From assembly GCA_003003615.1 (NCBI GenBank), contig PVWD01000030.1, positions 1 through 36,755 on the forward strand: a stretch of DNA of 36,755 nucleotides, given 5' to 3'. The stretch's first letter is position 1; every line of letters begins with the position of its first letter. The translations under genes and the position numbers were made by a program. Origin of the DNA: a filamentous cyanobacterium CCP2. GTDB taxonomy: Bacteria > Cyanobacteriota > Cyanobacteriia > Elainellales > Elainellaceae. Below are positions 1 to 36,755 of this stretch, in pieces. Under the pieces are notes generated by a model, which saw only the letters and a list, made by a program, of their open reading frames with translations, was not told the origin of the DNA and did no database searches.

Positions 1-529
1 TGCTGATGAGGGGTCGATCGCAAACGTTGGTGGCATCCAACCGGCCACCTAACCCCACTTCGATGACAGCAATATCTACCTGCTGTTGAGCAAAATAGAG
101 CCATGCGGCAGCCGTGACAACTTCAAATTGAGTGGGTGAGGGATGGGCAGGGTCGATCGCCGCCACAACGGTTTGTAAAAGGTCGTGTAGCTCGATCGCT
201 GCAATCTCTTTTTGGTTAATGCAAATCCGTTCGCACCAGCTAATGAGATGAGGTGAAGTATACCGCCCCACACGGTAGCCCGCCTCCGTCAGCACCGATG
301 ACACATAGGCACAAACCGACCCCTTGCCATTACTACCCGCCACATGGACGATCGGCACTTTTTCATGGGGGTTGCCCAATGCCGCCAAAAGCCGCTGAAT
401 GCGCTCTAATCCCAGTTCCACCCCAAAATGCGTGAAGCGATCGAGCAGGGCATCAATTTGGGTGAGGGCCGCCTGATGGGAAGAATGGGAAAAGTTGGAG
501 GGATGGGGATTTGCGTTTGCCGTACTCAT
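1..529 (-). CDS. folC: Bifunctional folylpolyglutamate/dihydrofolate synthase, N-terminal part (runs off window)
   Basis: FolC adds glutamate to dihydropteroate or folate in the cytoplasm, using ATP. The translation from the ATG at 529 shows FolC hallmarks: an RFTHFG-L-LERI stretch near residues 31-43, the P-loop AGSNGKGS at residues 64-71, YTSPHL at 90-95 and GLGGRLDATN at about 159-168. Only about 176 of the usual 400-450 residues are present, because the gene continues beyond base 1. The N-terminal 18 or so residues, rich in Ser and His, look like a non-conserved extension. It is separated from the glycan genes by 321 bases and is not functionally linked to them. Identification is firm; the end of the gene cannot be seen. 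Confidence 0.93.
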   Translation of the reverse strand, partial: MSTANANPHPSNFSHSSHQAALTQIDALLDRFTHFGVELGLERIQRLLAALGNPHEKVPIVHVAGSNGKGSVCAYVSSVLTEAGYRVGRYTSPHLISWCERICINQKEIAAIELHDLLQTVVAAIDPAHPSPTQFEVVTAAAWLYFAQQQVDIAVIEVGLGGRLDATNVCDRPLIS

Positions 530-564
530 TCAAACCAGTGAAGGGTCAATTGCTTCAGCATCTT

Positions 565-585
565 ATCCCATTTTAGATTTAGGAT
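565..585. repeat. Short AT-rich dispersed repeat motif, copy 1
   Basis: The stretch ATTTTAGATTTAGGATTG resembles the one at 22096-22130, which carries two phased units of the same GATTTTAGATTTTGG theme. Both lie in spacers just upstream of genes. Motifs of this sort are scattered through many cyanobacterial genomes. With two copies here, it is a resemblance rather than a proven repeat family. Confidence 0.4.
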
Positions 586-644
586 TGTGCCGCCTTGCGG
601 TTGGCTGAACAACGTCATCGCTTTACAGTATTTTTACGCAAACT

Positions 645-660
645 CCTAACGGCCGTTAGG
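645..660. promoter_or_regulatory. Perfect 16-bp palindrome upstream of folC, possible operator
   Basis: CCTAACGG followed directly by CCGTTAGG forms a perfect dyad without a loop, 116 bases upstream of the folC start codon. A dyad of this size is typical of a dimeric repressor or activator site. No regulator is known for it, so the function is inferred only from symmetry and position. Confidence 0.35.
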
Positions 661-820
661 TGACAGACGGGAACCTGGTTCCTTATGCTAAAGGTGTTAT
701 GTCTAGAGCTAAATGGTTACGTACTATGACCTAAAAGCTGACTGCAAAAGTCGGCACAGAGCGGCCCTACAAATGGGCAAAGTTAGTAAGCGCATTGAAC
801 GGGCAAAATATATCAAAACC

Positions 821-867
821 ATTCGATCGATTGCGATGCACAGTAGATGCTTACGAATCGATCGAAT
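821..867 (-). terminator. Hairpin with 12-bp perfect arms straddling the acetyltransferase stop codon
   Basis: The arms ATTCGATCGATT (821-832) and AATCGATCGAAT (856-867) are perfect complements separated by 23 bases. One arm encodes the last codons of the acetyltransferase and the other lies just past its TAA. Reading the minus strand, the hairpin is followed by a short GGTTTTGATATATTTT tract, so it may terminate the 10.6-0.85 kb operon. The U-tract is poor and each arm holds HIP1-like CGATCG, which is common in this genome, so an alternative is chance pairing of two such sites. Confidence 0.4.
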
Positions 868-1450
868 TTTGCATTACTTCAACAGATGAAACAGCTTCTT
901 TAATTTGGCGCGGTTTGATCGGCTGGGCCGGGTTGCCCGCATAAATCATCATTGGTTTCAACGATCGTCCTGCTACGCTTCCTAACCCCAACACGGCTCC
1001 CTTACCAATGGTGACACCTGGCCCAACCACCGATCGGGCTGCTAACCAACTACCCGTTTCCACATGAATGGATGCAGTGATCAGCTTGAAATGTGGATGG
1101 CTCCAGTTATGGTTTCCCGTGCAGAGGTAGACTCCTTGGGAAATGCAAACGTGGCTTTCAATCATGACCATTGCTAAATTATCAATCCAGGCATCTTCTC
1201 CAATCCAAACATAATCGCCAACGGCCAATCGCCAAGGAAACTTGACCCGTACCCCAGGCTTAATTCGCACCCCTTGTCCGATCGTTGCGCCAAATCGACG
1301 GAGTAGCCAAACCTTCAACCCCGACATGGGCAACCAATAACTTTGTGTTAAAGGGGAGCCAATGAAGTACCACAGCAGTTGTTTCCAGTAGGGTGCTCCA
1401 GGTGTGTAGTTCGTGGGAGTGTAGCGATCGAGTTGCATTAATTGGGTCAT
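851..1450 (-). CDS. WcaF-like hexapeptide-repeat O-acetyltransferase
   Basis: A 199-residue protein of the left-handed beta-helix acyltransferase superfamily, closest in pattern to WcaF of colanic acid synthesis. It probably moves an acetyl group from acetyl-CoA to a sugar of the growing glycan at the cytoplasmic membrane face. Visible signs are the WcaF-type N-terminus ending in RRFGATIG, the imperfect hexapeptide rungs (IGQGVRIKPGVRV, IGEDAWIDN, IESHVCISQGVYL, VGPGVTIGKGAVLGLGSV), the GNHNW motif with the likely catalytic histidine, and the terminal YAGNPAQPIK typical of sugar O-acetyltransferases. It follows the membrane glycosyltransferase gene by 18 bases, so the two are probably co-transcribed. 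It is last in its operon before the folC spacer. The exact acceptor sugar is unknown. Confidence 0.88.
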   Translation of the reverse strand: MTQLMQLDRYTPTNYTPGAPYWKQLLWYFIGSPLTQSYWLPMSGLKVWLLRRFGATIGQGVRIKPGVRVKFPWRLAVGDYVWIGEDAWIDNLAMVMIESHVCISQGVYLCTGNHNWSHPHFKLITASIHVETGSWLAARSVVGPGVTIGKGAVLGLGSVAGRSLKPMMIYAGNPAQPIKPRQIKEAVSSVEVMQNSIDS

Positions 1451-1468
1451 GGAAATTATCGCCTAGCT

Positions 1469-2650
1469 CTAAAAAAATTCAGCAGCCTCCTTTATCTTTC
1501 TTTCTCGCAAAAGCAGATAGATCAGGCTAGATACCCAAATAATGGACTGGGCAATTTGTACGATCGCAAAATCAGTTAGCTTTGCCGGAATCCATAGGGA
1601 TGTGCCCACCAAGGACAACATCAATAAATCTGCTCTTTTGGAGGAGCGAAAGAACAGAATGAGTAGAGCTGCTAATAAAAAAATCAGCATCACATTGTCA
1701 TACACTCGATGATAAACAACAAGCCTGCCAATGACAGAAGCAATGGCAAATAACACAAGAACGGAGTGATTTCTAAATACTTGAAGTACTGCCATACCTA
1801 CGAAAAAGCTAACAATGCCTAAAGCGAGTGTTGCAATTTGAGGATTAACTCCTAAATCTTCAAGCATTGACACAGCCGTGTAACCACCACTTCCAAAGTA
1901 GTAGATTTGCCTGTAGGTTCCACCAAAAACGCTAATTAGGTCAACACGCGTCAGACTGGTAATCATTAGAGAAGCCAGAATGAGGTAAGTGAAGAGTGAT
2001 ATGACAGCCTTATATTTATTTTTAATTAGCAAAGGTAAAAGGAAAAAAACAGAAATATTAGGCTTGCCCATCGCCAATCCAAGCATCAAACCTGCCCAAA
2101 TTTTTTGTCGGTTAAACAACCAGTAAAACCCAATTAAAAAAGCATTAATAACAATACCGTATTGACCTAATCCTAATGTAGTCGCATGACTACTCATGGC
2201 TAAACAGGCAGCCATTGAAAAAAGAGCTTTATTTCTGCCATAGGGCTGACCCAGTTGATATGAGAAGACTGCCAGAACTCCCAGCGAAATGATATTGAGA
2301 AATGCCTGATAGACACGCATTGCTTCCCAACTGAAATTCGGGAAGATTATAAATCCTGAAAAGAAGGCCCAGGCAGGATATCCGCCAGATTCAATATGGC
2401 CAATTTCTGGAACATAGTTATAGTCAAATTGTTCTAAATAGTAGGGATATAACCCTCGATAAATGTATTGCTGTTCTTGCCATCGCAAAAACAAATCTCC
2501 AGCCCCATTATCAGCAAAGAGAAGGAAATAAAACCCTCTACCGAAATAGGCGATCGACAAAGCAAACAATAGGAGAGCGGCAAAAAACCAAACATCCTGT
2601 TGTTGGAATTTGTGTTCTTGCTTGGGCGCGGGGGCTGGTAGCTTGACCAT
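1469..2650 (-). CDS. Membrane glycosyltransferase, GT87-like (DUF2029)
   Basis: A polytopic inner-membrane protein of about 393 residues with roughly ten hydrophobic segments. It resembles the GT87 (DUF2029) group of GT-C enzymes, which use polyprenyl-phosphate sugars on the outer face of the membrane. After the first transmembrane helix comes NGAGDLFLRWQ with an acidic residue in the loop where GT-C enzymes place their catalytic Asp, and LGQYGIVINAFLIG follows in the middle, a pattern common in GT87. I start it at the ATG at 2650, which has GAG eight bases upstream; a GTG three codons earlier (2659) is possible. It is separated from the upstream methyltransferase by about 210 bases and sits just before the acetyltransferase. 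Family assignment is moderate; the sugar moved is unknown. Confidence 0.72.
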   Translation of the reverse strand: MVKLPAPAPKQEHKFQQQDVWFFAALLLFALSIAYFGRGFYFLLFADNGAGDLFLRWQEQQYIYRGLYPYYLEQFDYNYVPEIGHIESGGYPAWAFFSGFIIFPNFSWEAMRVYQAFLNIISLGVLAVFSYQLGQPYGRNKALFSMAACLAMSSHATTLGLGQYGIVINAFLIGFYWLFNRQKIWAGLMLGLAMGKPNISVFFLLPLLIKNKYKAVISLFTYLILASLMITSLTRVDLISVFGGTYRQIYYFGSGGYTAVSMLEDLGVNPQIATLALGIVSFFVGMAVLQVFRNHSVLVLFAIASVIGRLVVYHRVYDNVMLIFLLAALLILFFRSSKRADLLMLSLVGTSLWIPAKLTDFAIVQIAQSIIWVSSLIYLLLRERKIKEAAEFF

Positions 2651-2862
2651 GAATATCACTCAAAGATGAAGTTTTAAAGAGAAACAAACCGGAGTCAGCG
2701 GCACAACCGAAAAGATTTACGTAACTCATCTCTGAAACAGGGGAACGCTGTGAAGTTTCCTGCCTTTCCGTATGGAGAGGATGAAAGAAAAAATTTAATA
2801 AGCTCAATTAGCTATCAATACAACACGCGATGGCTGCATTTAAATTAAGTTCAAATAGAAGG

Positions 2863-3504
2863 TTAAAGCCGTTTAATCGCCACATCACAATACATATAGT
2901 GTGCTAGAGAAAGGTAGACGATCTCCCAATCTTCTTCAAGACAAAGTTCATTTACAGCCTGGATAATACCATACCGCATACATTCAACAGGAGACCAATA
3001 AGTATAGTCATTCAAAACTAAATATCCTTCTCGCTTTATCTTTTGCTTTGCCACTTCTATATCACGTTTAACTCCTTCATAAGAATGATCGCCATCGATA
3101 TAAATGAAGTCAAAGTATTCATCAGGAAAATCTTGCATGACGATCGACGAATTTCCCTCATGCAAAGTTATAATGCCTGAGTTGATTTCCGATCGAAACT
3201 TTTCGTTAATAGAAAAGCTATGTAAGTCGAGATCAATCAAATGAAGCTTATGCGGACGGCAAATATCCAAAATCGATCTGGAAAATTTTCCGGTCTGCAC
3301 ACCTATCTCAGCGGCAATTCCTCCAACTCTCATTCTTGCCAGAATTGCTTCCCGATAGGGTAATAAACGACAATTCTCAAGATGCCTTTCTGTGAGCATC
3401 GGCACAGTAGGTAATTGGATGCAGCCAAATTGATCCTTGTATTGTTCCATTTGGCTTAACCATGCGATTCGTGCTTTTTCCAAGCTTTGGTCAATATTTT
3501 CCAT
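2863..3504 (-). CDS. Class I SAM-dependent methyltransferase (Methyltransf_24-like)
   Basis: A 213-residue soluble protein with a Rossmann-type S-adenosylmethionine site. The glycine-rich motif AEIGVQTGKFS lies at residues 65-75, an acidic strand end (LIDLDLH) at about 89-95, and IDGDHSYEGV at 136-145, the signature of the Methyltransf_24 group found in many polysaccharide clusters. It follows the ATPase gene wzt by 57 bases. In ABC-exported glycans a methyl group often caps the chain end and is read by the C-terminal domain of Wzt, so this enzyme is a candidate chain-capping or sugar O-methyltransferase. That role is inferred from position only. The fold is clear; the substrate is not. Confidence 0.82.
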   Translation of the reverse strand: MENIDQSLEKARIAWLSQMEQYKDQFGCIQLPTVPMLTERHLENCRLLPYREAILARMRVGGIAAEIGVQTGKFSRSILDICRPHKLHLIDLDLHSFSINEKFRSEINSGIITLHEGNSSIVMQDFPDEYFDFIYIDGDHSYEGVKRDIEVAKQKIKREGYLVLNDYTYWSPVECMRYGIIQAVNELCLEEDWEIVYLSLAHYMYCDVAIKRL

Positions 3505-3561
3505 TTTTATTCTGCAGGTAATATTTCTTTTTTCTCGTAATCGATTACTATATCCGGCTAT

Positions 3562-4797
3562 TTAAGAAATGAGATGTGTGCCATTCATTTCCCATTTGTG
3601 AGGGGGATGGAGAATACTGCTATCAGATGTAGGTTGAACAAACAAGGAGTAGACATGCCAATGATAGTCATAGGCATAAGCCCAACTTCTCTCATGTATT
3701 CCCACATCTACAAAATAAACTCCACCACTCAGATCCAACCGATCGAGGGACAAAGTTACTCTTCCATTTCTGTGAATTTCTGGCAAATGAACTCCTGCAT
3801 TTACAGTATTAGTCTCAAAACAAACTTGCCCATCTTCTCGGCTAATCGCAACGCTAAAGATAGGAGATTGAATGAGTTGATTGGTGCAGTAATCAATCTC
3901 AATTTTTAGAAATGTGCCACTATGAATAATGTCCGAGGGCAATAAACGAACATCTGTAATTTCAACTTCTAAAGAACCAAATCGATTTCGGTTGACCTCT
4001 AGCTCAATACCCGATCGCGTTGTTTGAGGAGGTCTTACTGGCGTTCGTCGCAACGTTTCTGTATGCATCTCGCTTTTGTATTGACCCGCGATAACTTTTG
4101 GATCTCCATAGGCAGCAACTCGTCCCTGTTTTAGCCAAAGGGCCCGATCGCACAGTTTTTCCACTTGACTGGCATCATGGGAAATTAAGACGATCGCACA
4201 ACCATTTTGCTTGAGTTCAGCAATCCGATTCAGGCATTTGGTTTGAAACGCCAAATCTCCAACGGATAAAAACTCATCGACTAACAACACATTTGGATTT
4301 GTGTGAACTGCAACCGAAAATGCTAAGCGCATCTGCATTCCGGTGCTGTAGGTGCGAACTGGATTATCAATAAATGGTTCTAGCTCAGCAAATGCCACAA
4401 TCTGATCAAACCGTCTTGCCACTTCACGGCGGGTCAGTCCAGCCACGATCGCGGTGACAAAGACATTCTCTCGTCCGGTGAGATCGCCATGAAAGCCAGC
4501 CCCTAAATCGAGCAGTGCCCCAATTCTGCCACTCACCCGAACTTGCCCTTCATCCGGTTGTCCAACTCCTCCAACTAACTGTAACAGGGTAGATTTACCC
4601 GCTCCATTGTGACCTATAACCCCAAGCATTTCCCCCGAAGCAACAGTAAAGTCAATGTGACGCAGTGCCCAGAATTGTTCCTTGGGCTGCATTTTTCGTA
4701 AGCCAGACAGCGCTGCTTCCATGATGGTGACAGGCTTCTCAGCGTGATAGCGATTAAAAAATTTGCCAAGGTTATGCACAACGATTGCATCACCCAT
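3562..4797 (-). CDS. wzt: Polysaccharide ABC exporter ATPase, Wzt type with C-terminal glycan-binding domain
   Basis: The ATP-hydrolysing subunit of an ABC-2 exporter that carries a lipid-linked glycan across the inner membrane. In 411 residues it shows Walker A GHNGAGKS at 62-69, the family-typical GRIGALLDLGAGFH at about 90-103, signature YSTGMQMRL at 150-158, Walker B LLVDE at 171-175 and switch histidine 207. After residue 240 a separate domain of about 165 residues, rich in beta strands, matches the placement of the Wzt C-terminal domain, which in known systems recognises the modified chain end. Its ATG follows the permease stop directly (TAGATG), so the two are translationally coupled. 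Identification is firm; the C-domain ligand is unknown. Confidence 0.93.
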   Translation of the reverse strand: MGDAIVVHNLGKFFNRYHAEKPVTIMEAALSGLRKMQPKEQFWALRHIDFTVASGEMLGVIGHNGAGKSTLLQLVGGVGQPDEGQVRVSGRIGALLDLGAGFHGDLTGRENVFVTAIVAGLTRREVARRFDQIVAFAELEPFIDNPVRTYSTGMQMRLAFSVAVHTNPNVLLVDEFLSVGDLAFQTKCLNRIAELKQNGCAIVLISHDASQVEKLCDRALWLKQGRVAAYGDPKVIAGQYKSEMHTETLRRTPVRPPQTTRSGIELEVNRNRFGSLEVEITDVRLLPSDIIHSGTFLKIEIDYCTNQLIQSPIFSVAISREDGQVCFETNTVNAGVHLPEIHRNGRVTLSLDRLDLSGGVYFVDVGIHERSWAYAYDYHWHVYSLFVQPTSDSSILHPPHKWEMNGTHLIS

Positions 4798-5598
4798 CTA
4801 CAACTCCTCCACAAAACGATGGCTCTGCCGTTGAAAAACTTTTATCCCGATTGGTAAAACCACTAGCGTTCCCATTGCAATCCAGAACAGCGCAAACCAG
4901 TTAGGTTGAACACCGTCAATTAAAATTGCTCGGTAGGCTGAAACGAAATGCACTATCGGATTAGCAAAATATAAAGTTTGATAAGTGGATGGAATATTGC
5001 CAATGGCATAGAAGATTGGTGTTATGTAAAACAGCAATTGCAGAAGAACACCAAGAGTATGCTGTGTATCTCGAAAGGTGACGTTCAGTGCAGCAAAAAA
5101 GTAGGACAAGCTGACTGTAAATGCGAATTGAATAATCTGTAGAACGGGCAGAAATAGAATTACAGATTGTAGTTGAACTCCATCAATTAAAAGAAAAATA
5201 ATGAGGACGGGTAAAGCAAAAGTAAAGTGAACTAAACCAGTGGATACGGTTACGATAGGCAAAATAGCATTAGGAAATCCAGGTTGCCGAATCAAAGCAC
5301 GATTGCCAATGATAGCTCCTGCTGATTGGAACAGTGAACTTTGAAACCAAGTCCAAACGAGCAAACCTGTAAAAACAAACGAAGAATACTGAGGAACGTC
5401 GATCGGCAAAATCACCTGAAATACAAAGACAAACACGGCAAGCTGTAACAGCGGATTGATCAACGTCCAGGCTACTCCTAGAAACGATCGCTTGTAGAGC
5501 AGCTTCATTTCACGAGAAACTAATTCACGCAGGAGATCATAGAGGTAGACCCACTGCCGCTTAAATGGAGAAAATTGCTTTTTTCGGCTGGTCAGCAT
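4798..5598 (-). CDS. wzm: Polysaccharide ABC exporter permease, Wzm type (ABC-2)
   Basis: A 266-residue inner-membrane protein with about six hydrophobic segments, the usual length and form of Wzm/KpsM/TagG permeases. The N-terminal amphipathic stretch LLRELVSREMKLLYKRSFLG is typical of the cytoplasmic interface helix that contacts the ATPase, and ALNVTFRDTQH followed by the ITPIFYAI segment is characteristic of ABC-2 exporters. It pairs with the next gene, wzt, without a spacer, and follows the double glycosyltransferase gene by 9 bases. Together the pair would export a finished glycan to the periplasm. Confidence is high for the family. Confidence 0.93.
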   Translation of the reverse strand: MLTSRKKQFSPFKRQWVYLYDLLRELVSREMKLLYKRSFLGVAWTLINPLLQLAVFVFVFQVILPIDVPQYSSFVFTGLLVWTWFQSSLFQSAGAIIGNRALIRQPGFPNAILPIVTVSTGLVHFTFALPVLIIFLLIDGVQLQSVILFLPVLQIIQFAFTVSLSYFFAALNVTFRDTQHTLGVLLQLLFYITPIFYAIGNIPSTYQTLYFANPIVHFVSAYRAILIDGVQPNWFALFWIAMGTLVVLPIGIKVFQRQSHRFVEEL

Positions 5599-5607
5599 TG
5601 TCTTCGT

Positions 5608-8313
5608 TTAAATTTCCTGCAAACTATTAGCTACTGTTGAGTGAATCACATCGGAAGAAGACACTTCTTGTAACAGTGCCTCAGATACAGTTGGACGTTG
5701 ATGAACAGGAATATAGGGTGTGCTGCGTCCTAAACGCTTCACTCGTTGATGGGATAGCCAAAGTGACCAAAATCCCGCCAGATTTCCGGCAATCTCAACC
5801 AGGATTAGTGGAATAGGATGAGTACTACGGTGCTCTAGTCGCTCTTTGATGCGTCGCACATGCCAACCCGGCATGTCAATCAGCATATTTGGAATAACCC
5901 GAAAATCACGATCCCGTAGCAGCGTTGTTAAATGATAGGAAACAATTCCTTTACTGTAATTATAAAGTTGTCGTCTGAGAGCTGGCATAGTGCGACGATG
6001 CGTATGCCAAAGAAATGCTTTAGGTTCGTATACGATGGTGTAACCCGATTTAAGTACTTTATAAAAGATGTAAATATCTTCTCCCACACCTGAGGGCATT
6101 CCCGGACCGAGGGCCTCATCCATCAACCCAATCTCAGGATGACTGAAGATCGTAGAGCGGAACGCCGCATTTGCTGTTCCTCCCAATAACCAAACAGGAA
6201 CAACGTAACGTGAGGGTGAGCGTTCAAACCAATCACTGTTCGCTTCAAATCGGTTAAACCCTCGATTTAAGCCGCCGTCGCCATATTGTTCAAACAGACA
6301 TTGTGAAGAGGTTTCTAATTCTAATGGTAGAACATTACCCGTCACCACCATAACATCGTTCCGCGTAAAGGGTGCAATGAGTTTTTCTAACCAATCAGAT
6401 GGCACCGTTACATCATCATCGACTGTGGCTATAATCTCCCCTTTAGCTTGAACAAAACCAGCATTTCGAGCATAAGCTACTCCTTGTCGAGGCTCACTTA
6501 CCAGCTTAACGCTTGGAAATTCTGAAACAACAGGTGGTGTTAGCCCAGAGTCAGGATGATTGTCAACTACAATAATCTCGACCTTCCGCAGCGATTTTTG
6601 AGATGTCAAGCAACGTAAACAGTTTCGTAAATTATCAGGACGATCATAGCTTCCTACCACAATTGATACTGGTACATCAGTTGGCAATGTAGCAGGTTTT
6701 TCACTATCTTTAGAGTGTTGAAGTCGTTGCTTTAGAGAAGCAATTGCTTCAGCCCAGCGGATATCTTTGTTATGACCAAACTCTGCTTCTAGTAAGCCTA
6801 GACCCACCGAAGCAACAATTGCCTCAACCAAGCGCTCGACACTGACAATTTGGCAGTCGTTGTAAATATCTACACTACCCAAGGGAATCCCCTTCCAAGT
6901 CACAAAAATCCGAACGCTAGTATAGTCTGTGACATCCGTCAGAGCAGAGAGGGGTTGTGATGCTTCAACAGTGCGCACTGCCACTGCACCGGGAATTTTG
7001 GGAGCAGACTTCAAAACAATAGGTTTTGCTGGCACAACAGGCAGTGGTTGCGATCCGTGAGTTTCTGCAATTTCATTCGCTATTTTGCAAGCTTTTTGGT
7101 AGCGAGTTAACCCAATCAAGCAACCCCACATTTCGGCCCATATCAAATCACGAGGAAAGCGCGATGGACTCATTAAAGAGTTTATTAAACGACGCAAATG
7201 CCATGACCATATCCAGGACAACCCAAGCCGCAAAACGCAAAGTCGTTCATCTGGATAGGCCATTGCAGTACGGACAAAGTAGGAGTAGACACTACCGTTA
7301 TTGGTCAATTGCGTCCGCAGTTTTTGGTAATCACGACGATGGCGGTGCCAAACCATTGCACTAGGTTCGTAAACGAGCGTATAGCCTTCCTTAATTACTC
7401 GAAAGAACATTTCTAAATCACCAGCACCATTTGTGACAGTACCCACATCTAGAGCAGGATCAAAGCCATCAATCTGATCGAAGACACAACGACGATAAGC
7501 CATATTTGCACCTGTTCCCAACCCTACAGCCGCAACTAACCACCAAGGCATTTTGTCACCCTGACATACTCGATACCACTTACGCTCAAATCCCTTACCA
7601 AAACCATCTTTCATTTCAAAAAGGATTTGAGCCTCTGTTTCAAGTTCATAAGGCACAATCAAGCCAGTGACAGCCATGACTTCTGGATTTTCAGCGAAAA
7701 CTTTGGCTAATGCCTTCACCCATCCCCGATCGACCACTACATCATCATCGGTGTACGCAATGATTTCACCATAGGCTTCAATATTGGCTCGATTTCGTGC
7801 CCAATCTAAACCCGGACGAGGTTCACGGACATAGCGAACCTGTGGATATTGGGTTTGTACTAGCTGTTGGGTTGCATCATCACTGGGCGCATTATCGACA
7901 ACCAGCAAATCTAAATGAGGATAATCCAGTTGAACGATCGCATCTAGACATCTGGCTAAATCATCCGTTCGATCGCGGGTGCAAACTGCAACAGTGACAA
8001 GGGGTAAGGGTTCAGGGCATGGCGGCGGTGGCACATCCAGCAGGTTTTCAATTGTAAATTCCTCTGGACGTTGAGGAGAGGCCAATCCATTTTTAATCAG
8101 CTCATGAATGATTTTCCAGCTATGCTCTTCCAGGATGAGCTTACTGAGAGTTTGAGCAGAACAATACCCATTTGTAATTGGGGCTTTGACATAGCCGATC
8201 GGCACACCATGTAAGCGTACTAACCCCTGTAACCCCATGTAGCCTTCTAAGCCTTTGATTGTCTGAATGGGGCGGCTCAGTTCAACGTCAATGACTTTAA
8301 TTGGATAGAGCAT
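5608..8313 (-). CDS. Double GT2 glycosyltransferase with internally duplicated accessory and catalytic units
   Basis: A 901-residue protein with two GT-A (GT2-type) domains. The first spans about residues 104-330 (VTVAVCTRDR; nucleotide-binding TDDD at 188-191; GAGDLEMFFR near 296-305). The second spans about 546-780 (VSIVVGSYDR; VDDD at 631-634; GVGEDIYIFYK near 742-752). Each is preceded by a similar accessory stretch (VRLHGVPIGYV at 32-42, VRIFVTWKGIPLGSV at 467-481), so the entire accessory-plus-catalytic unit seems duplicated. Both copies keep the Asp-rich metal site and the late acidic motif, so both may be active, perhaps adding two different sugars or alternating linkages. It ends 9 bases before wzm and likely feeds the ABC exporter. 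Substrates cannot be told. Confidence 0.88.
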   Translation of the reverse strand: MLYPIKVIDVELSRPIQTIKGLEGYMGLQGLVRLHGVPIGYVKAPITNGYCSAQTLSKLILEEHSWKIIHELIKNGLASPQRPEEFTIENLLDVPPPPCPEPLPLVTVAVCTRDRTDDLARCLDAIVQLDYPHLDLLVVDNAPSDDATQQLVQTQYPQVRYVREPRPGLDWARNRANIEAYGEIIAYTDDDVVVDRGWVKALAKVFAENPEVMAVTGLIVPYELETEAQILFEMKDGFGKGFERKWYRVCQGDKMPWWLVAAVGLGTGANMAYRRCVFDQIDGFDPALDVGTVTNGAGDLEMFFRVIKEGYTLVYEPSAMVWHRHRRDYQKLRTQLTNNGSVYSYFVRTAMAYPDERLCVLRLGLSWIWSWHLRRLINSLMSPSRFPRDLIWAEMWGCLIGLTRYQKACKIANEIAETHGSQPLPVVPAKPIVLKSAPKIPGAVAVRTVEASQPLSALTDVTDYTSVRIFVTWKGIPLGSVDIYNDCQIVSVERLVEAIVASVGLGLLEAEFGHNKDIRWAEAIASLKQRLQHSKDSEKPATLPTDVPVSIVVGSYDRPDNLRNCLRCLTSQKSLRKVEIIVVDNHPDSGLTPPVVSEFPSVKLVSEPRQGVAYARNAGFVQAKGEIIATVDDDVTVPSDWLEKLIAPFTRNDVMVVTGNVLPLELETSSQCLFEQYGDGGLNRGFNRFEANSDWFERSPSRYVVPVWLLGGTANAAFRSTIFSHPEIGLMDEALGPGMPSGVGEDIYIFYKVLKSGYTIVYEPKAFLWHTHRRTMPALRRQLYNYSKGIVSYHLTTLLRDRDFRVIPNMLIDMPGWHVRRIKERLEHRSTHPIPLILVEIAGNLAGFWSLWLSHQRVKRLGRSTPYIPVHQRPTVSEALLQEVSSSDVIHSTVANSLQEI

Positions 8314-8445
8314 AGAACGAATTCTTACAATTTGAGGAGTTGAAGCAGGCGGAGAAAAAGGAGAGAGACAAGTTTTCTAACTCAAGCGATCGGCTTAAAA
8401 GTAATTTTTCAGCAATTAACAATCGCTATCCTTGAGCCTCAATAT

Positions 8446-9612
8446 TCATTCAGAGCCACGACAAGACTTTATGATCTGTTGTGAATTAGCCGAATTTTTT
8501 GGACTATGGAAACAGTTTGAAAATATCAGAGTGATATAGTAGATAGCCCATCCGACTAAAATTTTTAACCAGATTTGAGATGAGGCTTTTTTGAAATTTT
8601 CGATCGCAGCCTCTGTCTTGTTTTGTCTCTGCAATGATAAGAAGCTAACTTCTTTGGTTAGATGACTGAAATGCTTGGGCGAAAGTTTCAAGTAACTTTT
8701 GACAAACAGAATATAAAAACCAATTCTCAAAAAAGGAGTAATTCGATCGACTTTAATTGCCTGTCTTAGCCAGGACAGGGAACTCTGAAAATCGTTGTTT
8801 TGACTGCTTAGACGCGCAAGATAAAGATAAAAGCTGCTGCTAGATATTTGGTAAAAAAACCTCGGAACCTCAGGGTATTTTAGCCTTACCGATCGCAGCA
8901 TTAAAGCGTGAGATTTTGCCATCGTATGATAGCTAGAAGACATACTGCTAGTTACCTTGCGATAGCCAACCAAAAACTCTGAAACAACTCGATATTCGTA
9001 GCGTTCAGCAAAACGGAGATAGAGATCCCAATCTTCACATCCTTGTGCTTGTTGGGCTAAGAAATTGCTGCTATAGCTTCCAGTGGTTTCAAAGCAAGTA
9101 CGTCGAATCAAAGAAGCACTGGAGTTTCCCAAAAAATTATGGCAGATTAGGGCAAGATAGACATTACCTTCGACTAAGGATGCATGGAATCCACCTGTAG
9201 GTTGATCGTCTTCATCAATATCAACTGACCATGAATAAACCACCCCCACTGAAGCAGACGATCGCAAAAAACACTGAACTTGCTTTTCAATATTCGTGGG
9301 ATACCAAATATCATCCGCATCAATTGGAGCAATAAATTCTCCTTGAGACTTCTTGATCGCCAAATTGCGGGCAGCCGCAACGCCTGAATTAAATTGCTGA
9401 ATCAGTTGCAATCGTGAATCTGTTTGAGTCAGTTCCTGAACAATTTCAGCCGTGCGATCGGTTGATCCGTCATCGACAACAATAATCTCTAAATTTTTGT
9501 AGGTTTGTTGCAAGACAGACTCAATTGTTCTTGCAATGAAGGCTTCTGCATTGTAAGCAGGAATGATCACTGAAACCAAGGGTAATTCAGCATCGCATTG
9601 AAGATCGGGCAT
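8446..9612 (-). CDS. GT2 glycosyltransferase with helical C-terminal extension
   Basis: A 388-residue enzyme with an N-terminal GT2 domain: VSVIIPAYNAE at about 13-23, VVDDGSTDRT near 45-54, the metal-binding DADD in APIDADDIW, and the base-like acidic site in CEDWDLYLR. The last 130 or so residues are outside the catalytic fold. They contain short helical repeats (YLARLSSQNNDFQSSLSWLRQA) resembling a TPR-like pair, and a hydrophobic stretch near the C-terminus (VGWAIYYITLIF) that may anchor it to the membrane. The start codon ATG is preceded by AGAAGG. It stands alone between spacers of 403 and 132 bases, so it may have its own promoter. Sugar specificity is unknown. Confidence 0.87.
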   Translation of the reverse strand: MPDLQCDAELPLVSVIIPAYNAEAFIARTIESVLQQTYKNLEIIVVDDGSTDRTAEIVQELTQTDSRLQLIQQFNSGVAAARNLAIKKSQGEFIAPIDADDIWYPTNIEKQVQCFLRSSASVGVVYSWSVDIDEDDQPTGGFHASLVEGNVYLALICHNFLGNSSASLIRRTCFETTGSYSSNFLAQQAQGCEDWDLYLRFAERYEYRVVSEFLVGYRKVTSSMSSSYHTMAKSHALMLRSVRLKYPEVPRFFYQISSSSFYLYLARLSSQNNDFQSSLSWLRQAIKVDRITPFLRIGFYILFVKSYLKLSPKHFSHLTKEVSFLSLQRQNKTEAAIENFKKASSQIWLKILVGWAIYYITLIFSNCFHSPKNSANSQQIIKSCRGSE

Positions 9613-10015
9613 GATTACCTTCTTCCATTCTTTCTAATTGGAACAGGTATCAGAACGTCTTGGAAAGGGGACACCAGTTCCACAGCAACTTGAAATTAAA
9701 AGCGTGACATCACCCTGCGTAGACTCTATGCAGTCTCGCACGCAAGGTGGTAACAATGAAGGGGTGTAACTCGGTTTTTATAGAATCTGGATAGTTGTGT
9801 CTAGCTGAAATGAAGTTTTAACAATCTTCCGGATCACGCCGCTTTGTCATAGAAGAACACCATTCCAAAGACAAACCACACCATAATTTGTAGTCACTAT
9901 ATTTTTATAGCACTAGTTCACTTTTTATCCCACTTTTATGACTTTAAAGAGAATGAAGATTACTTAAAAAAGGAGAAATATTTCACTTCAGCAAAGACAA
10001 CCTTTATTTGCACTA
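9613..10015. other. 403-base spacer upstream of the GT2 gene, with a hairpin and a possible extended -10 box
   Basis: No gene is convincing in this AT-rich stretch. On the minus strand TGCTATAAA at 9912-9904 fits an extended -10 element, but no matching -35 box is seen. An imperfect hairpin lies at 9711-9749. The region is the likely leader and promoter zone for the GT2 gene that starts at 9612. Confidence 0.5.
9711..9749 (-). other. Imperfect hairpin in the probable 5' leader of the GT2 gene
   Basis: Nested complementary blocks CACC, GCGT and AGACT pair with AGTCT, ACGC and GGTG around a 6-base loop (CTATGC). One 2x2 internal loop and one 3-base bulge interrupt about 13 base pairs. It lies about 100 bases before the start codon at 9612. 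It has no trailing U-tract, so it is not a plain terminator. A leader structure or binding site is possible, but no known riboswitch class was recognised. Confidence 0.35.
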
Positions 10016-10606
10016 TTACAACGAAGCGCGTGATTCAATCACCTCTCGCAAACTGGCTCCGGTGCGTCCCGTTGCTAACCACAATAGCGATCGTCCTCCA
10101 TCCCGCGCAATGCGAATCCAAGACTCTTCTTCTGATTGAGAAGGAACTGCTACTGGCGTAAAGATAATGCCGTTTGAACCCAGAACGATCGTGGCAATCA
10201 CCTTTGCACGCGGCATATGAAAGTCTGAGGTGACAACATATAAGTGTTGAATGCCTTCGCGCTTGAAGTCAGAAACTAAGGTTGTAAAATTCGTAACTGT
10301 GTCGCTTGCTCGATAGTCTAAATGGACACGCTCATCCGTCACGCCTGCCGCTCGAAAAATGGCATGGGCAACATCGGGTGCCTCGCCTGTAGACACCCAA
10401 ACTTCCAAATCTGGATAATATTTTGCTAATTGAGCCGCTGTTTCTTCCCGATTGGAGTCACCCCCCAATACCAGAATTGCCTCTGGCTGGGGAGCTTGCT
10501 GAGCCGCCATTACCAAACGAAGCGGAATCAAACTCAGCCAAACCAGCAGAATGCCACTAAATCCTACTACCCCAATTCGTCCGAATCGTTTGAGCATCAT
10601 ACACAC
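10016..10606 (-). CDS. YdcF/SanA-type DUF218 protein with N-terminal membrane anchor
   Basis: A 196-residue protein of the DUF218 (YdcF/ElyC/SanA) family. An N-terminal hydrophobic segment (about residues 11-35) is a membrane anchor or signal. Then come the conserved AILVLGGDSNREETA, the RASDTVTNF stretch and VVTSDFHMPRA, which are the DUF218 core motifs. Relatives are linked to cell-envelope or exopolysaccharide maintenance in other bacteria, but the reaction is not established. The gene begins just after the terminator that closes the previous operon, so it probably starts a new transcript or is monocistronic. The start could be the GTG at 10606 or the ATG codons two and three triplets downstream. 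Confidence 0.85.
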   Translation of the reverse strand: MCMMLKRFGRIGVVGFSGILLVWLSLIPLRLVMAAQQAPQPEAILVLGGDSNREETAAQLAKYYPDLEVWVSTGEAPDVAHAIFRAAGVTDERVHLDYRASDTVTNFTTLVSDFKREGIQHLYVVTSDFHMPRAKVIATIVLGSNGIIFTPVAVPSQSEEESWIRIARDGGRSLLWLATGRTGASLREVIESRASL

Positions 10607-10654
10607 TAGCTGTAACTGTTATTGATTACCCAACAATTAGCCTAGCCTGTATTT

Positions 10655-10702
10655 TAAAAAATGCGAAGAAGACAGATCACAAAATCTGCCTTAATTCTTC
10701 GC
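10655..10702 (-). terminator. Strong intrinsic terminator after the methyltransferase gene
   Basis: Reading the minus strand, GCGAAGAA pairs with TTCTTCGC, an inner CAGAT pairs with ATCTG around a short loop, and the stem is followed at once by ATTTTTT. It begins 19 bases past the end of the methyltransferase gene. Stem plus U-tract is the classic Rho-independent form, so transcription of the block above 10.7 kb probably ends here. Confidence 0.82.
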
Positions 10703-10720
10703 CTAGAGCTTAAGCCCCAC

Positions 10721-11629
10721 TCAATCCTGATTCGATCGCCTTGCAATGCACATCATCACCAGTGCCCCAGCTTGAGAATCTGGATCAACACCGCATAGTC
10801 TTTGAGCAAGTCGCACTTTCCATTCAGCCTGCCCGCGTTCTCCCCATAGGACTTCTGCACCCGCCGTGCGGTTGTGGGGATGGAGTTCGATCGTGTAGCC
10901 CATTGGTTCCAAAATCTGGCGGAAAAATTCTGGTGTCACACCATCACCGGGCATATGGTGGGCTTCTGTTGCCGTACTCCAATATTGCTCGTCGGCCGTT
11001 GCATGTCCACCGCGTCGCAGCAATCGATAAATTGGCAGCCGTGCATTCCAAATGAATCGGGCAATCCAGTTGTCATTCCACATGGAGCGTTGGAGGTCGT
11101 GGTCGGTCAGCAATAGCCCCCCCGGACGCACCAAACGGGCCGCCTCTCGCAGCACTTTTGCCATATCATCGCAGTGATGCAGCGTTGCGTTGAGCGTCGC
11201 GATATCAGCAAAACCATCGACAAAAGGAAGCTGTTGGGCATCAGCCAGAACGGGTGTGTAGCCAAGGGATTCGGCCATTTTTAGCCCACCCGCAGAAATG
11301 TCAACGCCAATCATTAGGTGGGGAGTGCCCAAATGCTCACGTAGAGCCGCGTAAACGTTGCCAGGGCCACAGCCAATATCAACAACAATCTTACCTTGCC
11401 AACTACCAATGCAGGACTGCCATCGTTCTTGAAAGGCTCGATCGCGGTGAACGACATCAAGATAGCTCTTTGCCCACTCCGCATGGCCAAAGTAGAAGCT
11501 ATTGGCCTGCATGGCGGGTGAAAGATTTGAGACTGGAAATGAGAGAATGCCCTCGTCGTAGTGGCTTTGAGTATGATCGGCAATGTATTCAGACAATTTG
11601 CAGAATGTTTGAGTGGACATCAGGTGCAT
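10721..11629 (-). CDS. Class I SAM-dependent methyltransferase (Methyltransf_11 type)
   Basis: A 302-residue cytoplasmic methyltransferase. Motif I is VVDIGCGPGN at about 82-91, the acidic end of strand 2 is GVDIS, motif II is ADAQQLPF, and the LNATLHHCDD and LVRPGGLLLTDHD stretches match the Methyltransf_11 fold. It could methylate a sugar or a lipid precursor; no substrate-specific motif is recognised. It is the last gene before the terminator at 10655-10702, and a 303-base spacer with a fair promoter lies upstream, so it may form a single-gene unit. An ATG three codons in (11620) is an alternative start. Confidence 0.85.
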   Translation of the reverse strand: MHLMSTQTFCKLSEYIADHTQSHYDEGILSFPVSNLSPAMQANSFYFGHAEWAKSYLDVVHRDRAFQERWQSCIGSWQGKIVVDIGCGPGNVYAALREHLGTPHLMIGVDISAGGLKMAESLGYTPVLADAQQLPFVDGFADIATLNATLHHCDDMAKVLREAARLVRPGGLLLTDHDLQRSMWNDNWIARFIWNARLPIYRLLRRGGHATADEQYWSTATEAHHMPGDGVTPEFFRQILEPMGYTIELHPHNRTAGAEVLWGERGQAEWKVRLAQRLCGVDPDSQAGALVMMCIARRSNQD

Positions 11630-11932
11630 CAGAGTTGAAGTTTAGTAGGTTAACAGCCAAGAACTTAAATGAGCGATTTTGACATTCGGTAGAAGGCTGC
11701 CCTGTTCAACATACTTCCTCAAGCACCTAGCCAAATTCTGGGCGGTTTTACAATCATTAAACTTAAAGTGATTTGAGCAAGCAGTTTGTGCTTAACCGAC
11801 ATCAACAGATGAAGCAATAACACACTTTTCCTACCGTAGCTCATTATTGATATAAAACACCAGATCTTTGTGTGAAAAATGTACAAACCTTACTCTAAGA
11901 CTTAGGCTAGAACCAAAGATTTGATGTGAATG
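11630..11932. other. 303-base spacer upstream of the methyltransferase gene
   Basis: No coding potential is seen. A candidate sigma-70-type promoter on the minus strand lies at 11849-11876. No clear terminator for the upstream GT4 gene was found. Confidence 0.5.
11849..11876 (-). promoter_or_regulatory. Candidate sigma-70-type promoter for the methyltransferase gene
   Basis: On the minus strand TTCACA (five of six bases of TTGACA) is followed after 16 bases by TATATC (four of six of TATAAT). It lies about 220 bases before the methyltransferase start codon. Such a match can occur by chance in an AT-rich spacer. Confidence 0.35.
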
Positions 11933-13168
11933 CTATTGTACTTCAATAGGTTGATGAAAGCCCACATTTGTAGGCAGCTTTTTTTGTGTTGCGATCGTTT
12001 GATAAGCCGGAATCAAATTTTGGGCGATCGTATGCCATGAGTACTTTTCTTTCGCTAATTTGATACCGTTCTTACCCATTTGCTGACGACGTTCTGGCGA
12101 GGCTAAAAGGTGGCGAATCGCATCTGCCAGCAAGTCTTCCTCTCCTTCAACCACAAGCCCTGCCTCGGCAGCAGCAATGTCTGGCGCAATTTGAATTCCC
12201 GGCGTGATAACCACTGGAAGACCAACGATCAGAGCCTCAGCCACCGCAATACCAAAATTCTCGGAGAACGAGGGCAACACAAATAAATCTGCGCCCTGGA
12301 ATAATAAATCTTTATCTTGACCGACCACCATTCCCGGAAACGTAACGCGATCGGCCATGCCGAGCGTTTCAACTAAGGATTGCAACTCAGATATATAGTT
12401 TGCGTCTCCTGATCCGGCCAAAATCACATGAAACGGCAAGCTTTTTTGTAATTGGCTGAGGGATTTTAGCAGCAATTCAGGGCGTTTTTTGTAGTGCAGT
12501 CGCGATAAAAATAGGATAATGGGTGTATTGGCTGGAATATTGTAGTGTTGCCGTACTTTCGTTGCTGCTGCTGGGTCGATCGGTGGCGCATTCACGCCCA
12601 AAGGTAGGGTAATGGTCGGCGTTTTGACTCCAAAATTGCGAACATCTTCAATTTCAGAGGGGCTAGTACAGTGAATTGCCGCTGCTCGCTGTAAGTTCCG
12701 TCGTTCTGCAAGTGCGGTGTAAATTTGCTTTTTCGATCGGCTTTGTGCTAATGCCCAAGAAGTGAGTTGCCCCATTGTCCGCACCGTATAGGGAACGCCT
12801 TTCCAACGGGCGATCGTGGCGGCGCAAGTCGGAGCATAGGAAAACAGATAGTGATTATCTAAAACATCGTATTCCTGAATGTGATTCCACAACCATTTTG
12901 TTAAAGCAGGTGAAAAAATAAATTCTTTCAACGCAGGAGGTTGATAGGGCAGAAACCAAACCGGAACAGATGCATCGGGTGCATCGCTCCAGTGATAGTC
13001 AACTCGCTGGTTTAACGGTACATCCAGAAAGCCAGACCCATCGTAATTGGTTGCAACAATTTCGGCATCCACGCCACAATCCCTAAGGGCACGAACCAAA
13101 TTTAATGCAACTTGCGGTGGCCCACCTAACGAAGGGCTGAGTCCAGGGATCACATGCAAAACTTTCAT
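11933..13168 (-). CDS. GT4 glycosyltransferase (GT-B fold)
   Basis: A 411-residue retaining glycosyltransferase of family GT4. The N-terminal half has the acceptor-side signature HVIPGLSPSLGGPPQVA. The C-terminal donor domain shows FLSRLHYKKRPELLL, LAGSGD, FPGMV and the GT4 catalytic E-x7-E as SENFGIAVAEAL, then GLPVVITPG. It would transfer a sugar from a nucleotide donor to a lipid-linked chain at the inner membrane. It follows the polymerase gene by 15 bases and is probably co-transcribed with it. The sugar moved is not predictable from the motifs. Confidence 0.9.
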   Translation of the reverse strand: MKVLHVIPGLSPSLGGPPQVALNLVRALRDCGVDAEIVATNYDGSGFLDVPLNQRVDYHWSDAPDASVPVWFLPYQPPALKEFIFSPALTKWLWNHIQEYDVLDNHYLFSYAPTCAATIARWKGVPYTVRTMGQLTSWALAQSRSKKQIYTALAERRNLQRAAAIHCTSPSEIEDVRNFGVKTPTITLPLGVNAPPIDPAAATKVRQHYNIPANTPIILFLSRLHYKKRPELLLKSLSQLQKSLPFHVILAGSGDANYISELQSLVETLGMADRVTFPGMVVGQDKDLLFQGADLFVLPSFSENFGIAVAEALIVGLPVVITPGIQIAPDIAAAEAGLVVEGEEDLLADAIRHLLASPERRQQMGKNGIKLAKEKYSWHTIAQNLIPAYQTIATQKKLPTNVGFHQPIEVQ

Positions 13169-13183
13169 ATCTGAATGTCTCGA

Positions 13184-14602
13184 TTACTTCTGAAGGAAAA
13201 ACTTATTAAACACAACGAGGGCAATTACCGGAAGAGCAAGCGTCGTGAACTCCAACATACTTCTCATCGTAATTCCAGCCACGAAAAATCCCAGCGCAAA
13301 CACTGTCATTGCATATGCTGATTGTCTCTGTAAAGCCAAACGGTTCCACCATGCTGCGAACGCACCAAAGAACAAAGACATCACAATTACGCCAAAATAT
13401 CCTGCCATCAGGTAACTCTCACCCAAGTAAGTTGCAGCAAGCGTGTATCCTTGGACTCCAGCAATTTCTTCAATGGAAACGCTCAGACCAAGGGGTTTAC
13501 CAGGATACAAAACTCGCGGAATCGGCTTAATGAGCGACCAGTGAATAATCTCAAGTCCAAGAAAATCGTGGTTTGCGGGCACTGCATCTGCAATGATGGC
13601 AAGGGAATTTAAGTTGTAATCAACCGCCAGAGTGTCCCGAACACCTTCACTTTCATAAACCTGGTTTTGAATATAGTTGCGTAAACCAATGGTTCGGAAT
13701 TCCAGCATGTGATACGAGGCATTGACAAAGAAAACACCCGTTAACACAAGGGGCAGAATGGTATTCCTTAAGTTATATCGAGGTAATGTTAATAGATAAG
13801 AACCGACAAAGGTTGCACAATAGGCAGCAAAGATGTTTCTTGTTCCGCCGGCAAATCCTTTAAACATGGTCAATGCAAAGATGGCGAAAACAATCAACAG
13901 TTGAAAATTAGATAAGTCTTTACGGCGATTTAAAATCACTCCAGCCAAAGGCGGAATTAAGAAAGCGAGTAATGCTAATTCAGTTAAAAATGTGTTCCAT
14001 CCGCCATAGATTCCACGAGTCCAGGGTTCAGAAAATCTGGGCCCCATCATGGCATTAATCATACGGATGATATCAAAATCAACCGACAAAAGCATATAGA
14101 GATAGCCGAGAAAGGCCGCTCCAAGAAAAATCTGGAAGATAGTTTTCGTGGATATGTCTTCAAAGCGTAACCATTTAGAATAAACGGGTTTCGGCTTTAC
14201 GAGATGTCGTCCGATCGCCAGTGCCCCCATTCCAATGACAATGATTGCTAATCCTTTCGCAGTTTGTTCTAGCGTCAGCCAATCATCAAAATCTTCCTGG
14301 GGAAAGAGAAACTCGACAAGGGTCAGGAAATAGAGCGAGGCCAGACACATCAGATCCACTCGAAAGAGGTTGCGAAGACCTCGTTGGGCATCCAGAAAAA
14401 TGCTAATAGCGAGGGTAATCACCGCAGGAATGGCAACACTTCTGGCCATGAGTGATGGAGTTTCAGCCGAGGCACTGAGACTAAACCCAATAAACAGCCC
14501 CACCAGGAGAATCGCCGTCCCTACTGTGGAAGGTTGGGGAGGATAATTAAACTCTGGGGGAGCATATGTGGATTGTTCTAGCGAATAGCCTGTGTATGAC
14601 AT
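13184..14602 (-). CDS. Wzy-like O-antigen/oligosaccharide repeat polymerase or ligase
   Basis: A 472-residue inner-membrane protein with about ten to twelve hydrophobic segments and a long periplasmic-type loop (about residues 300-390, with conserved-looking RVLYPGKP and a run of charged residues). This topology and the FAGGTRN motif on a cytoplasmic or membrane border are typical of Wzy-type oligosaccharide repeat-unit polymerases. Such enzymes join lipid-linked repeat units on the periplasmic face. It lies between two GT4 genes. Sequence identity among polymerases is low, so an O-antigen ligase or an exosortase-linked membrane protein is an alternative. The presence of a polymerase next to an ABC exporter is discussed in the findings. 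Confidence 0.75.
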   Translation of the reverse strand: MSYTGYSLEQSTYAPPEFNYPPQPSTVGTAILLVGLFIGFSLSASAETPSLMARSVAIPAVITLAISIFLDAQRGLRNLFRVDLMCLASLYFLTLVEFLFPQEDFDDWLTLEQTAKGLAIIVIGMGALAIGRHLVKPKPVYSKWLRFEDISTKTIFQIFLGAAFLGYLYMLLSVDFDIIRMINAMMGPRFSEPWTRGIYGGWNTFLTELALLAFLIPPLAGVILNRRKDLSNFQLLIVFAIFALTMFKGFAGGTRNIFAAYCATFVGSYLLTLPRYNLRNTILPLVLTGVFFVNASYHMLEFRTIGLRNYIQNQVYESEGVRDTLAVDYNLNSLAIIADAVPANHDFLGLEIIHWSLIKPIPRVLYPGKPLGLSVSIEEIAGVQGYTLAATYLGESYLMAGYFGVIVMSLFFGAFAAWWNRLALQRQSAYAMTVFALGFFVAGITMRSMLEFTTLALPVIALVVFNKFFLQK

Positions 14603-14643
14603 AGGTAGATGTTCAATTCAAAACAACAATCGGACGGACATCA

Positions 14644-15894
14644 TCAGCGAGCCAATGCATAACCAGGGTGTTGATCGATCGCTTCCTCAAACAGATTGAG
14701 CAATTTAGCCATTTGAATATCCCAGGTCAATTCTCGTTCAATGAGCCGCTTAGCATTGTGTCCTAACTCGATCCGCTTTGCATCATTTTTCAAGATGCGA
14801 TCGAGTGCATTTGCTGTTGCTTGAATATCTTTTGGTGGAACAGTATACCCGTGAATGCCATCTTGCAAAACATCCGTAATGCCTCCATCGTTGCAGCAAA
14901 TCACAGGTTTTCCGGCTGCCATTGCTTCTAAATAGACGGTTGCGAAGGGTTCATCCCACCCGACCAAAGCAAAACAATCTGCCCAAACCATTTCCTGAAG
15001 TACTTCGGCATGGGGTTTCCGTCCAACCATCTGAACGCGATCGGCAAGACCCAACTCGGCGATCGTCGCTTTAATGATGGCTTCCTCTGGGCCAGAACCA
15101 ATAATTCGCAAGATTGCATCTGGGTGCTGGGAACAAATTTGGTGAAATGCTCTGACCAAAATTGGAACACCTTTCCGCTCTGCAAATAATGCACAAGCCA
15201 GGATAACTTTTTTGTTTTTTAGTACGGCTGGACGCGGAAGCTGAAATGCTGCTTCTGGGAAGGGATCAATTGCATGATGAATGGTATGTGTCTTGGCTTG
15301 GGGAAATAGGCTCTGCACGCTGTTTTCCATCCGCTTCGATGCACAAATCATAGCACTGGCAGACTCCACAACAGCCTGTACCGCTTTCCGCCGTTTCGGA
15401 TATACAGCACAGTCTGACATTTCCTCAAAATCATAGTCTGAGGTAATTAAAGGCTTTTGAAGGTGTGGGAGAGATTGATTAATAACCCAACCATTGGGCA
15501 AACTGTGGTGACAGAATAGTACATCCGGTTGAAATTGCTCAACAATGCGATGAAGTTCTTGTCTTGCCGACCACCACGCCATTTTCAAGTACGGCTCAGG
15601 ATTGACATATGCCCAGCCTTTGACAGGCGGCACGGGATAGTAGAGCCATCGAGGGTAGCGTACTCGGACTCCTCCCGTCCAAATGAATTCTTTTGGGCAA
15701 TGGGCGTAAGCTTTTGCTCCGCGTGTGGTTGCAATTTGCTTTGGAACCCAGGAAGTAAACGATACCGCCAATAGTTCTATATCCTGACGAGCAAGGGCTT
15801 GTGCCTGAGTCAGTGCCCAGGTTCCCATCAGGGAATTATCTGGCTTAGGAAAATAAGATGCCAGGAATAATACCCGCAAACGGCGAGATTGCAT
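14644..15894 (-). CDS. GT4 glycosyltransferase
   Basis: A 416-residue GT-B enzyme. The N-terminus VLFLASYFPKPDNSLMGTW is the acceptor-domain pattern of GT4 proteins in exopolysaccharide clusters. The donor domain has ACALFAERKGVPILV, RIIGSGPEE, VQMVGRKPH and the E-x7-E motif in DEPFATVYLEAM, followed by GKPVICCNDGG. These features support a retaining transferase using a nucleotide sugar. It lies 41 bases upstream of the polymerase gene and 110 bases downstream of another GT4 gene; that gap contains a nested inverted repeat. The substrate is unknown. Confidence 0.9.
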   Translation of the reverse strand: MQSRRLRVLFLASYFPKPDNSLMGTWALTQAQALARQDIELLAVSFTSWVPKQIATTRGAKAYAHCPKEFIWTGGVRVRYPRWLYYPVPPVKGWAYVNPEPYLKMAWWSARQELHRIVEQFQPDVLFCHHSLPNGWVINQSLPHLQKPLITSDYDFEEMSDCAVYPKRRKAVQAVVESASAMICASKRMENSVQSLFPQAKTHTIHHAIDPFPEAAFQLPRPAVLKNKKVILACALFAERKGVPILVRAFHQICSQHPDAILRIIGSGPEEAIIKATIAELGLADRVQMVGRKPHAEVLQEMVWADCFALVGWDEPFATVYLEAMAAGKPVICCNDGGITDVLQDGIHGYTVPPKDIQATANALDRILKNDAKRIELGHNAKRLIERELTWDIQMAKLLNLFEEAIDQHPGYALAR

Positions 15895-15940
15895 AGCTAC
15901 ATCCGATCGAACTGAGGTACTATGGCAGCGGATGAATGAG

Positions 15941-15997
15941 TTAGGACAAACTCAGGTTTCCGAAACCCAAAGAGTTTGGAACACAAAACCGTCCTAA
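15941..15997. repeat. Nested inverted repeat between two GT4 genes
   Basis: TTAGGAC at 15941-15947 pairs with GTCCTAA at 15991-15997. Inside, AACTC (15949-15953) pairs with GAGTT (15972-15976), and GGTTT (15955-15959) pairs with AAACC (15963-15967). The arms are short and separated by loops, and there is no U-tract on the minus strand. It may be an RNA structure between cistrons or a protein site; chance cannot be excluded. Confidence 0.35.
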
Positions 15998-16004
15998 TCA
16001 TCTT

Positions 16005-17132
16005 TTAACTGCTACATTTCTTCTTTCGTTGGATCTGTGCCTGATCCGTGAGTTTTGTCAAAACTTTAAGCCAGCGATCGGCTCCGACGGAAGGCGACCA
16101 CTCATTCGCTTTAGCAAGAGACGCTTGACTAGCGGCTTTGAGGCGGTTTGGATCTTGTAAGTAAGGCATCAACACTTGATACAAAGCTTCAGCATCTCCA
16201 GCCGTAAACACCTCACCATTCACACCTGCCTCCACAAGGTCATAGGCCGCTCCTACTGCATCAGAGCAAACGATCGGCAATCCGGCTCCCACTGCCTGAT
16301 TCACCACCACCCCCCAACCGTCATAGCGACTGGGCAACACAAAAAGATCTGCTTGCCGGAAAAAGTGGGGTAAATCATCGGGTGCTTGAAACCCAGCATA
16401 TTCAATCTGTTGTCGCGTTTCGGCTGAGACAGCCTGCATCATTTGGGGCAATTCGGCCTCCCGTCCCACCAGCAGCAACCGCGCCTTTAAACCAGCTTGA
16501 AGGATGCGTTCAAAGGCATGAAGTAGCAAATCCACACCCTTTCGAGCAATCATCTGTCCACAAAACAAAATTGTGATTGGCTCACGGGGTCGTTGCGGAC
16601 GATCGACCATAAACTGCGATAAGTCACAGTAGTAAGGAATATTAAAAATGAATTTATCGGGGTAACGTTGCCGATAATCTTGCTCTGCTTGGGAACCGAT
16701 CGCCGTAATTGCCCAACATTGCTGCAAAGCCTGGGCAAACCCTTTCTGTAGTTGCCCTTTCAAACCCGGCGAAGCACCCACCATTTTCTCACCCCAAAAA
16801 ACGTGAGGAATTCGCTTGGCTTGCAGATGCAGAAGTAATTGCGCCGTTGAATTTTGATATCCATTTAGCACGACTACATCGGTTTGGCGAAGGCTAGGTA
16901 AGTGCCAGTTAACATGAAAACGCGATAGTCCCCAGGAAAGGTATGTACCAGGCAGAATGTGTTCGTAGGGTTGAAGCGGCTTTTCAGGCCAGGGGGAATC
17001 AGGGCTGGCTGGTTCAAGGTAATGCACCTGAAGCCGAATGTCTGAACAGCTGGAAAGCGCGTAGAATAAGTCCCGTTGGTAGGGGGAAGGTACAACGGAG
17101 TAGAAGGTGACGTTAATCGGATTAGGAGACAT
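16005..17132 (-). CDS. GT4-type glycosyltransferase with degenerate E-x7-E motif
   Basis: A 375-residue GT-B protein. The donor domain has CGQMIARKGVDLLL, LLVGREAE, IEYAGFQ and LFVLPSRYDGWGVVVNQAV. At the usual E-x7-E site it reads D-G-W-G-V-V-V-N-Q, so neither glutamate is present in its standard place. This DGWG-NQA variant is seen in a GT4 subgroup in exopolysaccharide clusters and does not by itself mean that the enzyme is dead. It lies 31 bases after the stop of the preceding GT4 gene, so it belongs to the same operon. The C-terminus is rich in Lys and Ser. The sugar is unknown. Confidence 0.85.
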   Translation of the reverse strand: MSPNPINVTFYSVVPSPYQRDLFYALSSCSDIRLQVHYLEPASPDSPWPEKPLQPYEHILPGTYLSWGLSRFHVNWHLPSLRQTDVVVLNGYQNSTAQLLLHLQAKRIPHVFWGEKMVGASPGLKGQLQKGFAQALQQCWAITAIGSQAEQDYRQRYPDKFIFNIPYYCDLSQFMVDRPQRPREPITILFCGQMIARKGVDLLLHAFERILQAGLKARLLLVGREAELPQMMQAVSAETRQQIEYAGFQAPDDLPHFFRQADLFVLPSRYDGWGVVVNQAVGAGLPIVCSDAVGAAYDLVEAGVNGEVFTAGDAEALYQVLMPYLQDPNRLKAASQASLAKANEWSPSVGADRWLKVLTKLTDQAQIQRKKKCSS

Positions 17133-17163
17133 ATTACATTAGAAAATACTGCTGCAATGAAAT

Positions 17164-18405
17164 CTAAAAAGCAAGTGTCAAGGACAGTTTTTGAAGATTT
17201 TTAGAGAGACTATGCAAACTGAAATCAGATTGAATAACGGAATTTTCAGAGATGTTTTTTAACTGCTCAGGATGCTCTAAAAGGGATGACAACCGATCGG
17301 CAATTGCGCTACCCGTTACCTCTGGTAATCGCCATCCATTGACACCCTCTGTCACTACATCTCCGCAAAACTGAGAGGCAACGATCGGCAGTTTCCAGGC
17401 TTGGGCTTCCAGTTGAGTTAGTCCAAACCCATCCGAGAGGGTCGGAAACAAAAATACATCGGCTGACTGGTAATACTGAGCAGTTTCACTACGCGGGACT
17501 GCCCCCACCCAACGAATTTGAGGATGGTTCTGAAACTCTGGAGGAATGGCAATTTGCTGGGAGCCAACAAACCAAAATTCGATCGGCTTTCCTTCCAATA
17601 GCCGAATTGCATCTAATACTGCGGCAATGCCTTTTCGCAGAGTGACTAAACCTAAAAATAAAACTTTGAGGGGGCGATCGGCTGAAAAAGCATCTGGACA
17701 TATCCGGGTAAATTGGGCAGCTTCAGTAGGCGGTTCATAGACCAGCGGAATAACCCGAATTTTGTCTGCTTCAACACCAGCTTGCACTAATAGCTGCTTT
17801 GACCAATCTGAGTTAACAGCAATACAGTCTGCCAAATGGCACTCCTTCTGCCAATTTTCCCAGTAAGTAGCTGGTGTGGGCTGCCAAGTGGGAGCCAGAT
17901 CAGGAGATCTGGAGTACTCTTCTTGAACTATCTTTTCCTCTGAAATGCCAGGATCAATTTGCGCTAAGACAGTGTACCATCCTTGTTGTTTGGCATAGTG
18001 CAATAATTCTAGAGCCGCATAGCTGTAAGCCAGTAGAATTGGTCGTTCTCCCGTTTTTGAGAACTGAGCAGATACTTGTTTAAGATGTTGAAGGGCATGA
18101 GTTTGAAACCAGTGATTGCGAGCAATCATATGCTCCCATGCTCCCAGCTTATGAATGCGCTGAATGATTTCAAACTGAACAAGCGATGGCGTAAATGCCT
18201 GAACGTTTGCATCTACTAAATCAGGATGAAATCTCTCTTGTATCCGTTTCAAAAGCGGATTAGGAAAAGAATAAGCCAAAGATCGAGGATTTACCCAAGC
18301 ATCTGTTAATAAAACCTTCAGTTGATTGACCTGATGAAGTGCTCTCGGAATTGCATAATGCTCACGCGCACCGAGTTGACAACATATCCAAGGAGTATTC
18401 TTCAT
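17164..18405 (-). CDS. GT4-type glycosyltransferase, start coupled to the upstream GT2
   Basis: I place the start at the ATG at 18405 (MKNTPWICCQLGAREHYAIP), giving 413 residues. The open frame continues further upstream, but that part lies inside the GT2 gene and is not protein-like. The chosen ATG overlaps the GT2 stop as ATGA, a standard sign of translational coupling. The donor domain shows FLGLVTLRKGIAAVL, WFVGS, IRWVGAVPR, and FPTLSDGFGLTQLEAQAWKLP, where the first acid of the E-x7-E is Asp. It is a cytoplasmic GT-B enzyme likely to extend the lipid-linked glycan. Specificity cannot be predicted. Confidence 0.87.
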   Translation of the reverse strand: MKNTPWICCQLGAREHYAIPRALHQVNQLKVLLTDAWVNPRSLAYSFPNPLLKRIQERFHPDLVDANVQAFTPSLVQFEIIQRIHKLGAWEHMIARNHWFQTHALQHLKQVSAQFSKTGERPILLAYSYAALELLHYAKQQGWYTVLAQIDPGISEEKIVQEEYSRSPDLAPTWQPTPATYWENWQKECHLADCIAVNSDWSKQLLVQAGVEADKIRVIPLVYEPPTEAAQFTRICPDAFSADRPLKVLFLGLVTLRKGIAAVLDAIRLLEGKPIEFWFVGSQQIAIPPEFQNHPQIRWVGAVPRSETAQYYQSADVFLFPTLSDGFGLTQLEAQAWKLPIVASQFCGDVVTEGVNGWRLPEVTGSAIADRLSSLLEHPEQLKNISENSVIQSDFSLHSLSKNLQKLSLTLAF

Positions 18406-19295
18406 TGTGCCGTTGCTTGAGGTAGAGATGCTTGAATGAACGAGCGACGTAGCTTTAAGTAAGAAAATAAAGATTGAGATGCGATCGGTTGGCGATACTG
18501 GTGATGTTGCCACAGGTGCATTGGAATCATGATGACCCCCTTGCGGATGCCAGCCCATCTTCCATGCCGTACCAACCAAACGATCCGGTTAAAGCACTGC
18601 ATCAACCCCAGCCACCATAGGCTTGGCGGATACCTCAAATAAGCTAGTAGGGCTAAGTTAGCAATACTCGCAGCCGTTACTTTGGGACTGCTATGATGCG
18701 CTAGCCTGGTATCATGGAAGACCCTTAACCAAGGGCTAATTAAGATTCCCCAGTCCATCGCATGGAGTCTCAGAGAGAGATCCACCTCCTCCATCCCATA
18801 AGCGACCGGAAGGGCAACATATCCCTGGGTTTGCTGAAAGATTTCCTTGCGGTACGCGCAGCCACATCCGACAAAGGCTGATTCCCATTGGGCCGTTTTC
18901 TCGTCGGGCTGGATCGGCTCGTCAATATGGTAAATTGCAGCTCCAATGACCGCAGCCTTGGGAAACGCCTCGAATAGATAAATTAACCGATCGAAATAGT
19001 CTTTATCCAGCGGGTAAGAATCATCATCAAAACTTGCTACGATCCCATGTTTAGCGTGAGAAATGGCTTTGTTGCGCCCTCCACCTGGCCCCATTTGAGT
19101 ATCACTTTTGAGAATGATAATATTCTGAAATGGGCTATTCTGAATCGCAGACTCAGTGACACGATCGCCCGCATCAACATGAACGATAATTTCATCTGGT
19201 TGAGGATCACATTCCAGTATTTTTTCGATCGCTTCTAACAATTGATCAGAACGGTTATAGGTTGGAATGACGACGCTAACATTGCAGATGTTCAT
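18402..19295 (-). CDS. GT2 glycosyltransferase
   Basis: An enzyme of about 297 residues with the GT-A core: VSVVIPTYNRSDQL at the start, PGGGRNKAI for the nucleotide base region, FDDDS as the metal-binding acidic motif, VGCGCAYRKE, and GMEEVDLSLRL as the late acidic motif. The pattern resembles rhamnosyl- and galactosyl-type GT2 enzymes, but that does not fix the donor. I use the ATG at 19295, which has GAG six bases upstream; a TTG two codons earlier is possible. Its stop overlaps the next GT4 start by 4 bases, and it follows the acetyltransferase gene by 13 bases. Confidence 0.9.
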   Translation of the reverse strand: MNICNVSVVIPTYNRSDQLLEAIEKILECDPQPDEIIVHVDAGDRVTESAIQNSPFQNIIILKSDTQMGPGGGRNKAISHAKHGIVASFDDDSYPLDKDYFDRLIYLFEAFPKAAVIGAAIYHIDEPIQPDEKTAQWESAFVGCGCAYRKEIFQQTQGYVALPVAYGMEEVDLSLRLHAMDWGILISPWLRVFHDTRLAHHSSPKVTAASIANLALLAYLRYPPSLWWLGLMQCFNRIVWLVRHGRWAGIRKGVIMIPMHLWQHHQYRQPIASQSLFSYLKLRRSFIQASLPQATAQ

Positions 19296-19308
19296 AGACA
19301 ACTCATGC

Positions 19309-19935
19309 TCAGATGCGAGAATACTCCATATCGTTTACAGGACTGACTAAATCTTTGTCAGAAAACTCTGTTTTGTATCGAATCACCCTAGCTGGAACAC
19401 CGACCGCAATCGCCCCCTCTGGAATATCTTTTGTCACCACGCTACCTGCTCCGATGACCGCTCCTTTACCAATCGTGACTCCCTTAAGAACGGTGACATT
19501 TGCTCCTAACCAAACCCGATCGCTAATGCAGGTGGGTTTTGAAATGAGCGGTTGTTCTAAAGGCGGCAAGTCTCCAACAAATCCATGATCGTGATCGGTA
19601 ATGTAGCAATTGGGCCCGATCGCACATTGCTGACCGATGGTAATGGAGCAGGATGCATCGATAAACGTATTGCGATTAATATAAGTACTGACACCAATCC
19701 GAATTTTAGAATGAGAAAATGATTCTCCACTACACAGCAGCACTACGCCTCGATCGAGTGAGCAGCCTCCCTCCAGTTCAATCTCATTAAAATTACGCGG
19801 AATTTCTACCTCACGCATCCAGACGTATCCATGCAGCCTAACGCCTCGATTGCGATAGTAAAAATTTCGCCACCGACTTTTAATTCCTGCAATCACTCGT
19901 TGCATGAGTTTGTAAACCCCTATGAACCTGATCAC
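19309..19935 (-). CDS. Hexapeptide-repeat O-acetyltransferase (maltose/galactoside acetyltransferase-like)
   Basis: A 208-residue left-handed beta-helix acyltransferase. The second half carries the rungs TFIDASCSITIG, CAIGPNCYI, then the TDHDH loop with the likely catalytic histidine, then VWLGANVTVLKGVTIGKGAVIGAGSVVTKDIP and VGVPARVIR, the standard C-terminal pattern of sugar O-acetyltransferases (LbH_MAT-like). It would acetylate a sugar with acetyl-CoA. The start is uncertain: GTG at 19935 has AGGA close upstream, and the ATG at 19905 has AGGGG 11 bases upstream. It is the first gene of the block left of the inserted nuclease gene and is divergent from it, so promoters for both must lie in the 160-base gap. 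Confidence 0.9.
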   Translation of the reverse strand: MIRFIGVYKLMQRVIAGIKSRWRNFYYRNRGVRLHGYVWMREVEIPRNFNEIELEGGCSLDRGVVLLCSGESFSHSKIRIGVSTYINRNTFIDASCSITIGQQCAIGPNCYITDHDHGFVGDLPPLEQPLISKPTCISDRVWLGANVTVLKGVTIGKGAVIGAGSVVTKDIPEGAIAVGVPARVIRYKTEFSDKDLVSPVNDMEYSRI

Positions 19936-20095
19936 TCGTTCCTGGACGAAGCAACCTTATCCGGATAGATCGTTTAAACATTGCCTTCTGAAACGAGTGA
20001 GAGTCCAATTTCATCAGAATTACAGTTTATTTAATTTCCCTTCGCAAAGTTGTTCTATGGTACAAAATTACTTCTATATCCTTTACTGAGCCTTC

Positions 20096-21163
20096 ATGTC
20101 TTCATCTCGTTCCGATCAAGACTCACCCTGGAAAGATATTTTGCGCCAATATTTTCAGGAAGCGATCGAGTTTTTCTTCCCCCAAACGGCAAATCGTATT
20201 GATTGGAGCCGTTCCTACGAGTTTTTAGATAAAGAGTTTCAGCAAATTGCTCCAGATGCAGAAATTGGTAAACGCTATGCAGATTTACTCGCTAAAGTCT
20301 GGCTAAGGCAAGGACAAGAATTATGGTTGTTAGTACATACCGAAATTCAAGCCAGTCCTGAGGCTCAGTTCGCTGAACGAATGCTAACCTACCACCTACG
20401 AATTTTTGACCGATTCCACAGCCACGCTACCAGCCTGTCTATTCTCTGCGATGGCAATACCAAATGGCGACCCAATCGTTACTCCTTTAACAGTCCTGAT
20501 ACTGAACTTACCTTTCGATTTAGCATGGTCAAATTATTGGACTACCGTGATCGGTGGTTGGAACTCGAACAAAGCCATAATCCATTTGCCGTAGTTGTTA
20601 TGGCACATCTAAAAAATCAAGAAACGCGAAGAGATTCCAACCGCCGTAAAGATTGGAAGCTGAGCCTGATTCGACAGCTGTATGAGAAGGGTTATGCACG
20701 GCAGGAAATTTTGAACCTGTTTCGCTTTATTGACTGGGTTATGATCTTACCAGAAGGCTTAAGCCAATCATTTTGGCAAGAGTTGAAAGCTTACGAGGAG
20801 GAACGACACATGCCCTATATTAGCAGCGTTGAGCGGATTGGATTTGCAGAAGGAATGAAACGAGGGATAGAGGAAGGAGTCAAGCAGGGCATTGAGCAGG
20901 GCATTGAGCAGGGCATTGAGCAGGGCATTGAGCAGGGCATTGAGCAGGGCATTGAGCAGGGCATTGAGCAAGGTGTTCGGCGGGAGGCCCGATCGCTTGC
21001 TTTGAGGCTCCTCACCCGTCGAGTTAAGAACTTACCTGATTCAGCCCGATCGCAAATTGATATGCTCACGCTTTCGCAACTAGAAGCATTGTGTGAAGCG
21101 GTAATGGATTTTACTAGTCTGTCCGATCTGGAGGCATGGCTGGCTCAACAGAATGCATCCTAA
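20096..21163 (+). CDS. Rpn-type PD-(D/E)XK nuclease/putative transposase with DUF4351 tail and GIEQ repeats
   Basis: A 355-residue protein and the only plus-strand gene in the window. The N-terminal part matches the Rpn (recombination-promoting nuclease) or YhgA-like group: YADLLAKV with D63, then LLVHTEIQAS with E83 and Q85, the D...E-x-Q form of the PD-(D/E)XK site. After residue 230 comes a helical linker with seven perfect GIEQ repeats (265-292), then REARSLALRLLTRR and DLEAWL, a DUF4351-type C-terminus. Such genes are abundant and mobile-looking in cyanobacteria and are thought to act on DNA. It sits between two glycosyltransferase genes; its TAA overlaps the TAG of the convergent GT2 gene within CTAA (21160-21163). 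No flanking inverted repeats were seen. Confidence 0.88.
   Translation: MSSSRSDQDSPWKDILRQYFQEAIEFFFPQTANRIDWSRSYEFLDKEFQQIAPDAEIGKRYADLLAKVWLRQGQELWLLVHTEIQASPEAQFAERMLTYHLRIFDRFHSHATSLSILCDGNTKWRPNRYSFNSPDTELTFRFSMVKLLDYRDRWLELEQSHNPFAVVVMAHLKNQETRRDSNRRKDWKLSLIRQLYEKGYARQEILNLFRFIDWVMILPEGLSQSFWQELKAYEEERHMPYISSVERIGFAEGMKRGIEEGVKQGIEQGIEQGIEQGIEQGIEQGIEQGIEQGVRREARSLALRLLTRRVKNLPDSARSQIDMLTLSQLEALCEAVMDFTSLSDLEAWLAQQNAS
20888..20971 (+). repeat. Seven tandem 12-bp repeats inside the nuclease gene
   Basis: The unit GGCATTGAGCAG is repeated seven times with only the last base of the last unit changed. It keeps the reading frame and encodes Gly-Ile-Glu-Gln seven times. Perfect identity suggests recent expansion by slippage. 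Changes in copy number alter the protein by four residues per unit without breaking the frame. Confidence 0.95.
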
Positions 21164-22095
21164 GCCGATCGCAGCACAATTTGGGACAGGGCCTCTAGCT
21201 TACCGAGCAAGACCGGCGGAGCCGATCGCCATCCTTTCAGCGATTGAAATAAAGCCGCAATTTCAAACAGTTGCAACACTGCAAGCTTGCCGTAATCTCC
21301 TAGGTTTTTTCGCTCCAAAATTTGCGTCATGACAAAATGGCGATTGATCAATTCCATTTTTGCCAGCACGTAGGGACTGTTTTTGTGATCGCCAGGCTGA
21401 CTATCGTGAAAAATGCGGGCAGTTCTGGCATTGGCGAGTGACCACTGTTTGCCGACCGTCAGGGACAGGGTTACGTCTTCCATCAGAGAATAACCAACAA
21501 AGTTGGCAGGAAAGAGGGGATTGGGGAGAGCCTCTCGTCGGTAAAGAGTGCAGGTTGTGTTCAGCCATTCCACAGGCACGATCGCGGGTAGTGCGGGATC
21601 GTCCTCAGGCAATAGGTTAAGGGCTGGCCCGATACATTTTCCGGCATAGCTGGTTTCTGTCCGCCCATGCAGAAATTGAAACAAACTGCGGCTAAGGCGA
21701 CCAGGGGGCAAATACCGCTGATTGGTAATCATGGCATTGACCCCCCCCATCCGAGGGTCACTTTGCAAAGCATCCCACAACCGCACCAAGCATTCTGGCT
21801 CTAATAGAATATCGTCATCCATTAGCCAAATAACATCCTCACTGGCATGGGCAAAGGCCTGGTTTCGCTGAGTCGCCGCTCCGATCGCCGTTGCTTTATA
21901 GTAATGAATCTGGGTCAGTAGCCCAGGAATTGCTTGATGACAAAGCTCTTTGGTTCGATCGTCCTCTGAACCATCTACAACAATCATCTCCGTGGGTTGC
22001 GCAGACTGTTGCGCGAGGCTATGCAGCGTCCGAGCAAGGGGTTCGGCTCGGTGACGGGTTGGAACGATCGCGGAGAGAGGTAGTAGGGTAGTCAT
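21160..22095 (-). CDS. GT2 glycosyltransferase
   Basis: A 311-residue GT-A enzyme. It begins with LSAIVPTRHRAEPLARTL, has VVDGSEDDRT, RNQAFAHA and the metal site WLMDDDILLEP, then NTTCTLYRREAL and the late acidic SLMEDVTLSLTV. These are GT2 hallmarks. It would act on the cytoplasmic side during chain assembly. It is the last gene of the right-hand block; its stop meets the stop of the plus-strand nuclease gene. The gene upstream on the same strand is another GT2, with a 43-base gap that carries an AT-rich repeat motif. The donor sugar is unknown. Confidence 0.9.
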   Translation of the reverse strand: MTTLLPLSAIVPTRHRAEPLARTLHSLAQQSAQPTEMIVVDGSEDDRTKELCHQAIPGLLTQIHYYKATAIGAATQRNQAFAHASEDVIWLMDDDILLEPECLVRLWDALQSDPRMGGVNAMITNQRYLPPGRLSRSLFQFLHGRTETSYAGKCIGPALNLLPEDDPALPAIVPVEWLNTTCTLYRREALPNPLFPANFVGYSLMEDVTLSLTVGKQWSLANARTARIFHDSQPGDHKNSPYVLAKMELINRHFVMTQILERKNLGDYGKLAVLQLFEIAALFQSLKGWRSAPPVLLGKLEALSQIVLRSA

Positions 22096-22130
22096 ACCAT
22101 TTTGGATTTTAGATTTTGGATTGCAGAATC
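22096..22130. repeat. Short AT-rich dispersed repeat motif, copy 2
   Basis: TTTTGGATTTTAGATTTT followed by GGATTGCAGAATCAG fills most of the 43-base gap between two GT2 genes. It shares the theme seen at 565-585. Two phased units are visible. It abuts the start codon of the downstream GT2 gene and leaves little room for a normal ribosome binding site. Confidence 0.5.
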
Positions 22131-22138
22131 AGTTGTGG

Positions 22139-23101
22139 CTAGTGGGTAGCAGATACGGGACGATTCACCGATCGTTTTAGGGTAGCAATGTGTTCTGCGA
22201 TTGGAAAGCCAAAAAGTTTGTAGGTGAGACGGTAGGTTTTGGGAGCGGCAGAACCAGAGGGTAAGAAGGTGCGATCGCTCTGCTGAATTTTGGCAATAAC
22301 TTCGGTTGCCCAAGAGCGGTTGGTCAGCCAAATCATTCGGGCGCATTCAAACCGAGCCTGGTTGATGGCATGTAAGCGTTCCGGTGTGAGTTGATGGGTT
22401 TCTTTCAGGTGTTGCTCAATCGCATCCTCGATCGCCAGCCGTTGACGAAATGTTTCTGATTTGTCTCGTTTACAAACCGTTGATTCGCTCCACTGCCGAT
22501 AGATTGAGCCTGCATCAGGGCAATACTCAAAACGTTGTCCAGCCTTCAACAACCGTAAATATAATTCATGTTCTTGACAGCAAGGTTGATCAGGCTTCCA
22601 ACCTCCCACATCCAGAATTGCCTGTTTGCGCCACAGAGGGCTTCCGGTTTGAGGTAAATACCAACGAGCCAGCAGAATCCAGGGGTCGTGGGGTTCAGGA
22701 ATGGGTAGAATTTCTTGCCTGGAGGTGTCATGATTCCAGTATTCAAAAATGCTGGGGCTATAGATGATGTCAGCTTGAGGATTTTGATTCAAATACTGAA
22801 CTTGTTGCTCAACTTTTGTCGGTTGCAAATAATCATCTGAATCCAAGTATTGAATCCATTCCCCGGTGCTGAGTTCCAGCAGCCGATTTCGGGTGACATT
22901 ACCACCTTGATTGGGTTGAGTTTTCCAATTGATTCGATCGCTAAAGGTTTTAATTATTTCTACGCTGCGATCGGTTGACCCATCATCTACTACGATTACT
23001 TCTGTATTGGAGTAAGTTTGGTTGAGAGCACTTTCAATCGCTTGTTGAATCCAGCGATCGGCATTGTAGCAGGGAATAAGAATACTGACTTTGGGAAACA
23101 T
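22139..23101 (-). CDS. GT2 glycosyltransferase
   Basis: A 320-residue GT-A enzyme with a textbook N-terminus: VSILIPCYNADRWI, VVDDGSTDRSVEI, NQGGNVTRNRLL, and the metal site YLDSDDYL. The acidic motif in CCQEHELYLRLLKAG follows near residue 180. About 80 C-terminal residues are less conserved and basic. It is cytoplasmic or membrane-associated and probably transfers one sugar of the repeat unit. It lies 53 bases downstream of the sulfotransferase gene and 43 bases upstream of the next GT2 gene, consistent with one operon. Confidence 0.92.
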   Translation of the reverse strand: MFPKVSILIPCYNADRWIQQAIESALNQTYSNTEVIVVDDGSTDRSVEIIKTFSDRINWKTQPNQGGNVTRNRLLELSTGEWIQYLDSDDYLQPTKVEQQVQYLNQNPQADIIYSPSIFEYWNHDTSRQEILPIPEPHDPWILLARWYLPQTGSPLWRKQAILDVGGWKPDQPCCQEHELYLRLLKAGQRFEYCPDAGSIYRQWSESTVCKRDKSETFRQRLAIEDAIEQHLKETHQLTPERLHAINQARFECARMIWLTNRSWATEVIAKIQQSDRTFLPSGSAAPKTYRLTYKLFGFPIAEHIATLKRSVNRPVSATH

Positions 23102-23154
23102 GACTTGATTATCTCAAAGAATTACTCAAACCCAAAAAACTTATACCGTCAAAG

Positions 23155-23964
23155 TCAATTGATATTTGTACAGTAACTCTGAAGCTTGGTGCAACACTTT
23201 TCAAAAGTATTCAAAGCTCCATCCAATAATTCTGGCTTAATTTCCAATAATGGAGAATGGCGATCTCTGACAATTTTTCCTTGTTTGATCACATCTGAAG
23301 GATCACCAATGCCTCTGATGCCAGCCGTTGGTAATGTTTTATATTCTTCTGAAAAAGGTTCATCCAACTTTAAAAATTGTTGAAGTGAATAAAAGGCAGA
23401 TTGTGTATTTTCTAACATTTGATCGTGCCTAATAAAAATGCTGCGATCGGGGTCAGAGATGAGTTCTGCATACTCATGCAAAGCGTTTAAGCGATCGACG
23501 TAGTAATTAGTGTAATATTGCAAAGCAGATTCTTTTTTGTCTTCGTTGTCATGCTTCCAAAGTTTTACCATGCTTGAAAGGCTTGAGTGTGGCTCTCTCA
23601 GTAGAAAGATAAAAAACAAAGAGTTGTTTTGAATTAACTCTTTACTAATACTATGCCCGTTATGTAAGATCTTATCCACAACATACTTTTCGCTGAGTTC
23701 TTTTTCCTGAAGGTTACGCTTTACTTTATACACTAACCGATCCAAATCTCTACCATTGTTATAGCTAAGGTGGGCTTCTCCATAACCACAAACATTTGGG
23801 TTTGTATTTAATAAATTCACAAACAGGGTGGAACCCGCTCTCATATGGCTGAGGATAAAAATATATTTGTAAGGTTCCGCTCTCATTTTTAAGCGCGTCA
23901 AATGGTAAGCGTAACTTACCCGATGTTGAAGAGCAGTTGTAAAACCTGTCAATTTCTCTTGCAT
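23155..23964 (-). CDS. PAPS-dependent sulfotransferase
   Basis: A 269-residue cytoplasmic enzyme of the sulfotransferase superfamily. The 5'-phosphosulfate loop is seen as SHMRAGSTLFVNLL (residues 39-52) and the 3'-phosphate site as LREPHSSLSS (122-131). It would move a sulfate group from PAPS to a hydroxyl of the glycan. Sulfated exopolysaccharides are known from cyanobacteria, so this fits its context between glycosyltransferase genes. No PAPS-forming genes are nearby; those are usually encoded elsewhere. It could alternatively act on a lipid or small molecule. Start at the ATG at 23964. Confidence 0.83.
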   Translation of the reverse strand: MQEKLTGFTTALQHRVSYAYHLTRLKMRAEPYKYIFILSHMRAGSTLFVNLLNTNPNVCGYGEAHLSYNNGRDLDRLVYKVKRNLQEKELSEKYVVDKILHNGHSISKELIQNNSLFFIFLLREPHSSLSSMVKLWKHDNEDKKESALQYYTNYYVDRLNALHEYAELISDPDRSIFIRHDQMLENTQSAFYSLQQFLKLDEPFSEEYKTLPTAGIRGIGDPSDVIKQGKIVRDRHSPLLEIKPELLDGALNTFEKCCTKLQSYCTNIN

Positions 23965-24032
23965 GGTTGAAAGTAAATGAGTAATGATGGATCAAGGAGT
24001 AGATAGATGTGCCAATAGAAAGTCTTTGATGC

Positions 24033-24791
24033 TCAAAAATACATGGCAAATTCTTGTTGAATCGATCGCGTTAAAGGACGAGTGCGCCGCAATTTTCCGA
24101 AGGTATATCGTATACCCTGCCACTGATACTTTGATGATTTGTTTAGGGCACTGTCATTATCTCCATGACCGTGAACATAAACAGCACCAACAAAAGGTAG
24201 TGGTTCTAGAGGATGTCCTATCTCTGCCATTTTTTGCTCAATGATTGTATGTCCGCATTTCAGCACCAAACACTGATCAATTTCTTCACGGCTCAGATTT
24301 TCTGGAAACCGAATCATCTTACTGTTAACAATGGCGTTCGTACCGCAATTAAAATGGTCATCAACATAAACCCATTGGCTTCCATACTTGTATCGAAAAC
24401 CTTTTTTCAGAACCCAACCATTTGCTGACTTTCGAGCATTGGCAAATTGAGATAATTTATGGCTAACCAAGTCATCAGCATCCATTACCATGACAAAATC
24501 AGGCTTTAACTTTCCTGCTCTTACCATTCCCACAGCAAGCTTCTTCCACTTATCTTGCATCGTAACTTTGGTGATAAGCTGGGAAGGGGGAGGAAAATCA
24601 ACATTAATCATTTCCACCCGTTCATCGTAGGAATCTCGAAGCATAGGAGTTTCATGACAAACAACGATGACTTTAAAGTTCGGATCAATCTGTTGATAGG
24701 CAGAGCGCAGAGATGCTTCAAAGAGGTGAGAAACTCTTTTCCAGTCGCTCGACACAGCTTTTGATTTGAGAGCCATCACAAAACAAAGCAA
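24033..24791 (-). CDS. GT-A-type glycosyltransferase with TTG start
   Basis: A protein of about 252 residues, starting as MLCFVMALKSKAVSSDW. A GGAGG at 24804-24800 sits 8 bases before the TTG at 24791, so that is the best start; a GTG at 24806 would place the ribosome binding site inside the coding region. VIVVCHETP and MVMDADDLVS (Asp residues near 104-107) give the nucleotide and metal sites of a GT-A fold. The second half has CGTNAIVN and FVGAVYVHGHGDN, which are typical of an uncharacterised glycosyltransferase family in glycan clusters. It lies between the pyruvyltransferase and sulfotransferase genes. The donor is unknown. Confidence 0.75.
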   Translation of the reverse strand: MLCFVMALKSKAVSSDWKRVSHLFEASLRSAYQQIDPNFKVIVVCHETPMLRDSYDERVEMINVDFPPPSQLITKVTMQDKWKKLAVGMVRAGKLKPDFVMVMDADDLVSHKLSQFANARKSANGWVLKKGFRYKYGSQWVYVDDHFNCGTNAIVNSKMIRFPENLSREEIDQCLVLKCGHTIIEQKMAEIGHPLEPLPFVGAVYVHGHGDNDSALNKSSKYQWQGIRYTFGKLRRTRPLTRSIQQEFAMYF

Positions 24792-24860
24792 ATGATTATC
24801 CTCCACTGTTCATTAGTAATCGATCGTTTTATGAACAAAGTTCTTGTTAAGTTGACTGCA

Positions 24861-25706
24861 TTAAAGCAAGTTAAAATAATCAGCCTTTAATGCATCTACT
24901 TTAAGCATTACTTTCTCTTCAAGTTCCTCGCATTTTTCTAGATGACTTAAAGTAGGTTTAGCAATTTGCAGCATTAGTGCCATCTGGGCTTGTATCGAGT
25001 GATAATCGCATCTTCGCAGGAAGCTCTTTTTACCAATAATGCTGGCGGCTCTCCGAATAAAAAATGGCTGATAAGCTATTTCAAGATTGCTTAACCAATC
25101 ATTCCATTTGAAATCTAAGATATCTTTTTTTGACTTCACCGCAACCCAAGGAGTTCTGAGGGCATCAGCAACGATCGCGCCATGCATTGCTTCAGAAAAG
25201 AGAACTTCTGATTCCTCTATTTCTTGAAGAACTTGTTGAAGGGGAGCAGTCGGATCGATGTAGTGAATGTTTAAACTTTCGCAGAGTTCCTTCCAGGCGT
25301 AGCCATTGGCAATAACCTCTGAAAAATGAGGCATGTAGGAACGTTTGTATCGTTTTGCCCCTGAAGTTGCATAGTATTGCCGGACAAGAATTGCTGGGTC
25401 GGTTAATCCCTTTTCGGCTTCAAGCCCTAAAGCCTTTGCAGATAGCTGACCGCGAACAAAATAAACTTTCCACGTTTCATCTATCGTTGGTGTTTTCCCA
25501 TAGCCAACTCCAGAGCCAAAAACAATTTTTTGACTATTTTTAGGAAGATGTTCATTGAGTAAAGTACCAATGCCAACAAAGAGTGTGCTTTCATCATTAT
25601 CAAAAGCATTGGGTATGAGTTGATTCCATATCCAAGGATTCAAATCATCACCAAAGTTTCCCACCTGAAAACTTTTTTCTTTGCCGTTGTAGTAGTAGAG
25701 TTTCAT
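24861..25706 (-). CDS. Polysaccharide pyruvyltransferase-family protein, ExoV-like
   Basis: A 281-residue protein of the polysaccharide pyruvyltransferase family. The opening VGNFGDDLNPWIW (about 16-28) is the ExoV-like N-terminal pattern, followed by FGSGVGYGK, FVRGQLSAKALG, DPAILV, and the late SEAMHGAIVADALRTPWVAV with the conserved histidine. Family members attach pyruvate ketals from phosphoenolpyruvate to sugars, making the chain acidic. Whether this protein does that, or has a related transferase role, cannot be told. The C-terminal 70 residues are charged and helical. It is one of three members of this family in the window, and lies 25 bases downstream of a glycosyltransferase gene. 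Confidence 0.83.
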   Translation of the reverse strand: MKLYYYNGKEKSFQVGNFGDDLNPWIWNQLIPNAFDNDESTLFVGIGTLLNEHLPKNSQKIVFGSGVGYGKTPTIDETWKVYFVRGQLSAKALGLEAEKGLTDPAILVRQYYATSGAKRYKRSYMPHFSEVIANGYAWKELCESLNIHYIDPTAPLQQVLQEIEESEVLFSEAMHGAIVADALRTPWVAVKSKKDILDFKWNDWLSNLEIAYQPFFIRRAASIIGKKSFLRRCDYHSIQAQMALMLQIAKPTLSHLEKCEELEEKVMLKVDALKADYFNLL

Positions 25707-25731
25707 CTTCCGATCTCAAGAAATTTAACGG

Positions 25732-26655
25732 TTATCCCTGCCATAATTCGAGCTGTAGATCGTAATCTCCAGCTTGTTCCTGAGGAAAGCTTCCGGCTTC
25801 AACCTGCTTGATAATATGGGGAAGAAGCTCTAAAAACTTAGCGTTGTGTTCTAATGCATGTAATGTCCATGCTTTAGGTGAAGCAATATCAGCACGGATG
25901 TATTGCGTGGTATGCAACTTATTAGTAATCATGCCTTCCCAGCGTTCCATTGCACTCCGCCGTGTCAACCATGAAGCAAGTTCTCTTTTCTTAGAAATGT
26001 AACTGACTGGAAGCGGCAGAAAGCTATCAAATCTATGGCGATCGAGTAAGTAGCGACGGGCGGTAAAGACTTTAAAGGTAAAAAACCCTTTTTCATTGTA
26101 AGCGTATTCAGTATCTCGCTGCTTTAAGCTTAGATCTGCATTAGGTGGCCCAGCTAGAGGCGTAATAGTGAGAATTTCGGGGCACTGTTTCAAATACTTG
26201 ATTCCTTCCTCAATCCAGTTATATCCTTCTGCCTGATATAGCAACATATCTGCATCAAAGTGTAGAAAATAGTCACTTTTAGCAGCTTCATAGGCAAAAA
26301 GATAGGCATAAATGGGCGCATCACGAAAGTCATGTGTTTCCCATAAAGAATACCCTAAGTGCTTTTTAATAATTTTGTCACGTACACTTGGGCTATAGTC
26401 AACTTTAACCACCGAATCAATATAACCTTGCTTCACCAAACATTGTGCCGCCGCTTCAAGCTCGCTCATACTAGGCAGGGCTGCACCATTTTTATACCGC
26501 CCTTTCATTGGTGCAGTGTCTATTACTAACATTTTTTCCGCAAAAGGATAATGGCACGCTTTGACAATATGCGGAACGATGTAGGAGAGATAAGGAAGAT
26601 CAGTGAGGCAAATATTGATAGATAAAGTGCAAGTTGCAGGTTCAGGATTCACCAT
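25732..26655 (-). CDS. Putative GT-A glycosyltransferase
   Basis: A 307-residue protein. LSINICLTDLPYL and MLVIDTAP suggest a Rossmann-like donor domain, and FLHFDADMLLY (Asp134 and Asp136) is a DxD metal site preceded by AYEAAKSDYF, which fits the GT-A fold. The N-terminus lacks the usual VSVIIPTYN opening, so it is not a standard GT2. It may belong to a poorly described glycosyltransferase group. It lies between a GT4-like gene (59 bases away) and a pyruvyltransferase-family gene (25 bases away), which supports a role in the same chain. Function is inferred from the DxD motif and context. Confidence 0.65.
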   Translation of the reverse strand: MVNPEPATCTLSINICLTDLPYLSYIVPHIVKACHYPFAEKMLVIDTAPMKGRYKNGAALPSMSELEAAAQCLVKQGYIDSVVKVDYSPSVRDKIIKKHLGYSLWETHDFRDAPIYAYLFAYEAAKSDYFLHFDADMLLYQAEGYNWIEEGIKYLKQCPEILTITPLAGPPNADLSLKQRDTEYAYNEKGFFTFKVFTARRYLLDRHRFDSFLPLPVSYISKKRELASWLTRRSAMERWEGMITNKLHTTQYIRADIASPKAWTLHALEHNAKFLELLPHIIKQVEAGSFPQEQAGDYDLQLELWQG

Positions 26656-26714
26656 GATTAGACGCTAGCCTGTAGATAAATGAGTACAGATGGAAAAATG
26701 TTTTGGAAATGGCC

Positions 26715-27803
26715 CTATTCACTTTGGGTTACTTCATCATAGGTTTGTGCAGTTTGCTCTCCAATCTTTACCCATTCCAACCGATCGCAAGCTTTTACAA
26801 CTGATTGAGTCAGTTGATGATAATCAATTTGAAGGCTGGTTTTCATGGAGTAAAGAAGTCCTAACTCATCACTCGGTTCATAAAGCAATTCACTAGCACA
26901 ATCCAAATATTCAGGAATACTGCCCAATCTGGGTGCAATAATGGGAAGCCCATAGGACATTGCCAAAATTAAACTGCCAGAATTGAGAATATTTTGATAG
27001 GGCAGGACTACAACGCTTGCGGCACTAAAGAATAGATGAATGCGATCGTCTTCTACAAATTCAGGAATAAGGACAATGTTGTCAACACCTGAATCGTTAA
27101 TTTTCTGTCTTAAAGTTGCTGCATAGGCTTCTCTCGCTTTGCCAACGATGAGTAAAGTGTGTCCCTGAAATTTCTCTCGGTGTTCTATCCAAACATCTAA
27201 AAGCGTTTCAATTCCTTTATACGGTCGCAGTAACCCCAAGTTCAGGAAGATTTGTCCATCCAGTGGTAAACCTAACTCTTTTCGTGCTAAGGAAGCATCT
27301 ATGGGCGGCTTATAGACATCGCGATAGTGCCCATGTAAGATGACAGCTGCTTTTTGTGAAGGGAATTGATATTCTTGGGCGATCGGTTCCAGAGTAGCCT
27401 GATTGTGCAGGATAATGCGATCGGCAAATCTCGCAATGTTGCGTCGCACCCAACGTTCAATTTCTGGAAAGGCACTTTCATGGTTAACCCGATTGTGAAT
27501 TGTCCAGATTACTTTTACGCCAAAAAGTTTTACAAGTGCCACATCTAGCAAAAACTTAATGGCATAGAAGCCTCTAGCAAAGCGGCTTTTCCCCTTCAAA
27601 TAAGGCAATATCCAATGGAGATGAATCAGGTCATATTGCTGTTGAGTAAAGGCAATCTCGCGCAACAGAGGCAACCCTCGACGATAGCCTTGAGGAAAAT
27701 AAACATCAACACCCTGCTTTTTTAGAGACTGCTCCAATAGGGTTTGATAGGGATTTGCCTGACGATTGTCGGGCAGCATTAATACAGAGAGTGGTCTACT
27801 CAT
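26715..27803 (-). CDS. GT4/GT94-like glycosyltransferase without E-x7-E
   Basis: A 362-residue GT-B protein. The first half has DLIHLHWILPYLKGKSR and IWTIHNRVNHE, a pattern seen in beta-mannosyltransferase-like enzymes (AceC/GumI type). The donor domain has NLGLLRPYKGIETLL, LIVGKA and VVLPYQNILNSGSLILAMSYGLPIIAP. At the place of E-x7-E stands N-x7-L (NILNSGSLIL), consistent with a non-retaining or otherwise different subgroup. It lies 5 bases after the stop of the next gene upstream, so the two are probably co-translated. A GDP-mannose donor is a guess by analogy. Confidence 0.82.
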   Translation of the reverse strand: MSRPLSVLMLPDNRQANPYQTLLEQSLKKQGVDVYFPQGYRRGLPLLREIAFTQQQYDLIHLHWILPYLKGKSRFARGFYAIKFLLDVALVKLFGVKVIWTIHNRVNHESAFPEIERWVRRNIARFADRIILHNQATLEPIAQEYQFPSQKAAVILHGHYRDVYKPPIDASLARKELGLPLDGQIFLNLGLLRPYKGIETLLDVWIEHREKFQGHTLLIVGKAREAYAATLRQKINDSGVDNIVLIPEFVEDDRIHLFFSAASVVVLPYQNILNSGSLILAMSYGLPIIAPRLGSIPEYLDCASELLYEPSDELGLLYSMKTSLQIDYHQLTQSVVKACDRLEWVKIGEQTAQTYDEVTQSE

Positions 27804-27808
27804 GATGT

Positions 27809-28711
27809 TTATCGATTTAGCGCACTCAAAAAGCCATTTTTGACCAATCGCTGAATTCCCTCGCTGTACATTAAATGTCGAATTTTTCCAACATAGTGCC
27901 GACTGGGAGAATCACCAATTCCACCTTCTAAATGCACGTCGTATTCTGGAGGTAACAGTTCAGCTCCATAGCGACAGCTAAACAAAGCATAGAGGGTTTG
28001 TTCAATTCTCCAGAAGTAGCCAATGATGTCAGGTAATCCTAAAAATTCTTCAATCCAATCTAAATTTAGAGAATCCTTGTGAATCAGCCCTAACCCAGAG
28101 TTAAACCGATCGATTAACTCCACACCGCATTTCTCACGAACAATTGTCGGATCAACAGTGTATGCACTCGCAACATCACCATTTACGGTATTGAGCTTGT
28201 AATCCGGATCTTCGATACGCTGTAGCAATGCAGCTGGCTCAGCAAAGAAGAGAACGTCACTATCTAAGAGCAACATTCGATCGGTTTCTAAGTAGGCAGC
28301 AAAGTCAAACACTTTAGGAGATAAATGATTGGTTTTGCGAAACTCTAAACAACGAGGATGTGCCTGTAAAGTTTCCAATACGAAGCGATCGGCACTGGGA
28401 CGGTCAATGATACGAGCGTCGGGAAAGTGATAGTGTAAAGTTGCTCGATTATCTTCTGTTAATGTTCCGTCATCGTGAATGCAGAGGGCATAGCGGCGAT
28501 CGGAATAGTGATAGAAAGTCTTAAGTGCCCAGATTAAATTCAGCCAGTCTTTCTCATAGGTGAGAACGTGAATTTCGCAGGTGCGATCGGTGGTATTGGC
28601 GATCGGTTTGGTTTGGAGAATGCGTTGGCGCACGGTGTCCCGGTAGTAGGCTGTTCCCAAACCATGCTGATACTTTTGGCGAATTTTTAGGGCGATAGAA
28701 CCAAGGGACAT
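27809..28711 (-). CDS. GT8-like nucleotide-diphosphosugar transferase
   Basis: A 300-residue GT-A protein. After a basic N-terminus, CEIHVLTYEKD opens the nucleotide-binding domain, SPKVFDFAAYL corresponds to the GT8 region before the metal site, and MLLLDSDVLFF (Asp150 and Asp152) is the DxD. FNSGLGLIHKDS and the late EGGIGDSPSRHYVGK loop match the fold of GT8-type enzymes, although overall similarity looks weak. It would transfer a hexose to the glycan on the cytoplasmic face. It lies 129 bases after a pyruvyltransferase-family gene and 5 bases before the GT4/94-like gene. Confidence 0.73.
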   Translation of the reverse strand: MSLGSIALKIRQKYQHGLGTAYYRDTVRQRILQTKPIANTTDRTCEIHVLTYEKDWLNLIWALKTFYHYSDRRYALCIHDDGTLTEDNRATLHYHFPDARIIDRPSADRFVLETLQAHPRCLEFRKTNHLSPKVFDFAAYLETDRMLLLDSDVLFFAEPAALLQRIEDPDYKLNTVNGDVASAYTVDPTIVREKCGVELIDRFNSGLGLIHKDSLNLDWIEEFLGLPDIIGYFWRIEQTLYALFSCRYGAELLPPEYDVHLEGGIGDSPSRHYVGKIRHLMYSEGIQRLVKNGFLSALNR

Positions 28712-28840
28712 GGGTGTTTTAATGCCTCCGAAACAATTTCCTAGCGATCGAGATATCTTTTCAGAACAAGTGAACCCTTCTATTTATGCACTTCACTACT
28801 TCAATAGATGGCCCCGGATAAAGTGTATTCACCCATAAAT

Positions 28841-29824
28841 TCAAGATTTTATATATGCTTTGATTTTTCGCAGTAGGCTTTGTTGGCGGACAGCTTTGAC
28901 TTGTTGAACTTGCTGTACACTAGCAGATAAGAGATTGCGGAGTTCTTCGCCTTCATGTTTAAGACATTCACCAACATTTTGAATACGTGCCAAAATTTCG
29001 GGAGTATTTGCCTGCAAGTATTCTAGTTTGGCTGGTAAAGCCTCCACATCAAAAGCTCCTACACTCAAGTCGAGCAAATCGTTATCTTCCAACACTCGCT
29101 TTACTTTGTCATCGTACAAAATTGCGATGAAAGGAACACCGATTTGTAGGGCAAATACAATCGAGTGAAACCGCGTTCCAATTAAGTAATCACATTCATA
29201 AAGTGGGTTCACTGTAAAATCATCGGGCACATTTTCAAACTCAAGTGTATGAAAAATATCCGAATCATGTTTTGCACCAAATCGTAAGGGAAACGGCACA
29301 ATGTTTCCTATCTCACGAATGCGTTCACCCCAAACGAGCGGATCATAGCCCTGAGGATGTTTAGAAGCAAGGCTGAGAGCGATTAAACCACTATTAGGGA
29401 ATTTCTGCCTGGTAGGGTAGGGAAACATCCAGGTTAGGTCTGGCAAAACTTTCACCTTCGGGTGGTTATCTAACAGTTGATGGCTTTTCTGATCTCGCAC
29501 AACAAATAGTTCGGAGTGCTCCACCATCCACAACAAATCTGGCTTTAGGTCTTCATTTAGTTCATTAATTCCTAACCCTGCAACACCAAAGGGCTTTTTG
29601 CTTTTTGCTAACCAAGCTGTAATTTTTTCCCAGATGCCAACGCGCGTCCAAACCAAACCACCTCCGCCAATCAAAATAAAATCAAACCAATCCGTTGGCG
29701 GTGGATCTTGGTTATGAGGCAACAAGACTACCGTATGGGGATGCAATGCCCGCACTAGTGATTGTCCAAGCCGATCATCACCATAATTTAATTGGTGATA
29801 GTAGCCAAAGACTGCAATTTTCAT
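28841..29824 (-). CDS. Polysaccharide pyruvyltransferase-family protein, CsaB/WcaK-like
   Basis: A 327-residue protein of the pyruvyltransferase family. It has FGYYHQLNYGDDRLGQSLV at the start, LIGGGGLVW at about residues 52-60, VVRDQKSHQLL, DLTWMFPYP, and GTRFHSIVFALQIGVPFIAI with the catalytic-type histidine. These are the standard features of the CsaB/WcaK-type subgroup. It may add a pyruvate ketal to a sugar, as CsaB does to cell-wall glycan, or act as a related transferase. It follows the GT2 gene by 25 bases. It differs clearly in length and motifs from the other two members in this window. Confidence 0.87.
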   Translation of the reverse strand: MKIAVFGYYHQLNYGDDRLGQSLVRALHPHTVVLLPHNQDPPPTDWFDFILIGGGGLVWTRVGIWEKITAWLAKSKKPFGVAGLGINELNEDLKPDLLWMVEHSELFVVRDQKSHQLLDNHPKVKVLPDLTWMFPYPTRQKFPNSGLIALSLASKHPQGYDPLVWGERIREIGNIVPFPLRFGAKHDSDIFHTLEFENVPDDFTVNPLYECDYLIGTRFHSIVFALQIGVPFIAILYDDKVKRVLEDNDLLDLSVGAFDVEALPAKLEYLQANTPEILARIQNVGECLKHEGEELRNLLSASVQQVQQVKAVRQQSLLRKIKAYIKS

Positions 29825-29849
29825 TCCAAAAACCTATTACTTGATTACC

Positions 29850-30887
29850 TTATGCTCTAATCATGAATTGTTGAAACTGCTGAACCGATCGCTTTATGCC
29901 AATCAAAGAGTTCCAAAAACGAGATGCAGTTTGTTCACCCAGCAAAAAACCTAACAATAACCAGTAAGACTTAGCCGTAAATGGTTTTGATTGAAACGCC
30001 CGAATTAAATATTTCAAACTGGAACCATAGAATCCGGATTGTCGAGCAACTAAGCACCATTTACAATATGCTTCATAGTCTGCTGTATATTTTACTGGTG
30101 TAGCTGAATGTTTTTTTGTATTTGATTCAGAGTCCCTTCGCTCCGATAATTCTTGATACAGTTCGGGAATACTTACATCCAACTCAGCCGACGCTTTGTC
30201 GAGAATTGAGCGTCTAATTTCATTAATTCTTGCGCGGTTTCTGGTATGGGAAACGCTACCAATATGCCAGCGATATTGTAATAACCGTTCCGATAAATTT
30301 GCTAACTTGCCTTGCCTTGCTAACCTCAGAAATAAATCCACATCTTCAAAGTGATATTCCTGCACATATCCACCCACTGCCCGGACTACATCAGTTCGCA
30401 TCATTACAGTTGGGTGGCAAATGCGCGATCCTTTCCATTCGAGTAATTCTGCAACCAATTGTTCATGCTCTTGGGTAATCTCTGGCATACAAAGCACATC
30501 ATTCTCCGGATCGATGATGGTTAGAGCCGTTCCCAAAGCAACACAATTAGGATGTTTTTCTAAGTAATTGACCTGCAATTCAAACCGTTGAGGAAGAGCA
30601 ATGTCATCACCATCCATCCTGGCAATGTATTTACCTTTTACAAGTTCCACACCCTTTTGCAAGGTTTTACACAGCCCCATATTGGAATGATGATGAACCT
30701 GAATTCGTGCATCCTGTTGAGCAAACTCTTTGGCAATATTTAAGCTACCATCCGTTGAGCCATCGTCTAGAAGTAACAACTCAAAATTGGAATAAGTTTG
30801 TTGCAAAATGCTTTGAATAGCAGATTTCAAATACTTTTCGCTGTTATAGAAAGGCAACAGGACAGATACCAGAGGAGAATTGCTCAT
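29850..30887 (-). CDS. GT2 glycosyltransferase
   Basis: A 345-residue GT-A enzyme with VSVLLPFYNSEKYL, LLLDDGSTDGSL, the metal site RMDGDDIALPQR, CHPTVMMR, and FEDVDLFLRLARQGKL. The DGDD-type motif and the CHPTVM segment are common in GT2 enzymes of capsule and O-antigen clusters. About 90 C-terminal residues form helices (AYCKWCLVARQSGFYGSSLKYL). It lies 58 bases after the sialyltransferase-like gene, so it may act next to the nonulosonate module. The donor sugar is unknown. Confidence 0.92.
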   Translation of the reverse strand: MSNSPLVSVLLPFYNSEKYLKSAIQSILQQTYSNFELLLLDDGSTDGSLNIAKEFAQQDARIQVHHHSNMGLCKTLQKGVELVKGKYIARMDGDDIALPQRFELQVNYLEKHPNCVALGTALTIIDPENDVLCMPEITQEHEQLVAELLEWKGSRICHPTVMMRTDVVRAVGGYVQEYHFEDVDLFLRLARQGKLANLSERLLQYRWHIGSVSHTRNRARINEIRRSILDKASAELDVSIPELYQELSERRDSESNTKKHSATPVKYTADYEAYCKWCLVARQSGFYGSSLKYLIRAFQSKPFTAKSYWLLLGFLLGEQTASRFWNSLIGIKRSVQQFQQFMIRA

Positions 30888-30945
30888 AGGACGATCTTCA
30901 GTGCTGTAGGACAGATAACAAATGCAAAAAGCCGAGTAATTTCAT

Positions 30946-32085
30946 CTAAACTGCTTCTTCAATGATAGACAGTGTTAGCTCAGATAGCTGCCGAAAATCG
31001 CCCTTGAGAAAATCCAATAGGGGTCTAACACAAGTTACAGTCTTAATGCCAAAAATCTGCTTCATGTAAAAGAGCGAACTACTCAAGGTTGAACCACACA
31101 AATCAATGTTGCTTTCTGCAACAATTACTTCGATCGGCAATTTTTGCTCATTAGACAGATAAACAAAATTATCCAGTTCTACAATTTCCTGAATGTCCTC
31201 AAATAAGGGCTTTTGGTTGCGGGGATGCTCTTTCCAAAGAATCGTATATCCTTGCTCATTGAGCCTCCGAATGGTATCAGCGAAAACTTCAACTTCTCGC
31301 TCTCTAGGGAAGGATTGTAAATGGCTCAGGTTCGACCCTAAGAGTAATGCTGTTTTTGAATTACTCGGAGTATCTGCCAACCGAGATTCGCACTGAAGGC
31401 GATGATTTAGATCAACAAAAAACGATCGCAGCAAATCTGGTTCAACAAATTCAATCGGCACCTTCTGCAAAGTTGACGGAATAGGAATTTGCGTCCCAAG
31501 AACCGAATAAACTTTTTTAATTCGGCGCAAATGGGAACGCTTCACCCCTTCATGCTGCCAATCAATTCTGTGGGATATAACCTCGCCAAATAAGTGTTTG
31601 TATCCAGATAGAGTCTTTCTCAGATTAGACCAATCGATCGGCGGTGAATGAATTAAGTAACTTGTTGGTGCATAGGTGTGCAGCCCATCTTCATAGATGA
31701 CGATCGCCGCTTTAGAGAAAATATCGGCACATAATCTTTCATCGCGAAACTGGATTTTACAGAGCCAAACTTCATCCACTGTCGCTGGGCTGTTTAGGTG
31801 GAAGGATTGCAGGATTTGCTGAACGGGAAGATGATCCGCTTTATTCTGTTGAGGATTCCAATCTGCGGTTGTCCAGTCAACTTGAATCACGCCATCCCAA
31901 TTCCAGAAAGCATCACAAATCGTTTTAACAAACTCTACAAGCTTAGTGTTTGCAGTTTTGCGAGAATAAAGCACCAGATAATCTTGATACTTTACCTCTG
32001 GATGTTTGGCTCTTTCCTGTAAAAAGGCAGCCGCAACCATGCAAAGCTGCCAGATACCATTGACAAAAACTAATCGTGTTTTCAT
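30946..32085 (-). CDS. Polysialyltransferase-like enzyme (putative CMP-nonulosonate transferase)
   Basis: A 379-residue GT-B-like protein without clear membrane segments. It carries three motifs of bacterial sialyltransferases (families GT38, GT52, GT80): an acidic-acidic-Gly site, YEDG at residues 131-134; an HP motif, KEHPR at 285-289; and a Ser-rich motif, GSTLSSSLFY at 331-340. The opening RLVFVNGIWQL also resembles the alpha-2,8-polysialyltransferase family (PF07388). Its ATG is two bases after the stop of the NeuB fusion, and neuA is in the same run, so the donor is probably the CMP-nonulosonate made by those two. It could add a single residue or build a polymer. The motif match is by eye and needs a profile search. 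Confidence 0.75.
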   Translation of the reverse strand: MKTRLVFVNGIWQLCMVAAAFLQERAKHPEVKYQDYLVLYSRKTANTKLVEFVKTICDAFWNWDGVIQVDWTTADWNPQQNKADHLPVQQILQSFHLNSPATVDEVWLCKIQFRDERLCADIFSKAAIVIYEDGLHTYAPTSYLIHSPPIDWSNLRKTLSGYKHLFGEVISHRIDWQHEGVKRSHLRRIKKVYSVLGTQIPIPSTLQKVPIEFVEPDLLRSFFVDLNHRLQCESRLADTPSNSKTALLLGSNLSHLQSFPREREVEVFADTIRRLNEQGYTILWKEHPRNQKPLFEDIQEIVELDNFVYLSNEQKLPIEVIVAESNIDLCGSTLSSSLFYMKQIFGIKTVTCVRPLLDFLKGDFRQLSELTLSIIEEAV

Positions 32086-32087
32086 GC

Positions 32088-34334
32088 TTAAAACACTTTC
32101 TCTAACCGTTCTAGGGCAATCCAGAACCCTTCCCCTTCATTCTTATGCCCCTGCCAAATTTCGGGAATAAATGAAGCTTTAGGTGCTGTTTTATCTAAGT
32201 CCTCAGCCAGGGCAGGAAAATCAATTTCCCCCTCGCCAATTTGCAGCCCTTCACCATCAATACCCTGGGCATCCGCAATGTGCAGGTGAGCGGTATAAAG
32301 CCCAATCTGCTCCACAAACTCCTTAAATGACCACTTGTGATGGGTACAGGCTAGCTTGGAGTGGGACACATCCAGACAGACCCGGTAGCCATTGGTGCGG
32401 CAAAATTCTGCCGTGTCTTGGGGATCAACAAACAGATTGTGGTGTCTTTGTCCACCAAAGTGCCAGGGAAAAGGCGGCATTGTTTGGGGAATGATTTCTA
32501 CCCCTTCCATATCAAGCTGCGCCAGACTGTCGAGCAGCAGTTCGTATAGCTTGCCTCGATCCGAAAGTGGTAAGGGAGCATCAATGGTAAAACCGCCCAC
32601 ATTCGTCACAATGCAGGGACGATCGGTTTTTTGAAAGAAGGGTTTCAGTTGGCGCGTTAAGTCAATCACCCGTTGCAGTTCTGCAATGGAATGCTGCCGA
32701 TAGTTTGGATCGGGTGAACACAAATCCAGCAAGTGATCACCAGCAAATAACTCTGGGCTGTGAACCACAAAATCCAGGTCGTAGGGGCGATCGAAGAATT
32801 GGTTAATGTCCTGCTCCAGGTCTTTGTAACTGAGGTGAAATTCCAGCAGATCTGGATTCGTCTTTTGCAACAGTCCTTGGAAGTCGTGGTAGCGGACGGG
32901 AACTCCCCAAGGGCGACGGAAACGGTAAGGACGGGCTTCCACCTGCGCTACGTCTAAATCACTGGGAAAGAAGAAATCTCCTGCCTTAAAAGGTCGCTGA
33001 GCCGTTTTGCCAATGAGTTCTTGCTTACGGTTGGGTTGCAGTCCTCGTCCAGGACTTTTGACCTCAATCATGTCAGCCGTGATGACCTGCCCAACTTCCA
33101 AGTTGCAGTTGATCACTAAACTTTTTGCCAATGTCTCCCGATTCATCAGTTCACCCTGGCTAAGACGGCGTTCTGCACTGCTGCCCATTGATAATTCAAC
33201 TTGGCGAATCCCCTCTATCATTTGACGAAACTCGTGGGGCAGGAGGCTGACCTTGTGGTCATTGCCTTCCATTGATTTGTCAAGCGTGAAGTGCTTTTCA
33301 ATCACCTTTGCACCTCGCGCTACAGAAGCGATCGCCACATGAATTCCGCGTTCGTGACCAGAGTAACCCACTGGACAATCACCTAATTCCTTCAGCCGAT
33401 CGAGGTAGTTCAGATTTACATCCTTAAAGGGTGCAGGATAGGTGGAATTGCAGTGTAATAGTACGTACATTGCTCCTAACCGTTGTAGGAGTCGAGCCGA
33501 TTCAGCAATTTCTGCTTCAGTGGACATTCCCGTAGAGCAAAGAAGCGGCTTACCTGTTTTCGCCAGAGCCGTCAACAGTTCATGGTTCGTCAAATCCGCA
33601 GAAGCAACTTTATACGCTTCCATGCCGTAAGACTCTAGCGCAGCAAGACTTTCCACATCCCAAGGAGTGCAGAGCGGTAAGATATTTTGCGCCTTGCAGT
33701 AGTCGAAAATGGCAATCATTTCATCGGGCGTGAGTTGGAATCGGCTCAACAAATCCAGGGTGTACTGTGAACCCAAATCCTCGCTAGCATCATTGGCATT
33801 ACCCGCATTGTGATATAGCGTTTTGAGATCCCGCATTTGAAATTTGGCGCAGTCCGCTCCCGCAGCAACCGCTTCATCTACTAGCCGTTTTGCTAACTCC
33901 AGGCTGCCATTATGATTGTTGCCAATTTCTGCAATTACAAAGGTCGGAGAGTGGGCATCGATCGTGAAGTTGCCAATCCGAATACCATCAGGTCTGCGAC
34001 GGGCGATCGCGACTAAGTGGCGGTTTTGATCCAGTAAAGGAATAAACTCAATTTCGTTAGAAAAACAAGCCTGAATTTTTTCTGGATCATCTGTATGGTG
34101 AGCAAACTTATAGTGTTTGTTTGTGATTCGCGAAACCGGCTGATTCAGGTTAATGGTTTCCTGTTGGGTCAACCAGCGGCGAAAGTCACCATCGGTCAAA
34201 ACGCCTTCCAGTTCACCGGATTCAGTGACGGAGAAAATGATCCGGCTTTTGTTGTCACTGATCTTTTTGAGCGCGTTGATGATGTCGTCTTCAGCAAAGA
34301 CGATGTATTTAGAAAGGTTTTTTTCGATGATCAT
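32088..34334 (-). CDS. neuB: Four-part NeuB fusion: CBS pair, nonulosonate synthase, SAF domain, TIM-barrel sugar isomerase-like domain
   Basis: A 748-residue cytoplasmic protein. Residues 1-118 look like a CBS pair (GVLTDGDFRRWL near 44-55). Residues 125-375 are the NeuB barrel, which condenses phosphoenolpyruvate with an N-acyl sugar: FVIAEIGNNHNGS, CTPWDVESL, YKVASAD, LCSTGMS, LLHCNSTYP, GYSGHERG, EKHFTLD. Residues 400-462 are the SAF (antifreeze-like) lid: KSLVINCNLEVGQ, SPGRGL, GKTAQRPFKAGD. Residues 470-748 resemble xylose-isomerase-like or AP-endonuclease-2 barrels, with likely metal ligands in VEII, CLDVSH, HLHIAD and FIPEIW. Typical NeuB is about 340-350 residues, so this is twice the size. 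The ATG overlaps the neuA stop (ATGA). The last domain might remodel the sugar substrate; that is inference. Confidence 0.88.
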   Translation of the reverse strand: MIIEKNLSKYIVFAEDDIINALKKISDNKSRIIFSVTESGELEGVLTDGDFRRWLTQQETINLNQPVSRITNKHYKFAHHTDDPEKIQACFSNEIEFIPLLDQNRHLVAIARRRPDGIRIGNFTIDAHSPTFVIAEIGNNHNGSLELAKRLVDEAVAAGADCAKFQMRDLKTLYHNAGNANDASEDLGSQYTLDLLSRFQLTPDEMIAIFDYCKAQNILPLCTPWDVESLAALESYGMEAYKVASADLTNHELLTALAKTGKPLLCSTGMSTEAEIAESARLLQRLGAMYVLLHCNSTYPAPFKDVNLNYLDRLKELGDCPVGYSGHERGIHVAIASVARGAKVIEKHFTLDKSMEGNDHKVSLLPHEFRQMIEGIRQVELSMGSSAERRLSQGELMNRETLAKSLVINCNLEVGQVITADMIEVKSPGRGLQPNRKQELIGKTAQRPFKAGDFFFPSDLDVAQVEARPYRFRRPWGVPVRYHDFQGLLQKTNPDLLEFHLSYKDLEQDINQFFDRPYDLDFVVHSPELFAGDHLLDLCSPDPNYRQHSIAELQRVIDLTRQLKPFFQKTDRPCIVTNVGGFTIDAPLPLSDRGKLYELLLDSLAQLDMEGVEIIPQTMPPFPWHFGGQRHHNLFVDPQDTAEFCRTNGYRVCLDVSHSKLACTHHKWSFKEFVEQIGLYTAHLHIADAQGIDGEGLQIGEGEIDFPALAEDLDKTAPKASFIPEIWQGHKNEGEGFWIALERLEKVF

Positions 34335-35014
34335 ACGGATTGGGGTTGCTTGCTCAGTAGGAATTCAATGTATTCAAAGTCAGCGATCGAATCAATTTCC
34401 CAGCTTTGTTCTTCTGACATCTCATAAAGGGAAATTTTGCCACCCAAACGGTTGTTTAGTTCCTTCAGCACCCAGGGTTTGAAGACGTAAATCGAACCGT
34501 TCTCCATATACTGCGGGTTCATATCCTGACGGCGTTTCCGATTACGGTAATCATAATTAATCGACGTAGCACCGCCATCCACCCGTTCCCAGATAAACCG
34601 ATGGTTTGGTGAAACAGATAAAAGTGAATCTGAATTTTCATCCCGCAGTTGAGAAATTGCCTGATCGATATCCGTTCCGCTTCGCAGGGGAGAGGTACAC
34701 TGTAGAAATACAATCAGTTCGGGCATCACCCCGGCTTGTTCAATTTCATTCACCGCATGAATTAGTGCTGATTCCGACGATGCAGTATCCCCTGCCAACT
34801 CTGCAGGACGATGAATAATCTCTGCACCGTACTGGACAGACACTTCAGCAATGGCAGGATCATCTGTGGATACATAAACACGATCGACCCGTTGCGATTC
34901 GGTACAGTCTTGTATGGAGTGGGCAATCAGAGGAAGTCCGGCTAACGAACGAATGTTTTTACCCGGAACGCCCTTGGAGCCGCCACGAGCAGGGATGATA
35001 GCGATAGTAGTCAC
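34331..35014 (-). CDS. neuA: CMP-nonulosonate (acylneuraminate) cytidylyltransferase
   Basis: An enzyme of about 227 residues that activates a nonulosonic acid with CTP. It opens with TTIAIIPARGGSKGVPGKNI, the CTP-binding signature of NeuA and KdsB-type enzymes, and has HSIQDCTES, VYVSTDDPAIAEV, LQCTSPLR and a late NGSIYVFKPW. I choose the GTG at 35014, because it gives the usual short family N-terminus; a TTG at 35035 would add seven residues. It overlaps neuB by 4 bases. The real substrate may be sialic, legionaminic or pseudaminic acid; the sequence alone does not decide. Identification of the family is firm. Confidence 0.92.
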   Translation of the reverse strand: MTTIAIIPARGGSKGVPGKNIRSLAGLPLIAHSIQDCTESQRVDRVYVSTDDPAIAEVSVQYGAEIIHRPAELAGDTASSESALIHAVNEIEQAGVMPELIVFLQCTSPLRSGTDIDQAISQLRDENSDSLLSVSPNHRFIWERVDGGATSINYDYRNRKRRQDMNPQYMENGSIYVFKPWVLKELNNRLGGKISLYEMSEEQSWEIDSIADFEYIEFLLSKQPQSV

Positions 35015-35040
35015 GTTAGTTTCAGTGAAGAGCAAAGGGA

Positions 35041-36357
35041 TCAGGCAGCAGTGCTGGTTGTCAAAGATTCTAAATAACGCACATTCTTCTGTGCAAGTTT
35101 AGACAACTCTTCAGCCCGATCGCGCAGTTGTTGACGCAGTGGTTCTCCTTGTTCCAGGTAATGCTTTGCTAAATCCACAACATCCGACGCAATTTCATGC
35201 AAATTGAGAGCATCCAGAGTTGGCGTTTCTAGCCCCATTTGCTGCACCAATGCCTGAGTTTTGTAAGTATTTGCAGTAAAAGTAATGATGGGGGTTCCAC
35301 CCGTCAAAGCCAGGATGCTGGGATGCCATCTGCCGCTAACATACACACTTGCATTTCCCAGAATATCCACTGCCTGCTGGGTGGGGGTGGTTAAGGAAAT
35401 TAGCGGCAAACCCAATGCTTTGGCGATCGGACGAAAAATTAGTTCATCTTTTGGATCGGGTGCGGTCAACACAACCGGAGCCACGTAATTTTGCAGTTTC
35501 TCACACAGAACCTTAAAACCAGGAATGGGATCATACGCTGGACGATCGCCCCTTAGGTAAATAGAACTACCGCCAATGCAGATGTAAGGACGAGATGGGT
35601 CAAAACCAGAAGCCGAGTCTGGATGAATGCTAAAGTAGCTATCGCGGGCAGCCAAAGCAGAGAATGTAGCGCGATCGATGGGTCTGTAGGTGAATGCTGC
35701 ATCTGCCGCCAAAACCGAATTATCTTCTCTGACAAACGCTTGACAGGCTTCTGCAGAGAGAGGCTCTCGAAAAATGACATCATCCAGTAAGGGGTAAACC
35801 TGAGCCACCATTTCAGCCATCACCGGATCATGCACATCGGCTGTATGATTTGCCAAAACGCAAGGCTTATTAAAATGTACCTTTGCCAAATAGGCAATAA
35901 ACAGCATCATCCGCCCTTTACGTTGGCGATCGTAAATACTACCTTCTCCGTTAATAAAAACTAAGTCACATGCTTCTAAGGCTGCCCGTTCCGGCTGCAT
36001 CACTTCCCCAGCTAACACTTTGCTGGCAAATGAAGGAAACTCTGCAAAAGAAGTGGGCATTGCATCTCTAACATTTGCTATTTTTTTCCAATGGGGAGCC
36101 ACCCAACGAGAGTTCACATAGTTAGCAAGACTTTTACCCGCAGGAAAAGTTCCAACTACAGATGAGGTAAGCTTTTCTATTTTCTTATATCTTTTTTCAA
36201 TATATCTATCCGTTGCCGACATCCGCTTTAAGTAGAGCGTATGAGTAATTTCGTAAGAAGGATTATGCAGGGAAAGCATTCTTTTTAATGCGGCTGTTGT
36301 TGCTCTGCATCCCCAATTGGGGCAATCTGAAGTATCATTTACAAAAAATATCTTCAT
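35041..36357 (-). CDS. Polysaccharide pyruvyltransferase-family protein, long form
   Basis: A protein of about 438 residues, the longest of three pyruvyltransferase-family members here. It begins MKIFFVNDTSDCPNWGCRATT and has FINGEGSIYDRQRKG, FREPLSAEACQ, AADAAFTYRP, and SGRWHPSILALTGGTPIITF with the conserved histidine near the C-terminus. A basic insertion near residues 40-100 sets it apart. I start at the ATG at 36357, preceded by GAGGGAAAC; an ATG four codons earlier is possible. It is the first gene of the nonulosonate module, ending 26 bases before the chosen neuA start. It may pyruvylate a sugar next to the nonulosonate or have a different related activity. Confidence 0.85.
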   Translation of the reverse strand: MKIFFVNDTSDCPNWGCRATTAALKRMLSLHNPSYEITHTLYLKRMSATDRYIEKRYKKIEKLTSSVVGTFPAGKSLANYVNSRWVAPHWKKIANVRDAMPTSFAEFPSFASKVLAGEVMQPERAALEACDLVFINGEGSIYDRQRKGRMMLFIAYLAKVHFNKPCVLANHTADVHDPVMAEMVAQVYPLLDDVIFREPLSAEACQAFVREDNSVLAADAAFTYRPIDRATFSALAARDSYFSIHPDSASGFDPSRPYICIGGSSIYLRGDRPAYDPIPGFKVLCEKLQNYVAPVVLTAPDPKDELIFRPIAKALGLPLISLTTPTQQAVDILGNASVYVSGRWHPSILALTGGTPIITFTANTYKTQALVQQMGLETPTLDALNLHEIASDVVDLAKHYLEQGEPLRQQLRDRAEELSKLAQKNVRYLESLTTSTAA

Positions 36358-36471
36358 CGTTTCCCTCATTCAATTCGTCCTTAAGTTTTAGGTTCACTCA
36401 GGCAGTTGGCATAAGCTCAATTCATCAGAATGAATCAGCCTTAAAAGTGAAAAATTCTTCAGCACACCTGC

Positions 36472-36755
36472 TTAAACAGAAGTCGCTTTGAACTGCATTT
36501 CATATAGCCTGCTGTAATAGCTCTGCTTGCTGAGAAGCTCATCATGGGTGCCAACTTCAACAACGCGTCCTTTGTCTAAAACTGCAATTTGATGAGCATT
36601 TTGTACAGTTAAAAGTCGATGAGCAATCACTAATGTGGTTCGATCGCGGCTCAATTCATCCAATGCTTCTTGAACGAGCCGTTCTGAAACAGTGTCTAAT
36701 GCACTCGTTGCTTCATCCAGAATCAAAATTTCAGGATTGCGTAAAATGGCACGGG
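36472..36755 (-). CDS. ABC exporter with fused membrane and ATPase domains (ABCB/MsbA type), C-terminal end (partial)
   Basis: Only the last 94 residues are visible; the gene continues beyond the window. The frame reads [20 protein letters not shown] (Walker B and D-loop of an ABC ATPase), then [13 protein letters not shown] with the switch histidine, and [14 protein letters not shown], the standard tail of MsbA/PglK-like half-transporters in which the ATPase follows a six-helix membrane domain. It may export or flip a lipid-linked glycan or protein. It ends 115 bases before the pyruvyltransferase-family gene. The membrane part, which would show the type, is not in the window. Confidence 0.87.

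Follow-up and report, generated by a model that had tools for sequence, protein, structure and literature searches.

The question raised by this locus is which sugar, if any, is transferred by the product of a gene lying beside a neuB-like open reading frame in the filamentous cyanobacterium CCP2 (assembly GCA_003003615.1). The window, meaning the whole stretch of DNA analysed, covers positions 1 to 36,755 of contig PVWD01000030.1. An original prediction made from the sequence had proposed a polysialyltransferase-like enzyme, here called P0001, at 30946-32085; these coordinates proved exact, with the gene on the minus strand and the plus strand carrying stops throughout the interval. The residues on which that proposal was built were checked singly and are all present where they had been placed (Y131 E132 D133 G134; K285 E286 H287 P288 R289; S335 S336 S337), and the gene does directly follow neuB, as only 2 bases separate the stop of the 748-aa neuB-like frame (32088-34334) from the P0001 start. 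The genes needed for the argument are the following.

30946..32085, minus strand: P0001, a PF07388 transferase of 379 aa (open reading frame and Pfam match)
32088..34334, minus strand: P0002, a CBS-NeuB-SAF-xylose-isomerase-like TIM barrel fusion of 748 aa, predicted Kdn synthase (Pfam, alignment)
34331..35035, minus strand: CMP-nonulosonate synthetase, CTP_transf_3, PseF-like at 129 bits against a PseF cut-off of 205.7

The family to which P0001 belongs is given by its Pfam profile. PF07388 (alpha-2,8-polysialyltransferase) was its only Pfam-A match at E ≤ 1, with 240.1 bits (E 5.8e-71) against a curated cut-off of 23.3 bits and with profile positions 1-316 of 316 covered, which is far beyond chance; NCBIfam returned nothing for P0001. 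Sialyltransferase families GT52, GT80 and GT97, which had also been put forward for comparison, gave no match, insofar as they have a Pfam model. The NeuS protein of E. coli K1 matches the same profile at 152 bits, lower than P0001, so the family includes a true polysialyltransferase, and NeuS in turn retrieves the solved Mannheimia polysialyltransferase (MhPST, 5wc6/5wcn) at 1.6e-38 in a PDB sequence search. Direct similarity of P0001 to a characterised GT38 member was not found by BLASTP, PDB searches or profile comparison: BLASTP gave no recognisable pairwise similarity to NeuS (E 0.22), identity to NeuS is about 17% in a multiple alignment, and profile-profile comparison with hhalign gave a probability of 66% (71 columns) when 11 sequences were used and of 11% with three. 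Searching the PDB with the P0001 sequence yielded no GT38 chain and no credible match, the weak hits obtained (E 0.15 and worse) looking like chance, and searching with its alignment yielded nothing. With these pairwise and profile-profile signals weak or absent, the Pfam profile is the main homology link and the correspondence of individual residues the second.

This correspondence concerns residues of the active site. In all three MAFFT modes, Q44, E152, E153, G154, K289 and H291 of MhPST align with Q13, E132, D133, G134, K285 and H287 of P0001, and P292, K293, E323, S339 and T340 with P288, R289, E319, S335 and S336; the MhPST residues Gln41 and Arg259 are not kept, being replaced by Gly and Leu. 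The residue roles used for this mapping are those reported for MhPST (PMC5517516). Both motifs described for GT38, D/E-D/E-G and HP (PMC2169525), are found in P0001 as E132 D133 G134 and H287 P288, and the Lys, His, Glu, Ser and Thr contacts to CMP in the solved enzyme recur as K285, H287, E319, S335 and S336, with Ser replacing Thr. A loose version of the motif ([DE][DE]G, then HP, then SS, in the order originally proposed) appeared in 85 of 100,000 shuffles of P0001; with the spacing of the Mannheimia enzyme (K-x-H-P, Glu 32 residues after the His and S-[ST] 48 after it) it appeared in 0 of 100,000. The corresponding positions are listed below.

31075..31083, minus strand: SSS 335-337, with Ser335/Ser336 as predicted phosphate contacts (MhPST Ser339/Thr340; alignment)
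31129..31131, minus strand: Glu319, predicted ribose contact (MhPST Glu323; alignment)
31219..31233, minus strand: KEHPR 285-289, in which Lys285 is predicted to contact cytosine and His287 to serve phosphate and leaving group, Arg289 replacing the MhPST acceptor residue Lys293 (alignment; roles from PMC5517516)
31684..31695, minus strand: YEDG 131-134, with Asp133 as predicted catalytic base (MhPST Glu153; alignment)
32047..32049, minus strand: Gln13, corresponding to MhPST Gln44, with a possible part in activating the catalytic base (alignment; role from PMC5517516)

A predicted mechanism follows the same lines. The C-terminal domain of P0001 would bind CMP through Lys285, His287-Pro288, Glu319 and Ser335/336, Asp133, aided by Gln13, would take the proton from the acceptor hydroxyl, and this hydroxyl would attack the donor sugar at C2, with His287 stabilising the departing CMP. 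The C-terminal domain of retaining Kdo transferases contains a QxxxD nucleophile (PMC12887879). P0001 has one QxxxD, in its N-terminal half (residue 80), and none in its C-terminal half; together with the placement of Asp133 in the EDG loop, this suggests that P0001 should invert. The fold would be GT-B, as judged from homology. It is highly probable that P0001 is a CMP-ulosonate transferase. That it is instead a divergent GT-B protein using another nucleotide sugar might be argued from its poor AlphaFold2 model, which was built on two sequences (P0001 and its relative L002) and has a mean pLDDT of 43, and from the missing direct BLASTP link, but such a reading is very improbable, given that the residues contacting cytosine, ribose and phosphate are all conserved and that a CMP-sugar synthetase lies in the same cluster in three genomes.

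Which ulosonic acid is transferred cannot be read off the Pfam name, as becomes clear from the distribution of the family. Among 388 cyanobacterial genomes, P0001-like proteins (60-63% identical) occur in three, its own included, and PF07388 in 15. The fusion neighbours the P0001-like gene in all three genomes: the two are 2 bases apart in the window and adjacent in G107, and in G122 they lie on two contigs whose ends overlap by 72 bases. A strong NeuB (>270 bits) is encoded in five of the 15 PF07388 genomes (G000, G107, G122, G055 and G198), and the other ten have partial NeuB matches only, of 29-46 bits. A CMP-Kdo synthetase (kdsB) over cut-off was detected in 11 of the 15, namely those ten and G198; G000, G107, G122 and G055 have none over cut-off. 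On a tree of 20 PF07388 proteins, P0001 and its G122 and G107 counterparts group together at 99/99 and join two Sinorhizobium proteins at 85/90, and the Kdo-linked proteins separate at 80/93, with the fork drawn open and P0001 outside. The prevalence of kdsB without a true NeuB, combined with this split, means that the Pfam name alone does not imply sialic acid. The original description of P0001 as polysialyltransferase-like thus stands as regards its family, its GT38 catalytic and CMP-binding residues and its nonulosonate-synthesis neighbours, but the name itself overstates the case, since ten of the 15 genomes encode a CMP-Kdo synthetase but lack a true NeuB.

For most cyanobacterial PF07388 genes the neighbourhood in fact suggests Kdo, and a Kdo donor for P0001 could be proposed by extension from the 11 genomes with kdsB over cut-off and from G077, where kdsB adjoins the PF07388 gene along with a SIS-CBS isomerase. 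This is nevertheless highly improbable for P0001 itself, which does not group with the Kdo-linked proteins in the phylogeny and whose own genome gives a best kdsB match of 35 bits against a cut-off of 155.2, that match being the CMP synthetase of the window. The G077 cluster (L074, 6872-13790) deserves separate mention: its PF07388 gene, strong CMP-sugar synthetase (197 bits) and SIS-CBS isomerase are probably a CMP-Kdo set, in a genome with no true NeuB.

The relatives outside this core are of uneven quality. The PF07388 protein of G055 (L063) was dropped as a relative, matching at 26 bits over 85 residues, having no D/E-D/E-G by regular-expression search and sitting on a branch of length 5.9. 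The Sinorhizobium relatives match PF07388 at 61-63 bits with no clear K/R-x-HP at the expected place, and their support for the PF07388 picture is weak. One of them, in S. meliloti RCAM1750 p_2 (L102, 8719-9960; 61 bits), is recorded as a hypothetical protein and not annotated as a transferase, within a capsule-type locus that also encodes an acylneuraminate cytidylyltransferase and RkpR. Viral contigs, scanned three times for further relatives, yielded none.

The identity of the donor is approached through the fused synthase P0002. Full-length fusions were found in 28 of the 388 cyanobacterial genomes, its own included, with one more truncated (G182), against 102 genomes having a NeuB-like match at 1e-30. 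An alignment of these 29 fusions to the NeuB of N. meningitidis and to a PseI showed the NeuB residues E25, K53, Y186, H215, H236 and D247 to be kept, but Arg314 was Ser in 29/29 and E134 was Asp in 29/29. It is reported that the N-acetyl group of ManNAc is contacted by Arg314 and that replacing this residue by Ala abolishes activity (PMC6795526). In P0002 the replacement is located as follows.

33054..33056, minus strand: Ser427 of P0002, at the place of Arg314 of N. meningitidis NeuB (alignment)

Stand-alone cyanobacterial NeuBs, of which 20 were hand-picked from the list of NeuB-like matches, have Arg at this place in 19 cases and Asp for E134 in five; the fusions are related among themselves and the stand-alone enzymes likewise, so that these counts are not independent events. 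The one stand-alone NeuB with Ser (L089, in G330) may represent a second, unfused, non-N-acyl lineage. A rhizobial plasmid, Ensifer canadensis pT173e, encodes a CMP synthetase together with the complete fusion (57.6%), again having Ser at the Arg314 place; E. coli genomes searched for a DNA match to the fusion gave none.

A rival reading takes P0001 for a true sialyl- or polysialyltransferase, with CMP-Neu5Ac, CMP-legionaminate or CMP-pseudaminate as donor. It is favoured by the PF07388 name and the active-site residues, by the best solved-structure match of the NeuB part of P0002, which is a pseudaminic acid synthase, by the CMP synthetase being nearest to PseF, and by Serratia, which made about 1 Neu5Ac per 20 KDN (PMC9000132). 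The same proteins nonetheless fall short of the respective family models, the NeuB part reaching 323.7 bits where TIGR03569 (N-acetylneuraminate synthase) requires 399.65, and the synthetase 129 against 205.7 for PseF; Arg314 is Ser in every fusion, Arg259 of MhPST has become Leu in P0001, and neither NeuC nor PseG exceeds its cut-off. In the own assembly, whose sole strong NeuB is the fusion, the best NeuC match has 86 bits against 235.9 and the best PseG match 18 against 153.55, an absence that could be an assembly gap, the assembly being 96.87% complete and the contig ending just upstream of the cluster; PseC-like aminotransferases are present, at scores below cut-off (275 and 216 against 423.5). 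A sialyltransferase in this strict sense is therefore unlikely, and the donors first suggested, CMP-Neu5Ac and CMP-legionaminate, find no support in a locus whose fused synthase has no N-acetyl arginine and whose genome has no NeuC/LegG-type protein or PseG over cut-off.

Kdn, a relative of sialic acid that contains no nitrogen, is the alternative to which these observations point, a precedent being available in Serratia marcescens. The NeuB of its KL1/KL2 capsule loci was cloned as a 2241-bp piece including 9 bp upstream (PMC9000132), corresponding to a protein of about 743 aa, and KDN and Neu5Ac were reported at about 20:1, both dependent on the locus, with neuB required for sialic acid (PMC9000132; follow-up PMC12077157). 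From the fusion without the N-acetyl arginine, the lack of NeuC and PseG over cut-off and this precedent, a Kdn-type donor appears reasonably likely, granted that P0001 is a CMP-ulosonate transferase; Neu5Ac, legionaminate and pseudaminate are each improbable as the donor. The fusion would condense PEP with a hexose that is not N-acylated, and its product would be activated to CMP-Kdn by the PseF-like enzyme, both enzymes being encoded by the two genes immediately upstream of P0001. A search of the open-access literature turned up neither a Kdn transferase nor Kdn synthesis in cyanobacteria; what the retrieved texts offer is mention of a kps-like cluster in Synechococcus (PMC7522525) and a metabolomics call of neuraminic acid in Nostoc flagelliforme (PMC6562405).

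The gene following the fusion varies between genomes. Fifteen same-strand genes 3′ of the fusion were considered (one by BLAST and 14 by Pfam, about 8 more being left out), and the idea that this gene always encodes a CMP-sugar transferase was rejected: one was PF07388, two were MptE-like over cut-off and two below, and one was Capsule_synth, the others being methyltransferases, a sulfotransferase, an ATPase, a transporter, a weak GT1 match or unmatched. The MptE-like (PF01973) proteins, directly behind the fused NeuB in L045, L049, L050 and L051, belong to a family that includes the Maf flagellin nonulosonate transferases, and they may be alternative Kdn transferases. In G240 (L053, 3636-5513) a 626-aa Capsule_synth protein (PF05159) follows the fusion; the Kdo transferases KpsC and KpsS belong to this family. 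Directly upstream of the fused NeuB, G339 (L059, 8371-12037) and f2 genomes like it encode three DUF6716 proteins in tandem, with no match to the window-type CMP synthetase in that stretch; NeuE of E. coli K1 matches the same Pfam family.

The nature of the product can be judged from the remainder of the cluster, whose relevant members are given here.

3562..4797, minus strand: Wzt ATPase with C-terminal domain (Wzt_C; profile match)
4798..5598, minus strand: Wzm-type ABC-2 permease (profile match)
23155..23964, minus strand: sulfotransferase of the P0001 cluster (profile match)
28841..29824, minus strand: polysaccharide pyruvyl transferase, a conserved neighbour (Pfam; loci of the relatives)
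29850..30887, minus strand: GT2 glycosyltransferase, in the same place in the loci of both close relatives
35041..36369, minus strand: pyruvyl-transferase-like protein upstream of the CMP synthetase (Pfam)

The cluster includes GT2 and GT4 transferases, three pyruvyl-transferase-like genes and a sulfotransferase, with Wzm/Wzt at the far end. The order PF07388 gene, GT2, pyruvyl transferase is kept in G107 and G122, and the CMP-sugar synthetase shares a cluster with the P0001-like gene in all three genomes. With many other glycosyltransferases in the cluster, a heteropolysaccharide is the more likely product, and one or a few Kdn residues per repeat are considered likely rather than a long homopolymer. 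A polymerase building long Kdn chains, as NeuS does with Neu5Ac, would agree with the polymerising relatives in PF07388 and with Arg289 in place of the MhPST acceptor residue Lys293; it is improbable here, as the additional glycosyl-, pyruvyl- and sulfotransferases fit a heteropolysaccharide and no NeuE-type (DUF6716) protein was detected among the 30 window ORFs scanned.

P0001 would accordingly place Kdn into a heteropolysaccharide that is exported via Wzm/Wzt and is probably pyruvylated or sulfated, an export route and decoration suggested by gene content. The decoration has a parallel in Promicromonospora, where a pyruvylated Kdn polymer also carrying sulfated glucose has been described (PMC6801904). 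A Wzm/Wzt pair lies upstream in G107 as well, a separate observation; that the module always accompanies Wzm/Wzt was rejected, since among 28 loci compared by BLAST with the window pair both genes occurred in three and Wzt alone in three more, two of them weak. The polysaccharide cluster is interrupted by a plus-strand DUF4351/Transposase_31-like frame at 20096-21163 of the window, with 76% identity in G122 (L034).

Taken together, P0001 is best read as a GT-B, inverting, GT38-like PF07388 transferase that uses CMP-Kdn and feeds an exported heteropolysaccharide, at a probability of roughly 0.6. A broader proposal is put forward tentatively, at somewhat less than even odds: PF07388 could be a general family of CMP-ulosonate transferases whose sugar is set by the adjacent synthase (Kdo with kdsB, Kdn with the fusion, Neu5Ac in the classical capsule pathogens), with P0001 as a Kdn transferase and the fusion as a Kdn synthase complete in itself, producing the hexose that it consumes and spread among cyanobacteria, small f2 genomes (2.3-2.9 Mb) among them. 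If so, a family named for the polysialic-acid capsules of pathogens would have free-living photosynthetic members acting on other ulosonic acids, automatic naming as polysialyltransferase would mislead, and the route to Kdn in cyanobacterial envelopes would be a two-gene module without NeuC. PF07388 enzymes would then be tools for making Kdn glycans, and Ser or Arg in the SAF domain would, if biochemistry agrees, be a sequence marker separating non-acylated from N-acylated nonulosonates.

Among known systems, the Serratia KL1/KL2 loci resemble the window in combining a CMP synthetase with a long NeuB that has a sugar isomerase/epimerase domain, within a capsule cluster (PMC9000132), a likeness to P0002 that rests on reported length and domain; unlike for the P0001 locus, the terms polysialyltransferase and sialyltransferase are absent from the Serratia text (PMC9000132). 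The GT38 enzymes (E. coli K1 NeuS and Mannheimia haemolytica SiaD/PST, 5wc6 and 5wcn) share with P0001 the Pfam family, as tested for NeuS, the D/E-D/E-G and K-x-H-P motifs, the Glu and Ser/Thr nucleotide contacts and the His-Glu and His-Ser spacing of MhPST, but differ in the approximately 17% identity of NeuS, in Gln41 and Arg259, lost from P0001, and in the other type of synthase beside it. The kdsB-linked cyanobacterial clade has the family, K-P-H-P-R, the Asp base, the Glu and Ser-Ser in common with P0001, whereas it mostly carries GDG for EDG, has kdsB in the genome and forms a separate group on the tree, with no NeuB match over 46 bits in its ten kdsB-only genomes. Finally, the retaining Kdo transferases GT99, GT107 and GT140 bind CMP at a (K/R)-x-H-P site in their C-terminal Rossmann domain (PMC12887879), which is reminiscent of P0001; these enzymes employ the QxxxD nucleophile, whereas the predicted base of P0001 sits in the EDG loop.
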